This document shows positions 1-64,000 of a DNA stretch of 64,000 nt, in pieces. The position numbers and the translations under genes are program-made. The stretch is taken from the IMG/VR virus record IMGVR_UViG_3300046820_001584, positions 21,741 to 85,740 of that record; one strand, written 5' to 3'. Positions within the stretch are counted from its first letter, which is position 1. Each line of letters opens with the position of its first letter. The notes beneath the pieces were generated by a model. The model did no database searches. It saw only the letters and a program-made list of their open reading frames with translations, and was not told where the DNA came from. The stretch is from a virus.

Positions 1-978
1 AATAGGAATATTATTTCTAACTGCCAAGTTTTTAAACTCACGAGAAATATTCATGTTGCGTTCTGTTGGCGCCTTTGAATTATTATTGTCTGTAAACAGC
101 TGATGATAATCAAGAATAACAATATCGGGCTTGTGCTGATCTATCTTGGCCTGAATAGCATTTGGAGTTACATTGCCAGAGCCTTCATTTGACACCAAGA
201 TAAACTTATTCTTGTCCGCAAACTTCTTTCCCGACCAAGTTCTGAAATCATCAATATTGATATCACCCTTTGCAAAATCGCTAGCCTTAAATAGACCAGA
301 TCCCAGCATAGTATAAATTCTGTCACGCATATTCTCTGGAGTCATTTCAAGTGAAACAATCATAGGCTTAAATCCCTGCTCCCAAGCCTTACAGGCTAGA
401 TATGATGTAAACCATGTCTTACCACGTCCTGGCCAGCCAATAGCCACTATAAGGTGCCCTGGAGCCATTCCAGTAGGGTATGCAAGGTCGATGGACTGGA
501 AACCAGTCTTAATGCCTGGGGAGCCACCCATCTCGGCTGTACGGACCTTCAGAGCCTCTAAATGCTTAATAGCGTTATCTGCATCAGTTACGTCTAGGTC
601 ACGGACATTATTAGTATATTTATTTAAACTAGATAGTTGAGACTGAAGCTCACCGATCACCCTTGAAGCGGCATCTTCTTTTAGCATTGAGCCACCACGA
701 ATTAAAATACTCTTTAGTCTGCTAGACAAGAATTCATTTTTTAAATTATCTAAGTAATATGCCGTTTCAGCATTTGCATTTAGATCTGGCTCAAAGTCTT
801 TAAACTTTTCCTGGAGAATTCCAACCTCTGGTATAGCCTTAAACTTATTATAATATGATTTTAAACCTTCCCAAACATCTCCGTGAGAAGTAAACAGTTC
901 ATCTACATTTTCAGCCATAACAGTACTTATGTCTTTGTTTTTGCAGATAGCAGAAATTAATGTTGCTTCTGTATTCAT
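1..978 (-). CDS. DnaB-like replicative helicase, partial (C-terminus beyond left edge)
   Basis: A 326-codon reading frame starts with ATG at 978 and runs off the left edge, so the C-terminal part is missing. It has a helical N-terminal region (about 1-150) and then a RecA-type ATPase core: Walker A GWPGRGKT at residues 181-188 and Walker B IVILD at 286-290, followed by H292/Q293. This layout is that of hexameric DnaB/SF4 helicases that unwind DNA at the fork. The start overlaps the stop of the upstream gene by 4 nt (ATGA), showing translational coupling. A DnaB-type helicase fits the metal-dependent and zinc proteins of this operon. A RadA/KaiC-type ATPase is the main alternative but the N-terminal helical region and length fit DnaB better. 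Confidence 0.85.
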   Translation of the reverse strand, partial: MNTEATLISAICKNKDISTVMAENVDELFTSHGDVWEGLKSYYNKFKAIPEVGILQEKFKDFEPDLNANAETAYYLDNLKNEFLSSRLKSILIRGGSMLKEDAASRVIGELQSQLSSLNKYTNNVRDLDVTDADNAIKHLEALKVRTAEMGGSPGIKTGFQSIDLAYPTGMAPGHLIVAIGWPGRGKTWFTSYLACKAWEQGFKPMIVSLEMTPENMRDRIYTMLGSGLFKASDFAKGDINIDDFRTWSGKKFADKNKFILVSNEGSGNVTPNAIQAKIDQHKPDIVILDYHQLFTDNNNSKAPTERNMNISREFKNLAVRNNIPI

Positions 979-1295
979 AGTCCGCCTTCTTCCACCATCT
1001 TCTTAGTAGCCTCTCGAAGTAAGCGGCGTGTCTCAAAATCTTTCTGTAATTCTATTCTAGCATTATCCATCTTGTCAAAGTTGTAATAGAAAAATTGGAG
1101 TGGGTGTCCAGCCTTTTCTAATGTAAAATAGTAATGAAGCAGATCATTAGCTTTTTCAAAGCCAACGCTGTCAATTACATCCTGCATAGCCCACTTTTCT
1201 CTAAATTTATTTATAGTGGCAACCTTGCCATATTTATCCTTGTACAGATTTTGATAGGCTGTCATAAGAATATAGGGCTCTCTATTATTTGCCAC
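975..1295 (-). CDS. Hypothetical protein upstream of the helicase
   Basis: 106 residues, mainly helical and charged, with many aromatic residues in the middle and a basic/acidic C-terminal helix. I recognise no family. It overlaps the helicase start by 4 nt (ATGA) and the gene before it by 11 nt, so it is made from the same message. A small protein directly upstream of a phage DnaB could be a helicase loader or accessory factor, but that rests on position alone. Confidence 0.7.
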   Translation of the reverse strand: MANNREPYILMTAYQNLYKDKYGKVATINKFREKWAMQDVIDSVGFEKANDLLHYYFTLEKAGHPLQFFYYNFDKMDNARIELQKDFETRRLLREATKKMVEEGGL

Positions 1296-1488
1296 TCTTG
1301 AGTTCTTCCTCTACCTCGCTTGTTTTTTGAATTAGTTTATTCTCTACAAACGCATACACTCTTTCGGTAGCAGAGTCAACAGTCTCGCCAGAACGCACAT
1401 CATCTTCTACTCCAACATTAATTCTAATGCTTTCATAGTTGCCAAGGTTTCTGGTAAAAGAAAGGTCTACCTTTACTCTTGTTGTCAT
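1285..1488 (-). CDS. Small hypothetical protein
   Basis: 67 residues starting MTTRVKVDLSFTRN, predicted as a short beta-rich N-terminal half followed by an acidic helix ending EEELKSGK. No recognised domain. Its start overlaps the stop of the zinc-finger mini-gene upstream (ATGA), and its 3' end overlaps the next gene by 11 nt. Function unknown. Confidence 0.65.
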   Translation of the reverse strand: MTTRVKVDLSFTRNLGNYESIRINVGVEDDVRSGETVDSATERVYAFVENKLIQKTSEVEEELKSGK

Positions 1489-1598
1489 TTGTGCTCCGCC
1501 TTCTTATGTCTAGTTAATGTATCGTTAGCGAATATACCCCAACGAACCTCAATATCTCTTTTGCAAATATCGCAAGTAACGACTCTACCCTTTTCCAT
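1485..1598 (-). CDS. C2H2-like zinc-finger microprotein
   Basis: A 37-residue ORF. It begins MEKGRVVTCDICKRDIEV and ends with H31 and H36, giving C9-x2-C12-x18-H31-x4-H36, a C2H2-like metal site. The stop overlaps the next start by ATGA, and the start lies inside the upstream gene's end (14 nt overlap), which is strong support for a coupled operon gene. A DNA- or RNA-binding role is possible; function unknown. Confidence 0.65.
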   Translation of the reverse strand: MEKGRVVTCDICKRDIEVRWGIFANDTLTRHKKAEHK

Positions 1599-1716
1599 CT
1601 TTTGCCTTCTTAACTATTACTGGGCCGTTCTTAGAGCTCCAAGATTTCTCTTCTTCTTCTCTTCTACGTTTTTTAGCAGCACCTGACTCAAGCTTATAAA
1701 TAGCGTTATAACTCAT
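1585..1716 (-). CDS. Short highly charged hypothetical protein
   Basis: 43 residues with a run of basic then acidic residues (KKRRREEEEK, about residues 15-24). The start is coupled to the upstream HTH gene by a 4-nt ATGA overlap, and the end overlaps the zinc-finger mini-gene. No recognised family; composition suggests a disordered nucleic-acid or protein-binding peptide. Confidence 0.55.
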   Translation of the reverse strand: MSYNAIYKLESGAAKKRRREEEEKSWSSKNGPVIVKKAKDGKG

Positions 1717-2189
1717 TGATCTGCCTTCCATACTGGAACAAAACCGCTGTCTGTCTTAGTATACAATATAAAGCTGTGTTTGAGAAGAGCTAGTAATTCG
1801 GCTTTAGATGGTACGTTTTTAGAGTGACCTGATTCTAATATATATTCATGCAAGTCTAATATATCTTTTTCGCTAAACATATATTTATACCATCTATCTT
1901 CTGAAATATTCCCTATGGGATATATCTTTTGAGGAGACTTAATCTTTCCTTCTAGTATATAATCCTGTACTGTAACCCTATGCTTATTAAGCATAGATGC
2001 TACCTGTGCAATACTATATGCGTTTCCCATATTCTTTTTTACCTCTGAGTATGGATACAGCATTCTTTTTTTATCTATATAAGACCAGGCAATTAATTGA
2101 TCTTTAGCTCTAGATGAACTAATTATCTTATGAATTTTACCATTTAAGAAAAAATACTTTATATCTTTCTTTAACTTTTTGTTATTCAT
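1713..2189 (-). CDS. Helix-turn-helix (MerR/excisionase-like) DNA-binding protein
   Basis: 158 residues. Residues about 56-93 (AYSIAQVASMLNKHRVTVQD...) have the pattern of a winged HTH of the MerR/Xis superfamily: a helix, a turn, a recognition helix and a following strand with 'IYPIG'. Flanks are Lys/Tyr-rich. It is in the leftward replication operon, 15 nt after the 2OG oxygenase. It could be a transcription regulator or a DNA-architectural protein; no enzyme residues are seen. Target unknown. Confidence 0.65.
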   Translation of the reverse strand: MNNKKLKKDIKYFFLNGKIHKIISSSRAKDQLIAWSYIDKKRMLYPYSEVKKNMGNAYSIAQVASMLNKHRVTVQDYILEGKIKSPQKIYPIGNISEDRWYKYMFSEKDILDLHEYILESGHSKNVPSKAELLALLKHSFILYTKTDSGFVPVWKADQ

Positions 2190-2204
2190 TTGCCCGCCAA
2201 ACTT

Positions 2205-2786
2205 TTAATTAATCTTTATTTTGTTAATGAAATCAATATTTTTACTGTCTTCTTCAGATAGCAATGAGAAGTGGTTTAAGAATGTAATTCTTGAACCTGA
2301 TGTAACAGTACGAACTCCGTGTGTTAAAAGGTGTCCAGGAAACAAAACTGCGTCTCCTAACTCTACCTTTAGATCTACTCCTAGTTCTTCAAAATACAGC
2401 TCTCCGCCTTCACAGTCGGAAAGATATAGATTACATACAAGAGAATCTCCGTAGGTAAAGTCATGCTCTCTGCCAGAATTATAGTGGTCTTTGTGTGGCT
2501 CAAGACGTGCATCTTTATGCATTATTGTTCCATATGACCTAGTTAAAACAATTGATCTTCCCTCTGGCACATAATTTTCCATAAAGTATTGCTCGGCATA
2601 TTTAATTAGATCAGATACTTTATTTTCTGGGTCTACTTTAGAGTAGTCTAAAGGTATACCCTGGAAATAGGAGAATGGGTGCTCTTCAGTTAAATTATTG
2701 TTATTGACATTGTCAATCATTTGCTGAGCATACTCTTTAGTAATTACGTTTTTAATTACTTTATAGTTAGGGTTTTCAGTATTCAT
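2205..2786 (-). CDS. Fe(II)/2-oxoglutarate-dependent oxygenase (P4H-like)
   Basis: 193 residues with the prolyl-4-hydroxylase fold signature: metal ligands H98-K-D100 and H156, and R166 ten residues after the distal His to bind 2-oxoglutarate. The conserved 'LYLSDCEGGELYF' strand pair lies between them. This copy is apart from the main oxygenase cluster, in the replication operon, so its substrate may differ (DNA base, protein or small molecule). The family is recognised with confidence; the substrate is not. Confidence 0.88.
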   Translation of the reverse strand: MNTENPNYKVIKNVITKEYAQQMIDNVNNNNLTEEHPFSYFQGIPLDYSKVDPENKVSDLIKYAEQYFMENYVPEGRSIVLTRSYGTIMHKDARLEPHKDHYNSGREHDFTYGDSLVCNLYLSDCEGGELYFEELGVDLKVELGDAVLFPGHLLTHGVRTVTSGSRITFLNHFSLLSEEDSKNIDFINKIKIN

Positions 2787-2804
2787 ATTACATTAATCCT
2801 TTCA

Positions 2805-2990
2805 CTATGACATTCCGTATTTCCTAGAATGATCTTCCTCTAATTTTTCCAGCCACTTACCCATACTGTTTGTATGTTTGTTCATCATCCAGCGTTTACC
2901 ACACATAATGCAAAACAGCTCCATGTGCATTTTTTGGGAGAATACTCTATCTACAAATACTCTGCCACCGCACTTGTTACATTTTATCAT
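2805..2990 (-). CDS. Zinc-ribbon mini-protein
   Basis: 61 residues if started at the ATG at 2990, which forms a 4-nt ATGA overlap with the metallophosphoesterase stop; a longer frame from 3020 is open but would overlap by 34 nt and has no better start. CNKC (C4, C7) and CIMC (C27, C30) form a four-Cys zinc ribbon. Function unknown. Confidence 0.7.
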   Translation of the reverse strand: MIKCNKCGGRVFVDRVFSQKMHMELFCIMCGKRWMMNKHTNSMGKWLEKLEEDHSRKYGMS

Positions 2991-3787
2991 ACTTGAAAAA
3001 ACTTTCCGTCCACCACACAAGAGTAATCTGGTGACACGTGGATCATCTGAATGTGTGGATAGTCATTAACGATATGTGCAACAGCAAATCCCTTTTGCCA
3101 ATCATGATGCTGTGTATACTTCATACCTGGACCCTTTTCATCACACATGTGGCCAATCTCGTATCCACGAAGAGTTTCTCCAGCGCCGTTGTTTCTAAGT
3201 TCATAGGTAACCATATGAGAAGCAATTCTATGCGAGTGACCACGAATTAAAGAAACCTGCATATCTTCCATATCTTTTCTAGCAGATCCTGTTGCTGCAA
3301 TTGAAAGACCGTGATGAACGTGAATGTCTCCAAAACGTCGCTTAGGAAGCTCATCATAATAAATATATTCATAGCCAAGGGAGTCTAATGACCATAGCGC
3401 TTCTGGGGTTACTTCGTTAATGTAGTCTGGAAGCTTAGCATCTACATAGTTAAAGATACGAATATCATGATTGCCTAAAGCAGAAAATAGCTGTGCGTTA
3501 GGAAGCATCTCTCTAGTTTTTGCATAAAAATCTCTTGCACCCTTTGCCTCATGACGCATCATTGGAACAATTAAGTCACGGCTATCATTCTTATGCAGTT
3601 GCATAAATTCAGCAGAACGGCCTTCTGTATATTTGCTATAACATGCTTGGTCGTCTGTATCACCAAGGTAGTCCACAACATCTGGCTTAAACCACTTCAT
3701 GACCTTGAACCATAGCTCAATCATCTTGTCATCCTGATATGGGAACTGCTGATCTGATGAGAGCATCCACTTTAAATCGTTTGTCAT
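2987..3787 (-). CDS. Calcineurin-like metallophosphoesterase
   Basis: 266 residues with the two-metal phosphoesterase motifs in order: an N-terminal SSDQQ variant of the usual D-x-H (D12), GDTDD (about 42-46), GNHD (105-108), HVHHG (156-160) and GHSH (183-186). The family hydrolyses phosphomono- or diesters; phage members near helicases may act on nucleic acid or nucleotides. The first motif has Gln where His is usual. First gene of the leftward replication operon, preceded by AAGG 5 nt before the ATG. Confidence 0.85.
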   Translation of the reverse strand: MTNDLKWMLSSDQQFPYQDDKMIELWFKVMKWFKPDVVDYLGDTDDQACYSKYTEGRSAEFMQLHKNDSRDLIVPMMRHEAKGARDFYAKTREMLPNAQLFSALGNHDIRIFNYVDAKLPDYINEVTPEALWSLDSLGYEYIYYDELPKRRFGDIHVHHGLSIAATGSARKDMEDMQVSLIRGHSHRIASHMVTYELRNNGAGETLRGYEIGHMCDEKGPGMKYTQHHDWQKGFAVAHIVNDYPHIQMIHVSPDYSCVVDGKFFQV

Positions 3788-3803
3788 ATTTACCTTAATG
3801 TTA

Positions 3804-3829
3804 ATAGGCCATGAATATTCATGGCCTAT
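3804..3829. terminator. 26-bp perfect palindrome between virion and replication operons
   Basis: A perfect 26-bp inverted repeat (arms begin ATAGGCC and contain CATGAA) sits between the last virion gene and the metallophosphoesterase. A second hairpin, TGTAGCA-TAG-TGCTACA, lies at 3844-3860. Leftward RNA would fold both, but the run of T after them is weak, so this may be a terminator, an RNase processing site, or an operator for a dimeric regulator. Confidence 0.45.
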
Positions 3830-3879
3830 AGTCTAAATCAAATTGTAGCATAGTGCTACAGAATGTCAATACCTAATTG

Positions 3880-4299
3880 CTAACTACAAGCAATCCACTG
3901 AACCCAAATTTCGCCTTCTTTAGTTGCTCCAAGTGACATCATTCTTACTGTGAACCCATTAACACTTGATTCTGTAACAATAGGCTGATATTTTTGAGTA
4001 TTGAAGTTTGTACCACTTGTCTGCCAAATTGTGCAAATTACGTTTGGTCTTGCTGTAAATATCTTAGTGAAAGGAATAGCCTTGAATCCAGTGCCATCTT
4101 TTTTACATGGCACCTTAATTCTTCCAGACTCAATTATTGTTTGAGAGCTTGGCTTATCTTCTGTTCCACCACCGCTGCCTCCATTAATACTGTTTGACAA
4201 ACTATTAATAATATTAATATTAGAAACAATATTAGATAGTAACTCTGAGGTTATTGGATCTCCTGGGTTAACAGGCATTGGTTGTAATTGTTCTGCCAT
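3880..4299 (-). CDS. Putative virion/tail-tip protein
   Basis: 139 residues: a helical N-terminus, a Gly/Ser linker (GGSGGG, about 41-46), then a beta-rich domain with 'FTARPNVICTIWQ' and 'GEIWVQWIACS' strands. That C-terminal domain resembles the small receptor-facing beta sandwich (H-type lectin-like) found at the end of tail proteins. It lies at the end of the virion operon, directly after a coiled-coil mini-protein, fitting a tail-fibre tip or accessory role. Confidence 0.6.
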   Translation of the reverse strand: MAEQLQPMPVNPGDPITSELLSNIVSNINIINSLSNSINGGSGGGTEDKPSSQTIIESGRIKVPCKKDGTGFKAIPFTKIFTARPNVICTIWQTSGTNFNTQKYQPIVTESSVNGFTVRMMSLGATKEGEIWVQWIACS

Positions 4300-4301
4300 A
4301 G

Positions 4302-4451
4302 CTACTTCTCCTCTGGCTCCGCAGAATTTTGTGGTTGCTGAAGCTGTGTAATTTCTGCACGAAGTATTGCAACATGCGTCTCATATTGTGAGACAATCTC
4401 TCCAATACGTTGCTGTAGTGCTGTTACAACTAGTTCTAATTTATTATCCAT
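4302..4451 (-). CDS. Coiled-coil mini-protein next to the tail fibre
   Basis: 49 residues, start ATG 4451. Nearly one long amphipathic helix (LELVVTALQQRIGEIVSQYE...) ending in an acidic tail. Three-nt-spaced from the next gene. Small single-helix proteins between fibre genes in actinophages are common; a role in fibre trimerisation or assembly is possible but not shown. Confidence 0.6.
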   Translation of the reverse strand: MDNKLELVVTALQQRIGEIVSQYETHVAILRAEITQLQQPQNSAEPEEK

Positions 4452-4484
4452 TATATTCCTTTTCTATTCATAACAAGGATACCA

Positions 4485-7100
4485 TTATCCTTCAAGGGCG
4501 TCAAGTCTAGTATTGATGACATCAATCTTCTCTGATAATTCTTGAATAGCTAGTATCAGGGCTGTGGTCATTCTATCATAAGCTAAACCTTCTGTTTCCC
4601 CTAAAGCATTATAATTCACAAAGTCTTTTAATTTATCTATTTGTTCTACATCTTCAGCAATCAAACCAGTTATTATTGGTCTAACTGTTTCATATCCTGG
4701 GGTTTCGTCAATGTCTGTTTCTTGAAGTTTATATGAAAATTTAACTGGCTTTAATAGTTTAATTGCATCTAAGTATCCAGTGCTTTCTATTTCAGAAATG
4801 TTTTCTTTGTATCTTAGACTAGAAGAAGCAACTCTTATGTACCCTTGTGAATCTTGCACTAATCCAGTTCCCGATCCAGTTCCTAGCGTATTTGCATAAA
4901 TTCTTCCAGTTTGAAGGAATACTGAATACGGCTGCTGAGCTGTAACGTTTGTTATAGTATCGCTTCCGCCGTGCCCCATAAAAACTCTACCGCTACTTCT
5001 TACGTCATTCCATCTAAAACCTGGTAGCCCCAAATCACAGTTTGGAGAACCTGGCATATATGGATACCAATGTGTTGTGACGCCACCAGTTGCACTAGAC
5101 TCAATTCCAATTGCATTTATAACTAAAGAATCTATTCCAGCCTTATTTCCTTTTGTATCCAAGAAATAGCTTGTGTTAAGTGCTCCAGCTGTTAATCTGT
5201 GACCGTTTAGTGTGCCGACTGTAATTTTGGAGGCTGAAATTTCAAATGCAGATATAAAGTTTGAAACAACAGCGTCGGCAGAAATTGTTCCTGTTCTTAT
5301 TAATCCGCCTTCGATAGTTGTTGTATTAGTACTATTATTTATTTTAGCTATTATAGCTTCTTTGTTAAAATCGCTTTTTGCTACAGAAGCTAATACTGCT
5401 GCATTCTGAGCAGCTTGAGCTTTTGTTGTTGCATCTCCTGCTGCTGCATTAATTGCTGCTGTCTGCGCCGCATTGGCCTTAGTAGTGGCATCTGCGGCTG
5501 CAGATGATAGTATGCCATTTACAGAATCTGAAGTAGCATATCCAGCAAATACAGCACCAGTTGCATACAAAGTTCCATCTGCTGCGACTCTAAATTTTGC
5601 ATTTGCGTCTGGTGTATTATTACCAGCCCACATAAGAAAGCCACCAGAAGATTTTAAATAAACGCTCTGGGCTGCAGTGGACCCTACCTGTATTTGTCCT
5701 GTGCTGTCTAAGATAATATTGTTTTTAGATAATGTTGTACCGCTTAAGTTCCAGCCACCAATTGATCCAGCATTGGCTGTTATAGTTCCTGTTGCTGCTG
5801 CAATTGTTACAGAGTTAACGCCGTTAGCAACTTTTAATCCTGTTGAGTTTAACGCAAATCCATTTCCAGTTAGGTTGCCAGTAGTAGCATCAATTGTTCC
5901 ATTATAAATTGATGCGCCAGAAGTAGACATAAATATGTTACCGCTAAAGTTTCCGCCTTTTGCATTTATATCTCCATCTATTGTTAGCTTAGTACCATTC
6001 CATAAAAGGTAGTTTGAGGTAGCGCCGCCAACTTTTAATGAAGCTGATTGATTGGAATCTATATACCAATAGTTATTTGGATTAAATAGCAAGCCTCGTT
6101 TGCCAGTCTCGATTCCATATCCAAACTTAAATGCAGTTGAATCGGCATCTGTAGGATTTGCTTTTGCTCTAAAGAACCCAGCAACATCAACGGTTCCAGC
6201 AATATATGGAGTTCCAGTAATAGTTATGTTATTGCCAGCAACATATTGAGTTGATGTATTATTATATTCATCATATGTTGCAACTGCAAACTCATAAGTT
6301 AAACCAACACCAAGACCTAAAAGGTGATACGAAGTTCCTGTTCCAGGAGAGTCAACATATGAATATGCTGTTTCTGGTGTTGCAACTTGTCTCCACCGAA
6401 TTCTATATCCTCTTATACCGTTTCCAGTTACTGGCGACCAACGTATTGTTGCATGTCCATTAAATCCAATTATCCCGTCTAGATCCAAAGACCCTTCGGT
6501 AGTAACAGAACCAACATTTCCTGGGCCAGTTGTATCTACAACAATTGGGTCTTTTGCATTAAACTTTGCAGAAAAAACGCTTTTCTTTCTATAGTCTTGG
6601 TCTCTGGTATCTACACGAATCCACCTATCTGCAGTATTAGAGGCTAATATTGTTGCTGAATTGCCATTGCCATTCCAAACTAAATACTCTTCTCCAGTAA
6701 ATGCTCCAGTTAAACTTTCATATATTTGTATGTCTATAAGCCATTTGTTTGCAGGTAAAGCTTTATCTATTAGGTCCCATTTAACGCCGTAAGAAAGCAA
6801 GCCTGGTGTTACAACAAGATTAGTAACTGGCTGAGTTAAATCTGGTGTTTGTAGAGTAACTATAAAGTTTGGAGATCTTGGGCCAGTAATTGGAGCAGAT
6901 GGATTATCTGGATTTTCATAAATGTATGCAAATGAGAACTTGTATACTCCGTTCTGAACAACATTTAGTCCTGATCGTTGAACAATAAACGCATCTGATG
7001 TCTGTGTATTTGCTACTGCTGCTGCATCTGTTGTGTTAGCCTGTAAATCTGCTGGTCTAAGATTTAGAAATCTATCTATTGCGTCGTTATAACCTGCCAT
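4485..7100 (-). CDS. Tail fibre with FN3 domains and S74 intramolecular chaperone
   Basis: 871 residues. N-terminal beta domains, including a fibronectin type III repeat (about 215-300, 'GHATIRWSPVTGNGIRGYRIRW'), then a beta-helical stalk with 'GTITANAG' type repeats, an alanine-rich coil (about 530-570), and a C-terminal peptidase S74 chaperone domain (about 760-871) beginning 'SSSLRYKENI'. S74 domains trimerise the fibre and then cut themselves off at the Ser; this one has Ser in place and ends in a leucine-heptad helix. Stop overlaps the ATG-side of nothing downstream; start overlaps the previous gene by 1 nt (TAATG). Confidence 0.85.
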   Translation of the reverse strand: MAGYNDAIDRFLNLRPADLQANTTDAAAVANTQTSDAFIVQRSGLNVVQNGVYKFSFAYIYENPDNPSAPITGPRSPNFIVTLQTPDLTQPVTNLVVTPGLLSYGVKWDLIDKALPANKWLIDIQIYESLTGAFTGEEYLVWNGNGNSATILASNTADRWIRVDTRDQDYRKKSVFSAKFNAKDPIVVDTTGPGNVGSVTTEGSLDLDGIIGFNGHATIRWSPVTGNGIRGYRIRWRQVATPETAYSYVDSPGTGTSYHLLGLGVGLTYEFAVATYDEYNNTSTQYVAGNNITITGTPYIAGTVDVAGFFRAKANPTDADSTAFKFGYGIETGKRGLLFNPNNYWYIDSNQSASLKVGGATSNYLLWNGTKLTIDGDINAKGGNFSGNIFMSTSGASIYNGTIDATTGNLTGNGFALNSTGLKVANGVNSVTIAAATGTITANAGSIGGWNLSGTTLSKNNIILDSTGQIQVGSTAAQSVYLKSSGGFLMWAGNNTPDANAKFRVAADGTLYATGAVFAGYATSDSVNGILSSAAADATTKANAAQTAAINAAAGDATTKAQAAQNAAVLASVAKSDFNKEAIIAKINNSTNTTTIEGGLIRTGTISADAVVSNFISAFEISASKITVGTLNGHRLTAGALNTSYFLDTKGNKAGIDSLVINAIGIESSATGGVTTHWYPYMPGSPNCDLGLPGFRWNDVRSSGRVFMGHGGSDTITNVTAQQPYSVFLQTGRIYANTLGTGSGTGLVQDSQGYIRVASSSLRYKENISEIESTGYLDAIKLLKPVKFSYKLQETDIDETPGYETVRPIITGLIAEDVEQIDKLKDFVNYNALGETEGLAYDRMTTALILAIQELSEKIDVINTRLDALEG

Positions 7101-7990
7101 TATAAAAACCCTAAATTAATTTTATATTCTATGTCCATCTCTACACCAAGCTTTTTTACAATTGGGCTGGTTAAAATAGATCTGCTTATTAGTCCGTATT
7201 GACTATTATATCTATCGTCATCGTTTATTCTTAACCCATCAAGTAATACATTAGTAGCTCCAGAAGATTTTGCTTTGGCTCCAACTTCTATTGTTGTAAT
7301 TGCAGAAAAGTCTGTTGCCCCTGCAGAAGAAAATGTTGAATTGAATAGGCTAGACATCTTGGCTGGTAATGAAATTTTTTGCCCAACTGATGAGTATCCA
7401 GGAAATCTTATTTCTTTATAGTTAGTTGGAGAGCTATAGAACCTAACGTAAACATAGTCTAGGTTTAAATCTGTTTGATAAAAAGCAATGGTCATAGAAT
7501 CATCTACACCATAACCAGATAAATTAAAAACTGTATCTAGGCTGTATGATTTCGATTGTCCCGCAGTTGCTGTAATAGAAAAATATGAGGACCCTATTCT
7601 TGGAGTTGGCGTAGATACTGTTGGTGGCTGGTTGCCACTTGAGTCCTTCCATTGTGTAGAGTCTTCAAAAGAAGATATGTACTGTGATGAATAGTCAGTG
7701 CTTCCAGAAGAAGTTGTTGGGAAAATTCCAATTTCTGATATTATTCCTTCAACATCCGTTGGAAGTGTTGTTTTATAAACAACAGAGTATGTAGTCACAC
7801 CAGTTGCCGTATTTGTTTGAATGTCGGAGCTTCCCAAGAAAACTCCTGATCTATAAAACTCAAATTGTAGATCTGAATCATTGAGTGTTGGAGCCTGGGA
7901 ACCTATTCCGATTGCAATATCTTTTTGATTAAAGTTAAGGCCATTGGCCAGATAAGATGTTATAAACCTTTTTCCAAATTTTGTTATCAT
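7100..7990 (-). CDS. Minor tail protein
   Basis: 296 residues. The N-terminus (MITKFGKRFITSYLANG...IAIGIGSQAPT) resembles baseplate/tail proteins placed between tail-tip and fibre genes in actinophages; the middle (about 110-235) looks like a carbohydrate-binding jelly roll with 'YVYVRFYSS' strands. Coupled on both sides (4-nt and 1-nt overlaps). Probably a fibre-attachment or host-adhesion part. Confidence 0.7.
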   Translation of the reverse strand: MITKFGKRFITSYLANGLNFNQKDIAIGIGSQAPTLNDSDLQFEFYRSGVFLGSSDIQTNTATGVTTYSVVYKTTLPTDVEGIISEIGIFPTTSSGSTDYSSQYISSFEDSTQWKDSSGNQPPTVSTPTPRIGSSYFSITATAGQSKSYSLDTVFNLSGYGVDDSMTIAFYQTDLNLDYVYVRFYSSPTNYKEIRFPGYSSVGQKISLPAKMSSLFNSTFSSAGATDFSAITTIEVGAKAKSSGATNVLLDGLRINDDDRYNSQYGLISRSILTSPIVKKLGVEMDIEYKINLGFL

Positions 7991-8394
7991 ATGATTACTG
8001 CTCCTTTTACAACATCTCCAACACTATTTTTAATTTCGAACTTAACCCTTAACATTCTATTATTGTTTGAGTCATAATATATTTCTGGATCTGTAATGAC
8101 TTGTCCAGAAGAATATCTTTTGCCAGTAGTACCAATTAAAACGATGTCTTCTAGGTTTGGTGCGTCTAAGGAACTACCTGTATCCCCATCTTCTCCTGTG
8201 CCGTCTCCTGGATCTGTTTCTCCATCATCTGGAGTTGTGGCAACATACGTTTTGTCGACCTGATTTGTATATAGATTAACAACATCGTATTGATCTGTTT
8301 TAAGTACTCCAATTAAAGGTGAGTCAACTGGTAGCTGGACTTTAACTCCTCCAGCAACTTGCGACTTGCCTATTTTTGGTTTCTTTGTAGCCAT
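7987..8394 (-). CDS. Small structural protein with acidic Gly/Asp linker
   Basis: 135 residues. A basic N-terminus, an acidic Gly-rich linker (DDGETDPGDGTGEDGD, about 76-91), and a beta-rich C-terminus. Overlaps the next gene by ATGA. Position between baseplate and fibre genes suggests a linker or hub protein. No family recognised. Confidence 0.6.
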   Translation of the reverse strand: MATKKPKIGKSQVAGGVKVQLPVDSPLIGVLKTDQYDVVNLYTNQVDKTYVATTPDDGETDPGDGTGEDGDTGSSLDAPNLEDIVLIGTTGKRYSSGQVITDPEIYYDSNNNRMLRVKFEIKNSVGDVVKGAVII

Positions 8395-8414
8395 ATTAAG
8401 ATTCTACCATTTCA

Positions 8415-11400
8415 TTAAACATAAATCGACCTACATGTAATTTTTGTTGAAGGCGACTGACTATAGCCCTGCTCAATATCTAAAATAATATATTTACCCG
8501 CAGTTTTGCCAGTATCCTCAGTAGAGTAGATCATATTATTTGGATAAGATATCTCAACGACATCCCCAGTTTCCAATATTGGGTTAGGGAAAATATCTAG
8601 CTGTATTACTGTTTGCTGCTTAGACCATTGTGTTCGCATCCACTTGGAAAGCTCTTTTGCCTCAGATTCTTTTTGAATCCACATAGATTCAAATGCTACT
8701 TGTTCATCATTTTTAGTTGCAGATAGGTCTGGGTCAAGATACTCAAATGGGTCTAGTGGTGCTACTGTTTCTCCAACAACAATAAAACTCTTTTCCCCTC
8801 CGTCTGCTAAATCAACAAATGCTCCTGTGTTATTTAGAATATATGCGTCTATGCCAAACGAGTTTGCATCATATCCAAGGAGTGTTACATTTGGGTTTAA
8901 TATTATTTGAGGGTACTTTACAAACCCTGGTCTAGTTGCGTACTTAGTTGATATTTTTTTAATCTCTCTTGCAACTGGCCCAAATTCCTTTACCCATGGG
9001 CTAGACAATGTAGATGCTTCTCCGCTGGCAATAAAATCACCAAATACGTTTTTTAGAGCTGTAGAAGAACCAACATATGACCCATAGTTATCGTAAGAAG
9101 AAGAACCAGCAAAGTCTTCTTTCTTTAATGAAGCTGCATATGCATAGTCAAACGCTGACTCGCCTTGTATGCCAATCAGTGCAATTTTATTTTCAATAGC
9201 TATGGGTGCAGAATCTGTTGCGGTGATTACTGTATTGTTAAATTTAATTTTAAATATTAGTTTACCAGAAGTTGCCTTAGAAACTCTTACATCTATTCTG
9301 TAGAACTCTCCACCAGAAACTCCAGTAATTGATGTGTCTTCTGTTTTTTGGCTATCAGAAACAATTGTCTCTACTCCATTAACAAGTTTAAATAATTGAA
9401 CATCTCTATAATTTAATCCTTTATTAGCAACGTTTTGAGAAGTTCCAACTTTTAAAATATATCCATTAAGATTATTTGCGGAAAGGCCTATACCCAAACC
9501 TGCAGATACATATTGTTCTCCAGTAACTCTTCCATTGCCATTTTTTGCAAGCTTGAAGAATAGCGCTGTTCCTACTGAAAAGTATGTCTCAGAAGCAAAA
9601 TTAAATGTAGGTGATATTGAAGCACAGTAATATTCTTTTGTTGAAGGAGGTGAAACAATAGTAAGTAGGGATCTAGAAATTGATTTTCCTGAACCATCTG
9701 TTTGCCTTAATGAGAATACCGATTCGTCATTAACATTTGTTTTTGCGGCTAAATTTAATTTACTACCTCTCCACTCTCCCTTTAAAGAATCTATTTCCAC
9801 TGTGTGTTCATCACCTACTCCTACACCCTTACCAGTAGCGTTAAAAGAGTTTCTTTCTTTGATTCTGTATCTAAGTGTAGGCTTAAATGAATTTATTTTA
9901 CTTTCACCTAAGTACTTAGCAATATCTGAATCAGATGTTATCCACTTGTATAAAACAGGTTTTCCTGCAACAGGAACTAATGGCTCGTAGCCAAATTCTA
10001 TTGCATCATATTCAATTATTTCATTGTTAATTAAAAAGTAACCAGTTTTATTATAAAAAGATGTGTCTGCTAAATCACTGTAAACGCTTATGGGAGACAA
10101 AGATACCACGCCCTTTGGTGCGTCTGTTTCAGCAGTAGCTGCTGCTGGGAGTGTAGTTTGTAGTGCTGCTGCACCAATTGCAGCTGGTGGAGAAACGTAA
10201 AGGTTATCTGATGAACCCTGGTAGTTTGTACTAATAATTGGAGTGTATATTACTTTTACTGCTTTAACAGAAGGAACTGTTTCTTTAGTTAAAGATATAA
10301 TGTTTGGTATGTTTGTTCCTTTGGTTTCACTTCTAAATTTAAAACTAGTTCCTCTTGTCTTATCAAACAGATAGTCTCTTGGATAGAATTGCAAAGTGTC
10401 ATTATTATCAAATGTTGCTATCATTTGTGTATCTTTACATAACTCTTGAATATGTTGCCATACTGTTTTTGTATCTTCTGTGTACCAATATAGTGGTACT
10501 ATAGTGGCTGAATCTACTTTGTTTGGATCCGCTTTCCCATATGTATTAAAGTTATATCCCGTAAAACCTACACTATCTAATAGTCTTCTTATAATTGCTT
10601 GCGATGGTGCGTTTTGAATTACAATATCTGGAGCCAATATTTCTTGTAAAAACTTTGCCCCATCTAATCCCTGTATGTCAATGTCTCCAAATTCGGACAA
10701 GGTAAAGGAGTCTATATAAAATACACCCTGCGGAATAACATCGTCTCCTATTTTATTAAATGGAGTCACCTTTACATTTTTATATAGATTAATATTGTCT
10801 TTGTTAAACGGCATTGTTTTATCGTATTCAATTCCTTTTTTATCATATCCTTCAAGTGAAAGTGATAGTGCATTTGAAGTAACAGATCCTACTGGAACAA
10901 TACCAGATGAGTCATCGGATGAAGTTTTTGAAACCTGAAAAGAAACTATTCTATTTGATACATCTTGTATATACCGTGCTCCAACCTCTATTACTCCAAG
11001 GTACGAATCGGCAACGCTGATTGTGCTTACAGATACAATAACTTTTTTAACGTTAACTGGTGCAGATGGTGTTGTAAATTTTGTTGTTGACCATGCAGAT
11101 CCACTCCAATATAATTGAAATACTCCATTATCTGGAACTACACCATTTGTAGATATAGTGGATTCAACACCAGCATGGTCTTGTATTTTAATAGACCAGT
11201 TGGCTGGCTTAGAGTAGGATGTTTCAAATTTAACTAACACTGTATTTGCTACAGCTGTTTTAGATGCTGGATACTCTACAGTAAAACTAAAATTATCTAA
11301 AATTGTTCCCCCAGACTTAGGAGAAACCCAGAATTTATATTGATTCTTTGGGCTAGAAAAATAAGTTCTTACTGGAAGATCTGATGAAACATTGTATTTA

Positions 11401-11684
11401 GGTATGTTATTGACAACGTTTTGATTTAATATAAAATAATTAATTCCGCCTTTTGAAGGTCTTCTTGGATCTATTATACTTGTTAAAGGAAATAGTTTTT
11501 TAAATGGCTGATATGTCTTACCAGTAATTGGATCTGTTTGAGTTGCTGTTTCAGCTGGTGTAGCTGTTACTTTTGCATCTAAAATTAAATCGTTCATATT
11601 ATATTCTAGCCAGCATCCGCCCGACATTGAATATGATGGAGATGTATTTAGTTTATCTAGAGTTGCTTGGCTTACTGATTGCAT
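8415..11684 (-). CDS. Large minor tail protein / tail-tip hub
   Basis: 1089 residues from ATG 11684, which overlaps the previous stop (TAATG); an ATG at 11717 is in frame but would overlap by 34 nt. The N-terminal third contains a DUF-like hub region ('DSFTLSEFGDIDIQGLDGAKFLQEILAPDI', about 310-345) typical of actinophage tail hub proteins that follow Dit-like proteins; beta-sandwich regions at about 590-810 may be lectin-like. The tail-tip hub would close the tube and lead DNA exit. Assignment from order after the tape measure plus these motifs. Confidence 0.75.
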   Translation of the reverse strand: MQSVSQATLDKLNTSPSYSMSGGCWLEYNMNDLILDAKVTATPAETATQTDPITGKTYQPFKKLFPLTSIIDPRRPSKGGINYFILNQNVVNNIPKYNVSSDLPVRTYFSSPKNQYKFWVSPKSGGTILDNFSFTVEYPASKTAVANTVLVKFETSYSKPANWSIKIQDHAGVESTISTNGVVPDNGVFQLYWSGSAWSTTKFTTPSAPVNVKKVIVSVSTISVADSYLGVIEVGARYIQDVSNRIVSFQVSKTSSDDSSGIVPVGSVTSNALSLSLEGYDKKGIEYDKTMPFNKDNINLYKNVKVTPFNKIGDDVIPQGVFYIDSFTLSEFGDIDIQGLDGAKFLQEILAPDIVIQNAPSQAIIRRLLDSVGFTGYNFNTYGKADPNKVDSATIVPLYWYTEDTKTVWQHIQELCKDTQMIATFDNNDTLQFYPRDYLFDKTRGTSFKFRSETKGTNIPNIISLTKETVPSVKAVKVIYTPIISTNYQGSSDNLYVSPPAAIGAAALQTTLPAAATAETDAPKGVVSLSPISVYSDLADTSFYNKTGYFLINNEIIEYDAIEFGYEPLVPVAGKPVLYKWITSDSDIAKYLGESKINSFKPTLRYRIKERNSFNATGKGVGVGDEHTVEIDSLKGEWRGSKLNLAAKTNVNDESVFSLRQTDGSGKSISRSLLTIVSPPSTKEYYCASISPTFNFASETYFSVGTALFFKLAKNGNGRVTGEQYVSAGLGIGLSANNLNGYILKVGTSQNVANKGLNYRDVQLFKLVNGVETIVSDSQKTEDTSITGVSGGEFYRIDVRVSKATSGKLIFKIKFNNTVITATDSAPIAIENKIALIGIQGESAFDYAYAASLKKEDFAGSSSYDNYGSYVGSSTALKNVFGDFIASGEASTLSSPWVKEFGPVAREIKKISTKYATRPGFVKYPQIILNPNVTLLGYDANSFGIDAYILNNTGAFVDLADGGEKSFIVVGETVAPLDPFEYLDPDLSATKNDEQVAFESMWIQKESEAKELSKWMRTQWSKQQTVIQLDIFPNPILETGDVVEISYPNNMIYSTEDTGKTAGKYIILDIEQGYSQSPSTKITCRSIYV

Positions 11685-12133
11685 TATACTTCTTCCAGTG
11701 CAATAGTTACATCCCAAAATGCTTGTGCTGTATCCGCCGCTTTTTCCTTTACATTTCTTTTAATTAAATTAAATGAGCATGAGGTAAAGCTTGCTACAAA
11801 ATCTTCGGTCCTAGTTGTGTTGTATGCTATTCTGGCATTAAATGTTCCTTGTCCTTTAGCGCTTAAATAGAATGTCTTTATATCTTCTGCGCCCCAGCCG
11901 CCGTCTACGGTCATTGTGGAGTATGACGGAACCATGCTCCAAGAGGTGGACACGTTCTTCTTATCGGCTATAAACAGCTTTCTAAGGCTTCCATTGGCCA
12001 TTCTAGCAGTTTGCTCAAAGCGCTGGGTATCTATCGATATAGGAGATCTATTATGTTCAGTTAGTTTTTGCCATGCGCCAGCGGAATCTTGTATAAACAA
12101 GGCTGATCCTACTGGTAAAATTAAAGCTGGCAT
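11684..12133 (-). CDS. Distal-tail-like minor tail protein
   Basis: 149 residues, immediately after the tape measure (1-nt overlap) where the Dit or a tail-associated protein is expected. It is beta-rich, with 'STSWSMVPSYSTMTVDGGWGAEDIKTFYL' features (aromatic plus Gly) seen in short actinophage minor tail proteins. Probably part of the tail-tip ring; the exact role is inferred from gene order. Confidence 0.65.
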   Translation of the reverse strand: MPALILPVGSALFIQDSAGAWQKLTEHNRSPISIDTQRFEQTARMANGSLRKLFIADKKNVSTSWSMVPSYSTMTVDGGWGAEDIKTFYLSAKGQGTFNARIAYNTTRTEDFVASFTSCSFNLIKRNVKEKAADTAQAFWDVTIALEEV

Positions 12134-15100
12134 TATATATTCTTCCCCTGTCCAACCATTTTAACATTAATCTTAGCCTTTTGTCCAATAACTATTTCAG
12201 CCTTCTTAACAATCATATTTGATAGTGCTTCGACATCCATTCCTTCTGAAGCATAAATATTTTGATTAACAACATATGAATTGCCTGAAGCAGATCCATC
12301 CTTTAAACTATACTGAGCTTTATTAAAATTATATCTTGGAGATGCGGCAGCCAATGTATTCATAACATCGTTTGGCATAATGTTGGCACGGTTTTTTAAG
12401 TGAACAAATTCTGGTCCATTTTCTCCAACAAGGAACATTCCCTTGCCACCCATAACACCTGTTGCTGCTTTTTTAGGCTTTGGTGCATGCCATATCGGAG
12501 TTCCTCCAGTACTATTCATTCCATACTTTTGTCCCCCGAATAGGAATGTCTCTCCTACTTGAAGATCCAATCTCTTTCTAATAGCATCACGAGCTTCTGC
12601 GTTTAAGACTTGAACCTTTTTACCATCAAAAGTTTTATCTTCCATCTGACTAGCATAATTACCAGTTACTTTAATGTCTTTTCTAAGAGCTGCGCTACCA
12701 GGAGTCTTGCCCTTTACGGCATCTACAACATCCTTAAGAGTTGCTCCACCCTTAATGCTATTTGCCAGTGCGTCGTTGACTGGTGATCCCGCTCCTGATT
12801 TTGCTAAGATCGCTAATGCGTTTGCTTGTGGTGTAACTGGAACCTTTTTAGTTACTAGAGTGCCACCTTCGTAAGCTTTTGTTTCAGTATATCTTGCCAT
12901 TTTTTGGCCAGTAGCAGCTTCAACTGCAGCTACTAATCCAGATGCAGCTTCTTTGTTTGCCTTAACATATTCTTCTACTGATTGACCTGCTGCAGCTGCA
13001 TTTCCATAAAGCGCAGTCATTGAATTATTAACCTTGTCTATTGCTGCTTTCTGTTCATCATACTTACCACGGACCTTATCTAAGCTTTCTCCAGCTAGTG
13101 CAGCACTATCTGCAAGCTTCTGCTGCTTGTTGCCCATAGCTTCAATAGCAGCCTTAAGTGGTGCATTTGCTGCTTCGTTTGCTTTGTCAATTGCTTTAGT
13201 TTGAGATTCTGTTTGCTGTGTAGTGGTTAATGTTTCTAAATCAAGTCTGAGCTCTTGAGCTTTTTGAGTGTCTCCAGTAGCTGAAGCGTTTTGCATTTCA
13301 AGTCTAGTTTTTTCAATTTGTCTTCCGAGATCTGCATCAGCCTGTGCTGCAGTCAAAGCTTTCTTTCTTGCATCTGCAAGTTTATTATTAGCTTCAATTT
13401 GCTTGTTTAATCCAGAAATCTTTTCTCTATCGGATATCTGCTGAGAAACTGTTTGTCCCTTTAGTGCCTTAGTATAAGATTTAATCTGATCTTCTAGTTT
13501 GCCAAGAGCAGAATACTGCTTGCTTAACATTCCGTCTTTACTTGAATTTGTTGCTACTACAGCTGTTGCTATGGCATTAAATGAATCAGAAATTAATTGT
13601 GTTTGAGCAGCATTTAATTGAGAAAGGTCTCCAGTAAAGCCCTTTGCCTGCAATCTAATTTTTTGCCATACGCTGACAACTGTATCTGACCCATTAATCA
13701 TTTTCTTTACTTCTGGATTTGTCTTTGCCATTTCATCAATGGTGCCTTGAGTAATTACTGTTCCAGCTTCCTTTGATTTATTGATCTGGTCAATCATTAT
13801 CTTTTCAGCTTCTGCAAAACTTAGAGACTTAGTCTTTCCAGTTAAATCTTTTGCTACTAATCTTTCTCTTTTTGCAATTAAATCATTAATTCCAGTCTCA
13901 GTTGCCATCAATGCTGTATTTAATGAGGCAGCCTTTTCTTTATTACCCTGGTCTTTAGTATCTTTGCCAAAGCTTGTTACTGCAGAAACTGCAGCAGATT
14001 GTGGATCGGTAATTGCTTTGAAGTCTACGTTACCCATTGTTGCAGTAATTGCTTGATCTTTCTTATTTGAAAGCTGAAGCATTGTATAAACCTTTTTAGT
14101 TGCATCTTCAGCAGACATACCAGCAGCTATAAGCTGCTCTTTAATTCTTCTAACTGCATCTGGAACCTTAGTTGAAGGCTGACGGTCTAATGCATCAATC
14201 TGTTCTTTAAATGTTTCCTTAACTTCAACCTTTAGCTTTTTGTATTCTGCAATTGTCATCTGGAATGGAGTTCCGCCATCCTTCATGCTTTCATAAACTA
14301 ATCTATTTGCATCTGCTAAATCTTTTGAATTTTGAATAGTATCTTTAATCTTTGATCCAAAGTCTGTGAATCTTAAGTTAGCTTTTTTGGCTGCTTCGGC
14401 AGTCATACCAAATGTAGATACGTTAAGTTCTTGTCCCTTTTTATAGTGTTGCCACATTTTGTATCCAGCATATCCAGCTGCTGTAACTGCTGCAAGCGGA
14501 GCAACTAATCCAGCAGCCGCTGCTGCTGTGGCTCCAAAGCCAGCTGAAGCTAATCCTGCTGTTGCTGCGCTAGCTGCGGCTCTTGTAGCAATCTTTCCTC
14601 CAATACCCTTCATGATAGATTGTCCACCCATCATTCCAGCCATGCTTCCCATCATTGCACCAGTTTCACCGCCAAGCTTTCCTCCAACTGCTCCACCAAC
14701 GGCCATTCCGCCCATCATTCCAACTGTGCTTCCGACTGCTCCTTGACCAAATGTTGCTGGATTTATTAAGCCTTTATTCTTCATGTATTGCATTGGATGC
14801 AACATGTTAGAAGTTGTATATCTTGCATTGGCAGCAAAGTTTTGACGTAGTGTTGCACCACCATAAGCTCCTGGAGCAACTGGTGGAGGAGAAGCAGCAA
14901 AACCTTTGAGATAAGATCCAGCTGCTTTTATTTGAGTACCGACTGCTTTAGCTGTTGTAGAAATTTGTGAACCTATGTACTTTATTCCAGTTACTAGTGG
15001 ATTTAGCGCTGATTTAATTTGTCCTGGCAGCATTCTTGCGCCCACTACAAGTTGGTCACCAGAATACTTAATAACCCTTCCAGTTGTAAGCGCATCTTTC

Positions 15101-18100
15101 TTAACACTTGTTCCAAAGGCGAATAAGGCCATCTCTATTTGTTTTGACGCAGATAGTAGGGCTGCTTGTGTTTTATTTAAAGCTGCATGACCTAATGTGA
15201 GTCCAGGCATATATGGCAAAGAACCTTGTACCCCGTATGTGTTTGTTCTAACACCGCCATTGCCAACTACTGTTGTTTTTGATCCAGTCAATGGGCCAGG
15301 CTTACGCTCTGGTGCTTCTACTGGCGCAGGAACATATGCCGCTGCACGTTCTGCCTTAGCTCTTTCTTGTGCTGCACGAGCCGCAGGATTTCCCTTACGA
15401 CCATAATAATCTTTGCTACGACGAATGATTCCACCAGCTTCAAAACCTGGTATTATCTTTCCGCTTTCAGAAGGACTAAATATTTCTGGGCCTTTTTCTC
15501 CAACAATATAATTTTGTCCTGGAGATACTGGACCGCCCATTTCTCTTTTGCCATCAATACCGAATATTGTTTTCTTAAGTTCTGCAGTAATAGGGGTATC
15601 TTTTTTTGAATCCCAGTTTAGATATTTCTTTCTAAGAATGTCTTTATCAATTGGAGATAGCTGTCTTATAAGATTTCTATCACTAAACAAATCGCTAGCT
15701 GCCGATCTAATAACTGAATCTAATGATGCTGGCTCAAGTGCATTCTTTAAAGAGCCCTTTGCATCTTTAACATAACCGTAAGGCTTTTCTTTTGCTAAAG
15801 CTGCAGCAAATTTATCATAAAGTAGTTTTTGTGTATTTTTTCTTAATCCAGAATTTGCAAACAATTTGTTTGCCATTTCGATTGAAAGTGAATTAACTCC
15901 CCAAGGGGCTGACTCATACATGCTTGGCTTAGGGGCACCAGTAGGACCAAATCCAGCACCTATTCTTCTCATGGCTAATCCCTTTAGCACATTGCCAATT
16001 GATCCACCTCCGTTAAATCCGTTAAGAGGTGTTTTAAATGAATTGTCAGAAAGAGATACTGCGTGTCCTCTTTGTCTAATTCTTAGTTCTGCTTCTTCCT
16101 TTAGCTTTTGAAGTGCGGCTGGGGTAAGAGCCTTTGATTGTGAAACCTTAACTGCAGAATGTATTCCATGGAATTCTTCCCAGTTTACTCTTCTTCCATC
16201 TTCAAGTCTCTTGATCATTGCTGCATATACAGCAGACTCTTCTGTGTTTAATTTACCAAGGGACTTGGCTACTGTTTCTTTAAGTCTAGGTAATACATCA
16301 TCTATCTCATCTATCATAGCCTTATGATATTGTTTTGGAGTCATTCCCTTTGGAATAGCCAATGTAGATTCAGCAAAGAATCTTCTTGCTCCGCCCTTTA
16401 CTCCTAGCAGATTAATATTTGCTTGGTCTTTCATTGAAATCATATTTTCTTCATATGATCTCTTACCAGAAGCTGTCTTAAATACACCAGCAGTACCTAC
16501 GTCATTTAATGTGCTTCCATAAAGGTTATCTGGGCTTAAATCTTTATCACCTCTTAGATTAGCTGCAACTAACTGCTTGAAATAATCTTTCTTTGTAAAT
16601 TCTCCAGATGCTTTTGCAAATGCTTCATCATAAGGAGACTCTAGAACTAATAGTTTTCTTCTACCTGCTGGATCGGTAGGATCAATCATTGTTCTAATTT
16701 CTTGCTTAGGGGCATTTAGTCCATGTGCCTCTCTAGCAATAATAGTAGCCCTTTGTTCTGCAAGTGCTGCGGTTTCATCCATTACTGGTTTAACAAATAC
16801 TCTTGTGCCATCTGCTTTTTCATATAAACCGCCAATACCTGGAACTGGGAAACTTCTTCCTGTTGATGGAGAAATTAACTTACCAAAATCTGTTACAGGC
16901 ATTCCTGCAAATCTACTGGTTTGTACTCCAGAATTAATTTCTTCCATGGTAAGTCTAGCTTTTCTTTGTAGTTCTACATCTTTAAATCTTTTTGGTATCC
17001 CAAGGAACAATGGTCTGCCATATGAGCGCTTGCCCTTTGTAACAGTACCACCAATCATTCCGCCAGCATTTTTTCTTTCTACTACATTTCTTTTTAAAAG
17101 CTTTAATTTAGCTGCAGATCCTCCTGCAGCAACAATGCTTGAATCAATAAATGGAATAAATGAATCGAAAGTTATATCTCCCTTCTCATCTCCAATTTTC
17201 TTTGACTCTTTGCCCTTTAATGATGCAGCAATTTTTGCATCAATTTCTCTTTCAGTATCTGCCCACTTTGATCTGTGAACTCCTGAACGTTGCATTATAG
17301 TATCGTATTTGCCAGTACGAGACATATTTCTTTCTAAGAAATTTTTAGCAATTAGTGTACCGTGGTTTGCTTGCAGATTAGATCTTGAATCATAATCAAC
17401 TGTGTACTTGCTAACAAATCTTCTGCCATTTCTTACTGATGCTCTGGTTAAATGTGTAGCATGAGTTACTCTTTCAAGATCCAAGGCTGGTAGCTTATTT
17501 TTTGCTAACAGTTTATCCAATGCTCCGCCACGCTCTAAATGGCCTGGCTCAATTGTAAATGTATCTCTTGCAAATCCCTTGTCCATTCCGCCTCTTCCAG
17601 TTCGTATAGAACCAGAAAAATCTTCTAGCAGGCTGGCTGCTCTTCTTCTTTCTCCAGCAGGCAAAGACCTTATGTAGTCATTAAGTACTGCCCTTGTTGT
17701 TGCTCCTCTAGCTAGCCAAGATCTAGATCCGTAGCCTCCTACGTACTGTGCATCTCTTTCTCTTACGGCTGCTCTTTGTAAATTTCTTTTTTCAGCTAGT
17801 AAAACTAACTGCTTTCTATATGCTGTTCTATTTGATGTAAATAGTCCTCTTATTATTGCGGCAGATGGAGGAACTAATCCATAGCTAGATCTAGAAAGCG
17901 TAATATTTCCACCAGCCATATTTGCCTGAAGAGGAGTTCCATTATTTGCAGCATCTACTGCTCTAAATAATTCTGGATTATTTTGTATGCCTGGGCCAAA
18001 TACTGTTTCTTGTGGAGTAAGCAATGCTGTTATATTGCTGCCAGATTTTTTATGTGTTGAAGGTGCGGCTGCAACAAGTGCTGCGTTTCTTGGATCTAGC

Positions 18101-20937
18101 GAAGCTTCTTGATTTAATACATATCCGCCAATTGGTACTGATCCCATTCTGTCATCATATGTAATTGATGCTGGACCAGTAACCCGTGTTTTATTTGAAC
18201 CAAATTCTTCAATTTTACCGCCCTCATTAAATCTAGGCTTTGTTGTTTGTATGCTGTATCCAGCACCTGAAGTTCTAACGCCAAGACCACGTGCAATAGA
18301 ATCTACAAGCTTGGAAGTTTCTGATTTATGGAAAAGTTCTTTCATGTTTGACTTTCCAGCTGCGCTTACAACTGGCTGAGTTGTTAATGGCACTGTAGTC
18401 AAACTAATAGTTCTTGCTTGAGCTGCTGCAACACCTTGTGCTGTTTGAACCATCATTGCTTCTACTTGTGCGTTTAATGCAAATATTTTAGCTCTTGCTG
18501 CTTCGACTGTAATCTTACCAGCTTGTAGCTGCTTAACAATTAAAGCGGTTTCGTCTGCTGCCAAAGAAGTTATCTTTGTCATTTGTGGAAGTAATGCTTG
18601 GTATGAATCTGCTAATGACGCAGTTACTGTTCCTGTAGCAGCAACTTCAGTTTTAAGTAATGCTAATTCTGCCTTTGACTGCATAGCAATTGCTGCTGTC
18701 ATAGAATGCCACTTTGCTGCTTCTGCTGCAACTATACCATTAGAGACTCCATTTACTGAAGTAACTCCAGGAATTCTTGGAAGATCGTCATTCATATATG
18801 TCTGTGGTGAATTTGAAAGTCTTAGGTTTACTGGCTTAGGGCCAGGCACTGTAGAGAATATTGTTTCACTTGCTCTTTGTTCTGCAGTTTTTGATCCAGT
18901 TGGAATAACATGAGACATGTCTCTTGAATAAGGTCTACCTACAAGAGGGTTATTTTTATCTACAATTCTTCCTCCACCTCGTGTAACTGGATTTCCAGCC
19001 ACGGTAGACATACTATTGTTTGTTGCAATAGTAGAAGACATAGCGCTTTGCTTTAGTTTGTCAAATGAGGCTGCTAAGGTTAAGACTGCATCTGAAAATG
19101 TTGCAGCTGCTTTTGTATCGCTGTAAAATGCTTGTTCTACAGTTTTAGCAGCTGACTCTGCTGCAATTAGTTCTGGTGTTAAAAGCTTAAATCCTGTTCC
19201 ACCCTTGCCAATATTTTTAAGTGCAAATATTCCTTTAATTATGTATCCAAAGAAGTTGGCAAGAACACCAGTTAACATAATGATTGGCCCAGCAATTGCT
19301 GTAAGGCTTCCAATAAATCCTAGAACTGCCTTAATCGGTCCAGGAAGGTTTCCTATAAACTTTACAATTCCATCAATTGCATTTAATACAAATGTTCCTA
19401 CCTTTAAGAACTGTTCTCCAATTACTGCGAGGTCTGCCTTTACAGCTTCGAGTGCTCTTCTATATTTACCAGAAGCAGACTCTGTCATTGCTGTTAATTC
19501 TCGCTCAGATATACTAGCCAAATCTTGTGTGCTAGCTTTCATTAAGTCTAGGACCTGAAGTGTTTGGCTTCCTTCTTTTCCTAGGTTTTCAAATAATGCA
19601 TTGATTCTTGCAAACTGGAACTTGCCAAATAGCTGTTCAATTGCTCTTGCTCTTTGTAGTGGTTGTAACGCATCTAACGAATCTTTAAGTGCCATAACTG
19701 TTCCAGTTAAGTTCCCAGCGTTTTTATCTACTATGCCAGCTAGATCAATACCAAATCCCATAAATTGTTCTTTAGCAACCTTAGTAGGATTAATAATAGA
19801 TGCAAGTGCTGACTTAAGAGCATTTGCACCTTCTGATGCATTGATTCCACCTTCACGCATTGCAGTTAAATAAAGTGCAAGATCTTGTACATCTCCGCCT
19901 AGAGCCTTTACTACTGGACCAGCTTTAGGAATCGCTTCAACTAAATCTGCAAGGCTTGTTGATGTTTGGTTTTCAACTGCGTTAAGGAAGTCAATTGATT
20001 CAGCCAACTGCTGTGTATTTTGACCAAAAGCTGTTTGGATAGAAAGTGTAGCTTTCATTGCTTCTTGTCTATCAACTTCTCCAAGAACTGCAAGTCTTGT
20101 AGTTTGTCTAGTAGAGTCTAGTAACTCAACTCCTTGCTTTCCAGTTGCTGCAATATCAGCCGCTAGTGCAATTGTTTCATTAAAGTTTGCACCTAATCCT
20201 GATGCTAATTCTCTTGATAATGCTGTAACATCTTTTCTAACTTGTAATAAATCTGCTGATGATGTTGCTGTTAATCCGCCATAAACCTTTGTAAGTCTTA
20301 CAAGCTCTTCGTCTGCTTGTCTAAATGCTTTTGCTGCAGCCATTCCAAATGCTGCCAATGGTACAGTAAGTCCTACAGTAAGCTGTCTACCTGCCCACTG
20401 AGTATTCTTACCCCAGTTAATAAGTTGATTAGATCCATCCATCATCACCTTGTTCATGATAGATAGTTCTTGTCTTAATAATGCTGATTTATTTTTTGTT
20501 GCATCTAGACCAGACTGAACCATAACATTGTATTGCATTAATCCTTGAGCATTTTTACCAAGTGGTTGAACTATGGCATTTTCAAGCATTACTTGTTGCT
20601 TAGCTAATTCTTTAACTAGTGTGCTAGTTTTTTGTGTATGACCCTGCCATGTTCTAAAATATTGGCCAAGCTTCATTCTACCGCTATCTAGATTTTGTCC
20701 AAACTTAGATACGTCTGATGTTAATGTTACAAAGTGTCTAGAGAACTGGCCAGTGGAGCGCATGGTTTCGTCAAACTGACGATTCATGACTCCAACCTGG
20801 CTAGTTAAATTTTTATTTAAACCAATTGTTGTAGCTTGAAGTTTTAGAAGTTGAGAGGTCACCGCTTGTAACTGCGCTGTTAGGCCACTAAAATTAGCCG
20901 TCGCAGTTATGTTGGTAACTATATTTTGATCTGCCAA
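12133..20937 (-). CDS. Tail tape measure protein
   Basis: 2934 residues, the longest gene, directly after the frameshifted chaperone. N-terminal coiled coils, a TP901-type tape-measure region (about 190-480, with 'LTKVYGGLTATSSADL' and 'ALYLTAMREGGINASEGANALK'), hydrophobic segment at about 530-570, Gly-rich motifs such as 'YIVGEKGPEIFSP' (about 1825) and 'FLVGENGPEFVHL' (about 2830), and a Gly/Ala-rich membrane-like stretch (about 2063-2160). Using about 1.5 Angstrom per residue, the tail would be near 440 nm, long for a siphovirus. An inserted segment (about 1340-1560) has kinase-like features and is reported separately. Confidence 0.92.
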   Translation of the reverse strand: MADQNIVTNITATANFSGLTAQLQAVTSQLLKLQATTIGLNKNLTSQVGVMNRQFDETMRSTGQFSRHFVTLTSDVSKFGQNLDSGRMKLGQYFRTWQGHTQKTSTLVKELAKQQVMLENAIVQPLGKNAQGLMQYNVMVQSGLDATKNKSALLRQELSIMNKVMMDGSNQLINWGKNTQWAGRQLTVGLTVPLAAFGMAAAKAFRQADEELVRLTKVYGGLTATSSADLLQVRKDVTALSRELASGLGANFNETIALAADIAATGKQGVELLDSTRQTTRLAVLGEVDRQEAMKATLSIQTAFGQNTQQLAESIDFLNAVENQTSTSLADLVEAIPKAGPVVKALGGDVQDLALYLTAMREGGINASEGANALKSALASIINPTKVAKEQFMGFGIDLAGIVDKNAGNLTGTVMALKDSLDALQPLQRARAIEQLFGKFQFARINALFENLGKEGSQTLQVLDLMKASTQDLASISERELTAMTESASGKYRRALEAVKADLAVIGEQFLKVGTFVLNAIDGIVKFIGNLPGPIKAVLGFIGSLTAIAGPIIMLTGVLANFFGYIIKGIFALKNIGKGGTGFKLLTPELIAAESAAKTVEQAFYSDTKAAATFSDAVLTLAASFDKLKQSAMSSTIATNNSMSTVAGNPVTRGGGRIVDKNNPLVGRPYSRDMSHVIPTGSKTAEQRASETIFSTVPGPKPVNLRLSNSPQTYMNDDLPRIPGVTSVNGVSNGIVAAEAAKWHSMTAAIAMQSKAELALLKTEVAATGTVTASLADSYQALLPQMTKITSLAADETALIVKQLQAGKITVEAARAKIFALNAQVEAMMVQTAQGVAAAQARTISLTTVPLTTQPVVSAAGKSNMKELFHKSETSKLVDSIARGLGVRTSGAGYSIQTTKPRFNEGGKIEEFGSNKTRVTGPASITYDDRMGSVPIGGYVLNQEASLDPRNAALVAAAPSTHKKSGSNITALLTPQETVFGPGIQNNPELFRAVDAANNGTPLQANMAGGNITLSRSSYGLVPPSAAIIRGLFTSNRTAYRKQLVLLAEKRNLQRAAVRERDAQYVGGYGSRSWLARGATTRAVLNDYIRSLPAGERRRAASLLEDFSGSIRTGRGGMDKGFARDTFTIEPGHLERGGALDKLLAKNKLPALDLERVTHATHLTRASVRNGRRFVSKYTVDYDSRSNLQANHGTLIAKNFLERNMSRTGKYDTIMQRSGVHRSKWADTEREIDAKIAASLKGKESKKIGDEKGDITFDSFIPFIDSSIVAAGGSAAKLKLLKRNVVERKNAGGMIGGTVTKGKRSYGRPLFLGIPKRFKDVELQRKARLTMEEINSGVQTSRFAGMPVTDFGKLISPSTGRSFPVPGIGGLYEKADGTRVFVKPVMDETAALAEQRATIIAREAHGLNAPKQEIRTMIDPTDPAGRRKLLVLESPYDEAFAKASGEFTKKDYFKQLVAANLRGDKDLSPDNLYGSTLNDVGTAGVFKTASGKRSYEENMISMKDQANINLLGVKGGARRFFAESTLAIPKGMTPKQYHKAMIDEIDDVLPRLKETVAKSLGKLNTEESAVYAAMIKRLEDGRRVNWEEFHGIHSAVKVSQSKALTPAALQKLKEEAELRIRQRGHAVSLSDNSFKTPLNGFNGGGSIGNVLKGLAMRRIGAGFGPTGAPKPSMYESAPWGVNSLSIEMANKLFANSGLRKNTQKLLYDKFAAALAKEKPYGYVKDAKGSLKNALEPASLDSVIRSAASDLFSDRNLIRQLSPIDKDILRKKYLNWDSKKDTPITAELKKTIFGIDGKREMGGPVSPGQNYIVGEKGPEIFSPSESGKIIPGFEAGGIIRRSKDYYGRKGNPAARAAQERAKAERAAAYVPAPVEAPERKPGPLTGSKTTVVGNGGVRTNTYGVQGSLPYMPGLTLGHAALNKTQAALLSASKQIEMALFAFGTSVKKDALTTGRVIKYSGDQLVVGARMLPGQIKSALNPLVTGIKYIGSQISTTAKAVGTQIKAAGSYLKGFAASPPPVAPGAYGGATLRQNFAANARYTTSNMLHPMQYMKNKGLINPATFGQGAVGSTVGMMGGMAVGGAVGGKLGGETGAMMGSMAGMMGGQSIMKGIGGKIATRAAASAATAGLASAGFGATAAAAAGLVAPLAAVTAAGYAGYKMWQHYKKGQELNVSTFGMTAEAAKKANLRFTDFGSKIKDTIQNSKDLADANRLVYESMKDGGTPFQMTIAEYKKLKVEVKETFKEQIDALDRQPSTKVPDAVRRIKEQLIAAGMSAEDATKKVYTMLQLSNKKDQAITATMGNVDFKAITDPQSAAVSAVTSFGKDTKDQGNKEKAASLNTALMATETGINDLIAKRERLVAKDLTGKTKSLSFAEAEKIMIDQINKSKEAGTVITQGTIDEMAKTNPEVKKMINGSDTVVSVWQKIRLQAKGFTGDLSQLNAAQTQLISDSFNAIATAVVATNSSKDGMLSKQYSALGKLEDQIKSYTKALKGQTVSQQISDREKISGLNKQIEANNKLADARKKALTAAQADADLGRQIEKTRLEMQNASATGDTQKAQELRLDLETLTTTQQTESQTKAIDKANEAANAPLKAAIEAMGNKQQKLADSAALAGESLDKVRGKYDEQKAAIDKVNNSMTALYGNAAAAGQSVEEYVKANKEAASGLVAAVEAATGQKMARYTETKAYEGGTLVTKKVPVTPQANALAILAKSGAGSPVNDALANSIKGGATLKDVVDAVKGKTPGSAALRKDIKVTGNYASQMEDKTFDGKKVQVLNAEARDAIRKRLDLQVGETFLFGGQKYGMNSTGGTPIWHAPKPKKAATGVMGGKGMFLVGENGPEFVHLKNRANIMPNDVMNTLAAASPRYNFNKAQYSLKDGSASGNSYVVNQNIYASEGMDVEALSNMIVKKAEIVIGQKAKINVKMVGQGKNI

Positions 20938-20941
20938 CTAC

Positions 20942-21600
20942 CTACTCCTTTTGGTATCCAAGTCCTGCTCCGATACCGAACCCTGCTTCTGAAGCAAACT
21001 GACCTTGTAGTGAAACAACATCTGATGCATCTGCAGATATTCCAAGAGCTCTTCTTCTTACATCTTCAAAGCTACTTGTTTCTTCTTGTTCTCCACCATC
21101 AAGCTCTATGCCTTGAATGGAGGCCAGAAACTTTCTTTTTTCTGATTCAGACTTTTGCATTGATTTAAAAGTTTGAATCAACTCTGGCATTGAAAGACTG
21201 TCTTCCAATTCCTCATAATTCTTATAGTTGCCTATTAAGAATACTTCTCCTTCTAGTGCAGCTAGATCTAGTTCTGACCAGCTAGAACCGCTGCTGCTAG
21301 CAAATTTGGATCATCCATCTTGATGCCACCGCAAATTTCAAGAATGCGATTGATTGTTGGAACATCAAGGGTGTCTTCAAATGCGTCTCTATCTTTTACC
21401 AAATCTGGCAGTTGCTTTTCTAATGCTACTGCACAAGCGTCGATAAGAATGGTTAGTGTCTCGTCTTCTGTAGTTACTTCTGCTGTCTTTGCGATAGCCG
21501 CCATAAACTTTCTAAGCTCTTTAATTGTTAAAGGCTTTAGCTTTACGGTTGCACCATTTTGCAGTTGAATCTCTTCTACATCATATACTGTTGTTGCCAA
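20942..21600 (-). CDS. Tail assembly chaperone, -1 frameshift fusion (gpGT type)
   Basis: Made by reading the 110-codon gene from 21600, slipping back one base on AAATTTG (21301-21307), and continuing open in the -1 frame to 20942; predicted 219 residues. No stop occurs in the -1 frame between the slip site and the downstream frame; the new residues begin ASSSGSSWSELDLAALEGEV. Long form binds the tape measure during tail assembly in lambda-like phages. The downstream frame has only a TTG start with no clear SD, which supports the fusion rather than a separate gene. Confidence 0.85.
21268..21600 (-). CDS. Tail assembly chaperone, short form (gpG type)
   Basis: 110 residues between the tail tube gene and the tape measure, the usual place. 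Small, helical, acidic ('TIKELRKFMAAIAKTAEV', about 24-41; ends KMDDPNLLAAAVLAGQN). The zero-frame stop follows the slippery site by 33 nt. It acts with the longer frameshift product to coat the tape measure until the tube is built. SD-like AGGAGG precedes the start. Confidence 0.85.
   Translation of the reverse strand: MATTVYDVEEIQLQNGATVKLKPLTIKELRKFMAAIAKTAEVTTEDETLTILIDACAVALEKQLPDLVKDRDAFEDTLDVPTINRILEICGGIKMDDPNLLAAAVLAGQN
21301..21307 (-). promoter_or_regulatory. Programmed -1 ribosomal frameshift site AAATTTG
   Basis: On the minus strand the codons CCA AAT TTG give the canonical X-XXY-YYZ heptamer A-AAT-TTG in the correct phase of the chaperone gene (codon 99 starts at 21306). Slipping to AAA TTT joins it to the open -1 frame running to 20942. 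Confidence 0.8.
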
Positions 21601-21663
21601 TTTAAATCCTCCTAGGATCTCGTCTTAATTATTGTATCATATCAGAATTACCAATACAATGTT

Positions 21664-21693
21664 AAAACCCCCCTAATTTCTTAGGGGGGTTTT
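21664..21693. terminator. Rho-independent (bidirectional) terminator after tail tube gene
   Basis: A 13-bp stem (AAAACCCCCCTAA with TTAGGGGGGTTTT) around a TTTC loop, with T runs on either side. It follows the tail tube gene on the minus strand and would lower transcription into the chaperone/tape measure, giving more tube protein. Confidence 0.85.
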
Positions 21694-21712
21694 ATTAATT
21701 AATAAAAATTAA

Positions 21713-22450
21713 TTATGCTGAGTGTGATGAGATGACACGGTCAATAATTAGTCCGTATTCCTGACCTGACTTAGCGCCGTCTGGAAGCAAACGGAATGTT
21801 ACTGGGAATGTTGATGCTGCGTTACGAGCCAAAGAGAACTGTGACTGTTGTACAGAAAGAACACGACGTGCATAATATACACGCTCAGTAATCAAACCAA
21901 GTGTACCGTCAGATGCTGCTGAACCACCTTGTGGTGCTGCACCGACTGCAACTAATTGACGCTCATTTGGAGCCTGTCCAAGAGCACCAGCTTCTAGTCC
22001 AAGTGTACGCTTTGCAGCTGCACCTGTTCCTGAATCTGCGAGAGTTGATGTTCCCTGACCAAATACAGCAAGAATGTTCTCTAGAGTACCTTCTGCCATT
22101 TCTGTAGCGATCATAACTTCCATTGACTCCTTGAAAAGCTTTGCTGTATCAAGAAGCTGATCTACTGTTACTGAACCGTATGATGGGTTGTAAGTAATCT
22201 GAAGACCGTTGTTTGTGTAACCTACGTTACGGAATTTGTTTGTTGCGTCTGCATTAAGAGTTTCTGTGTAAGACTTTCCTGCTGTCTTAACTACTGGGGT
22301 TCCAGTTGAAGTTTCGTTTTCGAAAGCTACACCAGATACTGAACCAGGCTCCATGTTTTCTACATATCCTGCTGTTGTGATGTCCTTAGTAGACAAGAAG
22401 AGCGGTGAAGCTCCAACAAGAATATTCTTAGCATTGTTATACTTTGCCAT
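21713..22450 (-). CDS. Major tail tube protein
   Basis: 245 residues, before the chaperone pair and flanked by a terminator, as for abundant tube proteins. Sequence is beta-rich with a Gly/Ala-rich insert and the 'GLQITYNPSYGSVTVDQLL' strand-helix element (about 83-101). An SD, GGAGG, lies 8 nt before ATG 22450. It forms the stacked hexamers of the tail. Confidence 0.85.
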   Translation of the reverse strand: MAKYNNAKNILVGASPLFLSTKDITTAGYVENMEPGSVSGVAFENETSTGTPVVKTAGKSYTETLNADATNKFRNVGYTNNGLQITYNPSYGSVTVDQLLDTAKLFKESMEVMIATEMAEGTLENILAVFGQGTSTLADSGTGAAAKRTLGLEAGALGQAPNERQLVAVGAAPQGGSAASDGTLGLITERVYYARRVLSVQQSQFSLARNAASTFPVTFRLLPDGAKSGQEYGLIIDRVISSHSA

Positions 22451-22573
22451 GTTGTACTACCTCCATTATTAAATAAATATATATATATTGACTTACTGTA
22501 AATCTTTAAAGCAAGCTGGCTAGGCTCATTTCCTCTTGGTATAAGTTTATCTTACAATCAACTAAAAGGCAAA
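22451..22573 (-). promoter_or_regulatory. Possible promoter region for the tail tube gene
   Basis: A 123-nt gap in an otherwise tightly packed operon. Minus strand shows an AT-rich run and TTTACA followed 15 nt later by TATATT, then the strong SD GGAGG. A separate promoter for the tube gene is plausible; consensus match is moderate. Confidence 0.35.
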
Positions 22574-23080
22574 CTAATCGAATCTGCCTCTAGAGGTGAC
22601 TGTCCTAGAGTATTTGACTTCTAATATAACGTCTGCGGAGAGGAAGCCTGCTAGCTCCTCTGATGGCTCTGTAGGAGACATGTCTACAATCATTGTATTG
22701 TGGAATATTATTTTGTCCGTAGACTTTGACCTATTTAGGTCTTTAGCAGAATCGTCCATTCTTCTAAATACATCAAGCATCATATTTCTAATAGAGTTTA
22801 TTTCAGAATAGTCAACTGAGTATATTGTAAATGATAGTTTTTCACAACAGATCATCCAATTCTCTTCATAGCTTGTGCCAATTTTGTCATACACTATATG
22901 AGTCTTGCCGCTTAAAAATTGATTCATTTCTGGTGCTTGCTGCACGGGGATAATAGGGATAATTGTTTCTCCTATGTTATCGCTGTAATATGAATTTGGG
23001 TCTAGCATATTATTTACTTGAATTTGTTGCCATAGGTGCTTTCTTATTTCATACATTGCATCTATATTATAATCTGTCAT
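22574..23080 (-). CDS. Tail terminator / tail completion protein
   Basis: 168 residues directly before the tail tube gene. The alpha/beta pattern and final 'SADVILEVKYSRTV' strand fit tail terminators that cap the tube and bind the head connector. Assigned by order and size; sequence evidence is weak. Confidence 0.6.
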   Translation of the reverse strand: MTDYNIDAMYEIRKHLWQQIQVNNMLDPNSYYSDNIGETIIPIIPVQQAPEMNQFLSGKTHIVYDKIGTSYEENWMICCEKLSFTIYSVDYSEINSIRNMMLDVFRRMDDSAKDLNRSKSTDKIIFHNTMIVDMSPTEPSEELAGFLSADVILEVKYSRTVTSRGRFD

Positions 23081-23874
23081 TATGCTGCCCCTCCAAATTG
23101 CTCAGTCAATGCTGAGTCTGCCTGTAGTCTAATTGTACCTGGACTAAAAGAATAACGCACCTTGGCAATAGAGGAAGGAACTCTCATTGCTTTTTCAAAT
23201 TTAGATCCGAATAGATTTTGAAAGCCAGAGGCTTTTATAGAATTAGATACTAGTGGACCACTAAAATATCTGCTATAGGTAAGGTCAAATTGGTTAGTTG
23301 AAGCTCTTCCTCCAGGACTTCTTACTGTAACTGATTTACCCTTTGGCATAAAAACTACTTCTCCGTCAATCTCAAACACTAGTCTTTCTGCTGATTTAGG
23401 CCTTATAATAATTGGCATTCCTTTTTCCATTACAGCAGCTTTATTTGCAAAGACATATCGGCTTTTTTGTTTTCTATTTTTTGTTGGGACCGATGTTCTA
23501 GATATCTTAAGGTCATAGTTTATTTTAAATGAAAGACCAAGTGAATCTATCTTATTGAGTCTAAATAGCCTGTTTGTTGCTTGGCCAGTTTTATTCCATT
23601 CGTAAACATGATGTAATGATTTAGGCTTTGTACGTGCTTGAGAATCTATAAATAGCCCAAAATCTTTATCTATCTGATTAAATACTGTAGTTTTAAAAAG
23701 TTTTTGGAATGCTTTATTAGATGTAAGCTTTGCCGCAACATTTGCTTGATAGTATAAGAATGCAGATATCTGTGCAACATTACTATCTTTTAAAACTCCA
23801 ACCGCTGTTGATCCAACCATTAATCTTTCTAGGCCAGAAGCTGCTTGCAATAGTGCTACTCCGTTAGTCTCCAA
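23080..23874 (-). CDS. Head-tail connector / neck protein
   Basis: 264 residues, in the run of connector genes between capsid and tail tube. Basic middle (KNRKQKSRYVFANKAAV, about 132-148) and beta-rich C-terminus resemble HK97 gp10-like neck proteins but longer. Overlaps neighbours by 11 and 1 nt. Confidence 0.55.
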   Translation of the reverse strand: METNGVALLQAASGLERLMVGSTAVGVLKDSNVAQISAFLYYQANVAAKLTSNKAFQKLFKTTVFNQIDKDFGLFIDSQARTKPKSLHHVYEWNKTGQATNRLFRLNKIDSLGLSFKINYDLKISRTSVPTKNRKQKSRYVFANKAAVMEKGMPIIIRPKSAERLVFEIDGEVVFMPKGKSVTVRSPGGRASTNQFDLTYSRYFSGPLVSNSIKASGFQNLFGSKFEKAMRVPSSIAKVRYSFSPGTIRLQADSALTEQFGGAA

Positions 23875-24292
23875 TTATCTGATTCTCCGACCTTTTGGCA
23901 ATTGAGTTATATGCCATAAGTGTTCCAAACGGATCTGTGATTGGTGTTGAGCTTACTATTTCAAATACTGTTGGTGTATCATTTGGGTAGTTTAATTCAA
24001 ACCATATTACATTATTTGATGAATCTTTAATGTTAGTTATCTTTTGTCTGTATGTAATTGGGGTTTGTGTTCTAACTTCTATTGTTTGAGTATTTTCATA
24101 TTTAGTTGATATAGACCTATTGTCTCCGCTTCTTGCAGTAGATGAATTAGATATCATTCCTTTTGCAAAGCACGGGATAGTCTTTTGATATATCCAAGAC
24201 TTTTTGATAGCACCAGTATTTGGGTCCTGGTAATCTTCTTGCAGATATATATCTACTTTCATATTGAAAATAGAATCAACTAAATTGTTCAT
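23864..24292 (-). CDS. Head-tail stopper-like protein
   Basis: 142 residues. Opening 'NMKVDIYLQEDYQDPNTGAI' and a small beta barrel with 'QTIEVRTQTPITYRQKITN' (about 69-87) fit the gp16/stopper family that closes the connector after packaging. Order (adaptor, stopper, neck, terminator, tube) agrees. Confidence 0.6.
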   Translation of the reverse strand: MNNLVDSIFNMKVDIYLQEDYQDPNTGAIKKSWIYQKTIPCFAKGMISNSSTARSGDNRSISTKYENTQTIEVRTQTPITYRQKITNIKDSSNNVIWFELNYPNDTPTVFEIVSSTPITDPFGTLMAYNSIAKRSENQIIGD

Positions 24293-24293
24293 G

Positions 24294-25274
24294 TTAAATA
24301 ACTACCATTTTGTTTGTGACATATGGAAGCAATAGCTGATCTGCATAATTATTGCCTGTTCCACTAAAAGCAGATGTATCGTATTGGAACTGCCAGTCAA
24401 ATGTCTGTATGCTCTTGATATACTTATTGCGCCACTCTTTATCTTTAGAGAAAAAGTCTTTCATTAATTCAATACATGCAAGCTCAACTTCATCTGGTAC
24501 ATATTGCCAGCCATATCTCCCAGCTACTCTGTATGTTCCTCCATTTACAAAGATACCTCTTCCAGTATCATTAATACTTGGGGGGATCATGCCATTTGCA
24601 TAATATACTACATTGTCTAGAGCATTTGATCTATCAACCTTTAATCCAAATCCACTTTCAGATACTGAAACTGGCATATTTAAATTATTAATGTTATTAA
24701 TAGTGTCAACTAGAAGCATGTCATTTAAATAAAGCTCATGCAGCTGATTAATCTTTTGAGGAAGCGGAAGAACATCTGCTCCAGTAGAATAAACAACGTT
24801 TACGTCGTCATACAGATGGAACTGTTGTCCCGTATAGTTTTCAATTAATTTTCTTGCATATCTTTCTGCAGCAACTAAATCAGCAAATGTTCTGTAATTT
24901 GGGTCAGACTGATCGAAACCAAATCCTAGTGCATCTGCGGCCTGAGTTAAATCGGTATACGGAGTAACAACAAAGAGCTTGTGCTCTTTTGTTACTAGTT
25001 GTCCTTCAACCCGATATTCCCATACTAACTTCAATGATCTTGGTCTGTTTGTAAGAGACAATGGTGGGTATACGCTGTATACTCCAAAATCTGTATCAAT
25101 CTCTTCTGCCGTTTGAGTATGCAAAACGGTAGATGGAATTATAGATGGAGCAACCGCTGGGTCTTCAGTTATGTCGTAAAACTTAACAGTTGGTAAAGAG
25201 TCCGCCTTGGCTATGCCACCCTTCCAAAAAACTCTTTGCTTTACTGGAGCATTTGTTCCTACTATAATTTCCAT
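24294..25274 (-). CDS. Head-tail adaptor protein with N-terminal beta domain
   Basis: 326 residues: an N-terminal Ig-like beta domain (about 1-105), then a helical part (about 110-145, 'DLTQAADALGFGF...YARKLIENYTGQQF') matching gp15/gp6-type head-tail adaptors that bind the portal ring, then beta strands and a C-terminal helix. The extra N-terminal domain is larger than in the usual 100-residue adaptor. Confidence 0.65.
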   Translation of the reverse strand: MEIIVGTNAPVKQRVFWKGGIAKADSLPTVKFYDITEDPAVAPSIIPSTVLHTQTAEEIDTDFGVYSVYPPLSLTNRPRSLKLVWEYRVEGQLVTKEHKLFVVTPYTDLTQAADALGFGFDQSDPNYRTFADLVAAERYARKLIENYTGQQFHLYDDVNVVYSTGADVLPLPQKINQLHELYLNDMLLVDTINNINNLNMPVSVSESGFGLKVDRSNALDNVVYYANGMIPPSINDTGRGIFVNGGTYRVAGRYGWQYVPDEVELACIELMKDFFSKDKEWRNKYIKSIQTFDWQFQYDTSAFSGTGNNYADQLLLPYVTNKMVVI

Positions 25275-25289
25275 TTTGTGTGGTTAAGA

Positions 25290-25685
25290 TTAGCCGTAAT
25301 AATCCTGTACTTCTTTTGGTGTGGCTAAACGAAACCCCTCCTCTATATCAAAAATTGCTTGAGCAGAGTCTTTATGCATTGCTACAAATGGGTGGTCCTG
25401 TGTGAACGTATGTCCCAAGATATCATACCTAAAGTTTGCTCTTGTCATTCTAACTAGCACAGTATCTTCTGTACGCTCTGCCTTTGGATCAAATACTGGG
25501 AGGATTTCAATTTCCTCTTTTGCATCTTCTACATCCTTTAGTGTCTTAGCATACACTTCGTATGTGACACCTTCTTCTGCTAGTGCTGCAATTATGTCCT
25601 GCTTGTTCTTAAGTCCTTCTGTTTCAACTGCAAAATCTTCTGCAATTGCTTTTAGCTCTCCGACCTTTAATGTGTCAAAAGACAT
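25290..25685 (-). CDS. HeH/SAP-like domain head protein
   Basis: 131 residues. Residues 5-40 (LKVGELKAIAEDFAVETEGL...) form a HeH/LEM-SAP helix-extension-helix, often found in actinophage proteins downstream of the capsid gene. The C-terminal half (VLVRMTRANFRYDILGHTF) is a beta unit similar to small head proteins. Likely capsid-associated; function unproven. Confidence 0.6.
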   Translation of the reverse strand: MSFDTLKVGELKAIAEDFAVETEGLKNKQDIIAALAEEGVTYEVYAKTLKDVEDAKEEIEILPVFDPKAERTEDTVLVRMTRANFRYDILGHTFTQDHPFVAMHKDSAQAIFDIEEGFRLATPKEVQDYYG

Positions 25686-25736
25686 TTATTACTCCTTTTT
25701 CTAGGTAAAACCATTATAGCATTGTATAATTAAAAT

Positions 25737-25768
25737 GAAAAGCCCCCAAAATTAATTGGGGGCTTTTC
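25737..25768. terminator. Terminator after the major capsid gene
   Basis: A 13-bp stem (GAAAAGCCCCCAA with TTGGGGGCTTTTC) and 6-nt loop just downstream of the capsid stop on the minus strand, with T/A tracts at both ends. It resembles the terminator after the tail tube gene and would help set high capsid expression. Confidence 0.85.
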
Positions 25769-25784
25769 TGAGATTAATTCCTAA

Positions 25785-26834
25785 TTAGGAAGCAACCTTA
25801 ACGTTCTTTACAACTACCCAAGCGTCTGCTTGCTCAATTTGAACACCAACACGAGTATACATTGTGTACTCGATTGAGTCCTTACGTGGCCAGAAGAAGC
25901 GGTAAACTGTTACGTCACGCTTTACACCAATTACCACGTTGTTAGGGAATGTCAAGTGGACATCTCCGTGTGATCCTGATGGGCTTGCGTATGAACCAGT
26001 CTGTGTCTCTGGAAGAAGTGGAACTTCAACGATTGGAATACCAAATGCGTATGGAGCTACATATCCTGCTGGACCACCTAGAACAGGAACATCACCACGA
26101 ATAATGCCAGAGGCAATATCTTGTGGAGTAACGTTCTGGATGTTCTGTGAGTTTGAGTACAAGTAATCTTGGATCAAGTTTGATCCTGCAAGGAAGCGAA
26201 GGTCTGTACGACGCTGCTTATACTTACGTGGAAGAGCCTTAAGAGCTGAGTTGAATACAGCACGAGAAATTCCCGCACCTGCTGCATCGACTACACGACC
26301 AGAGGTCTTAGCCTTCTTGACTACACCGTCGAATGACTTGTATAGTGCATCGCTTGAAAGTGCTGTATCACCGTTAAGAATAACATCTTCGATGTCATTT
26401 CCTGCCTGTGTTGCCATCAAACGTGCAATGTGATCTTCAAGATCAGCACCTTCAATGTTGTCTTCTAGAGACTCAGTTGAAAGTTCCCAATCCATGCGAA
26501 GCTTCTTTGTTGTTAGAGAGATCTTTGAGAAAGTTACAGCTGAGTTAACACCTGTATTGTCTCCTTCGGATGCAAGCTTAACAAGCTTTTCTCCTACTGA
26601 CATACGATCAATCTCTGTTGTGTCTGACTTCATTCGAACTGTACGTGCGACTTTTCCAATTACGGTTGAATCGAACATATAGTCTAGGAAGCGAGCTGAT
26701 TGTTCTGGATTTAGAAGACCACCGTTGCCGTTTTCAGACGCTGTGTGTACTCCTGCTCCACCTGTTGTTGATGCAAAACCAGCGGTGGCTGTTGTGCCTG
26801 CTGCAATTGCTTTTTCTAATGTTTCATTGCTCAT
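25785..26834 (-). CDS. Major capsid protein (HK97 fold)
   Basis: 349 residues. An N-terminal Gly/Ala-rich arm ('GGLLNPEQSARFLDYMFDSTVIGKVARTVRM', about 38-68 in parts) is typical of actinophage HK97-type capsid proteins, followed by E-loop and P/A-domain features ('DIEDVILNGD', about 149-158). It comes after protease and portal, with an SD AGGTG and its own terminator. No separate delta domain, which appears instead on the protease gene. Confidence 0.9.
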   Translation of the reverse strand: MSNETLEKAIAAGTTATAGFASTTGGAGVHTASENGNGGLLNPEQSARFLDYMFDSTVIGKVARTVRMKSDTTEIDRMSVGEKLVKLASEGDNTGVNSAVTFSKISLTTKKLRMDWELSTESLEDNIEGADLEDHIARLMATQAGNDIEDVILNGDTALSSDALYKSFDGVVKKAKTSGRVVDAAGAGISRAVFNSALKALPRKYKQRRTDLRFLAGSNLIQDYLYSNSQNIQNVTPQDIASGIIRGDVPVLGGPAGYVAPYAFGIPIVEVPLLPETQTGSYASPSGSHGDVHLTFPNNVVIGVKRDVTVYRFFWPRKDSIEYTMYTRVGVQIEQADAWVVVKNVKVAS

Positions 26835-26850
26835 TATAATTTCACCTACC

Positions 26851-28200
26851 CTAGTTAAATATTTCGTTTACGGAACCGAGGAAAGAACCGTTCCATTTTG
26901 ATTTGTTTACTGCTGGTACCGCAGACCCGCCAAGGTCTGAGGACTTCTTAATTGCTGTATCGCCTTCTACGGCATCTACACGCTTTTGAACACCATCAAT
27001 GGTGCCCTTTATTTCTGTTACAGCTGCACTTAGTGCGCTGTGCTTTTCTGCTAACTCTGTAATTTGAGCATTTACGCTCTTGCTAAAAGTCTCTACAGTT
27101 TCTTTAATTTCTGAAACCTGTACTGCATTTGCCTCTGTAGCCTTGCTAAGAGTATCTGCAAAGAATCCCTTTAGGTCTACTAACATTTTTGCAAAATCAG
27201 GCTCTTCGTTTTCTACTGCAGTTTCTGCTTGAGGAGCTTCAACCGACTTAAAGACATCTACAGAAGCAGAGTCTGCATCTTCCACTGAGTTATCAGCGTT
27301 TGGTGCATCTTCGACAGCAAGAGCATCAGATGCTACTACGGTCTCTTCAACGATTTCTGTTTCTGCAGTTACTACTGCTGAATCTTCAGCTATTGCGTTT
27401 AGTTTTTCCACTTCATTACCTCCTTGTACGTTTACCTGTTTTGCTATTGTTTGTGTTTCAGGCAACGGAACTCTTGACTTCTTGAATGAAGCAAGAATCT
27501 TATCTATCTCTTTTGATTTGTTTATGTCTGAGCTTTCAACCCAGCCAATTAGCGTAGCTTCTTTTCCAGTGACTGGAGAAGAGTATGTCTTGTCTGTTGA
27601 GATAAAAACAGAATCGCTTTCTTCACAATAAAAAATATTTTCTGTAACTACATCTGCTGCCATGCCCTTAAATATAAGCTGGCCGTTCATCTTTTCAATT
27701 GAAATAATATTGCACATTTCGTTTGCTGGTGAATCAACAATTGAAAGTTCAATTAAATCATAATCCTTAATAAATCTTACAGTCTCTCCTGTTGCCTTAT
27801 TCATTTCGTTGTCTGACTCTTTAATCTTTCCGCCGATTGAAAAACCTGAAAGTGTTCCGTCTAAAACTTTTTCCCAAGTATCTTGTGCGCCTTTTGAAAT
27901 GTATGATGTTACATAAACGCCATTATAAAATTGCTTTGACTTTTGATCGTAGTATGTTTCTGGCTTAAAAGAAACTACTTTACCTACAGCTAAAGGCTGA
28001 TGCATCTCTCTAAGATTTCCTCTAAAGTTATCAAATGCTTTCATGCTTGCTTCTGCTGTTACAACATCACCTGTTTGATCTACATTATCAAGTGTAGCAA
28101 ACCCAGATACAGTTCTATTTTCCCTGTTCACCTTTGTAAACGGGACAGCTAAATGAATGTTTTGGCCGTCGGTGGACCACTGGGCTTTTTCAATGTTCAT
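26851..28200 (-). CDS. Prohead protease (S78) with C-terminal scaffold-like domain
   Basis: 449 residues. The S78/HK97 prohead protease core (about 1-170) shows H67 in REMHQP, Ser in LSGFSIGG (S121) and ELSIVDSPAN (about 161-170). Residues 170-280 are an insert of unknown role; 280-446 are acidic and then a long coiled coil, resembling a scaffold domain. Protease fused to scaffold is known for some phages, and would self-clear during maturation. Confidence 0.85.
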   Translation of the reverse strand: MNIEKAQWSTDGQNIHLAVPFTKVNRENRTVSGFATLDNVDQTGDVVTAEASMKAFDNFRGNLREMHQPLAVGKVVSFKPETYYDQKSKQFYNGVYVTSYISKGAQDTWEKVLDGTLSGFSIGGKIKESDNEMNKATGETVRFIKDYDLIELSIVDSPANEMCNIISIEKMNGQLIFKGMAADVVTENIFYCEESDSVFISTDKTYSSPVTGKEATLIGWVESSDINKSKEIDKILASFKKSRVPLPETQTIAKQVNVQGGNEVEKLNAIAEDSAVVTAETEIVEETVVASDALAVEDAPNADNSVEDADSASVDVFKSVEAPQAETAVENEEPDFAKMLVDLKGFFADTLSKATEANAVQVSEIKETVETFSKSVNAQITELAEKHSALSAAVTEIKGTIDGVQKRVDAVEGDTAIKKSSDLGGSAVPAVNKSKWNGSFLGSVNEIFN

Positions 28201-28253
28201 ATGCTTAATTTTATACTTGTCTATCTAAAAATGCAAATAGCAGTTGATTAGGT

Positions 28254-29837
28254 TTAGTCAACCTTTTTGCCATCTCCTTTTGCATTTCTGCCTTCCCCGA
28301 CTTTATCGGAAGAAGCGGCAGATCTGGCAGAATCTCTAGCCCTAGTTTTTCCAGCAGTTGCTTTTTGATCGGCAGCTTGCTGTGGCTTTAATTCAACCAT
28401 TTCATCTCCGCCATCTACAGGAATCATTCCCTTTCTGATTCTAACTTCATTTGGGGTAATTACCTGCATTCTTAAATATCTTTCGTCTATTTGTGACTGG
28501 GTATCTTCATCAGTCAAAGTTAGCTCTTCGAATTTAATTTTTAATGCATCTGTCTTTTCTTCAATTATTGAATTAATTCTTTTTTCAAGTCTCATCTGAG
28601 CTGGACGACAAACCTGCTCTTTGAATGTTTTGTCTGCGTCTCTAGCATTTGCAAGAGATACGCCTTCTGGAACACCAATTTTATTAATTGGAACTCTATG
28701 TGCTAATAAGATTTCATCTCTATTAGACTGTCTATAAATATTAAATGATGACTCTTGAGCACCAGCTTCAACTGGCTCCATTTTAAACTCAACTTTATTA
28801 TCTTGAGTGTCGGCTGGTAGAGGGATATATAGTGATCTGTGGTTCTTTCCTTTTAATCCAACCTGGAAAAACTCAAGCAATTTTCTTTCTGACTCTGGAG
28901 AAAGCTTTGCTCCCTTAACTGTAATAATATATCTTGGGACCGCCTTATTCTCAAAGTAGTCTAGGTTATATCTACCAGCAAATTCATTTCCAGCAAGTGA
29001 CATCTGGGCTGCTACAATATCTGGAATGCCATAGTAATTATTCATCGGAGTATACTTCTTTAAATGAATAATTTCATTTGGACGATCTTCCATATCTCCA
29101 ATTGGGTTTACTGTTTCTGTATCTCCAAAGTTTCTAAAGAATACCGCCTTGCCGTAAAGCAATTGCATAAATCCATCTCTAAGTCTTCTTACACGCATTG
29201 TCTTAGCTGGTATGTGACCAATATATCCAATGTCTCCGCCTGTAGTTCTACCAATTTCAAGGTAACCGTTACCAGTTGCCTCCAGATCCGTATAAACCTT
29301 TATCAAGGTTTCAGTAAATGTATCCTCATCGTTTGTTGCGTCTAGCCAATCTTGAAGATCTTGCTTTAACTTATTTAATTTTCTACGAGCTCTGTCTAGC
29401 TGCTTGTCATCTGTTATTGCATCAATAGCATCATTTGTTTTTCTGGTTTCCATAAAAGAATACCCAAGGCCAACAATGTTTGCAACCTTAGCATTAATAG
29501 CTGCGTAGTTGTATGTTGAAACTTCATATATTTGAGATAGGTATTCTAGATTATATACTGGTTGTACAAGATCAAACATTGCATATCCAGTGACTGCTGA
29601 TTGCAATAGGTTCTGCTGTGTTCCTGCTCCGTCTTTACCAGTAAATGATTTTGCAAAATCTCTATTTACTTTTCTTTTAAAATTTGTTCCTAGACCTCTT
29701 ACTTTTTTAAGGTCATCAATACCGATGGCAAATGGGTCTACGTGTTCTTTTTCTTTCTTAAATGAGAATAGGTCTGAGCTATTTTTAACAGATACTTCGT
29801 ATGTATCTTCTGGTCCGTCTTCTAAAAATTGTGTCAT
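28254..29837 (-). CDS. Portal protein
   Basis: 527 residues, upstream of the protease and capsid genes. Features of the HK97/SPP1-like portal family: 'YNYAAINAKVANIVGLGYSF' (wing/stem helix region), 'KTMRVRRLRDGFMQLLYG' and 'IIHLKKYTPMNNYYGIPDI' clip region, and a late helix with 'DEILLAHRVPINKIGVPEG'. The C-terminal 50 residues are Lys/Ala/Ser-rich. The ring is the DNA gate and the binding point for terminase and head-tail adaptor. Confidence 0.88.
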   Translation of the reverse strand: MTQFLEDGPEDTYEVSVKNSSDLFSFKKEKEHVDPFAIGIDDLKKVRGLGTNFKRKVNRDFAKSFTGKDGAGTQQNLLQSAVTGYAMFDLVQPVYNLEYLSQIYEVSTYNYAAINAKVANIVGLGYSFMETRKTNDAIDAITDDKQLDRARRKLNKLKQDLQDWLDATNDEDTFTETLIKVYTDLEATGNGYLEIGRTTGGDIGYIGHIPAKTMRVRRLRDGFMQLLYGKAVFFRNFGDTETVNPIGDMEDRPNEIIHLKKYTPMNNYYGIPDIVAAQMSLAGNEFAGRYNLDYFENKAVPRYIITVKGAKLSPESERKLLEFFQVGLKGKNHRSLYIPLPADTQDNKVEFKMEPVEAGAQESSFNIYRQSNRDEILLAHRVPINKIGVPEGVSLANARDADKTFKEQVCRPAQMRLEKRINSIIEEKTDALKIKFEELTLTDEDTQSQIDERYLRMQVITPNEVRIRKGMIPVDGGDEMVELKPQQAADQKATAGKTRARDSARSAASSDKVGEGRNAKGDGKKVD

Positions 29838-30172
29838 TGAACTGCTCCCCCTCTTAACATTGAGTCTTTATACACACCAATATCTAAAGGATCTGGTGTT
29901 AGTCCCCATTTAAGTCTTTCGTTCTGATGTTCAAATTCTTCATCATCAATTTTTCTTCTACCAGAAAGAAATTTAGGCTGGCCTTCGCTAATTCCATAAT
30001 GTCTAACTGCATCTGCAAGTGCGGCAATTTTAGATCTATTGCCCTTTGTGGATGTTATAGAAAGAAAATTTCCATCGTCATCGCCGATCCATCGGCCATC
30101 TGGCATTTCCCATACGTATATGCCTAGGCGTGTTTCTTCAATGATTTGACTTTTTTGATTTAAGATGTCCAT
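29834..30172 (-). CDS. Hypothetical protein before the portal
   Basis: 112 residues, 4-nt ATGA overlap with the portal. Contains 'GIYVWEMPDGRWIGDDDGNFLSI' and 'QPKFLSGRRKIDDEEFEHQNERLKWG', a conserved-looking arrangement in phages of this type. No function known. The terminase gene normally upstream is not here. Confidence 0.65.
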   Translation of the reverse strand: MDILNQKSQIIEETRLGIYVWEMPDGRWIGDDDGNFLSITSTKGNRSKIAALADAVRHYGISEGQPKFLSGRRKIDDEEFEHQNERLKWGLTPDPLDIGVYKDSMLRGGAVQ

Positions 30173-30253
30173 ATGTTAAACAGTTTACCATTATTTCTAA
30201 CAAAAGTCCATCTTCTGTCCTAGCCCATGACAATATTTTAAATATATTGTAGC
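30173..30253. other. Short intergenic gap with symmetric hairpin
   Basis: An ACAATAT/ATATTGT 7-bp stem (30230-30250) lies at the end of the lectin-like gene. It could be a weak terminator or processing site; no T run follows, so regulation is uncertain. Confidence 0.3.
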
Positions 30254-32059
30254 CTAGTTGTCAAAAGATCTAACAAAATACGCCGTATTGTCCTGACCAG
30301 TAGCACTTTCTTGAAAAGTTACGCCTGGGTCTTGGACAGATATTGAGTTGTCTGAACAATATAACTTGTAGTTTTTTAATGCTTCTGAGGCTGTAAATGC
30401 TTGTTGGTAGAAAGCAATGTTGCTGTAAACATTTGATCCGCCATAATTGAGTTCATCTTGACTTTGATTAATTTTAATCCCTGTTGCTGCGGCATTTAAA
30501 ACCACAATAACATGGTGAGCTACACCGCCTAATAAAAATTGGGATACGTTTGTTGAAGAAGTCCTATTAACTCCATTTACGTATATTGCACTAATTCCAG
30601 TTTTAGATATAGATCCATTAGCCGCCCAGCTTAATTGGGCAGAAGTAGAAGAAAACAAAACATTTTTACCAGGCTCTGGAGTAAAAAACATCTCTACTGT
30701 TCTTGGCTGTATTGCTAGATCAACAGAGAATCCGTGTCCTGAGTACATAGAAAGCCCATTATATTTATTTTGCATTCTTACTGGATAATTATAATATCCC
30801 AAAGAGAAGTCGTAGTCTGAGTATATTTTGCCGCCAGCATTATCAGAATAAAAATCTTTATTAGAATATAGGTCTATCTCTAGTCTATCAAAATAAGGCA
30901 AGTCAAAAGAGGAGTCTTCAGTAGACATTGTAATTCTTATGTCTAGTATGGGGCCAGATAAATTTTCATTTTTATTAAAGTACGGTAAGGGAGAATTGTT
31001 TTTACAAGGCTTCCATTGTTCTCCAGGAACTTTAACCTCTACCAAAATATTTTCTACATCTTGTCCGTAAGATATTCTAGATGAAACAATACTTTCTGGA
31101 TTTGGCACATAAAGCCTATCTTCAAATACAAAAGTTTTTTCTTCTGGTAACTGTGTCTGTGCAAATTCTATTCTTTGATACACTGGATTATAGTAAGCAT
31201 CACCTGAAACTATTTTGTCTAAAGAATTTGCTCCAGGATATCTAAAAGATACTGCTGGCTTTATAAATACAGAGTTTAGTGAAAAAAACGTACCTTCTTG
31301 TGAATAAACAATTTGTGAGTATTTAGTTTCTTTGTATCCAGCTGCATAATGATTTAGTATTTTTGAATCATCTAGCTCGTATTTATAGATTGCCGCTGAA
31401 TCTACTAAAAATCTTTTCCCTATGTTTGCTGGGCCTATTTTTAAACTAATGTCTTCGTTTATAAACTTAAAGCCATCTGAAATAAGTTTTTCAGAAGCTA
31501 AGACTCCATCTACATAAAGGGCTAATCTATTTTTAGAAAATACTCCAACTAAATGCATTACTTTGTTTCTAGATACTTTGTGCCATACTGTTTTCTGATC
31601 AGTGCATTTAAATATTACATTTTCATTTTTGTAAAATAGACCTATTTTGTTTAGAGAGTCTCCAAGTATCATATATTCATTTAAGTCAGAAGAGTCTGGC
31701 TTAAACCATATTTCAAATGAAAATGGGCTGTCTGGATTTTTAGATGTGGCAACTCCAAGTGCCTTTAGAGATAGATCTACATTGTCATTAATTTCAGTTC
31801 CTCTAACTCCCGCTCCAACTATTGGAAGCACTTCCATGTCAGAAGAATCTAGTGCATATCCTTCCATTGCATTTCCAGAATAATCTATTATTGGAAGCCC
31901 AGATATAGCTGCATATGAAACGCCATTATCTCTTAGATCTGCATAGGTTGCATATAATGTAGTTAAATTGCTGTAAACGCCAGCTTCTCCAGAACGAACT
32001 TCATCTAGCAAAAAAAATGCAAGTGGGTTATCTTTTAAGACAGTGTATTTATATGACAT
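30254..32059 (-). CDS. LamG/concanavalin-like virion adhesin
   Basis: 601 residues. Residues about 95-245 have a laminin-G/ConA-like lectin pattern ('DSPFSFEIWFKPDSS', 'VMHLVGVFSKNRLALYVDGVL', 'DSAAIYKYELDDSKILNHY'), and a second similar domain lies near 430-590 ('NVLFSSTSAQLSWA', 'AHHVIVVLNAAATGIKI'). Such domains bind sugars. Placed among the fibre genes, it is probably a decoration or receptor-binding protein. Confidence 0.75.
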   Translation of the reverse strand: MSYKYTVLKDNPLAFFLLDEVRSGEAGVYSNLTTLYATYADLRDNGVSYAAISGLPIIDYSGNAMEGYALDSSDMEVLPIVGAGVRGTEINDNVDLSLKALGVATSKNPDSPFSFEIWFKPDSSDLNEYMILGDSLNKIGLFYKNENVIFKCTDQKTVWHKVSRNKVMHLVGVFSKNRLALYVDGVLASEKLISDGFKFINEDISLKIGPANIGKRFLVDSAAIYKYELDDSKILNHYAAGYKETKYSQIVYSQEGTFFSLNSVFIKPAVSFRYPGANSLDKIVSGDAYYNPVYQRIEFAQTQLPEEKTFVFEDRLYVPNPESIVSSRISYGQDVENILVEVKVPGEQWKPCKNNSPLPYFNKNENLSGPILDIRITMSTEDSSFDLPYFDRLEIDLYSNKDFYSDNAGGKIYSDYDFSLGYYNYPVRMQNKYNGLSMYSGHGFSVDLAIQPRTVEMFFTPEPGKNVLFSSTSAQLSWAANGSISKTGISAIYVNGVNRTSSTNVSQFLLGGVAHHVIVVLNAAATGIKINQSQDELNYGGSNVYSNIAFYQQAFTASEALKNYKLYCSDNSISVQDPGVTFQESATGQDNTAYFVRSFDN

Positions 32060-32062
32060 GTC

Positions 32063-33175
32063 TTACTTCTCTTCTAGTGCTTTAACTCTCGCTGTAAGCT
32101 CTTGTACTGCTTTAATTAATGGAGCAATAAATTGGTCATATCTAAGTCCCTGCATAGAGTCTTCTTCTGACATATCCATTTTTACCCAGCCTGCAAAATC
32201 TGCAACTCCAGACTCATCTAAAACTGTTTTTACTTCTTGTGCAATAAGTCCATAGTGGGTTCTTGATCCAGGAATTGAAACAATATCTCCGTCTACTATT
32301 TCTTTTCCGCCTTCAATAAACTTATAGCTTACTGGATTTAGATTATTAATAAAATTAAGGCCTAGTTGAGATGATGTAATGTCAGTCTTTAGTCTTTGAT
32401 CTGATGTATTAATAGTTCCAGTGTTTGAGTATATTGTTTTCCAAAATCTATTTGAGCTAACTCCATTAGGAACGTCTGTTGGCTGACCAAGATTATAAAG
32501 GTTGTTTGCAATTGGATACCAGTTAGAGTTTACGCCAAATCCTGCTGAGGTTGGTATATTTAAACTTATTGTTGTTGGCACTGGATCTATAGTTGCGCTT
32601 GATCCAGGAATTCCTTGTGGTCCCGTGGCACCCGTGGCACCCGTGGCACCTCTTGGAATTGTAAATGCAAAAACGGCATTTGCAGACGTGCCAGTGTTGG
32701 TTACAGAAGCGCTTGTTCCAGCTGCACCTGTTGTAGTAGTTCCAATAGCTAGAGTGGTTGGACCCTGCGGGCCAGCGGGCCCTTGCGGACCCTGTGGACC
32801 TTGTGGTAAAACTAGATTTAATGTTTGCGATGGGCTGGTGCCAGTTATTGTTGCATTAGCTGAAGCTCCGCCAACAACGGTACCTATATTTAAAACATTA
32901 GAAGGGCCAGGCCCACCAATAATTCCATCAATACCTCTAGGCAATGTTAAGTTTAATATAGCATTAGAAGATGTTCCAACATTTGTAACTGCTGCTGGAG
33001 TACTTGCGCTAACGGTGGTTACTGTACCTATTGCTAAGGTGCCTGAAGGGCCCTGTGGGCCTGGATTAGCAGCAATGAAGGTTGCAATGTCAGCACCAAG
33101 GTTTCCAAGGTCTCTAGGGACGTCTGGGGTGTCTGTATAGTCTGGAAATCTCCAGCCGTTTACTCCTGTGCTCAT
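32063..33175 (-). CDS. Collagen-like tail fibre with S74 chaperone
   Basis: 370 residues. Short Gly-x-y runs occur at about 38-45 (GPQGPS), 125-140 (GPQGPQGPAGPQGP) and 180-200 (GATGATGATGPQGIPG), separated by repeats rich in Thr/Ala/Ile such as 'AIGTVTT'. The C-terminal 115 residues are an S74 intramolecular chaperone starting 'TSDQRLKTDI' (Ser nucleophile) and ending in a heptad helix. It is followed in the operon by four P4H-like oxygenases and could be their substrate. Confidence 0.85.
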   Translation of the reverse strand: MSTGVNGWRFPDYTDTPDVPRDLGNLGADIATFIAANPGPQGPSGTLAIGTVTTVSASTPAAVTNVGTSSNAILNLTLPRGIDGIIGGPGPSNVLNIGTVVGGASANATITGTSPSQTLNLVLPQGPQGPQGPAGPQGPTTLAIGTTTTGAAGTSASVTNTGTSANAVFAFTIPRGATGATGATGPQGIPGSSATIDPVPTTISLNIPTSAGFGVNSNWYPIANNLYNLGQPTDVPNGVSSNRFWKTIYSNTGTINTSDQRLKTDITSSQLGLNFINNLNPVSYKFIEGGKEIVDGDIVSIPGSRTHYGLIAQEVKTVLDESGVADFAGWVKMDMSEEDSMQGLRYDQFIAPLIKAVQELTARVKALEEK

Positions 33176-33195
33176 TTTTTTATTATACCACCGAT

Positions 33196-33846
33196 CTACT
33201 TAATATATACGTGTGCTGGGCTCATATATCTGGTGCCAGAAATAATTGGCTTTACTTCATGAATATATGGCTCCTGCGAAGGAAACATTATCATGCTTCC
33301 AGCCTTTGGCTTAACGGTAACATTGTGATTTGGAAAGCTAATTTCTCCGCCTTCGTAGTCGTCGTTTATATATGCTACCAAAGAAAATGCTAGATCTGCA
33401 TTACCATCTTGTCCGTCAAAATGTGGACCCATAGACTGTCCTTCATTCCAAGCCTTAATAGTGGTGTTATCTAAATTTAAATTATATTTACTTTTATCTA
33501 GCTTGTGTCCTTCTAGGTATCTATCGGTACACATTTCAAATGCCATTAGAAAGCTATTTGCTATATACAAAGTTTTTTTATCTACCACATCTGATCCAGT
33601 AGATTCTTTTAACTTAGACTTATTAATATTTTTCGTTTTCCCGTAAATTAATTCTTTGTCGTCGCTTGCTGTCCAATTTTCCCATTTAGATATTCTAGAA
33701 TAAGACTGTGGCTCTTCATCAATTTTGTCAATAAATACTTTTAGCTCTTCTGGAAAACTTAATGCATTTTCCCAGTACCAAATTTGTGGTCCAAGAACCT
33801 TAAGGTCAAACATTATAAATTGTTTAAACTCAATATTGTTTTGCAT
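33196..33846 (-). CDS. Fe(II)/2OG oxygenase, P4H-like (1 of the cluster)
   Basis: 216 residues with H142-F-D144, H196 and R206 as metal and 2-oxoglutarate ligands and the conserved 'YINDDYEGGEISFP' strand (159-172). 1-nt overlap with the next gene. It lies 20 nt from the collagen-like fibre gene, so Pro or Lys hydroxylation of virion protein is one likely role. Family certain; substrate not. Confidence 0.9.
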   Translation of the reverse strand: MQNNIEFKQFIMFDLKVLGPQIWYWENALSFPEELKVFIDKIDEEPQSYSRISKWENWTASDDKELIYGKTKNINKSKLKESTGSDVVDKKTLYIANSFLMAFEMCTDRYLEGHKLDKSKYNLNLDNTTIKAWNEGQSMGPHFDGQDGNADLAFSLVAYINDDYEGGEISFPNHNVTVKPKAGSMIMFPSQEPYIHEVKPIISGTRYMSPAHVYIK

Positions 33847-34595
33847 TATTCTACTTCCTTGGCTGGATATTTTTCTCCAGTTGCAGTAATACGTAGTCCT
33901 TGATTACGAATTTCTTCCCATTCGACAGCTTCTGTTTTTTGATATGCTCTTACTTCAGCAAGCTCAGCTGCCCAAGCGTCTCTTACTTCTTGTGGATAGT
34001 CTGATTCTTCTCTGTCATCCCAAAAAGATCCAAGGGTATATCTAATTGCTTTCTTTACGGTTGTAACTTCATGAGTATTTTCAAATCCACCCGCAAATGT
34101 AGCCATGCTTCCAGTCTTTGGAATAATTGTTAATCCGTGCTTAAAATTTAAAACTCCGTCTTCAAAGTCATCATTTAAGTAAATAAATGTTGCGTATCTG
34201 CTTCTTGTAAATGCACCAGAGTTTCCGTCATTGTCTGTGTTATCTGAATGCATATTTGCAAATGCGCCAGGTGCCCATCTCTGAGAGTGCCAACTAATTT
34301 GTGACATTTGCTCAGGATTTTTACCAGCCATATCGGCTGTTGCGTCAATTACTCTTTGTCTTAGTACTTGAAAAAAATCTCCTGGCAATCCGCAAGCAAT
34401 TGTATCTGGATCATTGACTTCTGGCATACCAGATGAATATGATTCATAGAAAGAAATAGGCATCCACTTCAATTCTTCTTTTTGCATTTTTATGTCTAGG
34501 ACTTTAATAATTGCAGCGCACTCTTCTGGAGTCAAGAAATTGTCATATACAACTATATCTGATTTATGTCTTGTTACAACCATGTCTCTTTCCAT
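33846..34595 (-). CDS. Fe(II)/2OG oxygenase, P4H-like (2)
   Basis: 249 residues. H116-S-D118 in a well-formed site ('FANMHSDNTDND'), H175 and R185, with 'YLNDDFEDGVLNF' (139-151) replacing the usual EGGE. Overlaps the previous gene start by 1 nt. The C-terminal extension (about 200-249) is helical and acidic. Confidence 0.88.
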   Translation of the reverse strand: MERDMVVTRHKSDIVVYDNFLTPEECAAIIKVLDIKMQKEELKWMPISFYESYSSGMPEVNDPDTIACGLPGDFFQVLRQRVIDATADMAGKNPEQMSQISWHSQRWAPGAFANMHSDNTDNDGNSGAFTRSRYATFIYLNDDFEDGVLNFKHGLTIIPKTGSMATFAGGFENTHEVTTVKKAIRYTLGSFWDDREESDYPQEVRDAWAAELAEVRAYQKTEAVEWEEIRNQGLRITATGEKYPAKEVE

Positions 34596-35410
34596 TATTC
34601 ATTTTCTCCCTTTATATTAGCAAGATCATCGTAAAGTGTTGGTACACCATTTTCCAAATATCTCATGTTTCTTGGATCTTCGTATTTAATTCTTTCCGCT
34701 TCCATTTGAGCCCATTTATATGCACCATAAGTTTTTTGATTATTTAGCCATTCTTTTGTTCCATCGAACGGTGTCATAACAAAGTTTCTTACAAAAAACT
34801 TTTCGTTATTTTCAATAGTTTTAACTCCGTGGTAGTATGGCTCTGTAGATGGAAATACTAAAATATCTCCAGAAACTGGCTTATGATTAATAAGCTTGCC
34901 GTCTACAAAAAATTCAATATCTCCTCCATCATAATCGTCATTTATATACATAGTACATGTTATTGAAAACTTGTCTCCAGGCATATCTTTTTGAGACGTT
35001 ATGTGGTCTGTATGATACTGCATTGTCATTTTATTATCTAGAGTGTTAATTTGTGGATTATACTTTGAATAAGAGCATCCGCTAAATCTCCAGCCTTCTG
35101 GCAAATCAATATTGTGTCTTTCTACGTAGTCCATTAAAACTGCATGATAGGCAGCCTCAACTTCTTCTACAAAATTCTTTTCTTTAATAAACATTTCATC
35201 TGACTGCTGATCATCAGATATCTCCATTGGATTCTTTTTTTGTGTATAAGTGCCAAAGTGTGCCCATGGATCCCATGTCTTTAAAAAATGCTTGCCCTCT
35301 GAAGTTTTTTCAGACTCTTTCATTACTTCGTACATTTTTTGTGGATCAGTAAGAACATCTCTGTAAACTTCTACATTTGGATAAATCTCTATATAGTTTA
35401 ATTTGCTCAT
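34595..35410 (-). CDS. Fe(II)/2OG oxygenase, P4H-like (3)
   Basis: 271 residues. H133-T-D135, H194, and K204 in place of the usual Arg ten residues later; K is also seen in prolyl-4-hydroxylases for 2OG binding. 'YINDDYDGGDIEFFVDG' (155-171) conserved. Longer than its neighbours, with extra helices before and after the core. Overlaps the next start by 4 nt. Confidence 0.88.
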   Translation of the reverse strand: MSKLNYIEIYPNVEVYRDVLTDPQKMYEVMKESEKTSEGKHFLKTWDPWAHFGTYTQKKNPMEISDDQQSDEMFIKEKNFVEEVEAAYHAVLMDYVERHNIDLPEGWRFSGCSYSKYNPQINTLDNKMTMQYHTDHITSQKDMPGDKFSITCTMYINDDYDGGDIEFFVDGKLINHKPVSGDILVFPSTEPYYHGVKTIENNEKFFVRNFVMTPFDGTKEWLNNQKTYGAYKWAQMEAERIKYEDPRNMRYLENGVPTLYDDLANIKGENE

Positions 35411-36081
35411 GGTTGTCTTTCTCCTGTATGCTTAGATATCGTCCAAAAGAATGGAGATGTAAATCGATTGCCAGATTTTACTGGTCTTACCCCGTGAGTA
35501 TAATACATGTCTCCTGGGAAAAAATATGCTGCTCCTGCAACTGGCTGAAATTCAATTCCATGTTGTGGGAAATAAAGCTCTCCACCTTCATAGTCATCGT
35601 TAAAATAAAAAAGTCCTGCTAAATCGTACCAAGGGAAATCATTTGGTCTGCCTTTTTCTGGGCCAGAATGAAATTCTTTATCTGCATGAGGTTCTTGTCT
35701 TGCGCCAATTGGCCATTTAACAATTGCTGGACCAGTTTCTTTTGCATCAACGTCAAAAAATTTATCTACTTCGATCTTTAGTCTGTCAATCATGCTGTAA
35801 ATAAGTTCTAATATTGTTGGGTCTGAAGCCCGTAAAGAATTTATAGTGCATACTCTGTCTTCCCAAACTTTATGGTCATACAGCACAAGCCCGTCTTCGT
35901 CAACGTGTGTTTCTGTCACATCCCAAATTTTATTAGAAAGGGCAAAATCCATTAATCTTTTTCTTTCTTCTAATGAAAGAAAGTCTTTAATTTCTACAAT
36001 GTTATCTATGGAATTGCCAAAAAATCCAGAGGGTGTAATAGATACTGGTCTGTTGTCATGCCATTCGTTTTGAGGTTTCAT
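35407..36081 (-). CDS. Fe(II)/2OG oxygenase, P4H-like (4)
   Basis: 224 residues with H132-A-D134, H196 and R206 and 'FNDDYEGGELYFP' (160-172). A good SD (GGGAAGAAG) lies upstream of the start. 'THGVRPVKSGNRFTSP' is the standard distal-His segment. First of four tandem oxygenases. Confidence 0.88.
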   Translation of the reverse strand: MKPQNEWHDNRPVSITPSGFFGNSIDNIVEIKDFLSLEERKRLMDFALSNKIWDVTETHVDEDGLVLYDHKVWEDRVCTINSLRASDPTILELIYSMIDRLKIEVDKFFDVDAKETGPAIVKWPIGARQEPHADKEFHSGPEKGRPNDFPWYDLAGLFYFNDDYEGGELYFPQHGIEFQPVAGAAYFFPGDMYYTHGVRPVKSGNRFTSPFFWTISKHTGERQP

Positions 36082-36132
36082 TTTATCTTCTTCCCTTGGT
36101 AATTAATTTTACCATATTGTCGTTTATAATCT

Positions 36133-36843
36133 TTATTCTTCTTTATTCTTTTGGTTTACGCTTAGTCTTAATGCTTTTACCTGATGCTTGCCGATGGCAT
36201 TTTTTAAATGATCTACCGCATCTCTGTAGAAATTAGACCATACTCCAGACCTATTTAAATCGTAAATTATCTCAGAATATTTGTCTGAATCAAACTGGCT
36301 AGCTGGCATAGTAGACATTGGCTCAAAATTTATTTCTGACCCTTGAAGTGAGGCTAAGTCAATTGGCAAGATGGCTATAATTGGAGTTCCAGCCTTTATT
36401 GTTAAAATTTCATTTGGCTTAGTAATCATCCAGGCTACTGGAAGCTCACCTCTAAAAAAAGAAGTACTAATTAAAGTTGTAAATGGCACAGCGCCATCAA
36501 AAAAGAAATTTGGAACTGGCATAGAAAGAAGACTTAAGTTTTCTTCTGTTTTAAACATAAGCCCAGTATTAAAGCTTATAGTGCCATTTGCTCTTCCTGA
36601 ATATGCATACTTTTCGCCAGATAAAATTTTAACATGATCTGGACTTGCATCGCTTACTCCATCCCAAATAAAGCTTATGTCTTCTGGGAATGATATAGCC
36701 CATCCAAGCTGGTTTGTTAATCCCACTGGAAAACATTTATATGCATGTGCTTCCCAGGTGTCGTCCATCCATTTTCTTTTTATGGAAAGAGGTTCGACTA
36801 TTCCGTATCCGTCTCTTATTTCCCAAGCCTTTATATTATGCAT
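36133..36843 (-). CDS. DUF6065-like protein within the oxygenase cluster
   Basis: 236 residues resembling a family (DUF6065) found in aquatic phages and bacteria: 'CFPVGLTNQLGWAISFPEDISFIWDG' (about 37-62) and 'PIIAILPIDLASLQG' (about 174-188). No known catalytic residues. It overlaps the upstream oxygenase by 8 nt, hinting at co-translation. Its place among 2OG oxygenases suggests work on the same substrate. Confidence 0.6.
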   Translation of the reverse strand: MHNIKAWEIRDGYGIVEPLSIKRKWMDDTWEAHAYKCFPVGLTNQLGWAISFPEDISFIWDGVSDASPDHVKILSGEKYAYSGRANGTISFNTGLMFKTEENLSLLSMPVPNFFFDGAVPFTTLISTSFFRGELPVAWMITKPNEILTIKAGTPIIAILPIDLASLQGSEINFEPMSTMPASQFDSDKYSEIIYDLNRSGVWSNFYRDAVDHLKNAIGKHQVKALRLSVNQKNKEE

Positions 36844-37549
36844 ATGGGTTTTTGCCAGTTTTGGCGTCTTCCTCTACCCACTTAGATCTCATTTCCATAA
36901 ACTCTTGTCTGTGTTGATGATCGTTATAATCTAGCATTGTAACAATTGAAAATTTCATTCCAGATTTTACTGGCATTGCTCTATGAGAGAATAAATATGT
37001 TGATGGGAATATGTATAGGTCTCCAGCTTGTGGCTTAATGTCAAGACCTATCTTTGGAAAATATAAATTCCCGCCTTCATAATCATCGTTAACGTAAGCT
37101 ACAAGGGAGACGGTGGCGCTGTAAGAAAATCCATGATCTGCGTGTTCTTGAAAGTGTTGACCTTCCCCATAACGAATACAGTTCATAACTTCCCAGTAAT
37201 TCATTTTTACGTTGTGTTTCGAACAATAATCTTCTACTGCTGGATTTTGAGACTTTTTTAGGTCTTGCCATAAACTAGAAACTAATTTTTCTGTTTCTGT
37301 TCTTGGGTTTGGAATGTCTCCAACTTTAATGTCTTCACAATCTCTATAGTCTGGTCTTTTTTCGCTGTATCCAACAAAACCAAATGTCCATAAAAATCTA
37401 GAGTCGTTGTCTTTAATTGCCGACTCACCAATTTCATTAAGTCTTTCAATAACATTTAACTCTTTTTTAATTGCATTTCTATAAACCCAAACTCCTGGGA
37501 AAAGCTCTTCTTTTGAAGAAAATTTATATTTATCATTAATGTTATTCAT
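36836..37549 (-). CDS. Fe(II)/2OG oxygenase, P4H-like (5), leaderless start
   Basis: 237 residues, ligands H136-A-D138, H189, and K199 ('SGMKFSIV'). 'YVNDDYEGGNLYFP' (152-165). Its ATG lies 7 nt after a consensus -10 (see promoter), so its message probably begins at or next to the start codon. First gene of the oxygenase operon. Confidence 0.9.
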   Translation of the reverse strand: MNNINDKYKFSSKEELFPGVWVYRNAIKKELNVIERLNEIGESAIKDNDSRFLWTFGFVGYSEKRPDYRDCEDIKVGDIPNPRTETEKLVSSLWQDLKKSQNPAVEDYCSKHNVKMNYWEVMNCIRYGEGQHFQEHADHGFSYSATVSLVAYVNDDYEGGNLYFPKIGLDIKPQAGDLYIFPSTYLFSHRAMPVKSGMKFSIVTMLDYNDHQHRQEFMEMRSKWVEEDAKTGKNPYA

Positions 37550-37556
37550 AATATTT

Positions 37557-37586
37557 ATTATAGCATTTAAAAATTCATATTGTCAA
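37557..37586 (-). promoter_or_regulatory. Consensus promoter TTGACA-18-TATAAT before the oxygenase operon
   Basis: Minus strand: TTGACA at 37586-37581, 18-nt spacer ending TGC (extended -10), TATAAT at 37562-37557, then 7 nt to ATG 37549. It should drive the 36836-33196 oxygenase operon with a leaderless message. The -35 overlaps the preceding terminator by 2 nt. Confidence 0.75.
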
Positions 37587-37623
37587 TAAGAAAGGGAGCA
37601 GATTGACTGCTCCCTCTCTTATT
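37585..37623 (-). terminator. Terminator after the Hint-domain gene
   Basis: A 17-bp stem with one mismatch around a 5-nt loop (CTGCTCCC with GGGAGCAG at the core), followed on the minus strand by TTGACA. It ends the 38976 gene just before the next promoter. The U tail is weak, but the stem is strong. Confidence 0.75.
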
Positions 37624-37635
37624 TTACGCTTATTT

Positions 37636-38976
37636 CTAGTTTCTAATTATGAACGATTGTCCTAGAACTAGAACGTCTGGGTCAGTGAAGAATCTATATA
37701 CTATAGAGGCATCTTCTACTGTATCAATTGACTCTACTGCTAAGTACTTAATATCTTCGTCAGATCTATAAACTATCTGATCTCCAATTTGCATATCCGC
37801 TGGGGTTACAAATTTATAAGTATTTCCTCTAAGTGCTAGAATTTCTTCTTGCAACGAGAATCTTGCAGTGGCATCATTATTAACCATGAATGTCTTGTTT
37901 TGCAATGTGGCTTGTATTGAGAATATCTTTGACTCAATTACCTTTGAATTACCAAGATGTGTATCTTCCCATGTTGCTGGGTCGTACTCACCTTCATTTG
38001 GCAACTTATCAAATGATAAGCTTATTAGAATATCTCCAATTTTTATATCTTTAGCCATCTTGTAGCCTGTAGATGTAAGTATTAAAGTGTCTTCATTTAT
38101 GCAACCAAATCTTGGCGGTGCAAAGAAGCCAGGTGGGAAGAACGGTGGCGCAAAGAAGTTAGGTGGGAAGAACGGTGGGAAGAATGGTGGGAAGAACGGT
38201 GGGAAGAACGGTGGCGCAAAGAAGTTAGGTGGGAAGAACGGTGGCGCAAAGAAGCCAGGTGGGAAGAACGGTGGCGCAAAGAATGCGGGTGGGAAGAACG
38301 GTGGCGCAAAGAAGCCAGGTGGGAAGAACGGTGGCGCAAAGAAGCCAGGTGGGAAGAACGGTGGGAAGAACGGTGCCTGAGTTGTAATAGTTGCTGTATT
38401 AGCTGAGGCTGCTGAACGTCCATTAGCATTGTCTGCATAAACATTGTAATACTGTGATGTATTAGCGGCGTCATCAATTGTTGTAGATAACCCTGTTACA
38501 TTGTCTCTGCTTGTTCCATCATTACCAGCTACAAAATACTTGGTGATTGCTTTTCCACCATTTGCTGGAGCTGCCCATGAAATTGTATTCTGGTTAACGC
38601 CTGGAGTTGCTGATGGGCTTGTTGGAGCACTTGGAACTGTTGTTGCTGTAACAGCAGAAGCTGCTACTGCATTTGAATTGCTATCAAGGAAGCCATCATA
38701 AGATGATACTGAGAAAGTATAAGATGTTCCTCCTGATAATCCAGTTATTGTAGCGGTATTTGTGCCAAATGCAACTGTAGCTTTTACTGTTGCGCCGTCA
38801 TATACCTTGTAACCAGTTGGCGTATTACCATCAACTGGTGCTGTCCAAGATACTGTTACAGCACCGTCATTAAATGCTCTGTTGGTACCAATATCAGATG
38901 CCGTGACACCTGTTACTGGATTTGGTCCAATAAAGTTATCTTGGGCGGAAGATTTTCTACCTATATTTTTTGACAT
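37636..38976 (-). CDS. FN3 / proline-rich FFPPxFFAPP / C-terminal Hint-domain virion protein
   Basis: 446 residues. Two fibronectin-III domains (about 20-195), then an unusual Phe/Pro-rich run of FFPP and FFAPP units (about 203-290), then a Hint (intein/Hedgehog-type self-splicing) domain from C292 to the end. Hint features: C292 after Gly, 'TLILTSTGYKMAKDIKIGDIL', and a final 'YRFFTDPDVLVLGQSFIIRN' strand ending in Asn446. The block-B His and the penultimate His are missing (N and R), so splicing may be altered. The terminal Asn is the last residue, so there is no C-extein. Confidence 0.75.
   Translation of the reverse strand: MSKNIGRKSSAQDNFIGPNPVTGVTASDIGTNRAFNDGAVTVSWTAPVDGNTPTGYKVYDGATVKATVAFGTNTATITGLSGGTSYTFSVSSYDGFLDSNSNAVAASAVTATTVPSAPTSPSATPGVNQNTISWAAPANGGKAITKYFVAGNDGTSRDNVTGLSTTIDDAANTSQYYNVYADNANGRSAASANTATITTQAPFFPPFFPPGFFAPPFFPPGFFAPPFFPPAFFAPPFFPPGFFAPPFFPPNFFAPPFFPPFFPPFFPPFFPPNFFAPPFFPPGFFAPPRFGCINEDTLILTSTGYKMAKDIKIGDILISLSFDKLPNEGEYDPATWEDTHLGNSKVIESKIFSIQATLQNKTFMVNNDATARFSLQEEILALRGNTYKFVTPADMQIGDQIVYRSDEDIKYLAVESIDTVEDASIVYRFFTDPDVLVLGQSFIIRN
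38112..38373. repeat. 30-bp tandem repeats coding for FFAPPFFPPG
   Basis: About seven near-identical 30-bp units (GGTGGGAAGAACGGTGGCGC followed by AAAGAAGCCA on the plus strand) plus shorter 12-bp pieces encode the Phe/Pro-rich run. High identity suggests copy number can change by slippage or recombination. Confidence 0.85.
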
Positions 38977-38996
38977 TTTATTCTCCTATTTCCCAA

Positions 38997-41477
38997 TTAC
39001 GCTTTCAAGTCTCCAGCTAACAACCAAGTTGTTGCTGCGACTTTTGTGGCTGTCACTGATGAGTTTGTTGTTCTAAGTGTTGCACCTGGTGTTGCAAGAA
39101 TTGTAACTCCAGATCCAGTTATGTTAGCACCAGTACCTGATGACTGGTAGAAGTTAATTGAAGAACCAATTGCATACTTAGCATTTCCTGTTGCTTCAAA
39201 GCTTACGTTTACTGCTCCTGATAGAGGGACCAATGAGTCTCTTACTGCGGCATCTGTTCCAAGTGCATCTAATGTTGAGTTAGATGAAACAGCTGTTGCT
39301 ATTGTTGTAAGTGATGGTACACCAGCCCGTGTTTGAACCTTATCTGTAAATGCTACTCCAGCTGCTGCAACTGTTACTGTTCCAGTAAATGTTGGGCTAG
39401 CGATTGGTGCCTTTGCTGCAAGTCCAGTTGTAACTGTTGAAGCAAAGTTTGCGTCATCACCGAGTGCTGCTGCAAGTTCGTCAAGGGTATTGAGTGCTGC
39501 TGGGGCTGATGCAATTACTGCATTTACCTGAGCTGTTGCATCTGCAATAGCCTCTGACTTAGCAGTTGCAATTGCTGAAGCCTGTGCTGTAGATACTGGC
39601 TTAGCTGAGTCTGCTGTATTATTAACATTTGCAAGTCCTACTGAAGACTTTGTAAGTGCTGCTACCGCAGTTGAAACCTTTGTATCTGCTGCTGTTCCAG
39701 CTGCAGTAATAGCTTCTGACTTAGCAGTTGCTACATTTGCTGTAGTTGCTAGAAGTGAAGTATCTGCAATGCCGTGAATGTTTGTTGTATCTGATTCGTG
39801 ATTTGAAAGTGCTGTAGCTGCTGAACCAAATTGTGACTGCACAGAAGATGAAATTCCATCAAGATAACCTAGTTCTGTTGAGCTAAGATTTCCAATTGAT
39901 GTTGTGCTTGGTAGCACTACTGTTCCTGTAAATGTTGGACCATCTAATGGGGCAAGGGCTGTTAGTGAAGCTCCTAGTCCGTCAATTTTACTTTGAGCAA
40001 TTGCTGCGGTAGGGCTAATGTCTGCGTTTACAATTGTTTCATTTGTAATTTTATCAGATGTAATTGCTCCATTTATAATGTTTACTGTATTTATTGAGTT
40101 AGCTGCAACCTTTGCAGCAGTTACTGATGAGTCAGCAATCTTTGCAGTGCTAACTGCGCTGTCGGCAATCTTTCCATTTGATACTGATAAAGCTGCAATT
40201 TTGGCTTCAGTTACAGCATTTGTTGCAATCTTAGATGAAGTTACAGCATCTTCTGCAATCTTCTCTGTAGTGACTGCAAGTCCACCAATTTCATTTGTTC
40301 CAACAGAATCATCAGAAAGATGAGACTGGGAAATTGAATTAGCTGCAATCTTTTCTGCAGTAACTGCATTGAGTGCAATTTTAGCTGTAGTGACTGCATT
40401 TGGAGCAATCTCAGACTCTCCAACTGCATTGTCTGAAATCTTAGCGGCTGTAATTGAGTTGTCTGCAATCTTGGCTGCTGTTACTGCATTTTCTGCAAGA
40501 TTTGCTGCAACAATTGATCCGTTTGGCAAAACTATTGTTCCAGTTAATGTTGGGTTATTTAGAACAGATTCTGTTGACTCTAATCTTCCAACTGCTATGG
40601 CATCTAATGATCCCTGTGTAAAATCAACTGTGGTTGTAGGCTCTGTTGTAACTCCCTTAAATAACTTCCACTTGTCTTCTGAAGCATCACGCACAAATCC
40701 AGTGTGATTAAATGTTCCAGTGTTATGACCAGCAACAAAACCTAAGTCAAGCATTCCCGACTGGTTTGCTTTTGCCATAAGAAGCATTGTGTCTTCAATC
40801 GCAAAGTTTTCGGTGTTAATTGTTGTCATTGTTCCATTGACTGCAAGATTACCGCTAATTGTAACATCCTTAGCAAATAAGTCTCCAGTTGTTGAAATGT
40901 CTGTAGTAAGAGAGCCTAGTGGCAACTCTGACTGTAAAATTTTAGTATTTGAATCTAACGAAGCAACTCCGCCTGCAGTTCCTCTATCTCCTGTTTCTAG
41001 GTATCCTGATAGTGAGCTGTTTAATCCGCTTACTGCAGTGTCAGTGTAATCTTCTGCAGCAGATATTGCTGCAGCCTGTGCTGCATTTGCTTTAGTAGTT
41101 GCATCTGACGCAGCTGCTGCGATTGCTTCTGATTTAGCATTTGCTGCTTTAGTGTTTGCTTCTGATGTAGCAAATGTTTTTGTTGAAACTACATCTGTGT
41201 CTACAGTTATAGTAATTGTATTTGCACCATCGTTATAAGTCTTTGTTAAACCTGCGCCCATTGTTAAGGCTGTGTTAATTGCATCTTGGGAAATTTCACC
41301 AATTGCTACATCTGAGTTGTTGGCATATGCTAGGGCTGTCCATGTAGCTGTTCCATTACCAAACTTAAATAAATTAGTGTTTGTTTCAACACCCATTTCA
41401 CCTGCAGCTAATACTGGATTTGCTGTGGTCCATTCAGAGGCTGTACCTCTTCTTACTTGAATTCTTACTGTTGACAT
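38997..41477 (-). CDS. Tail fibre with Mtd-like N-terminus and KID-type repeats
   Basis: 826 residues. N-terminal segment 'VRIQVRRGTASEWTTANPVLAAGEMGVETNT...KFGNGTATW' is a conserved fibre-attachment domain shared with the 46387 gene. Middle (about 320-480) has repeated 'NAVTAAKIADNSITAAKI' units; a second half carries Ala-rich coil repeats and a C-terminal beta unit. Typical receptor-binding fibre stalk. Confidence 0.82.
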   Translation of the reverse strand: MSTVRIQVRRGTASEWTTANPVLAAGEMGVETNTNLFKFGNGTATWTALAYANNSDVAIGEISQDAINTALTMGAGLTKTYNDGANTITITVDTDVVSTKTFATSEANTKAANAKSEAIAAAASDATTKANAAQAAAISAAEDYTDTAVSGLNSSLSGYLETGDRGTAGGVASLDSNTKILQSELPLGSLTTDISTTGDLFAKDVTISGNLAVNGTMTTINTENFAIEDTMLLMAKANQSGMLDLGFVAGHNTGTFNHTGFVRDASEDKWKLFKGVTTEPTTTVDFTQGSLDAIAVGRLESTESVLNNPTLTGTIVLPNGSIVAANLAENAVTAAKIADNSITAAKISDNAVGESEIAPNAVTTAKIALNAVTAEKIAANSISQSHLSDDSVGTNEIGGLAVTTEKIAEDAVTSSKIATNAVTEAKIAALSVSNGKIADSAVSTAKIADSSVTAAKVAANSINTVNIINGAITSDKITNETIVNADISPTAAIAQSKIDGLGASLTALAPLDGPTFTGTVVLPSTTSIGNLSSTELGYLDGISSSVQSQFGSAATALSNHESDTTNIHGIADTSLLATTANVATAKSEAITAAGTAADTKVSTAVAALTKSSVGLANVNNTADSAKPVSTAQASAIATAKSEAIADATAQVNAVIASAPAALNTLDELAAALGDDANFASTVTTGLAAKAPIASPTFTGTVTVAAAGVAFTDKVQTRAGVPSLTTIATAVSSNSTLDALGTDAAVRDSLVPLSGAVNVSFEATGNAKYAIGSSINFYQSSGTGANITGSGVTILATPGATLRTTNSSVTATKVAATTWLLAGDLKA

Positions 41478-41538
41478 TATGCCACCCCTTTAATTTGATA
41501 TATTGAAATTATAGCATCTAAACTCTTACAATTAAACA

Positions 41539-41901
41539 TCATGCTACTAATGCTCCTGAATCGAAAGTCATTCCAAATTCAGTAGTTGAAGGATCTCCTC
41601 CAGAAACATATTTACTTGTTCCTGATGGGGTTACTCCATTTGCCTGAATAATATATGTTGGTTGACCATTATAATCAATTGCTAGACCTACATCCATAAA
41701 TGAGAGCATAGTGTTCTCATTTGGAATTTCTGAGTACAAAGCTATAGGCTGCCAAGTTCCATCAATTTGGACTTGTAGCCTATTTGTTGCTGTATCAAAA
41801 GATATCGGGGCTGTTCCTAATACAATACTAGAATCAAACGTTGCCGTTCCAGCTACGTTTAACCCATTCTTTACTCTAAAGTTCTTATTTACTGTTGCCA
41901 T
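41539..41901 (-). CDS. Small fibre-associated protein
   Basis: 120 residues beginning MATVNKNFRVKNGLNVAGTATF, which matches the start of the 41972 gene (MATVTKNFRIKSGLIVEG). The rest has 'FDTATNRLQVQIDGTWQPIAL'. Possibly a short fibre or decoration protein sharing an attachment domain. Confidence 0.65.
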   Translation of the reverse strand: MATVNKNFRVKNGLNVAGTATFDSSIVLGTAPISFDTATNRLQVQIDGTWQPIALYSEIPNENTMLSFMDVGLAIDYNGQPTYIIQANGVTPSGTSKYVSGGDPSTTEFGMTFDSGALVA

Positions 41902-41932
41902 TTAAGTTCACATATCCCCTAATTGTTTGTTG

Positions 41933-41957
41933 TGGGGGATTTTTAAGGAATCCCCCA
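41933..41957. terminator. Hairpin between fibre genes
   Basis: A 9-bp stem (TGGGGGATT with AATCCCCCA) and 7-nt loop just downstream of the 41972 gene stop. No T run follows, so it could also be a processing or attenuation hairpin. Confidence 0.5.
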
Positions 41958-41971
41958 AAACCTTTATTTAA

Positions 41972-43492
41972 TTATTTAATTAATGTTCCAGATACTTTAA
42001 CTGTTGAGTTATTTACTGGTGTAACCTTTACAAGGACATTTGCACCAGATACTTCTGCTGTAATTGTTCCTCTTGATCCATTAGTTCCGACAATTGCATA
42101 TTCTGTAATTGCTACGTTATCTGATGCATCTAGTGTTAGTAGTATTTCTGATATTTCATTGTGTGTTGCATTGTCAATCTTAACAAGAAGCTTGGCTGAA
42201 CGATAATCTGCCTTTGCCCACTGATAAGCTGTTCCTGCAACAGCTGCTGTTCCATTTGAAGATGCTGCAATTTGCTTAGCCTCATCGTTAATGTTTAATG
42301 CTGTAAATGCTGTTGTGCCTGCTTGCTGTGCTGTGTTAGCTGCTGCTGCAGTTGCTTCCGCTGCTGCTTGAGCGGCGTTAGCCTTAGATGTTGCGTCAGC
42401 TGCTGCTGTGGCTTCTGCTGCAGATCGTGCTGCGTTGGCCTTTGTAGTAGCATCAGTTGCTGCTGCAGAGATTGCTGCAGACTGTGCGGCGTTAGCCTTA
42501 GATGTTGCGTCAGCTGATGCTGTCGCTTCTGCTGCTGCTTGAGCTGCATTGGCCTTTGTAGTAGCATCAGTTGCTGCTGCAGAGATTGCTGCAGACTGTG
42601 CTGCGTTGGCCTTAGTTGTAGCATCTGAAGCGGCATTTGAAGCTGCTGTTGAAATTGCTGAAGTTACATCAGCTGAATTAGCTTTTGTTCCAAGAGCAGT
42701 AGTAATTGTTGTTGTGTAGTTAGCATCATCATTAATTGCTGCTGCTAATTCATTTAATGTATTAAGAAGTGCTGGTGCACCGTCTACTAATGAATCTACT
42801 GCAGTTGAAATTGCTGTATTACGATTTGAAACCTCTGTTGAGATTGCAGTTGAAAGCGCTGATGCTGCAGTTGCTTCCGCTGCTGCCTGTGCTGCGTTGG
42901 CCTTTGTAGTAGCATCAGTTGCTGCTGCAGAGATTGCTGCAGACTGTGCTGCGTTGGCCTTTGTAGTAGCATCAGTTGCTGCTGCAGAGATTGCTGCAGA
43001 CTGTGCGGCGTTAGCCTTAGATGTTGCGTCAGCTGATGCTGTCGCTTCTGCTGCTGCTTGAGCTGCATTGGCCTTTGAAGTTGCGTCTGCTGCTGCAGTT
43101 GAAACTGAAGCTGCATCGCCTGATACTCTAAGTGCTGCTTCTGCTGCTACCTTAGTTGTTGCATCTGTTGCAGCGGCTGTAATTGCTGCAGACTGTGCTG
43201 CTGAAGCTTTTGCGCTTGCATCTGTTGATGCAGTCGCTTCTGCTGCTGCTTGAGCGGCGGCTGCTGCTCCTGCTGCATCAAATACGCCAGACTTTACGGA
43301 TAGCTTTCCAGCTCCGCTTACTTCAAGCTGTGTTGCTTCTACGGATTTTACAAGAGTCGCTCCACCAACAAGGTTGAGTATATAGGCGTCTCCGCCTGTT
43401 TCTGTAAGTATATTTTGGCCATTGATTGTACCTGTAGTACCTTCAACTATGAGGCCTGATTTAATTCTAAAGTTTTTTGTTACTGTTGCCAT
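41972..43492 (-). CDS. Alanine-rich coiled-coil tail fibre
   Basis: 506 residues. After an 80-residue head, about 80-420 consists of repeats of 'ATDATTKANAAQSAAISAA' coils, ending in a small beta domain (420-506, 'AKLLVKIDNATHNEISEILLTL'). The repeats form a trimeric coiled-coil shaft. The encoding DNA is highly repetitive (see repeat). Confidence 0.78.
   Translation of the reverse strand: MATVTKNFRIKSGLIVEGTTGTINGQNILTETGGDAYILNLVGGATLVKSVEATQLEVSGAGKLSVKSGVFDAAGAAAAAQAAAEATASTDASAKASAAQSAAITAAATDATTKVAAEAALRVSGDAASVSTAAADATSKANAAQAAAEATASADATSKANAAQSAAISAAATDATTKANAAQSAAISAAATDATTKANAAQAAAEATAASALSTAISTEVSNRNTAISTAVDSLVDGAPALLNTLNELAAAINDDANYTTTITTALGTKANSADVTSAISTAASNAASDATTKANAAQSAAISAAATDATTKANAAQAAAEATASADATSKANAAQSAAISAAATDATTKANAARSAAEATAAADATSKANAAQAAAEATAAAANTAQQAGTTAFTALNINDEAKQIAASSNGTAAVAGTAYQWAKADYRSAKLLVKIDNATHNEISEILLTLDASDNVAITEYAIVGTNGSRGTITAEVSGANVLVKVTPVNNSTVKVSGTLIK
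42310..43250 (-). repeat. Tandem DNA repeats in coiled-coil fibre gene
   Basis: Units of about 57-60 nt (GCGTTGGCCTTTGTAGTAGC followed by ATCAGTTGCTGCTGCAGAGA) recur at about 42434, 42552, 42893 and 42952; a longer near-identical block of about 80 nt occurs near 42480 and 43001. Similar units occur in the 46387 fibre gene at about 47500-47640, enabling recombination between fibres. Confidence 0.75.
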
Positions 43493-43520
43493 TTATATGA
43501 CTCCTCTTGGTGCTTTTTTA

Positions 43521-44078
43521 TTATGCTTTAAGCGCTGTTCTGACATATCTAACTGAGATAGAACCAGAAACAGGGGTGACTCTTAGACTAATTATACCTG
43601 AATTTTCTTCAAATGTATAAGTAAAGATGTTGCTGTTTGTGTTTGAGATGATATTAGATTCTGAAACCATTATATTTGTTCCATCGTGAGAAACAAGAAT
43701 TTCTGATGTATAAACATCTGAGCCTCTTGTAACCTGAATATTATACTTGGCGGTTCTCCATGCATTCTTTGCAAAAGAATCTACGTTTGTAGGATTCTCA
43801 ATTCCATAAACTGTAAGATCGTTGTTTCCTTCAAGACCCAATAATTCTGATATTGCATCTGTGCTATTATCTAAACTAATTAATGCAGTTTCAATAGTTG
43901 AAACTTTGTATGTTAATGAGTTTGGATCTGTTGAACCATTTACACCAACTTTTGTTTCTAATGCTTCAATCGCATCATTTGCATTTGCATGCTGCTCTGA
44001 ATGCGATGGTGATGATAATACGTCTGATCCGTTTGGGTTAATAAGCTGATCAATACTATTTGGATAACTGGTGGCCAT
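43521..44078 (-). CDS. Putative fibre/virion protein
   Basis: 185 residues. Starts MATSYPNSIDQLINPNGSDV and a 'SPSHSEQHANANDAIEALETKVGVNGSTDPNS' segment common in phage fibres, then a beta-rich end 'GIISLRVTPVSGSISVRYVRTALKA' similar to the C-terminus of the 41972 gene product. SD GGGGG before the ATG. Confidence 0.7.
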   Translation of the reverse strand: MATSYPNSIDQLINPNGSDVLSSPSHSEQHANANDAIEALETKVGVNGSTDPNSLTYKVSTIETALISLDNSTDAISELLGLEGNNDLTVYGIENPTNVDSFAKNAWRTAKYNIQVTRGSDVYTSEILVSHDGTNIMVSESNIISNTNSNIFTYTFEENSGIISLRVTPVSGSISVRYVRTALKA

Positions 44079-44115
44079 TGGCTACCCCCTATGTGGTAAT
44101 TATGTTACTTAGATA

Positions 44116-44121
44116 ATTATA
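44116..44121 (-). promoter_or_regulatory. Possible -10 (TATAAT) before the fibre gene
   Basis: Minus strand TATAAT 38 nt before the ATG at 44078; no good -35 is visible upstream, so support is weak. Confidence 0.3.
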
Positions 44122-44139
44122 CCCTATAAAAGTTTAATG

Positions 44140-44376
44140 CTACCACTTATTTAAAGGACATGTTGCATTCTGAAGTTTTGTTTTTAAAGACATAAAACAT
44201 CCACATTTTTTGCAAGTTTTAGTTAATTGGATTAGTTCTGGGCAAGCTTTGCATATGTCATATCTTGATTCTGCCAGATCGTCTGAGGCATATTCTGTAT
44301 TAGGATTTAAAAAATCCCATGGCTTTACATCTTTAGTTTTTTCTTGGTACTTTTCCCATTCGCTTTTCTCTGTCAT
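44140..44376 (-). CDS. Small cysteine-rich zinc protein (cyanophage-type)
   Basis: 78 residues with 'RYDICKACPELIQLTKTCKKCGCFMSLKTKL' (Cys-x2-Cys and Cys-x2-Cys-x-Cys, plus a late Cys in ATCPLNKW). This arrangement is known from small proteins encoded in many aquatic phages. Function unknown. ATGA-coupled to the upstream gene. Confidence 0.7.
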   Translation of the reverse strand: MTEKSEWEKYQEKTKDVKPWDFLNPNTEYASDDLAESRYDICKACPELIQLTKTCKKCGCFMSLKTKLQNATCPLNKW

Positions 44377-44768
44377 TCAAGCTCTCCTGGAATTATAAAG
44401 TCGCCATCAATATACTTCCAGCCTACACCAATCATTTCTGCATATTTGTGTTGCTCTTTTGTCCAGCCAACTAAAGTTGGGTTTGATAATAAAATTGCTC
44501 TTATTTTTTCTGGGCATATAAGTGTTTCTACAACATTGCCGTTTTTTATTAAATCCACGGCATAAGCATCTTCAGAAGAATGCTCAGGATTATCTTTAAA
44601 TTCATCTATTGTTTCCATTAAATTAGAAAACCATCTGTCTGTTGCCATTGTTTCTACAACTGTATCTCCAATAATAAATGCAAGTGGCTTGTTGCCCTCA
44701 ATATTATTATCAATTCTATTTTGTTTAATACCTGGAGTAGACCAGTCTATCTCTGAATAAATAATCAT
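44373..44768 (-). CDS. Hypothetical protein with leaderless promoter
   Basis: 131 residues. 'LAFIIGDTVVETMATDRWFSNLM' and 'LLSNPTLVGWTKEQHKYAEMIGVGWKYIDGDF' resemble T4-like cyanophage conserved proteins of unknown role found near fibre genes. Its ATG follows a consensus -10 by only 5 nt. Ends coupled to the zinc protein. Confidence 0.65.
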   Translation of the reverse strand: MIIYSEIDWSTPGIKQNRIDNNIEGNKPLAFIIGDTVVETMATDRWFSNLMETIDEFKDNPEHSSEDAYAVDLIKNGNVVETLICPEKIRAILLSNPTLVGWTKEQHKYAEMIGVGWKYIDGDFIIPGELE

Positions 44769-44773
44769 AATAC

Positions 44774-44803
44774 ATTATATCCTTTTGTTTGCAAAATTGT
44801 CAA
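44774..44803 (-). promoter_or_regulatory. Consensus promoter TTGACA-18-TATAAT, leaderless
   Basis: Minus strand TTGACA (44803-44798), 18-nt spacer, TATAAT (44779-44774), 5 nt, then ATG 44768. The predicted message starts at or within the start codon. It would express 44768-44140 independently of the fibre genes. Confidence 0.72.
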
Positions 44804-44808
44804 TACCA

Positions 44809-46377
44809 TTATTGGTAACAAGCTGTTCTAGTACCGTCGCTGTTATTAGGTGCCGTACATGCTCCAACTGAGTAGCAATTATAATAGTTATTGCTCCGAG
44901 AATCATTTACGTCATAAGCCTTACATTGCCATGCATAAAATGTTTTTGATACATTTGGGCAACAATTATTAACTGTTGTTCCGCTAAGAGATCCTGATCT
45001 TTGTGAGCCTCCTGGGCAACACTCAGGGGCGTAGTGATAAGAACCCTGATCTGAATAATTACATACGCAAGCTGGAGGGCGTGGAGTAGTATATCCACAA
45101 ACTCCATTTACTTGGCTATATGGACCATATGAAACTGAATCTTGTGATGCACAATTATAGTCATACTCACCAGTTCTTGTACCATCACTTAATTTTTCTT
45201 TTCTATAATATAAGGTATCTGTATACTTGGTTCTTACATATGTTCCAGAACATTCAGATGTATATGTGCTTGAAGTAGTATAATATTCACAACCAGTCCA
45301 AGTAATTACTGGTGCTGGAGGAACATATACATCTGTATTATATGAGGCAGTTGAGCTAACAGTTCCTTCTGAGTTTGTAATACTAGCTGTACAAGAAACA
45401 GTTTGACCATTTCTTTCGGCTAACATAAAGTTTCCGCCATTCCAAACAAAGTTTGGGCCCCAATAATAATCTAAGGTGCCAGCAGGATTTCCATAGCTTC
45501 CTACGTTAACATTCATTCTTAATTCTACTAAGCTTGGATATTGAGCTGATTGTGTGGCGCTAATAAAAGAGCTATTAATTACTGCTGGTGTAGAAGTTCT
45601 TACGGTAGATAAAGAAGCAGAACTTTGTCTGCCAACCATGTGACTTCCAATTATGGAAGTAAAAGGATTGGATGCATTAATTGGTTGTATAGCAATAAAT
45701 AAAGTGCCCCGTGCATTTGATCCAAGGTCTATATACTTATTGCCAAAATCTGTTCCTACGGAAGTTCCAGGCTCTTCATTATGTGCTGGTAATGTTATTT
45801 GCGTATATGGAATATTTGGTCCCTGATAATACATTATGTATCCAGTAGCACCCTTTGCTTTTTGCCACAAGGAGTATATTCTTCCATCTGAGACTGGATA
45901 CGCCATAAAAAATGGTATTGGGCCAGGCCCAAATATTGCACCAGGTTCTACTAAATATGGATCTGATTCTCCTACTGCATTAATGGCATATACTTTGCAT
46001 CTTACCAAGTACCCTACATAATTAAAATTAAGATATGCGCTAGATTGTGTTTGTGCTACACCATTATGAAGCAGTGTCTGCCAATTATATGCTCCATTTG
46101 TAAATGCTGCTACTTCCCAAACATATCTATAAGAAGTTGGAGAGTTTTCCCATGTTCCAGTTGTAACAGATATTGTTTGTTCAACAGATCCTTCTGCTCC
46201 AGATGTTTGAGAAAATGATGGAGCAGTTGTATTTTTTGGTACGCCAGTTGAAAATAATTTCCAGGCAGTTCCGTCCCACACGTGTGCAGATTTAGCAGTA
46301 ACCCATGATGAACCATCATGAATATTTATTTTTTTAAAGGGGTTCCAACTAGAACCATCAAAAATGTTTAGTGGCAT
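44809..46377 (-). CDS. Fibre/virion protein with Ig-like domains and Cys-rich tail
   Basis: 522 residues. Three short N-terminal repeats (IFDGSSWNPF / IHDGSSWVTA / VWDGTAWKLF, about 4-42), Ig-like domains (about 48-340), then a Cys-rich C-terminus (about 355-522) with 14 cysteines including two adjacent CC pairs (APECCPG, NNCCPN). Disulphide-rich ends are uncommon in phages of this type; may be a stable extracellular receptor-binding tip. Confidence 0.72.
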   Translation of the reverse strand: MPLNIFDGSSWNPFKKINIHDGSSWVTAKSAHVWDGTAWKLFSTGVPKNTTAPSFSQTSGAEGSVEQTISVTTGTWENSPTSYRYVWEVAAFTNGAYNWQTLLHNGVAQTQSSAYLNFNYVGYLVRCKVYAINAVGESDPYLVEPGAIFGPGPIPFFMAYPVSDGRIYSLWQKAKGATGYIMYYQGPNIPYTQITLPAHNEEPGTSVGTDFGNKYIDLGSNARGTLFIAIQPINASNPFTSIIGSHMVGRQSSASLSTVRTSTPAVINSSFISATQSAQYPSLVELRMNVNVGSYGNPAGTLDYYWGPNFVWNGGNFMLAERNGQTVSCTASITNSEGTVSSTASYNTDVYVPPAPVITWTGCEYYTTSSTYTSECSGTYVRTKYTDTLYYRKEKLSDGTRTGEYDYNCASQDSVSYGPYSQVNGVCGYTTPRPPACVCNYSDQGSYHYAPECCPGGSQRSGSLSGTTVNNCCPNVSKTFYAWQCKAYDVNDSRSNNYYNCYSVGACTAPNNSDGTRTACYQ

Positions 46378-46386
46378 TAGAACTCC

Positions 46387-48336
46387 TTAATACTGAATAT
46401 ATATATCTCCAGCTACATTTCCGCTGGCTGGTGGTGTTGCGCTGGCTCCATAAGTAATCTTATTAACATTTGATCCGTTTATACCATTAGTGTATCCAGT
46501 GTTTACTGAACCGCCTAAAGATATTGATGATCCATTTATAGTAATTGCATTATTTTGTAGCATTGAATTTGATATTACTGGCAACGCAGATGTTAAAATT
46601 TTACCAGAAATGTCAAGCCCAGCGTATCCTCCAGCAATATTTCTGTCAGAAACAAGTGCGTAAACTCCTAATGAGTTATTAATTCCATTTCTGGCTGTAT
46701 CTGTATATGCTTTTGCTTCATTCAGAGCAGCAGTTAAATTAACTGATGTAGCGTATCCAGATATTAAAGCTCCTGTTGGAATTGTTACTGTTCCAGTAAA
46801 TGTTGGTGAAGCAATTGGTGCGTAGGTTGTTTGTGCTGTAGCAGAAGATAGCTTTGTATCAACTAATGTTGCTAAAGCTGTTGCTGCGGCTCCATCTGTG
46901 CTTATATATGTTGCAATTTCTTTAAGAGTATCAAAAGCTGCTGGTGCAGAATCAACAACACTTGCTATCGCAGATGTTACAGTAGATGCGACGTCAGCTG
47001 TTCTTGCAATTGCTGATGGTATTGCTGTTTCTGATATTTTGCTACCAGAATCAAGTCCAGCAACTCCTCCTGGTGCATTTCTATCTGAAGCAGGAAGATA
47101 ATTTAATATGTCTGCTTGCAACTCTGTTCTTAAATCATCTACAGCAGATAATGCTGACAATAAAATGTTTGTTCTTGCTGCATTTGTAGCAGTTACTGCT
47201 CTAGCGTTTGTAAAATATAGATTGTTTCCTTCTGGAAGATCTGTAGTTGATGTTAATGAAGATCCTCCTCCAGGAACTGATGCTATTGCATCTGCAATAT
47301 CTGATGCAACTGCCGCTTTGGCTCTTTGATCAGTAAAATATTTGTTTGTTCCTTCTTCTATGTCTGAAGTAGTTAAAGCATTAATAGAAGATGCTAAAGT
47401 ATTGGTAATATGTGTACGTAAAATTGCATCTGTAGCAATGTCTCCGTTATCTGCATAATTTTGAGCCAAAGTTTGTGCAGATGTAGCTTTTGTAGTAGCA
47501 TCTGTTGCTGCTGCAGAGATTGCTGCAGACTGTGCGGCGTTGGCCTTTGAAGTTGCATCTGTTGCTGCTGCAGAGATTGCTGCAGACTGTGCGGCGTTGG
47601 CCTTTGAAGTTGCATCTGTTGCTGCTGCAGAGATTGCTGAATTAGCTTTAGTTGTGGCATCTGTTGCTGCTGCAGTTTGTGCAGCATCTGCTGCCGCTTT
47701 TGCATAAGCGGTTGTAGCAATTTGCGTTGTATTTGTGTTAATAGCTGCGGTTGGTGCTGTAGGTACTCCAGTTAATGCTGGAGAAGCAATTGGTGCTTTT
47801 AAACCAACTGAGGCTGTAAGGTTTGAAATTGTGTCTGGTGAGTTACCAAGGGCTGCCGCAAGTTCGCTTAAAGTGTTAAGGGTTCCTGGCGCAGAATTAA
47901 TAAGATCGCTTATTTTAGTAGCAGTATTAGTTGCTGCAGTTACTACAGCCTGATTGGCAGAACCAATTGGATCAAATGCTGTCTGTCCTGCTGCAATTGC
48001 TCTAGCTGGTGTAAAATATAAGTTTGTTCCTTCTGCTATATTTGATGTTGTTCTTGAGCTAAATGCGGTTGTAATAGCTGCTTCTAAATCTTGGATTGAA
48101 TTAAAATTTGGAATCTGAGAAAGCGGAATTTTCCCAGAAGAGTCTAGTGTAGCTACACCATTTGGGCTACCTGGCTTTAATGCATAAAATTCAATGGCGT
48201 TCCATCTTTGTGTTCCATTGCCTACTTTAAATTTTAAAGTATCTGTTTCAATGCCAACTTCACCATTTAAAAGTAGTGGATTGTTTGCTGTCCAGTTTGC
48301 TGCTATGTCTCTTCTTAATTGAATTTTTAGTGCCAT
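46387..48336 (-). CDS. Tail fibre, coiled-coil type, with attachment domain
   Basis: 649 residues. N-terminus 'IQLRRDIAANWTANNPLLLNG' matches the 38997 fibre; 'NIAEGTNLYFTPARAIAAG' and two similar motifs recur at about 95-113, 340-360; Ala-rich coil repeats at about 215-310 match those of the 41972 gene. C-terminal 'GNVAGDIYIQY' end. A 1-nt overlap with the next gene. Confidence 0.8.
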   Translation of the reverse strand: MALKIQLRRDIAANWTANNPLLLNGEVGIETDTLKFKVGNGTQRWNAIEFYALKPGSPNGVATLDSSGKIPLSQIPNFNSIQDLEAAITTAFSSRTTSNIAEGTNLYFTPARAIAAGQTAFDPIGSANQAVVTAATNTATKISDLINSAPGTLNTLSELAAALGNSPDTISNLTASVGLKAPIASPALTGVPTAPTAAINTNTTQIATTAYAKAAADAAQTAAATDATTKANSAISAAATDATSKANAAQSAAISAAATDATSKANAAQSAAISAAATDATTKATSAQTLAQNYADNGDIATDAILRTHITNTLASSINALTTSDIEEGTNKYFTDQRAKAAVASDIADAIASVPGGGSSLTSTTDLPEGNNLYFTNARAVTATNAARTNILLSALSAVDDLRTELQADILNYLPASDRNAPGGVAGLDSGSKISETAIPSAIARTADVASTVTSAIASVVDSAPAAFDTLKEIATYISTDGAAATALATLVDTKLSSATAQTTYAPIASPTFTGTVTIPTGALISGYATSVNLTAALNEAKAYTDTARNGINNSLGVYALVSDRNIAGGYAGLDISGKILTSALPVISNSMLQNNAITINGSSISLGGSVNTGYTNGINGSNVNKITYGASATPPASGNVAGDIYIQY

Positions 48337-48791
48337 TATGAGCCTCCTCCGTCAAGTGATGGTGCATCAAAGTCTTCCGACCCTCCGCCACCTGTTCCTA
48401 TTTCTTCTAATTCTTGTGTTCCGTCAAATAGTCCTCCATCAAACAAAGTTTCTTCTACAAAAGATGGACTATTTAATACATTGCCTGGGTTTCCGCCATC
48501 GTAACCAATAATTTGTGGTAATGAAATGGCTGGTGTATTTGGTGTGGAAAGCGACTTAAAGTCAATTTGATTTTGAATATCAATTGTATGAACATCTCCA
48601 TCAAACGTATGTGTATGCATGTAAAATGGTGTTGGATCTGTGCTTGGTGGAGTTAATTCTATCCAAGTTGTGCCGTTATGAACACGTAAATTTTTAGTTA
48701 TTGTGTTTATATAAATTTCGCCAACTTGTCCAAAAACTGGGTCTGTTGACAAAGCTAGAAGTCTTAAAGGGACTAGCATTTGTCTAGACAT
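48336..48791 (-). CDS. Small fibre protein with acidic Gly-rich tail
   Basis: 151 residues. 'GQVGEIYINTITKNLRVHNGTTWIELTP' (about 22-49) is the short fibre motif seen in neighbours; the C-terminus is Gly/Asp/Ser-rich (GTGGGGSEDFDAPSLDGGGS). Probably an accessory fibre protein. Confidence 0.65.
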   Translation of the reverse strand: MSRQMLVPLRLLALSTDPVFGQVGEIYINTITKNLRVHNGTTWIELTPPSTDPTPFYMHTHTFDGDVHTIDIQNQIDFKSLSTPNTPAISLPQIIGYDGGNPGNVLNSPSFVEETLFDGGLFDGTQELEEIGTGGGGSEDFDAPSLDGGGS

Positions 48792-48793
48792 GA

Positions 48794-49993
48794 TTAACCT
48801 ACTACAACTACTCTGTATTCTCCAGCAGCTGGTGCAGAGGCAAAGTTAATAACTACGGCATTAGCATTTGATCTTTGAACATCTGCTTCTACCTGTGCAA
48901 ATGGTGTGGCTGATTCAAATATTTGAACAGTCACATCTGTTGTTCCAAGGTTGTGGGTTACTGTGTAAGAAGTTGCTGATGCACCTAGTGTTTCTGCATA
49001 CTTTCTAGCAATTGCATGGTAGTTTGTACCATTGTTTGTTAATGTCCATTTATCAGATGTTTCATTCCATAGAATTTCTACATCTGTTTCTGTTCCACGC
49101 TCAACAACAATTCCTGCATCTGTTGTAGGCGCACCTGTAAATGTGCTATTAAGCTTTACTTTATTGTCTTCAATGTTAATCTGTGTTGTATTTACAGAGT
49201 TAACAGTTCCAAGTACATTTAGGTTTCCACCAACTTGTAAATTACCAGAAATTTCAACGTTGTCTGGCAAGCCAATTGTAACGGCTGCATTATGACCACT
49301 ATTTGGAGAAACGGTAACTTTGTTTGCTGTTCCAATAATAGTTGCTACATAATCGCCTGTTGTTTGTGAATCTAAATCAATATCTTTTACAGTTACTACG
49401 CCTGCGTTTACATTAAAATCTGCTGCATCAAATGAGGCAACACCTTTGTTTGTAGTAGAGGCATCTTCTGCTGAAATTGTTATTGCATTATTTGTTACAG
49501 CAACATCAATTCCTTCTCCGCCATTTACAGTCAGTCCTTCTGTAAGAAGTGATATTGCAGTTGTACCAGTATCTCCAGTTATTGAAAGTTCTGTTGCTAC
49601 ATCTACTTCACCAGCTGAAGTTAATCTACCTTGCTGATCTACTGTAAATGTAGGTATTTTTGTTTGAGATCCGTATGAACCAGTTGTTACTGCTGTATTA
49701 TCTAAATCTAATGTTAAGGTTCCTGCTACATCTGAATAAGTAGCTGTTAATGCTGTGCCACCAAGTACTGCTGTACTAATAACGTCTTGTATAACCTCTG
49801 GTGAGGCAGACATTGGCATCCATGGACCATTAGGAGATGAAAGTCCATTGTAGTAGTACATGACATTGTTTGATGTGTCATAATAAACCTGACCAGATAC
49901 TGGACTTGATGGTGCAGTTCCTAAGTTTTGAATTCTAGCATTGAGTAACTCATTTTTGTTTAAATCAATGCTAACTAAAAATTTTCTTGCCAT
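48794..49993 (-). CDS. Tail fibre protein
   Basis: 399 residues. 'VSGQVYYDTSNNVMYYYNG' (about 33-51), beta-helical stalk (about 90-250), and a C-terminal domain ending 'VTVQIFESATPFAQVEADVQRS...EYRVVVVG', which resembles the last domain of baseplate/fibre proteins in T4-like cyanophages. SD AGGAG before ATG. Confidence 0.75.
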   Translation of the reverse strand: MARKFLVSIDLNKNELLNARIQNLGTAPSSPVSGQVYYDTSNNVMYYYNGLSSPNGPWMPMSASPEVIQDVISTAVLGGTALTATYSDVAGTLTLDLDNTAVTTGSYGSQTKIPTFTVDQQGRLTSAGEVDVATELSITGDTGTTAISLLTEGLTVNGGEGIDVAVTNNAITISAEDASTTNKGVASFDAADFNVNAGVVTVKDIDLDSQTTGDYVATIIGTANKVTVSPNSGHNAAVTIGLPDNVEISGNLQVGGNLNVLGTVNSVNTTQINIEDNKVKLNSTFTGAPTTDAGIVVERGTETDVEILWNETSDKWTLTNNGTNYHAIARKYAETLGASATSYTVTHNLGTTDVTVQIFESATPFAQVEADVQRSNANAVVINFASAPAAGEYRVVVVG

Positions 49994-50008
49994 CTTTTTA
50001 TCTCCTTT

Positions 50009-50446
50009 TTAGGACAGGTATGCTGTCCCCGAAAATGGCTGGGCCATTGTCAATGTTATTTGGTTAATACTATTATAGTCTATTCCAGTTTCTAACAAGT
50101 CTCCAGAACTTGACTTAACTGCTACGTTGGGGTGAAATTGCAAATTATGGTTAATAACTACAGAATATATGCCATTTACTGGTCCAGTAATCTGGCTCAT
50201 TTCCCAAGAATACATATAAGATATTTGCTTGTCTAGTACAAAGCTGTTTTGTATATTCCAGGTATCTGTTGTTGCAGATTTAGGGCCCCAAAATCTTGTT
50301 GTCAGCAAATCAAAATAAAAGTCTCCTGGGACTCCAAGTGAATTTGCTGGATTTCCTTCTCCGCTTATTATTGTTCTTCCAGGGGAACCAGAAGCTCTTA
50401 CTACTACTAGTGGATTATTTTCAGTTACAATTAGGCGGGTTGCCAT
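50009..50446 (-). CDS. Fibre/baseplate protein
   Basis: 145 residues, beta-rich. Middle 'LGVPGDFYFDLLTTRFWGPKS' (about 37-57) is a repeated fibre motif (structured like the 'GDFYFD..T..FWGPK' of phage head fibres), and the end 'NQITLTMAQPFSGTAYLS' resembles the C-terminal domain of the upstream 48794 gene product. 1-nt overlap with the next gene. Confidence 0.65.
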   Translation of the reverse strand: MATRLIVTENNPLVVVRASGSPGRTIISGEGNPANSLGVPGDFYFDLLTTRFWGPKSATTDTWNIQNSFVLDKQISYMYSWEMSQITGPVNGIYSVVINHNLQFHPNVAVKSSSGDLLETGIDYNSINQITLTMAQPFSGTAYLS

Positions 50447-50790
50447 TATAGTGTTACCGCCCTATTTAATGTTAAGTATCCTTCTAGAAGTCTAGTTACG
50501 TTAACACTTGGATCTATCAAAACCAAATCGTAAGCGGATTTTGGGTAAAAAAGCTTTTTAGTTCTTTCTGCTGAAATAGAAATTGAAAGTTTGCCAAGTG
50601 ATGGGGTTATTGTAATTCCATCTTGCTCTGTTAAAGTAAATGCTAATTTTTTGCCACCTTGTGTATCTCTAACCTGCATTTTTGCTGTGTGGTGGTTTAA
50701 TTGTATTGGATCATTGTCTTCATCAAGGTATTGTATTTCAAAAGTAAACGTTGCATTCTCGTCTACCTGAAAATTTTTTTGAGCTGCCAT
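50446..50790 (-). CDS. Baseplate/fibre attachment (BppU-like) small protein
   Basis: 114 residues, 'NFQVDENATFTFEIQYLDEDNDPIQLNHHTAKMQVRD' then 'GKLSISISAERTKKLFY' strands: the single beta-sandwich pattern of phage baseplate upper proteins or neck fibre proteins. First gene of the fibre operon. Confidence 0.65.
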   Translation of the reverse strand: MAAQKNFQVDENATFTFEIQYLDEDNDPIQLNHHTAKMQVRDTQGGKKLAFTLTEQDGITITPSLGKLSISISAERTKKLFYPKSAYDLVLIDPSVNVTRLLEGYLTLNRAVTL

Positions 50791-50812
50791 TTTTTTTACC
50801 CCTAAAAAGAAA

Positions 50813-50843
50813 ATACCCTTACACTATTTTAGCATAAGGGCAT
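50813..50843 (-). terminator. Terminator after the EF-hand/holin gene
   Basis: Minus strand stem ATGCCCTTA / TAAGGGTAT (one G-T pair), 13-nt loop, then a U-rich TTTTCTTTTT tail. Ends leftward transcription of 50861-53104 before the fibre operon. Confidence 0.8.
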
Positions 50844-50860
50844 TCCCAATTGACTAATAA

Positions 50861-51103
50861 TTACTTGCTTGTAAATCCGAATTCTTTGTTGCTTGGACTT
50901 AAAGCCTTTAGGATTACTGGGGCAATTGCTGCCACTCCAGCTGCAATAAGATCCTTTGGATTTGTATTGCCAGTCATATATAGAGCTGTGGCTGCTGCCA
51001 AGAATGCTCTACCGTATGTTCCAATTGCTGCTAAAATTTGCTCTTGCATTGTTACTTTCCCATCTTTATTTAAATCAGCTTTATCAAATTTTTTGATAGC
51101 CAT
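50861..51103 (-). CDS. EF-hand membrane protein, holin candidate
   Basis: 80 residues. Residues 10-21 (DLNKDGKVTMQE) form a canonical 12-residue EF-hand calcium loop (D10, N12, D14, E21), followed by two hydrophobic stretches (about 24-43 and 51-68) that could be membrane helices. Short two-TM proteins near an endolysin are often holins; here the endolysin lies about 2.3 kb away on the other strand, past the RNR. Holin role is inferred; a calcium-regulated holin would be unusual. Confidence 0.6.
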   Translation of the reverse strand: MAIKKFDKADLNKDGKVTMQEQILAAIGTYGRAFLAAATALYMTGNTNPKDLIAAGVAAIAPVILKALSPSNKEFGFTSK

Positions 51104-51169
51104 TTTATCATCTCCTCATGGGCGGGTTGCCCAAGAATTTTGGTTTTACCCAATACTATAATTCTACCA

Positions 51170-53104
51170 TTAGGCAGATATATCTACAAGCTCGCAATTA
51201 CCGTCTGAACTGCATGCAAGCGTTGCATTTGTAGAAGTTCCGTCCTCAGTCTCATAAAAAGAGAGGTCTTCCCATCTAATATTTTTAGGCATTTTTGATA
51301 AAAGAGCCTCATATTCATCCTTTGAAATTTCTTGGTATGGAGCTTGCTTATATGTATGCTCTGAGTGAGGCAAGAATGATATACCAGAAACTTCATCAAA
51401 GTTTTTATAAACCCAAGCTCCCACTTCCATCCATTCATCTTCTTTTACAGAAACTGTAATTGAAGGCTTATGCTCACACCAAGCACGTTGATATACAAGC
51501 CATATATTTAAATGATCAATTGCTGTTAAATCGTTTCTTACAATTGCACCTCCTGGTGCCTTTACTGGAAACGAAAATACATAAGTTTCGTTTGGCTTCA
51601 TCACATCATCTTCAACTGGAATTCCAACTTCCTTTAAAAATGTTGAAATTGGATCTCCCTTTGAACCACGAACTGTACGAACGTAATATGGTGAATGCCA
51701 AGGGTGCATTCCTGAAGATACACCGACCAATTGAGATACTGTTCCAGAAGGCTTTACGCATGTAATTGCAGCAGACTCAGGAATTCCAATTTTACTAGAC
51801 TCTTCTTGATTTGCTTCTCTTGCTTTTTCACGTAGTGTCATTAAAAATGCCTCTAGTGAAACTAAATCTTCTTTACCAGACATAAACTTATGTCCAAATT
51901 GTCCAGTCAAAGAAACTCCTAGAAGTCTTTCTTCTTCAGTGTTATCTTTCCAAATTTTACGAATATACTTAAAGTCTGTCAAAGTTGATTGCCAAGTTCC
52001 AAGAATAGTTGCTAGCTGTACTTTTCTTTCAATTTCTTTTTTGGTGTCATTTTCACGCAAAACAACTTCTGAAAGATTACAAAACTGATATGGGCGCAAA
52101 ATAATTTCTGAACATGGATTTGTTCCATAATGAATATCTGGATCTCTACGACCATACTTAGCTGCTTGTGCTTGCGCTGCAGCAACATTGTAAATTCCAC
52201 GCTCTCCAGACTTAGAGTCATACAAAGACTTCCATTCCGCAATAAACTGTTCCATTTCTGGTTTGCGAGAGTATGCAACAGAATTATTTGATAAAGCTCT
52301 TTGAGGGCTTGCCTCCCACCAATTACCTGATTTAGCTTGAGCCATCTCAATGTCATTAATGTTTGATAGTGAAATCATTGCAGAGCGTCTAACTCCACCG
52401 ACTACTACTACTTCACCAATTTTGCACATTATGTCATGGCATTCAATTGGCTTAAGGTTTCTGCCAGCAGCAGATTTAAATTTTGCAATAGTAAAATCAA
52501 AAAGGTTTACAAGTGGTTGTGGTCCAGAAGAACGTCCACCCATTGTCTTTAGTCTTGCTCCTGCAGGGCGAACCTTTGAAACATCTATTGCTGGAATATG
52601 TCCTGTCCATAATAGTGCAAGTAACTCACGATATGCTTTTGCCCAACCTTGCTTTGAATCTTCTACAACAATGACTGTATCTGATTTTTCAAGTTTTTCT
52701 GGTACGGCAGGAAGCTTATTAATATACTTGTATTCAACTGAGAATCCAACACCAGTTCCACACATCAAAATATACATAGTTTCGTCAAATGTGCGTGGTG
52801 AATCAACTGGAACAAATGCACAGTTGTATCCTGCTACATTATCTCTTTCAAGCGCTGCACCTGAAGTCATTACGGATCGCATAGATGGCATAACGTTTCG
52901 TTCAAATACAAACTCTTTTAATTCCGCAACAAGCTTTTCATTTGGAATGTAATTGTGATTTTCTTTTAAATGGTTTGTCATGAAAGAAAAATATCTATCT
53001 ACTGTTTCTCCCCAAGTTTCTCTACGTCCTTCTGCTTCTACCCATTTTGCATATCTAGATAGTGCAATAAAATTTTCATAAGGGTTTTCGATAGTATTTT
53101 TCAT
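51170..53104 (-). CDS. nrdJ: Class II (B12-dependent) ribonucleotide reductase
   Basis: 644 residues from ATG 53104, chosen because AAGGCG lies 7 nt upstream; an in-frame ATG 21 codons earlier has no SD. Motifs: 'GTGVGFSVEYKYI' (about 114-126), NPCSEI (radical Cys), 'PSGTVSQLVGVSSGMHPWHSPYYVRTVRG' (core 10-stranded barrel), and a C-terminal CSSDGNC redox pair. This is the monomeric adenosylcobalamin type that makes dNTPs without a radical-storage subunit; no B subunit is next to it. It supplies DNA precursors in infection. Confidence 0.92.
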   Translation of the reverse strand: MKNTIENPYENFIALSRYAKWVEAEGRRETWGETVDRYFSFMTNHLKENHNYIPNEKLVAELKEFVFERNVMPSMRSVMTSGAALERDNVAGYNCAFVPVDSPRTFDETMYILMCGTGVGFSVEYKYINKLPAVPEKLEKSDTVIVVEDSKQGWAKAYRELLALLWTGHIPAIDVSKVRPAGARLKTMGGRSSGPQPLVNLFDFTIAKFKSAAGRNLKPIECHDIMCKIGEVVVVGGVRRSAMISLSNINDIEMAQAKSGNWWEASPQRALSNNSVAYSRKPEMEQFIAEWKSLYDSKSGERGIYNVAAAQAQAAKYGRRDPDIHYGTNPCSEIILRPYQFCNLSEVVLRENDTKKEIERKVQLATILGTWQSTLTDFKYIRKIWKDNTEEERLLGVSLTGQFGHKFMSGKEDLVSLEAFLMTLREKAREANQEESSKIGIPESAAITCVKPSGTVSQLVGVSSGMHPWHSPYYVRTVRGSKGDPISTFLKEVGIPVEDDVMKPNETYVFSFPVKAPGGAIVRNDLTAIDHLNIWLVYQRAWCEHKPSITVSVKEDEWMEVGAWVYKNFDEVSGISFLPHSEHTYKQAPYQEISKDEYEALLSKMPKNIRWEDLSFYETEDGTSTNATLACSSDGNCELVDISA

Positions 53105-53347
53105 TTGTCGCCTTTTCTTCCGCCTAACGGATTGATTGTATTTTTGGTTGAAGTCTAAGTGTATCAAACTTTTTTATAAAAGAAAAGAAAAATAAGTTTT
53201 AGTATTGTTTCTTAGTTAACTATAATATATAATACTTTATATATACATATATATAATATATGTTGAATTTTGTTGATTTGCTGACCCCCCGACCCCCCTA
53301 TTGGAAGTATACTAAATAGATATTCTTTGTCAAGCAAAAAAAATCAT
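53105..53347. other. Divergent intergenic region between RNR and lysis genes
   Basis: Contains a low-complexity AT stretch (about 53219-53262, TATA runs), two GACCCCCC runs (53282-53297), and no convincing gene. A weak minus-strand -10 with TG extension (TGATACACT near 53157) could start the RNR message. The plus-strand promoter for the endolysin follows at 53348. Confidence 0.5.
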
Positions 53348-53377
53348 TTGACATGGTCTTTATTCAAATGGTATGAT
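53348..53377 (+). promoter_or_regulatory. Consensus promoter for the lysis operon
   Basis: TTGACA (53348-53353), 18-nt spacer ending TGG (extended -10), TATGAT (53372-53377). Start of transcription near 53384, before the SD AAGGAGG at 53396. Confidence 0.82.
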
Positions 53378-53410
53378 TATAGTTCGCTATCTCTAAAGGA
53401 GGAAATGCCA

Positions 53411-53959
53411 ATGGAGAATATAAAGAAAAGTTTAAGCGATATTGTTCATCAATATGCTGCGATTGCAATTACAGTAATGTTTTTGTTTTCCAACACAGTT
53501 AATGCAACATATGCAGAAGCTTTAATAGTAAAACCAAAGACAGAAGTACAACTTAAGAAAGAAACCTTAGAGAAGTACAGCAATACTGTTTATAAGCCTT
53601 CAGAAATGCTTTCAGACATTGAATTGAAAGAACTACTGTCAGCAGTAGGTTTTGAAGGAAAGGCCCTTAAAACGGCTTGGGCCATTGCTAAGAGGGAGTC
53701 CAACGGACGACCACTAGCTTACAATGGTAACAGGAATACTGGAGACAGTTCTTACGGAATTTTTCAGATCAACATGTTGGGTGAACTCGGCGTAGATCGT
53801 AAAGAAAAATTTAGATTAAAGTCAAACGAGTCATTGTTTGACCCAACTACAAATGCAGAGATAGCGTATTACATGACTAATGGCGGAAGTGATTGGTCAG
53901 CTTGGAAGGGTTTAACCCCAAGAGCACAGGAATTTTATTTAAAGTTCCCAAATAGTTAG
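53411..53959 (+). CDS. Secreted lysozyme/transglycosylase-like endolysin
   Basis: 182 residues from ATG 53411; earlier in-frame ATGs lie upstream of the promoter or only 2 nt after the SD. Residues 1-36 look like a signal peptide (Lys start, hydrophobic 16-27, NATYAEA). The catalytic domain (about 65-182) has E96 in 'AIAKRESNGR', then 'TGDSSYGIFQIN' and a late Trp-rich 'DWSAWKGLTP', typical of goose-type/SLT transglycosylases. It probably cuts peptidoglycan after Sec export. First gene of the rightward operon. Confidence 0.85.
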   Translation: MENIKKSLSDIVHQYAAIAITVMFLFSNTVNATYAEALIVKPKTEVQLKKETLEKYSNTVYKPSEMLSDIELKELLSAVGFEGKALKTAWAIAKRESNGRPLAYNGNRNTGDSSYGIFQINMLGELGVDRKEKFRLKSNESLFDPTTNAEIAYYMTNGGSDWSAWKGLTPRAQEFYLKFPNS

Positions 53960-53971
53960 AAAGGAAGTGTA

Positions 53972-54187
53972 ATGAGGATACAATATGTGTCTGCTTACAT
54001 TAAACTTTCGGAAGAGGGCCTTGTTCCCAAGCTTTTATGCCCACAGGATCAAGGCTCTCTTTTATGCAACGGCGATGGTGAGTCTGTAATATACCTATAT
54101 TGCCTTGAGTGCAATTATAAAAATACAATGGGTATTGCTAAGTATGAAGATATAGTAAAATTGGTAGATGAACAAAAAAGAGTTTGA
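53972..54187 (+). CDS. Small Cys-containing hypothetical protein
   Basis: 71 residues with Cys pairs 'LLCPQDQGSLLCN' and 'LYCLECNY', forming a zinc-binding rubredoxin-like knuckle. SD GGAAG before the ATG at 53972. Follows the endolysin by 12 nt. Overlaps the next mini-gene. Confidence 0.6.
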   Translation: MRIQYVSAYIKLSEEGLVPKLLCPQDQGSLLCNGDGESVIYLYCLECNYKNTMGIAKYEDIVKLVDEQKRV

Positions 54188-54278
54188 ATTTGAGTCGGGA
54201 ATAGTTCCTGAAACAGATGCTATGGGTAGAGAAATATGGTGGTTAGATGCAGGAAGACCAGAAGGCGGAAACGAGTAA
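54168..54278 (+). CDS. Mini-protein (36 aa)
   Basis: Starts at 54168, inside the previous gene's end, MNKKEFEFESGIVPETDAMGREIWWLDA... No family recognised. Overlap in a different frame and lack of stop codons support a real coupled gene. Confidence 0.45.
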   Translation: MNKKEFEFESGIVPETDAMGREIWWLDAGRPEGGNE

Positions 54279-54297
54279 TTTAGAGGATAACCTACCA

Positions 54298-54459
54298 ATG
54301 GTTACCTACATAATGCTACACAGAATTTATGACCTATTATCTTTAATTGCTAATAAAGTAGTAGGTTCACAAGATGTTGAAAAAATGATACAATATCATG
54401 AGGCGGGATATTTGTTGGGCCCAGTTCCGTCTTTTAAACCAGGAGAAGAAAATGAATAA
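54298..54459 (+). CDS. Hypothetical mini-protein (53 aa)
   Basis: The ATG at 54298 follows AGAGG at 54282; an in-frame ATG at 54247 would overlap the previous gene. 'YIMLHRIYDLLSLIANKVVG' is a hydrophobic helix. Function unknown. Confidence 0.5.
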   Translation: MVTYIMLHRIYDLLSLIANKVVGSQDVEKMIQYHEAGYLLGPVPSFKPGEENE

Positions 54460-54646
54460 GCAAGACTTTACTGAACTTATGATTAATGAGTTTCAGTTAG
54501 CAAACAAAAATGCAATGATAAAGATTGGTATGACAGAAGAAGAAGCAGAAGAAAAAAATGCTGAGTTCTACCCCTCAATTTCATTTTTGCTCGGACAAGT
54601 AGCGGAAAAGGTTTTTGAGAAAGACATTACTTTAACAAAAGAATAA
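54452..54646 (+). CDS. Small acidic hypothetical protein
   Basis: 64 residues starting MNKQDFTELMINEFQLANKN, with GGAGAAGA just before the ATG (a 54398 start is less likely). Overlaps the previous gene by 8 nt in another frame. Helical, acidic; unknown function. Confidence 0.6.
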   Translation: MNKQDFTELMINEFQLANKNAMIKIGMTEEEAEEKNAEFYPSISFLLGQVAEKVFEKDITLTKE

Positions 54647-54653
54647 ACAATAT

Positions 54654-54726
54654 TACGCTAGTTGAGTAAATCCTAGCGTATGCATGAAAATGCACATTAC
54701 CCCTACGGATCCGCCTCCGTAGGGGT
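54654..54726 (+). terminator. Terminator ending the lysis operon
   Basis: ACCCCTACGGA / TCCGTAGGGGT (54699-54726) around a 6-nt loop, then TTTTG: a good Rho-independent terminator. An earlier inverted repeat TACGCTAG / CTAGCGTA (54654-54680) precedes it. Confidence 0.85.
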
Positions 54727-54732
54727 TTTGCA

Positions 54733-54741
54733 TGCTATAAT
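54733..54741 (+). promoter_or_regulatory. Extended -10 promoter right after the terminator
   Basis: TGC-TATAAT (54733-54741) follows the terminator and lies 9 nt before ATG 54751, predicting a message with almost no leader. No -35 match (the region is the terminator stem). Confidence 0.6.
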
Positions 54742-54750
54742 ATAAATACT

Positions 54751-54891
54751 ATGGTTCATCATTTTGCAAAGTGGATGGCTAGTCCACAATTTAAAAGTCC
54801 CCAGATTTGTAACGGGTCTTGCAAACACGAAGAAGCAAAAAAAGAAAACTCAATTTTTGAAAAACTATTAAAGAAGGTTGGTAAGAAATAA
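54751..54891 (+). CDS. Small basic Cys-containing protein
   Basis: 46 residues: MVHHFAKWMASPQFKS... with C20/C24 (ICNGSC) and two early His, then a Lys-rich helix. The stop shares one base with the next start (TAATG). Very similar His/Cys spacing suggests a metal-binding peptide. Function unknown. Confidence 0.6.
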   Translation: MVHHFAKWMASPQFKSPQICNGSCKHEEAKKENSIFEKLLKKVGKK

Positions 54892-55751
54892 TGTTTTATG
54901 ACAGAGAAGATTGTACACGACTTTCATTTTTCCCAGATGATTATGGAACACCTAGCGGAGTATTTTTATTTAAGGGATTCTATACTGATGAAGAGTGCAA
55001 AATTGTAGAAGACGCACTTAAAGAATACAAGTATGACGATGTCTACGAACAAACATTAATTAGCTGGTATGCGGATAAGCTTTCTCCACCAATTCGTGGT
55101 CTACACAAGCTTTGGGAAAAGGCTAGCGACCTATTGTATCCAGAATATGTTATCCACCCACAAAACAACGTATTAGTTATAAGTGAGCATATGAAGCAAG
55201 GTATGTTTACTCACTCAGACTCTCCAGGAAAAGGCGAATGCCACAGACTTTCACAGGTAGATGTATGGAAAACTTGCTGCGAATTAGATTACGGCCTAGT
55301 TGCTTATTTTGGAGACTTTGAAGGCGGAGAAATCTTCTATGTAAACATTAATGAAGATGGATCTAAAAAGGACCCAGATGTTAACTCAAAGATACTAGAA
55401 TTTAAGCCAGAAAGAGGAGACTTGGTCGTTCATGGCGCATTCTCCCCACATACACATGGAGTTAAAGAAGTAACAAAGGGTGTTAGATATGCTTTTTCAA
55501 ACTTTGTTTTAAAGGCAGAAGATAACCCAGGAACTTTTTACAACTACAAGACTCCAGAGTATTATGAGCAGATTAAAGATGTCGATACAGACTTTGAAAA
55601 ATTTCAACACACCTGGATGCAGCCACTCAAGCAAAATCCACAGTTTACAGATGAAAGAATCAAAATGTTACAGGCTTCTGGACTAGAGGGAGTAGAATTA
55701 GCAAATGCATTTCCTTTTGATCATGACGAAGTAAATGCCAAAACCGTTTGA
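54891..55751 (+). CDS. Fe(II)/2OG oxygenase, P4H-like (6)
   Basis: 286 residues, longer than its relatives. H108-S-D110 ('MFTHSDSP'), H189 in 'SPHTHGV', R199. 'YFGDFEGGEIFYVNINEDG' (129-147) extended between strands. Overlaps the next oxygenase-like gene by 17 nt. Rightward, in the lysis/methyltransferase region rather than the fibre cluster. Confidence 0.88.
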   Translation: MFYDREDCTRLSFFPDDYGTPSGVFLFKGFYTDEECKIVEDALKEYKYDDVYEQTLISWYADKLSPPIRGLHKLWEKASDLLYPEYVIHPQNNVLVISEHMKQGMFTHSDSPGKGECHRLSQVDVWKTCCELDYGLVAYFGDFEGGEIFYVNINEDGSKKDPDVNSKILEFKPERGDLVVHGAFSPHTHGVKEVTKGVRYAFSNFVLKAEDNPGTFYNYKTPEYYEQIKDVDTDFEKFQHTWMQPLKQNPQFTDERIKMLQASGLEGVELANAFPFDHDEVNAKTV

Positions 55752-56304
55752 GGCTAACTCTAATCTACAAGAAATACATAAAGGGATATACCTATACAAA
55801 GGATTCCTTACAAAAAAAGAATGCTATTACTTTGTAAAACAGCTGTCTTCATTTAAGGAAGAAAGTTGGTATAAGCATGAAAATACAATCCCAGGAGATA
55901 TATCTGGGGACTATATGGATGGTAAGTTAAGCATAGACATTATTGATCAAGAATTTCACGACAAGATAATAAATATGTTTGCCCCAGAGTTTTGGATTTT
56001 TTCACATAGCAATTTTTTAAAAATGGAAACTGGAGAGTCTTCAGACATACAGCATTCGCTTTCACAGAAAATGGAATTATTTAAAGATATCATACCCTAC
56101 AAAATAGCCGTATATGTAAGTGACTTCGGCGGCGGAGAGATAGTATTTCCAAATATAGGATTTGAGTATAAGCCAGAGCCTGGCGATCTTTTAGTATTTA
56201 TGGCTGGAATAGAGTATGAGCATTATACTAAGTTAGTTACATCTGGTACTAGATACGCATATATGGACTATTTGATTAAACATCCACAATATTTTATGCC
56301 TTAA
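55735..56304 (+). CDS. 2OG oxygenase-like protein with changed metal ligand
   Basis: 189 residues, same fold signature ('YVSDFGGGEIVFPNIGFEYKPEPGDLLVF', about 127-155; H163; R173) but the site expected to be H-x-D reads H107-S-L109. Loss of the Asp leaves one metal face open. It may be inactive, or have altered chemistry as in 2OG halogenases, in which Ala or Gly replaces Asp. Coupled to the active oxygenase before it, so a partner role is also possible. Confidence 0.75.
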   Translation: MPKPFEANSNLQEIHKGIYLYKGFLTKKECYYFVKQLSSFKEESWYKHENTIPGDISGDYMDGKLSIDIIDQEFHDKIINMFAPEFWIFSHSNFLKMETGESSDIQHSLSQKMELFKDIIPYKIAVYVSDFGGGEIVFPNIGFEYKPEPGDLLVFMAGIEYEHYTKLVTSGTRYAYMDYLIKHPQYFMP

Positions 56305-56359
56305 AGTGCGAAAAAAGTGCGTCGGCGAGAAAGAACACATTTAGTCAACTGGAATATAT

Positions 56360-56375
56360 TGTTCCACGTGAAACA
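56360..56375 (+). other. parS-like ParB binding site
   Basis: TGTTCCACGTGAAACA, a perfect match to the bacterial chromosomal parS consensus TGTTnCACGTGAAACA. No ParA or ParB gene is in the window. Host ParB binding is the simplest reading. Confidence 0.75.
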
Positions 56376-56437
56376 TATTATCTGATCTGCATCAACTTCT
56401 TAATATACCCCACAGAAAGCCTGTAGAGGCTCTCTAA

Positions 56438-56525
56438 GCCTTTACTAGGCTATTTGCCTATACCAGGGCGGGAGAGGGCCAAAAAGTCCCTTTACGGTAA
56501 TATACTAGAGTTTCCCAGTAGCAAG
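56438..56525 (+). ncRNA. Cluster of short inverted repeats, possible structured RNA
   Basis: Hairpin-like units AGCCTgtagAGGCT, AGCCTttactAGGCT and AGGGccaaaaagtCCCT appear in a row, with similar AGCC/GGCT cores. It may be a small RNA, or iterons; no promoter or terminator is clear. Confidence 0.3.
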
Positions 56526-56592
56526 TAAGACGAGATATAGACTCATAAGTAACAAGGAGAATCTAATCAGGTATCTATATGCTTTCCATTTC

Positions 56593-56712
56593 TTATAGGT
56601 CATCTTCGTCCTCTATGTCAAAGATATCTTTTATCCCCGCCATTTTTTTAGCTTCGTATAAAAAGATTATTACTGGAGACATAATAGATACGATTAGTAA
56701 AACAAAACCAAG
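56593..56712 (-). CDS. Possible small membrane protein (TTG start)
   Basis: 39 codons from TTG 56712: one hydrophobic segment (VLFLLIVSIMSPVIIFLY) and an acidic end (IEDEDDL). No ATG of good position and no clear SD, so support is weak. Confidence 0.3.
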   Translation of the reverse strand, partial: LGFVLLIVSIMSPVIIFLYEAKKMAGIKDIFDIEDEDDL

Positions 56713-56766
56713 GTATTTTTTTCTGAACAATTTCATATTTCTATTATACTATACATAATATCCTAG

Positions 56767-56794
56767 TTGACTAGTAATTTTTCTACAGTATAAT
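56767..56794 (+). promoter_or_regulatory. Leaderless promoter TTGACT-16-TATAAT
   Basis: TTGACT (56767-56772), 16 nt, TATAAT (56789-56794), then 6 nt to ATG 56801. The predicted start of the message is the start codon of the methyltransferase gene. Confidence 0.78.
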
Positions 56795-56800
56795 AGTAAT

Positions 56801-57448
56801 ATGAACTATACAATTGAGCCTTGGAAAGACAAAGTACTAGATGCAGAGTTTCTTGAAGTTTTAAATGAAATTATATCTTTAAATCTCAAGCTAGCTGCAA
56901 CACCAGAAGAATATCTTAAGCAATGGGATCCTTTTGAAAGATACTACATCTTATGGAATGCATTAAAGCAAATTTCTGTAGATGGAGACTTTGTGCAATG
57001 TGGTGTCTATAAAGGCGAAGAAGCTTTTTATATGGCCAAAGAATGCAAGACACATCTGCACCTATTTGACTCATTTGAAGGAGCAAAAGATCTTGGAGAT
57101 CTTGATAACAAGTACTACGAAGAGAATCCTTATAAGTGTTCTGTAGAAGAAGCAAGATCCGTACTCGCTCAATTTGATAATTTAACTATTAATGTTGGTT
57201 CCGTACCCGCCAATTTTGAAACAGTACAGTCAATTGCATTTTTGCATGTTGATGTTAATCTTTATGCTCCGACCAAAATAACTTTAACTGAGCTATGGCC
57301 TAAAGTTGTATCTGGTGGTATGGTTATGGTTGATCTTCATGACTCCTATTCTTCAGGAGCAGAAATTGCAGTTAATGAATTTTTTGAATCACTAGGGATA
57401 GAACTTCAAAAGCTTCCTACTGGTATTGTAGTAGCTTACAAGCCTTGA
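56801..57448 (+). CDS. TylF/MycF-type O-methyltransferase
   Basis: 215 residues. 'GDFVQCGVYKGEEAFYMAK' is the SAM-binding start, 'HLHLFDSFEGAKDL' the following strand, 'IAFLHVDVNLYAPTKITLTELWPKVVSGGMVMVDLHD' the metal/catalytic segment, and a final 'EIAVNEFFESLG'. This matches the macrocin-O-methyltransferase (TylF) family, which methylates sugar hydroxyls in a Mg-dependent way and is also found near glycan-modifying phage genes. It stops 1 nt before the convergent oxygenase gene. Confidence 0.85.
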   Translation: MNYTIEPWKDKVLDAEFLEVLNEIISLNLKLAATPEEYLKQWDPFERYYILWNALKQISVDGDFVQCGVYKGEEAFYMAKECKTHLHLFDSFEGAKDLGDLDNKYYEENPYKCSVEEARSVLAQFDNLTINVGSVPANFETVQSIAFLHVDVNLYAPTKITLTELWPKVVSGGMVMVDLHDSYSSGAEIAVNEFFESLGIELQKLPTGIVVAYKP

Positions 57449-57449
57449 T

Positions 57450-57477
57450 TTACGAGTAGAGACCTTCTTCTACGTAA
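57450..57477. terminator. Bidirectional hairpin between convergent genes
   Basis: TTAC-gaGTAGA / TCTACGTAA stem spanning the stop of the leftward gene and the end of the rightward one; no T run, so it may work as a weak shared terminator. Confidence 0.45.
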
Positions 57478-58145
57478 GACTCCATAAATTTCTTTAGTCT
57501 TTTGTTGTCTGATGGACCATGAGCTATAGTGTAATGAAATCTAGAATCTTCTAGGTTGAATGGCTTATCTGGCCATGAAATCAAATTGTAAATCTCTGGA
57601 GTTAGATAATAGTTATCGTTTACTTGTGCAGCATGCGTATATCTATGTCCAGATATAACTTTTTTAACAGCATGTACACTTTGTATGTCATGCATTACTA
57701 AGTCACCAGCATTTGGTTTGTAACAAAAATCAAATTCTGGATAACATATTTCTCCGCCCTCATAATCATCATTGAAGTATAGTATAAAACCAAATCTAGG
57801 TTGACGAATAGCCCTCTGCTCTAATTCTAAATTTTTATCTACTTCATTGTCGTGTATAATATTTGCGTAATTAAGTATATCAACATGAGGAGTAAACCCC
57901 ATTGTTTTGTGTCTTACAACAATGTGATCAAAGTCAAGTAATTCTGCTTCTGGCATGTGTAAGGATTCTAATAATCTATTTTTGTATTGAGAAAAACTTT
58001 TTAGGTCATGGATATGATAATTCTCTTCCCACTGGTGAGAATCTATTTCTTTCATTACAGGAATAATTTCTTCCGCAGATAAAAAATTTTCCCAAACGTA
58101 TACGCCTGGACATAATTCTTTATAGTTATCATTAAGATATTTCAT
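57450..58145 (-). CDS. Fe(II)/2OG oxygenase, P4H-like (7), leaderless start
   Basis: 231 residues, H87-V-D89, H158 in 'MHDIQSVHAV', R168 in 'SGHRYTHA', and 'YFNDDYEGGEICYP' (123-136). Convergent with the methyltransferase. Its ATG is 6 nt after TATAAT, fitting a leaderless message. Confidence 0.88.
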   Translation of the reverse strand: MKYLNDNYKELCPGVYVWENFLSAEEIIPVMKEIDSHQWEENYHIHDLKSFSQYKNRLLESLHMPEAELLDFDHIVVRHKTMGFTPHVDILNYANIIHDNEVDKNLELEQRAIRQPRFGFILYFNDDYEGGEICYPEFDFCYKPNAGDLVMHDIQSVHAVKKVISGHRYTHAAQVNDNYYLTPEIYNLISWPDKPFNLEDSRFHYTIAHGPSDNKRLKKFMESYVEEGLYS

Positions 58146-58151
58146 ATTAAT

Positions 58152-58160
58152 ATTATACCA
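58152..58160 (-). promoter_or_regulatory. Extended -10 promoter (TGG-TATAAT), leaderless
   Basis: Minus strand TGG then TATAAT (58157-58152), 6 nt, ATG 58145. It lies right after the tRNA gene, so transcripts may also continue from the tRNA. Confidence 0.65.
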
Positions 58161-58163
58161 TTG

Positions 58164-58238
58164 TAGGGATACTGGGATTTGAACCCAGACTCTATTGTAT
58201 ATAAGACAAGTGCTTTAACCAGATTAAGCTATATCCCC
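58164..58238 (-). tRNA. tRNA-Ile (anticodon UAU)
   Basis: A 75-nt cloverleaf folds by eye: acceptor GGGGATA / TATCCCT, D arm with GG, anticodon loop CUUAUAU (anticodon UAU at 34-36), T arm CTGGG / CCCAG with TTCAAAT. One C-U mismatch at pair 27-43 in the anticodon stem. It reads AUA codons, which are common in this AT-rich genome. The 3' CCA is not encoded in full. Confidence 0.85.
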
Positions 58239-58319
58239 TAGTTTATATTGAATTGCAGAATTATTCCGCATATATAAACTAATATAGCTATTACACCGAT
58301 CCAAATTATTGTTTTCATT
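58239..58319 (-). CDS. 26-residue membrane microprotein
   Basis: ATG 58319 to TAG 58239, which touches the first base of the tRNA gene. Sequence is a single hydrophobic helix (about 4-22) with no charged residues after Lys2. Weak SD. May be a real micro-protein or part of the tRNA leader. Confidence 0.5.
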
Positions 58320-58326
58320 AGTTCTA

Positions 58327-58896
58327 TTACCAAGCAAACACAAAAGAAGCTCTAGGCTCAGACACGACTACTTGATGAACTACTCCAGTAGGACAAAAAA
58401 TTGCATCTCCTGGGTTTAAGACTATAGACTCATATTCTGCTTCAGATTTAGTTTTGTGAAAATCAGATTCTGAGATATTTTTGTAAATTCTCCACTCAAC
58501 CTGACCTTCGCAGTGCCAAAGAAATACATTGTGGTTATCTGGATGAATGTAGTATCCGTTTGCTTCGTTTCCAATCAGATTAGATATAACCTTTGGACCA
58601 CTATTAAGCAAGCTGTAGCCAAATAGTTCTGTGAGTTTATCCTCATTTTGCAAAAACTTTTTATAGATGCCAATATCTTTAAAGTCTAGCGCTCCCACAA
58701 TAACTGGATCTAGTCTGTTGTATGTTAGCATAGTTCCAGAAATACTTCTTGGGTCATCAGAAAATATTTGCTTTGTGCTACTGGAAGCTCTATGCATTAA
58801 CTCAATAACATCATACCATGTTGGAGATTCTGTAAAATATGATCTAAATACTGCAACCTGGTTTAGATCTATAGCTTCTTGAATTTTCTCGTGCAT
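58327..58896 (-). CDS. JmjC/cupin-type oxygenase-like protein
   Basis: 189 residues. Likely metal ligands H118 and D120 (IHPDNH), H174 (GVVHQVVV), R182 nearby; pattern 'WHCEGQVEWRIY' (127-138) and 'VLNPGDAIFCPTGVVHQVV' (159-177) fits the cupin/JmjC fold with a 2OG-Fe site. A second kind of 2OG enzyme, in the same region as the P4H types. The substrate may be protein or ribosome-like; unknown. Confidence 0.75.
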   Translation of the reverse strand: MHEKIQEAIDLNQVAVFRSYFTESPTWYDVIELMHRASSSTKQIFSDDPRSISGTMLTYNRLDPVIVGALDFKDIGIYKKFLQNEDKLTELFGYSLLNSGPKVISNLIGNEANGYYIHPDNHNVFLWHCEGQVEWRIYKNISESDFHKTKSEAEYESIVLNPGDAIFCPTGVVHQVVVSEPRASFVFAW

Positions 58897-59013
58897 TTAC
58901 TTTACCCCGCCCCTTATTAACTTTTCGATGCAATGAGTACAAAAGTTTTCAAGTACGCCTTTAGAATTAATACGCTCTACATATTTTGGATTTTCGCAAA
59001 AGTCACATTTCAT
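58897..59013 (-). CDS. Zinc-ribbon microprotein
   Basis: 38 residues, C3-x2-C6 (CDFC) and C25-x2-C28 (CTHC), basic C-terminus. The stop directly abuts the next ATG, supporting an operon. ATG 59013 lies just after a TATAAT, but spacing to a TTGACT is short (15). Confidence 0.6.
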   Translation of the reverse strand: MKCDFCENPKYVERINSKGVLENFCTHCIEKLIRGGVK

Positions 59014-59156
59014 ATTATAAGTATATCATATTCCAGTCAACTAGTATTTGAGATCTTACAAAATGTTAATAAATTTTTAATATGTATGATACACGTATTT
59101 AAAATGTCCGTTTTGTTTATATAGTCCGCACATACCCCAGCGACCTTGAGCGTGAG

Positions 59157-59172
59157 TGTGATGCGACTCACA
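59157..59172. promoter_or_regulatory. CRP/GlxR-like palindrome (1)
   Basis: TGTGA-TGCGAC-TCACA, a perfect TGTGA-N6-TCACA match. The left edge is 54 nt before the downstream TGTCAG box (38-nt gap). Confidence 0.6.
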
Positions 59173-59210
59173 AAGATTTATTTTGATACTAGCGAGTAAC
59201 CCACCCTATT

Positions 59211-59232
59211 TGTCAGTCCCCCCTGCTAGACT
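59211..59232 (+). promoter_or_regulatory. TGTCAG-N10 promoter (1)
   Basis: TGTCAG (59211-59216), 10 nt, TAGACT (59227-59232). The -10 is the weakest of the series. Precedes SD AAAGGAG and the ATG at 59282. Confidence 0.6.
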
Positions 59233-59281
59233 AAAGATATAAAGAAAGCAAGAAACACTTGCTAGAAAGGAGTCTAGTAAT

Positions 59282-59437
59282 ATGACTCAACTAACTGAAC
59301 AACTATTCAGCACTATCGTGCACGAATATCATAATGGTGGCGTGTCCTCATCTTATGGACTAGACACATACACACGCAAGCAAGTGCTTGCCTACCTTAT
59401 CCGCTCTAAGGGTTGTGAGTGTATCAACTGTCTGTGA
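59282..59437 (+). CDS. Early mini-protein (51 aa)
   Basis: MTQLTEQLFSTIVHEYHNGG..., ends CECINCL (Cys-rich tip). SD AAAGGAG at 59267. Located after TGTCAG promoter 1. Unknown function; Cys-x-Cys-x2-Cys end may bind metal. Confidence 0.6.
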   Translation: MTQLTEQLFSTIVHEYHNGGVSSSYGLDTYTRKQVLAYLIRSKGCECINCL

Positions 59438-59448
59438 GGTAACTCACA
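59433..59448. promoter_or_regulatory. CRP/GlxR-like palindrome (2)
   Basis: TGTGA-GGTAAC-TCACA, perfect. It overlaps the stop of the previous mini-gene. 27-nt gap to the next TGTCAG box. Confidence 0.6.
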
Positions 59449-59475
59449 CGACACACCCCCTCTATATCCCTAAAA

Positions 59476-59497
59476 TGTCAGCCACATAGGCTATAAT
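59476..59497 (+). promoter_or_regulatory. TGTCAG-N10 promoter (2)
   Basis: TGTCAG (59476-59481), 10 nt, TATAAT (59492-59497), followed by a leader with AAAGAAAG and the ATG at 59533. Confidence 0.75.
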
Positions 59498-59532
59498 TCC
59501 TACTATAACCACTAAAGAAAGAAGAACAGATA

Positions 59533-59706
59533 ATGACTATCACTTACTCAATTTGGCAAGGCTCTCGCCTACTATCTATTGACAATGTAGCACACGAGAT
59601 GAAGGCTATTGACCACCTAATCGCATCTCTCAACGCTAGCGACCTAGCAAAGAAAGTAAAGTTTTCCGCTAATGTAATGACTATCAAGACAGGAGATAAT
59701 AACTAA
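59533..59706 (+). CDS. Early mini-protein (57 aa)
   Basis: MTITYSIWQGSRLLSIDNVAHEMKAI..., a mixed alpha/beta frame. Shares its stop base with the next ATG (TAATG). SD GAAGAA upstream. No known function. Confidence 0.65.
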   Translation: MTITYSIWQGSRLLSIDNVAHEMKAIDHLIASLNASDLAKKVKFSANVMTIKTGDNN

Positions 59707-59873
59707 TGATGACTAAATGGGATACTATCCAAGCCGATGTAAGCGATGCCTATGTCTATCTAGATGAAGAAGAAGCCTATAATAAGGCACTAGCAGAGGG
59801 CGTAGATTTTGGCGCTGATGATTATGATGATGATGAATTACACAAATCACTAACGCTAAATTGGGAGGACTAA
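59706..59873 (+). CDS. Acidic early mini-protein (55 aa)
   Basis: Very acidic: a run of Asp/Glu in the middle and end (FGADDYDDDELHK). Could mimic DNA or bind basic proteins; unproven. Coupled by TAATG on both sides. Confidence 0.6.
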   Translation: MMTKWDTIQADVSDAYVYLDEEEAYNKALAEGVDFGADDYDDDELHKSLTLNWED

Positions 59874-60025
59874 TGATTACTAGCGGACTTATCTTAGAAC
59901 TAAACGAATACGGCTTAGAGTTTGATAGTTTCTTAGGGGCTATCTATCTACCTTGGCACACTATTGTTATCACCGCCCTACTAGTAACCGCCTACAAGAT
60001 TTACAAGAGAAAGAAGAATAAATAA
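59873..60025 (+). CDS. Single-TM mini-protein (50 aa)
   Basis: One hydrophobic stretch (about 21-40, 'LGAIYLPWHTIVITALLVTA') and a basic C-terminus (KRKKNK), giving likely positive-inside orientation. Coupled by TAATG. Confidence 0.65.
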   Translation: MITSGLILELNEYGLEFDSFLGAIYLPWHTIVITALLVTAYKIYKRKKNK

Positions 60026-60195
60026 TGAAAGAATGTAAAGTAATCAACTGTAATAACACCGATTTGGTTTATAGCGGTATAGATGCCCTTATGCTAGGCG
60101 GTATCCCTACCGAAACATATTGCTACTCTTGCGCTAATGCGTATAATCAAATAGATAGCGCTATAACACTACTAAGAGAAAAGGCTAACGCATAA
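60025..60195 (+). CDS. Cys-containing mini-protein (56 aa)
   Basis: MKECKVINCNNTDLVY... with Cys4/Cys9 and Cys33/Cys36 (YCYSC): a zinc-ribbon-like pattern. Coupled to the next gene (TAATG). Confidence 0.65.
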   Translation: MKECKVINCNNTDLVYSGIDALMLGGIPTETYCYSCANAYNQIDSAITLLREKANA

Positions 60196-60299
60196 TGAAT
60201 AGACTACTAACTACACTAGTCCAAATAGGTATCGGTATTCCCGCCCTACTTATGCTCCGCCTAGTAATAAAAGACCTTAGAGAGAATGGATTAAATTAA
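60195..60299 (+). CDS. Single-TM mini-protein (34 aa)
   Basis: MNRLLTTLVQIGIGIPALLM... a membrane helix (about 4-25) with a charged tail. Stops just before the next ATG. Confidence 0.55.
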   Translation: MNRLLTTLVQIGIGIPALLMLRLVIKDLRENGLN

Positions 60300-60470
60300 A
60301 TGCTAAGCAAGAAACACTATATCGGTATCTCCGAAATTCTTTCATCTTATAAAGATTTAATCGGTGATGAATTTACTTATCACGATCTCGTTGAAGATTT
60401 TGCGGGATATTTTGCAGAGGATAATCTTTTATTCGATGCACAAAAATTTGTAGACGCTTGTAATAAATAA
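60300..60470 (+). CDS. KHY-family early mini-protein (56 aa)
   Basis: MLSKKHYIGISEILSSYKDLIG...VEDFAGYFAEDNLLFDAQKFVDACNK. Resembles a small helical family common in actinobacteriophages (KHY...F..FA.DN..FD...F..A) and is a paralogue of the 61597 product. Function unknown. Confidence 0.7.
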   Translation: MLSKKHYIGISEILSSYKDLIGDEFTYHDLVEDFAGYFAEDNLLFDAQKFVDACNK

Positions 60471-60482
60471 AAATAAATAAAC

Positions 60483-60595
60483 GGCGTGTCGGCTTGACAA
60501 TGTCAAGCTGATCCCCCACACATGCACGGGGTCGGGCGTGTCGTTATGAACTTGTTATAAAATCCCCTGAAAATTTACGGCGTGTCGATTTGACA
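60483..60595 (+). repeat. GGCGTGTCG repeat elements (3 copies)
   Basis: GGCGTGTCG at 60483, 60535 and 60579. The first and third continue as nnTTGACA, as at 63115. The middle copy shares a 20-bp direct repeat (60527-60546) with 62067-62086. Confidence 0.75.
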
Positions 60596-60614
60596 GACAT
60601 ATCGGACATTTTTA

Positions 60615-60630
60615 TGTGATTAGTATCACA
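60615..60630. promoter_or_regulatory. CRP/GlxR-like palindrome (3)
   Basis: TGTGA-TTAGTA-TCACA, perfect, 49-nt gap to the TGTCAG box. Confidence 0.6.
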
Positions 60631-60679
60631 CGGCTTGAGCGTCTCAAAGTATGGAATTACTGGCTAGTAGGTAGATAAA

Positions 60680-60701
60680 TGTCAGACCCCTGATGTATAA
60701 T
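60680..60701 (+). promoter_or_regulatory. TGTCAG-N10 promoter (3)
   Basis: TGTCAG (60680-60685), 10 nt, TATAAT (60696-60701), leader with AACAACGAAAGAAGG before ATG 60735. Confidence 0.75.
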
Positions 60702-60734
60702 GTCTACTATAACAACAACGAAAGAAGGTCAAAA

Positions 60735-60851
60735 ATGAACCTAGACGAATTCAAGGCGTATGTCAGCGCCACCCGTGAAGCAAGCAAGGCAGAAGCCTTG
60801 TCAGTGCTATCTGCTACAATTACCAAATCAACAACGAAAGAAGGCAAATAA
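60735..60851 (+). CDS. Mini-protein carrying a nested promoter (38 aa)
   Basis: MNLDEFKAYVSATREASKAEALSVLSA..., Ala/Ser-rich helical. The second half encodes the next TGTCAG promoter and SD, so it may be a leader peptide or a duplicated promoter that kept an ORF. Confidence 0.5.
   Translation: MNLDEFKAYVSATREASKAEALSVLSATITKSTTKEGK
60797..60818 (+). promoter_or_regulatory. TGTCAG-N10 promoter (4), inside a mini-gene
   Basis: TGTCAG (60797-60802), 10 nt, TACAAT (60813-60818), with the standard AACAACGAAAGAAGG leader before ATG 60851. Confidence 0.7.
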
Positions 60852-61051
60852 TGTCAGCAAATGTCTATACTGTAGAAAGTCTCCTAGTGGGAAAAATGTA
60901 TTACTCAAATTCTGTAAAGGGAGAAATTATCTCCGCAGAAAAAAATGATGATGTCTGGTATTCCGATTCAGACACTTACAAGGTGCAGGTGCGCCCTCTA
61001 AATTCTTTCAAGGATACTTATCGCTATGTAGCGGTGAAGGTTGGTGAATAA
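60851..61051 (+). CDS. Early small protein (66 aa)
   Basis: MSANVYTVESLLVGKMYYSN..., beta-rich with 'YKVQVRPLNSFKDTYRYVAVKVGE'. A small barrel (SH3-like) is possible. Coupled to the next gene. Confidence 0.65.
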   Translation: MSANVYTVESLLVGKMYYSNSVKGEIISAEKNDDVWYSDSDTYKVQVRPLNSFKDTYRYVAVKVGE

Positions 61052-61215
61052 TGCTGAACATAATTGATAAAACCGATTTCTATGAAATCGCAGATGAAAT
61101 GATTTTCTGTTGTGATGAAAGTCAGTTTAAGTATTACTGTATCGAGCACTTAGAATTTATGGGTTGCTACTTTTGCGAATTTGATTACTCTAAAGATTGC
61201 GAGGAACAACACTAA
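61051..61215 (+). CDS. Cys-rich early mini-protein (54 aa)
   Basis: Six Cys (C20, C21, C30, C39, C42, C50) and acidic residues; 'GCYFCEFDYSKDCEEQH' end. A zinc-binding fold is likely. Function unknown. Confidence 0.6.
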   Translation: MLNIIDKTDFYEIADEMIFCCDESQFKYYCIEHLEFMGCYFCEFDYSKDCEEQH

Positions 61216-61337
61216 TGGGATACATAGAAATTTTCCGAATTGATGATGAGGGTGCGGGTTGGGTAGATTTATCCGAAGCCACCCCCGATGAATTGCTAAA
61301 CCTTGAAATAGGTTTATTTCAAGAGGGCGCTCTCTGA
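61215..61337 (+). CDS. Early mini-protein (40 aa)
   Basis: MGYIEIFRIDDEGAGWVDLSEATPDELLNL..., short beta strands followed by a helix. Resembles many 40-aa phage ORFs. Ends just before promoter 5. Confidence 0.55.
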   Translation: MGYIEIFRIDDEGAGWVDLSEATPDELLNLEIGLFQEGAL

Positions 61338-61339
61338 TT

Positions 61340-61361
61340 TGTCAGACCCCTCTGCTACAAT
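61340..61361 (+). promoter_or_regulatory. TGTCAG-N10 promoter (5)
   Basis: TGTCAG (61340-61345), 10 nt, TACAAT (61356-61361), SD GAAAGGG before ATG 61394. No CRP-like site lies upstream (coding sequence). Confidence 0.7.
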
Positions 61362-61393
61362 ACTCTAAATAACCAAACGAAAGGGAAAACCTA

Positions 61394-61600
61394 ATGTATC
61401 AAATCTCTGTTTCATACGATAGCAAGCCTATCCATTTTAATAAGAACTATGCAGACGCACTAGAGGCGTTCACCGAATTTAATAAATTCACCGATTGGGG
61501 TTGGGCTAATGAATACTCAACTGTTAATCTGCAAATGCCAACAGGCAAAATGTATACACGCATTTTTTATCGTGAAGGTCGAAAGGTCGTAACAAAATGA
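61394..61600 (+). CDS. Early small protein (68 aa)
   Basis: MYQISVSYDSKPIHFNKNYADALEAFTEF..., beta-alpha-beta pattern ending RIFYREGRKVVTK. First gene of operon 5; 4-nt ATGA overlap with the next. Confidence 0.65.
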   Translation: MYQISVSYDSKPIHFNKNYADALEAFTEFNKFTDWGWANEYSTVNLQMPTGKMYTRIFYREGRKVVTK

Positions 61601-61791
61601 TGACTCGTAAAGATTATGTCGCAACGGCAGAAATTCTAAAGTATGCAAGCAATAAAACGCACCCAGCGTTATTTTCTAAAATCGTAAATGATTTTGCGGA
61701 AATGTTTGCAAAAGATAATCCTCGATTTGATGTCGTGAGATTTCATGAAGCCAGCAACTACACAACAGTTTTCGGAAAGGTTGAAAAATGA
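61597..61791 (+). CDS. KHY-family paralogue (64 aa)
   Basis: MMTRKDYVATAEILKYASNKTHPALF...FAEMFAKDNPRFDVVRFHEASNY: same family as the 60300 gene (DY..A.IL...FA.DNPRFD..RF). Two copies in 1.3 kb suggest duplication. Function unknown. ATGA overlap both sides. Confidence 0.7.
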   Translation: MMTRKDYVATAEILKYASNKTHPALFSKIVNDFAEMFAKDNPRFDVVRFHEASNYTTVFGKVEK

Positions 61792-61931
61792 TTCTTCAAA
61801 TGTCTGCAATTTATTGCGAGGATTGTAATGATTCTGCTTTTATTATTGAACATGAGGACATGATAGAAATTTCTGCGTGTAACTGTTCACAAGATTTACA
61901 AGAAATAGCGGAGTGGATAAATGAACCTTAA
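61788..61931 (+). CDS. Cys-containing mini-protein (47 aa)
   Basis: Two Cys pairs (Y-C-E-D-C and A-C-N-C) in an acidic background; zinc knuckle possible. Overlaps the following start by 11 nt. Confidence 0.55.
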   Translation: MILQMSAIYCEDCNDSAFIIEHEDMIEISACNCSQDLQEIAEWINEP

Positions 61932-62040
61932 AGAAAAAATAAAACGCATTCAGGAATTGCGGAGATCAAATGCCGCAACTCCTGTTCGCAATAAGAAAAA
62001 ATATTCACGCAAGCGCAAGCATAAAAATTCAGAGTATTGA
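61921..62040 (+). CDS. Basic mini-protein (39 aa)
   Basis: Strongly basic end (RNKKKYSRKRKHKNSEY), probably nucleic-acid binding. Overlaps the upstream gene by 11 nt. Confidence 0.55.
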   Translation: MNLKEKIKRIQELRRSNAATPVRNKKKYSRKRKHKNSEY

Positions 62041-62050
62041 ATATTTATGC

Positions 62051-62086
62051 GACCCGCACATAGCTGCGGGGTCGGGCGTGTCGTTA
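62051..62086 (+). repeat. Hairpin plus GGCGTGTCG direct repeat
   Basis: GACCCGCA / TGCGGGGTC stem with one bulge (62051-62073), then the 20-bp direct repeat shared with 60527-60546. Could be a terminator followed by a binding element; a variant GGCGTGTTG lies at 62119. Confidence 0.65.
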
Positions 62087-62134
62087 AGGGTGTGATCAAA
62101 AACACCCTGGAATTTTTGGGCGTGTTGCGTAAAA

Positions 62135-62156
62135 TGTCAGTGGGCCATGGTATTAT
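62135..62156 (+). promoter_or_regulatory. TGTCAG-N10 promoter (6)
   Basis: TGTCAG (62135-62140), 10 nt, TATTAT (62151-62156), SD GAAAGG before ATG 62186. Only a half CRP-like site (TGTGA at 62091) upstream. Confidence 0.7.
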
Positions 62157-62185
62157 TCTCTTAAATCAAACGAAAGGCTCATCCC

Positions 62186-62296
62186 ATGGATTTTTATGAT
62201 GACTACTATGAAACAGATATGATACGCCCCGACGCTAAATCATGCTATTGTAAATTGCATTCTATTTGCACTAATTGCAAGGAGAGTTATAACTAA
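62186..62296 (+). CDS. Mini zinc-ribbon protein (36 aa)
   Basis: C20-x-C22 and C28-x2-C31 (SCYC...CTNC) preceded by an acidic/Tyr-rich head. Shares its stop base with the next ATG. Confidence 0.6.
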   Translation: MDFYDDYYETDMIRPDAKSCYCKLHSICTNCKESYN

Positions 62297-63018
62297 TGAC
62301 TAAACTAAAACGTTCTAATGATAGAAAGGTGGCTAACCTTGTCACAAAAAATGGAAAGCAAGCCGCAATTGCCAATACATTCGGATTACCTGCAGGAAAA
62401 GACTATTCATGTCCTGGCGCTACGAGTATCTGCGAAAGTGTTTGCTACGCTGGCAAATTGGAAAAGTTATTCCCTGGAGTAAAAACTAATCTGCTACACA
62501 ATTGGGAATTGCTACGCAATGCCGATATGGATACAATGCTTATTCTATTAGATGAGATGATTGTAGAATTTATTGCAGATTGTGAAAAGAAAGACGCTCC
62601 TAAGTTATTCCGTATCCACTGGGACGGAGATTTCTTCAATGATACTTATACCTATGCCTGGAAAGTAATTATTGAAAATCATCCCGATATTCAATTCTGG
62701 GTATATACACGAGTAAAGTCTGCGGCCCTTATTCTTAAGGATGTCTCTAACCTATCTCTATATTATTCTACCGATGACGAGAATAAAGAAATAGCATTCG
62801 ATTTGAAAACTAATTCTAAAGTCCGCCTTGCTTATCTAGGAAAGACATTCGCCGCAACAGAAGACACAATGAAAGAATTGACTGGTAAGCCTGGCGCTAA
62901 GTGCCCTGAGAATATGAAATCAATTCCACTTATTAGCAATGCAGGGTCCGCTTGTGTTTCATGTGGCTTGTGTGTTTATGGTAAAGCGGATATTAGATTT
63001 TCTGCGAGTAAAAAATAA
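62296..63018 (+). CDS. GP88-family protein
   Basis: 240 residues. 'TFGLPAGKDYSCPGATSICESVCYAGKLEKLFP' and 'LFRIHWDGDFFNDTYTYAWKVIIENHPDIQFWVYTRV' match the gene-88 (GP88) family of mycobacteriophages, with late Cys pairs (CVSCGLCVYG). Biochemical role not known; the Cys set may hold an Fe-S or zinc site. Good support for an actinobacterial host. Confidence 0.8.
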   Translation: MTKLKRSNDRKVANLVTKNGKQAAIANTFGLPAGKDYSCPGATSICESVCYAGKLEKLFPGVKTNLLHNWELLRNADMDTMLILLDEMIVEFIADCEKKDAPKLFRIHWDGDFFNDTYTYAWKVIIENHPDIQFWVYTRVKSAALILKDVSNLSLYYSTDDENKEIAFDLKTNSKVRLAYLGKTFAATEDTMKELTGKPGAKCPENMKSIPLISNAGSACVSCGLCVYGKADIRFSASKK

Positions 63019-63113
63019 TGTATGATGTAATTGGTGTAATTGGAGGGGCCATAGCTATAGTACTTTCGCTATTACCTTTTGTTCTTGCATACTATATTTT
63101 TTCTAAGATGTAG
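63018..63113 (+). CDS. Single-TM mini-protein (31 aa)
   Basis: One membrane helix (about 4-28, VIGVIGGAIAIVLSLLP...). Coupled to GP88 by TAATG. Confidence 0.55.
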   Translation: MYDVIGVIGGAIAIVLSLLPFVLAYYIFSKM

Positions 63114-63114
63114 C

Positions 63115-63192
63115 GGCGTGTCGACTTGACAAAGATCAGGTCGGCCCGTATATATGGGGGGTTATCCACAGTGTTAAGTGGACTTATCCACA
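63115..63192 (+). other. Candidate replication origin with two DnaA boxes
   Basis: GGCGTGTCG-ac-TTGACA (63115-63131), then TATATA 17 nt later (63149-63154), then two perfect TTATCCACA DnaA boxes at 63162-63170 and 63184-63192 in the same direction, 22 bp apart. A CGACACGCC inverted copy at 63228 closes the region. No coding frame. Confidence 0.55.
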
Positions 63193-63204
63193 ACCCCTGG
63201 AATT

Positions 63205-63220
63205 TGTGAGTATTATCACA
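63205..63220. promoter_or_regulatory. CRP/GlxR-like palindrome (4)
   Basis: TGTGA-GTATTA-TCACA, perfect, 33-nt gap to the TGTCAG box. Confidence 0.6.
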
Positions 63221-63253
63221 AAAGCTGCGACACGCCCATAATGGATTAGGTAA

Positions 63254-63275
63254 TGTCAGTGCCCAATGCTATAAT
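63254..63275 (+). promoter_or_regulatory. TGTCAG-N10 promoter (7)
   Basis: TGTCAG (63254-63259), 10 nt, TATAAT (63270-63275), SD GAAAGG before ATG 63304. Confidence 0.75.
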
Positions 63276-63303
63276 ACTCTTATCCAACAACGAAAGGCTA
63301 CAA

Positions 63304-63510
63304 ATGACACAAGTAGAACACTCACTCAAATTCGTAACTGAGTTTGACGAAACACATCCAATCGCACAACGATTTTTACAATTAGAGTCAGAGGCTCAAA
63401 TTGCTATGCTAGAGTCAATGCTAAAAGATTTATTAGTATCTGCTATTCAACCAGTAATTGACCAAATAAATGAAAATGGCTCTTACGCAATTCTAAAGGT
63501 GGCTAACTAA
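63304..63510 (+). CDS. Early small protein (68 aa)
   Basis: Start ATG 63304 follows SD GAAAGG; a longer frame from 63253 would begin in the promoter. 'MTQVEHSLKFVTEFDETHPIA...ALMESMLKDLL' like helical coils. Unknown function. 1-nt overlap with the next. Confidence 0.65.
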   Translation: MTQVEHSLKFVTEFDETHPIAQRFLQLESEAQIAMLESMLKDLLVSAIQPVIDQINENGSYAILKVAN

Positions 63511-63785
63511 TGGGAAGTAATCTAGCATACGATTTAGCAAGCGATGAACTAGGACTAAACTTAGAGAGAGGATTAGCAATTCACTTGCAATCTAATCACT
63601 ACCCGCCCGTTCCCGTTGCTATGGTGCAACCCTGCATAGATGCTATTGACGCATACTATGAGGAAGATTTTGATCGTGAGATTAATTTACCTGAAGGTAT
63701 CTCTTGGCGAGGTCAGACTTCCTGCCCTGCGTCTGCCATAGTAGATGCTCACCACTTAGATGCGTGGCTTCCTGAAAGTGATTAG
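63510..63785 (+). CDS. HHLDAWL-family early protein (91 aa)
   Basis: MGSNLAYDLASDELGLNLERGL...SNHYPPVPVAMVQ... ends DAHHLDAWLPESD, a pattern of short actinophage proteins of unknown function. Ends inside the following CRP-like palindrome. Confidence 0.7.
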   Translation: MGSNLAYDLASDELGLNLERGLAIHLQSNHYPPVPVAMVQPCIDAIDAYYEEDFDREINLPEGISWRGQTSCPASAIVDAHHLDAWLPESD

Positions 63786-63792
63786 CATCACA
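63777..63792. promoter_or_regulatory. CRP/GlxR-like palindrome (5), one mismatch
   Basis: AGTGA-TTAGCA-TCACA, one base from consensus, overlaps the stop of the previous gene. 38-nt gap to the TGTCAG box. Confidence 0.5.
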
Positions 63793-63830
63793 CAATAACT
63801 TTCTCAAATACTGAGATAGGGCTATACAAA

Positions 63831-63852
63831 TGTCAGCCCCCAATGCTACAAT
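63831..63852 (+). promoter_or_regulatory. TGTCAG-N10 promoter (8)
   Basis: TGTCAG (63831-63836), 10 nt, TACAAT (63847-63852), SD AAGAGG before ATG 63880. Confidence 0.72.
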
Positions 63853-63879
63853 ACTACCTAACAAAGAAAAGAGGCAAAA

Positions 63880-64000
63880 ATGACAATAGATAATAAACTC
63901 TATCAGGTTGGCGATTTATTCACCACCCTAAAGTCAAAAAAGACAGGTGTTATCAAAGAGATACACCCACAGGCATCTGGCTCGGTGCGTGTGCTACTGG
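63880..64000 (+). CDS. Early protein, partial (cut by right edge)
   Basis: MTIDNKLYQVGDLFTTLKSKKTGVIKEIHP..., at least 40 residues, running off the window. The 'YQVGDLFTTLKSKKTGVIKEI' beginning resembles small SH3/KOW-like barrels found in early phage proteins. Not complete. Confidence 0.65.
   Translation, partial: MTIDNKLYQVGDLFTTLKSKKTGVIKEIHPQASGSVRVLL

What the first reader, a model, noticed from the sequence alone, without database searches (positions are those of the whole stretch)
37636..38976. C-terminal Hint domain with terminal Asn on a proline-rich virion protein
The Hint domain starts with Cys292 after Gly, keeps the TLILTSTGYKMAKDIKIGDIL core and ends in Asn as the final residue, so it has no C-extein. 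The catalytic block-B His and penultimate His are changed (N and R). It may cut itself off, attach the FFPP run to a cell-surface nucleophile (Hedgehog-like), or be a dead linker.
Basis: partly seen in the sequence, partly recalled or inferred. Interest (0 to 1): 0.75.

Follow-up and report, generated by a model that had tools for sequence, protein, structure and literature searches.

The report
Intein-fold cap on phage tail adhesin
A phage tail protein built of Phe-Pro repeats ends in a domain with the fold of self-splicing inteins that has lost most of its catalytic residues but keeps its starting cysteine; it belongs to a large family in environmental phage sequences, and its gene sits next to a likely proline-modifying enzyme.

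Summary
The 446-residue protein (37636-38976, minus) is fn3 + an 86-residue Phe/Pro repeat + a C-terminal Hint domain that starts at Cys292, its only cysteine, and ends at Asn446. The fold is secure: AlphaFold2 pLDDT 92, Z 15-16 to bacterial intein-like domains, inteins and Hedgehog. One detail is wrong: the block-B His is replaced by Glu377 (SLQE in place of TxxH), not Asn. Splicing is ruled out because there is no C-extein. The Hint caps a large family of repeat adhesins in viral contigs. In 68 relatives found only through their repeats, residue 1 is Cys (56) or Ser (11), the block-B pair stays S/T (65) and H/Q/E (67), while the C-terminal His-Asn is lost in many ways. I read it as a C-terminal cap whose only possible remaining chemistry is at Gly291-Cys292; whether it cleaves is undecided. 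The downstream gene encodes a prolyl-hydroxylase-like 2OG oxygenase. That family is present in 148 of 205 loci with FFxPP-repeat genes and in 0 of 130 with only FGFSP-repeat genes, so the repeats are its likely substrate. Attachment to the host surface is unsupported. New variant of a known kind.

The parts
37636..38976 (-). gene for fn3 / FFxPP-repeat / Hint-capped protein, 446 aa
38692..38871 (-). fibronectin type III domain (residues 36-95); a second fn3 stretch follows, roughly residues 116-199 (38380-38631, boundaries inferred)
   Evidence: Pfam PF00041 E 8e-12, 2 stretches
38113..38370 (-). Phe/Pro repeat (FFPP, FFAPP, FFPPG), residues 203-288, 36 F + 36 P of 86
37639..38103 (-). Hint domain, residues 292-446
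38101..38103 (-). Cys292, first residue of the Hint domain; invariant in 71 aligned relatives and the only Cys of the protein
37846..37857 (-). block-B equivalent S374-L-Q-E377, in place of TxxH
37639..37644 (-). Arg445-Asn446, in place of His-Asn; end of the protein
36836..37549 (-). companion 2OG-Fe(II) oxygenase, prolyl-hydroxylase-like, next gene downstream
33196..36081 (-). four further 2OG-Fe(II) oxygenase genes in a row
38997..41477 (-). upstream tail-fibre gene with Mtd_N domain

Best explanation
It is a C-terminal Hint-fold cap (closest solved folds: bacterial intein-like domains and mini-inteins) on a repetitive phage tail adhesin. Shown: fold, position, residue losses, purifying selection, family distribution. 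Inferred: it sits where other phage fibres of the same repeat class carry a peptidase S74 chaperone cap, so it probably folds or caps the fibre end during assembly. The C-terminal half of the intein active site has decayed and nothing follows the Asn, so splicing and C-terminal cleavage are excluded. The N-terminal half (Cys1 nucleophile, S/T hydroxyl, H-bonding residue H/Q/E) is kept across the family, so the most likely remaining chemistry is a slow, single-turnover N-S acyl shift at Gly291-Cys292, with the thioester hydrolysed to release the cap. The proline repeats are probably hydroxylated by the adjacent oxygenase.
For: Hint fold. Cys1 is the only invariant column of 71 diverse domains, with 0 changes on a tree of length 42.7 where the median site changes 20 times. 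In 68 caps retrieved only through repeat patterns, residue 1 is C 56, S 11, lost 1; B:7 is S/T 65; B:10 is H 26, E 23, Q 18, T 1; the last two residues are HN 31, YN 12, HD 7, YH 5, IA 4, FD 4, others. Hints of the close clade are under purifying selection, dN/dS 0.10-0.16. An S74 chaperone occupies the same position in L069, and another window fibre has S74. Inteins that lack the block-B or penultimate His can still splice through compensatory changes (PMC7664689).
Against: H, Q and E interchange at B:10 even between close sisters (L182 H, L183 Q), which argues against a demanding catalytic role. No biochemical data exist. Coordinates of the model were not available, so the geometry of Cys292 and Glu377 was not checked. 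Most seed-based relatives were found with patterns that overlap conserved motifs, so only the repeat-based set is free of that bias. A cap role is inferred by analogy.
Confidence: 0.45

Rival explanations
1. Catalytically dead Hint domain kept as a purely structural C-terminal cap or binding module; the protein is never cut.
For: Both catalytic His are lost, with Glu at B:10 and Arg at the penultimate position. H/Q/E exchange freely at B:10. C-terminal residues vary widely. Rare relatives decay further (L119, L127).
Against: Cys1 never changes in 71 relatives and is Cys or Ser in 67 of 68 unbiased ones, which pure structure does not predict.
Confidence: 0.38
2. Cys292 has another role, such as an inter-chain disulfide in a trimeric fibre, unrelated to Hint chemistry.
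For: Only Cys in the protein and invariant in the close family.
Against: Ser replaces Cys in 11 of 68 relatives, which fits a nucleophile better than a disulfide.
Confidence: 0.08
3. Hedgehog-like ligation: a Cys292 thioester passes the fibre onto a nucleophile on the host surface or on another virion protein.
For: Cys1 is retained and the C-terminal half of the active site is not needed; Hedgehog Hint is a structural match (Z 15.1).
Against: No acceptor-recognition region follows the Hint; no acceptor is suggested by the neighbours; the same cap sits on unrelated repeats.
Confidence: 0.05
4. Active intein or A-type BIL that splices or cuts at its C-terminus.
For: Terminal Asn retained.
Against: Nothing follows Asn446; the penultimate residue is Arg; block-B His is Glu.
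Confidence: 0.01

Closest known systems
Bacterial intein-like (BIL) domains, e.g. C. thermocellum 2lwy and T. thermophila BUBL1 BIL2 6y75
   Same: fold (Z 15.7-15.9), Cys1, no +1 nucleophile
   Different: block-B His is Glu, penultimate His is Arg, no residue after Asn
Phage NCTB tail proteins BN7874_136 and BN7874_132, and Erwinia phage pEa_SNUABM_7 gp117
   Same: C-terminal Hint cap on a tail protein; homologous domain (E 5e-8 to NCTB)
   Different: intact TxxH and HN, short C-tail, collagen-like or other stalk instead of FFxPP
Uncultured Caudovirales 'Hint domain containing' and 'Fibronectin type III' proteins in BFVD (A0A6J7WKC1, A0A6J5MFV5)
   Same: same domain, TM 0.92-0.94
   Different: automatic annotations only; no functional study found
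Hedgehog autoprocessing domain (1at0)
   Same: fold, C-terminal position, Cys1, needs only the N-terminal reaction
   Different: no TxxH here, no sterol-recognition region after the Hint
Peptidase S74 intramolecular chaperone caps of phage fibres
   Same: C-terminal cap at the same place on an FFxPP protein (L069) and on a fibre in this window
   Different: unrelated family; S74 self-cleavage is known (own knowledge), here cleavage is unproven

Membership tests
Hint superfamily | Hint fold over the whole domain | tested here: met
   AlphaFold2 pLDDT 92; 84 chains with Z >= 8, top hits inteins, BILs, Hedgehog
Hint superfamily | nucleophile (Cys/Ser) as first residue | tested here: met
   Cys292, invariant in 71 relatives
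Intein (class 1) | block-B TxxH | tested here: not met
   S374-L-Q-E377; rare active inteins lack this His (PMC7664689)
Intein (class 1) | penultimate His + terminal Asn | tested here: not met
   Arg445-Asn446: the Asn is kept, the His is not
Intein (class 1) | C-extein starting with Cys/Ser/Thr | tested here: not met
   protein ends at Asn446
A-type BIL | C-terminal His-Asn motif followed by non-nucleophile | tested here: not met
   RN at the very end; many relatives do have HN + K/L/A
B-type BIL | intein motifs except the C-terminal one | tested here: not met
   block B lacks His
BIL (any) | autocleavage activity | not testable with these tools
   needs expression
Hedgehog Hog domain | sterol/acceptor recognition region after the Hint | tested here: not met
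   protein ends with the Hint
Prolyl 4-hydroxylase (companion gene 36836-37549) | 2OG oxygenase fold and HxD...H iron triad | tested here: met
   H136, D138, H189 invariant in 50 homologues; Z 19.9 to algal P4H with Ser-Pro peptide
Prolyl 4-hydroxylase (companion gene 36836-37549) | hydroxylates proline in a peptide | not testable with these tools
   only genomic association

The most novel reading that the evidence does not exclude
The fibre is matured by two phage-encoded modifications: the adjacent prolyl hydroxylase modifies the FFxPP repeats, and the Hint cap cuts itself off (or forms a thioester) at Cys292 with Gln/Glu doing the work of the block-B His. This would give many phage 2OG-Fe(II) oxygenases a substrate: the proline repeats of their own adhesins.
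Probability: 0.25. Interest if true: 0.85.

Novelty: new variant of a known kind. Interest (0 to 1): 0.62.

Why it matters
It defines a large family of Hint-capped aromatic-proline-repeat adhesins in environmental phages, which appear only as automatic annotations in the databases searched. Nature has varied the Hint active site many times here while keeping the first nucleophile, a good test of what the N-terminal reaction needs. The link between FFxPP repeats and an adjacent prolyl-hydroxylase-like enzyme gives a directly testable substrate for phage 2OG-Fe(II) oxygenases, which are common and whose role is unclear.

Tried and rejected
Single-sequence Pfam and PDB searches of the Hint region gave nothing; only a family profile and the model did. 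No relatives in genome contigs, so the host stays unknown. The apparent loss of Cys1 in eight rows was an alignment artefact caused by an insert; all eight have Cys. Absolute invariance of Cys1 was tempered: an unbiased sample shows Ser in 11 of 68. A phylogenetically controlled test of FFxPP against oxygenase neighbours had only 2 supported independent pairs and no power, so that association rests on raw counts. Literature: no paper found with 'FFPP' in a phage sense (the one hit is unrelated); the phiCbK and CBB papers treat ordinary terminase/RNR inteins or their absence.

Full report
Observation. The gene at 37636-38976 (minus) encodes 446 aa: fn3 sequence (Pfam PF00041, E 8e-12, two stretches), an 86-residue Phe/Pro repeat (36 F, 36 P; residues 203-288) and a C-terminal domain from Cys292 to Asn446. 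The block-B His is replaced by Glu377, not Asn: RFSLQEEI aligns without gaps to RFSLEHTV in L099.

Is it a Hint domain? Alone it hits nothing in Pfam or the PDB. tblastn against phages finds a tail protein of phage NCTB annotated as containing an intein domain (E 5e-8). A profile of 71 relatives hits PDB 2lwy (bacterial intein-like domain, E 2e-8) and inteins, and individual relatives hit Intein_splicing, PT-HINT and Hint_2. The AlphaFold2 model (pLDDT 92, pTM 0.85) has VIA Z 15.9 to BIL2 6y75 and DnaB intein 1mi8, 15.7 to 2lwy, 15.1 to Hedgehog 1at0. BFVD holds uncultured Caudovirales proteins named 'Hint domain containing' at TM 0.94.

The family. Scans of viral contigs gave many relatives: fn3-type sequence followed by aromatic-proline repeats (FFxPP, or FGFSP-type) and a C-terminal cap. 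On FFxPP proteins the cap may be Hint, a Cys-rich tail, a very short tail such as GFK, or a peptidase S74 chaperone (L069). Repeat number varies: L003 keeps three units where close relatives have many. NCTB, Erwinia and Alcaligenes phages carry Hint caps with intact TxxH and HN on collagen-like and other stalks.

Active site. In 87 distinct full-length caps Cys1 is always present, B:7 is S/T, B:10 is H 18, Q 41, E 28; the C-terminal pair is HN 56, YN 17, YH 5, IA 4, RN 3, VN 1, IS 1; C-tails are 0-34 residues. Cys1 is the only invariant column of 71 diverse sequences and has 0 changes on a tree of length 42.7, against a median of 20. Because some of these were found with motif-based patterns, I repeated the count on 68 caps found only through their repeats: residue 1 is Cys 56, Ser 11, lost 1; B:7 S/T 65, V 3; B:10 H 26, E 23, Q 18, T 1. 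The N-terminal half of the active site thus keeps its chemical character while the C-terminal half is lost in several ways. The window's clade is the extreme: Glu at B:10, Arg-Asn at the end, no C-tail. Its Hint region is under purifying selection (dN/dS 0.10-0.16).

Mechanism. Splicing and C-terminal cleavage are excluded by the lack of anything after Asn446. What remains is N-terminal chemistry at Gly291-Cys292 or none. Inteins without the block-B or penultimate His can remain active through compensatory changes (PMC7664689), so the loss of the His does not settle it. The position of the domain, shared with S74 chaperone caps, suggests an assembly or capping role; this is an inference by analogy. 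I put N-terminal processing at 0.45 and a dead structural cap at 0.38.

The neighbour. The next gene, 36836-37549, is a 2OG-Fe(II) oxygenase with an invariant HxD...H triad in 50 homologues. Its nearest solved sequences are Bacillus prolyl 4-hydroxylases (E 8e-7), and the model's best structural match is algal prolyl 4-hydroxylase with a Ser-Pro peptide (Z 19.9, 172 residues, 2.2 A), followed mostly by prolyl hydroxylases. This oxygenase family (>200 bits) is present in 148 of 205 loci with an FFxPP gene and in 0 of 130 loci with only FGFSP genes (loci not de-duplicated). For any 2OG gene within 3 kb, distinct genes only, the counts are 57/68 against 11/53. Among distinct Hint-capped genes with enough flank: 59 FFxPP with, 6 without; 5 non-FFxPP with, 40 without. 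A tree-controlled test had too few supported pairs to decide. The simplest proposal is that the enzyme hydroxylates the PP repeats of the adhesin beside it; this is not shown.

Limits. The window's record is an 85.7 kb virus contig of unknown host. No coordinates of the models were available, so active-site geometry is untested. No experiment supports any activity.

Noticed in passing
window 33196-37549: Five 2OG-Fe(II) oxygenase genes and one DUF6065 gene lie in a row downstream of the Hint gene; all five oxygenases keep HxD...H. Nine 2OG-type ORFs are detected in the window in all.
   Followed up: partly
window 36836-37549; loci: The companion oxygenase family co-occurs with FFxPP-repeat genes (148/205 loci) and not with FGFSP-only loci (0/130).
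   Followed up: yes
L015-L132: FFxPP proteins end in many different caps: Hint, Cys-rich tails, very short tails such as GFK or SFK, S74 chaperone.
   Followed up: partly
L296, L301, L306, L321, L343, L352: A sub-family with Ser as residue 1, block-B His kept, and His-Asp in place of His-Asn at the end.
   Followed up: partly
L142, L145-L147, L156-L166: Relatives ending AYNGC...: the Asn is followed by Gly-Cys and a short tail.
   Followed up: no
L064, L099, L102 and many of L179-L258: Intact His-Asn caps are followed by 1-5 residues (longer in a few), nearly always with a Lys at +1 or +2 (HNK, HNLKMF, HNRKYFA).
   Followed up: no
L005 6483-6944: NCTB carries a stand-alone Hint remnant gene (BN7874_135) right after the Hint-capped tail gene.
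   Followed up: no
L110, L130: Two Hint-capped paralogues in one locus.
   Followed up: no
window 32063-33175: Another fibre-like protein in the window carries a C-terminal peptidase S74 chaperone domain.
   Followed up: no

What the first reader, a model, noticed from the sequence alone, without database searches (positions are those of the whole stretch)
59211..63852. Eight copies of an unusual early promoter, TGTCAG-N10-TATAAT-like
At 59211, 59476, 60680, 60797, 61340, 62135, 63254 and 63831 the sequence TGTCAG is always followed by exactly 10 nt and a -10-like box (TATAAT, TACAAT, TATTAT or TAGACT), then usually AACGAAAG and an ATG. This puts the box at about -28 to -23, unlike a normal -35. 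It could be an extended promoter or need a phage/host factor.
Basis: seen in the sequence. Interest (0 to 1): 0.82.

Follow-up and report, generated by a model that had tools for sequence, protein, structure and literature searches.

The report
Phage promoters copying host DNA-damage promoters
A lake virus of actinobacteria puts a DNA-damage type of promoter, one its host cells use to switch on repair genes, in front of a whole block of its own small genes, which suggests that it borrows the host's damage sensor to run them.

Summary
Eight TGTCAG-N10-TAnnnT units lie on one strand in 4.6 kb at the contig end; one coordinate is off by 2 (60799, not 60797). In homologous loci the spacing of 10 is almost exclusive (689 forward, 1 reverse). 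Leaderless ATGs fall exactly 6-7 nt after the -10, so these are promoters.

The motif is not new. It matches the actinobacterial RecA-independent DNA-damage promoter (RecA-NDp, printed as tTGTCRgtg-8nt-TAnnnT), whose -26 element is read by the host activator PafBC in place of a -35. The phage box tolerates change only at position 5 (A or G), the same R. A copy inside an ORF has frozen synonymous codons with the same A/G freedom. The window sites have no -35. No phage record checked encodes a WYL (PafBC-type) protein.

New, as far as I could search: a clade of freshwater Stanwilliamsviridae-like phages carries 7-26 such promoters in one block, homologous to the terminal-repeat block of Streptomyces phages, which mostly use ordinary TTG -35 promoters there.

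PafBC dependence, 'early' timing and the host's pafBC genes are inferred, not shown.

The parts
59211..59232 (+). promoter 1: -26 box TGTCAG 59211-59216, -10 TAGACT 59227-59232; gene at 59282
   Evidence: a relative (G014) has the same promoter with TAGAAT
59476..59497 (+). promoter 2: -26 box TGTCAG, -10 TATAAT 59492-59497; gene at 59533
60680..60701 (+). promoter 3: TGTCAG, -10 TATAAT 60696-60701; short ORF at 60735
60799..60820 (+). promoter 4, inside the short ORF 60735-60851: TTGTCAGTG-N8-TACAAT, exact RecA-NDp consensus; gene at 60851
   Evidence: frozen synonymous codons in 34 distinct homologous segments
61340..61361 (+). promoter 5: TGTCAGACCCCTCTGCTACAAT; gene at 61394
62135..62156 (+). 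promoter 6: TGTCAGTG-N8-TATTAT; short ORF at 62186 and GP88 gene at 62296
63254..63275 (+). promoter 7: TGTCAGTG-N8-TATAAT; gene at 63304 (the ORF lister's start 63253 is the ATG inside AATGTCAG)
63831..63852 (+). promoter 8: TGTCAGCCCCCAATGCTACAAT; ATG at 63880, gene runs off the contig end
60852..60873 (+). NOT a promoter: chance match at the start of a coding sequence (ATGTCAGCAAATGTC...)
62296..63018 (+). GP88-family gene (PF17338), a marker of the block; in Streptomyces phages its homologue lies in the terminal repeat

Best explanation
The eight units are PafBC-type (RecA-NDp) promoters. RNA polymerase with the housekeeping sigma factor recognises the extended -10 (TG-n-TAnnnT). There is no usable -35. 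Instead the host heterodimer PafBC sits between sigma domain 4 and the DNA and reads TGTCRG at about -26. PafBC is activated by single-stranded DNA, so transcription of this phage block is tied to the host's DNA-damage signal, or to single-stranded DNA made by phage DNA entry, replication or host chromosome breakdown. Shown here: the motif, its fixed spacing, its position-5 A/G tolerance, the lack of -35 in the window, the start-site geometry, the selection on the DNA itself, the clade-wide distribution, and the absence of a phage WYL protein.
For: [quoted passage not shown] written from TGTCRG this is exactly TGTCRG-N10-TAnnnT. Mechanism: PMC11804915 reports that PafB's HTH binds the -26 motif, PafC's HTH binds sigma-A domain 4 in place of the -35, and ssDNA activates PafBC. 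Specificity: in loci fetched by protein homology, not by motif, one-letter variants of TGTCAG occur 0-2 times each, except TGTCGG with 33 against TGTCAG 322. Start sites: leaderless ATGs at 6 or 7 nt after the -10 in 117 of 2041 unique sites, with 0-3 at 3 to 5 and 8 to 9 nt; 15 of 32 in L319+L387. DNA-level selection: in the promoter inside an ORF, Leu is TTG 34/34, Ser TCA 31 or TCG 3, Ala GCT 34/34, Thr ACA 34/34, while many codons just upstream vary. -35: TTG at spacer 17/18 in 0 of 9 window matches and 21% of 1903 clade sites, against 21 of 30 promoters of the Streptomyces relatives. Host-encoded reader: no WYL domain in 19 phage records, while the control genomes ring.
Against: The host genome is unknown and could not be searched, so the presence of pafBC is not checked. 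The 'gtg' after TGTCR is only partly kept: T 65%, then G or C. The clade has AAA before TGTCAG where the mycobacterial consensus has a weak T. About 21% of clade sites also have a TTG at the -35 place, so they may fire without PafBC. The genes are phage genes, not repair genes. There are no expression data.
Confidence: 0.8

Rival explanations
1. A phage-encoded activator, working like T4 MotA or as the phage's WhiB protein, reads TGTCAG next to an extended -10; the likeness to RecA-NDp is convergence.
For: All near-complete relatives encode one WhiB protein, and WhiB proteins act on sigma-A. T4 middle promoters also combine a box near -30 with an extended -10 (own knowledge).
Against: WhiB is also in Streptomyces phage StarPlatinum, whose searched regions have no TGTCRG-N10 sites. 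The exact match to RecA-NDp, including R at position 5 and the spacing, would be a coincidence. First-transferred genes could not wait for a phage-made activator.
Confidence: 0.1
2. Another host regulator, ClgR (ClpR-like), reads the box; it was reported to recognise the RecA-NDp region in mycobacteria.
For: Cited in PMC5656591.
Against: [quoted passage not shown]
Confidence: 0.04
3. The promoters are ordinary extended -10 promoters and TGTCAG is a repressor operator in the spacer, like a phage immunity site.
For: The extended -10 is strong: TG 69%, G 82%. A repressor site could sit at fixed register.
Against: The -35 is missing in most sites, which fits activation better than repression. The box matches a known activator element. 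An operator would not need one exact spacing across some 2000 promoters.
Confidence: 0.04
4. Chance or a coding repeat.
For: One of the nine pattern matches (60852) is indeed coding.
Against: 0 of 100 shuffles reach the count; 689 to 1 strand bias; synonymous codons are frozen.
Confidence: 0.01

Closest known systems
RecA-NDp / PafBC-dependent promoters of mycobacteria and other actinobacteria (recA P1)
   Same: TGTCRG core, R at position 5, 10 nt to TAnnnT, no -35 needed, box centred near -26
   Different: Carried by a virus in arrays of 7-26 in one block upstream of small genes of unknown function, not repair genes; AA(A/T) before the box; a G/C pair after it; extended -10 TG strongly kept; a fifth also keep a TTG -35
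Promoters in the terminal repeats of Streptomyces Stanwilliamsviridae (StarPlatinum, NootNoot, Samisti12)
   Same: Related block with the GP88 gene, one promoter per small gene or gene pair, extended -10 TAGACT
   Different: TTG -35 at spacer 17-18 in 21 of 30; TGTCRG absent or rare, though some have TGTC at the same -28 position
T4 MotA-dependent middle promoters
   Same: Works alike: an activator box near -30 plus an extended -10 replaces the -35
   Different: Different box sequence (own knowledge), and the activator is phage-encoded; here no phage activator of the right kind was found
LexA/SOS-controlled phage genes
   Same: A phage gene set wired to the host DNA-damage signal
   Different: Activation through PafBC, not relief of LexA repression

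Membership tests
RecA-NDp / PafBC -26 promoter | TGTCRG core with only A or G at position 5 | tested here: met
   TGTCAG 322, TGTCGG 33, all other one-letter variants 0-2
RecA-NDp / PafBC -26 promoter | 10 nt from TGTCRG to a TAnnnT -10 | tested here: met
   689 at spacer 10; spacer-11 control 25 hits in all IMG/VR
RecA-NDp / PafBC -26 promoter | weaker 'tg' right after TGTCRG | tested here: inconclusive
   T 65%, then G 52% or C 43%; three of the eight window promoters have TG
RecA-NDp / PafBC -26 promoter | no -35 element required | tested here: met
   no TTG at spacer 17-18 in the window; 21% in the clade against 21 of 30 promoters of Streptomyces relatives
RecA-NDp / PafBC -26 promoter | transcription starts 6-7 nt after the -10 | tested here: met
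   leaderless ATGs peak at exactly 6 and 7 nt; inferred from sequence, not mapped
RecA-NDp / PafBC -26 promoter | dependence on PafBC and induction by DNA damage | not testable with these tools
   needs an experiment
RecA-NDp / PafBC -26 promoter | host carries pafBC | tested here: inconclusive
Housekeeping sigma (-35/-10) promoter | TTGnnn 17-18 nt before the -10 | tested here: not met
   0 of 9 in the window
T4 MotA-type middle promoter | phage-encoded activator reading the box | tested here: inconclusive
   no WYL protein; a WhiB is present but does not track the motif
Stanwilliamsviridae (virus) | homologous portal, RNR and GP88 | tested here: met
   portal 55-59% identity to Streptomyces members; RNR profile; GP88. 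No tree was built

The most novel reading that the evidence does not exclude
A widespread clade of freshwater actinophages has its first gene block on host PafBC promoters where Streptomyces relatives mostly use ordinary sigma promoters, so that single-stranded DNA sensed by the host's own damage activator acts as the switch or clock for phage takeover genes.
Probability: 0.5. Interest if true: 0.85.

Novelty: new variant of a known kind. Interest (0 to 1): 0.72.

Why it matters
PafBC has been studied as a bacterial repair regulator. I found no paper in the searched library that reports phage promoters of this type. If true, hundreds of lake-virus contigs read the host's damage state, or their own replication, through PafBC, which gives a simple mechanism for timing genes in uncultured phages of actinobacteria. 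It also offers a natural library of some 2000 distinct PafBC-type promoters that defines the -26 element sharply, and a testable bridge to cultured Streptomyces phages.

Tried and rejected
(1) My first collection scans (of genome contigs, of viral contigs) used N8 before TGN by mistake, giving spacer 11. (3) The WhiB-as-reader idea was weakened because WhiB is also in StarPlatinum, which lacks the motif where searched. (4) A phage WYL activator: none. (5) Single-hit high-GC contigs from the TTGTCAGTG...TAG scan look like chance and were not used. (6) L298/L304/L314 and L319 first looked like unrelated phages, but G016 and G018 carry the same RNR profile, and G016 the same portal profile, as the window's phage, so they are not independent lineages. 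(7) The PafBC structure paper (Sci Adv 2021) is not held; its content is taken from PMC11804915.

Full report
What was claimed.

A pattern search finds nine matches in the window, all on the + strand and all in this stretch, where shuffles give 0.88 on average and never reach nine. TGTCAG alone is not enriched. Seven coordinates are exact; 60797 should be 60799. The ninth match at 60852 is coding. The window is the last 64 kb of an 85,740-base virus record from IMG/VR, so the block runs off the contig end.

Which virus. The portal (55-59% identity) and the GP88 gene (about 52-55%) match Streptomyces phages of the Stanwilliamsviridae best or nearly best among cultured relatives, and the ribonucleotide reductase matches a phage family. 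In StarPlatinum the GP88 block is repeated exactly at both ends over 12,199 bases. Eighty viral loci with 87-99% identical GP88 were fetched. WhiB, an actinobacterial protein, is in 12 of 15 records of this clade, and the three without it are contigs of only 83-86 kb. The host is therefore almost surely an actinobacterium. That it lives in fresh water is my inference from the kind of metagenomes these contigs usually come from; it was not checked, and the host species is unknown.

The motif in relatives. In loci fetched by protein homology, TGTCAG is followed by a TANAAT/TATTAT box at spacer 10 in 689 forward cases and 1 reverse case; no other spacer exceeds 31. Fourteen further records each carry 7-14 copies, nearly all on one strand and in one block. 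The logo is AAW-TGTC(A/g)G-W-S-S-N4-TG-C-TATAAT, with little information at the -35. One divergent member, L319, has 26 copies in 9 kb.

These are promoters. Among 2041 unique clade sites, start codons of open frames cluster 25-39 nt downstream, with a second sharp peak at exactly 6 and 7 nt (56 and 61 sites; at most 3 at 3 to 5 and 8 to 9 nt). In L319+L387, 15 of 32 sites have the ATG at 6 or 7 nt. Control TAnnnT sites show no such peaks. That is the place where a leaderless transcript should start.

Selection is on the DNA. Promoter 60799 lies inside a short ORF. In 34 distinct homologous segments its codons read TTG 34/34, TCA 31 or TCG 3, GCT 34/34 and ACA 34/34, while many upstream codons vary among synonyms. 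The only freedom inside TTGTCAG is A or G at position 5 of the box.

What it is. [quoted passage not shown] Counting from TGTCRG, that is TGTCRG-N10-TAnnnT. In the homology-fetched loci, one-letter variants of TGTCAG occur 0-2 times, except TGTCGG with 33 against 322: the same R. PMC8223512 states that RecA-NDp extends to other actinobacteria and that PafBC is its regulator. PMC11804915 describes how PafBC inserts between sigma-A domain 4 and the DNA, with PafB reading the -26 motif, and how ssDNA activates it.

-35 and the relatives. None of the nine window matches has TTG at spacer 17-18. In the clade 21% do (13% at spacer 17, 8% at 18), against about 2% background at any one position. In StarPlatinum and NootNoot 21 of 30 promoters do. 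NootNoot, Samisti12, EGole and Mandalore carry TGTC (mostly TGTCC or TGTCT, at times TGTCGG) at the same spacer-10 position in 4-6 of about 16-19 promoters each, often together with a TTG -35. This looks like a gradient from -35 promoters through hybrids to -26 promoters; the direction of change is not shown, and these Streptomyces phages are related to each other.

Who reads it. None of 19 phage records encodes a WYL protein, with controls ringing in 7 of 14 genomes. A host factor is therefore favoured. WhiB is conserved but is also in a phage without the motif.

How it may work. Inferred: the block is transcribed when PafBC is active. That could be at entry, if injection or end processing exposes ssDNA; during replication; or after host DNA breakdown. 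The fifth of clade sites with both elements may give a basal level. The label 'early' rests only on homology to the terminal-repeat block.

Novelty. Searches for PafBC or RecA-NDp together with phages found no report of phage promoters of this kind; the library holds open-access papers only. The promoter class is known; its use as the wiring of a phage gene block appears new.

Noticed in passing
L559, L561, L563, L557 (Streptomyces phages NootNoot, Samisti12, EGole, Mandalore): TGTC sits at the spacer-10 position before TAGACT in 4-6 of about 16-19 promoters each, often with a TTG -35 as well; a possible hybrid promoter in cultured phages.
   Followed up: partly
window 60735-60851: A short ORF carries promoter 4 within its codons; just upstream lies an inverted repeat AAGGC-AGAA-GCCTT, and codons GCA AGC AAG there are also nearly frozen in 33 of 34 homologous segments.
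   Followed up: no
L319 (record G018, about 26-39 kb): 26 TGTCAGACCCC promoters in 9 kb, many leaderless, in a locus of 51% G+C while the two end pieces of the record are 40-41%; looks like a block of foreign composition.
   Followed up: partly
window 54891-58896: Genes for a weakly 2OG-Fe(II) oxygenase-like, a TylF-type methyltransferase and a JmjC/cupin-like protein next to the block; relatives carry further oxygenases.
   Followed up: no
window 58163-58238: tRNA-Ile with anticodon tat on the minus strand beside the block.
   Followed up: no
window 63253 and 60852: The ATG in AATGTCAG makes the ORF lister start a gene inside promoter 7; the true start is more likely 63304. The match at 60852 is the reverse case: a real gene start that resembles the motif.
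   Followed up: yes
L087 upstream regions (StarPlatinum terminal repeat): A repeated GCCGCCCCGG block, often followed by AAAAGATC, precedes many promoters in StarPlatinum.
   Followed up: no
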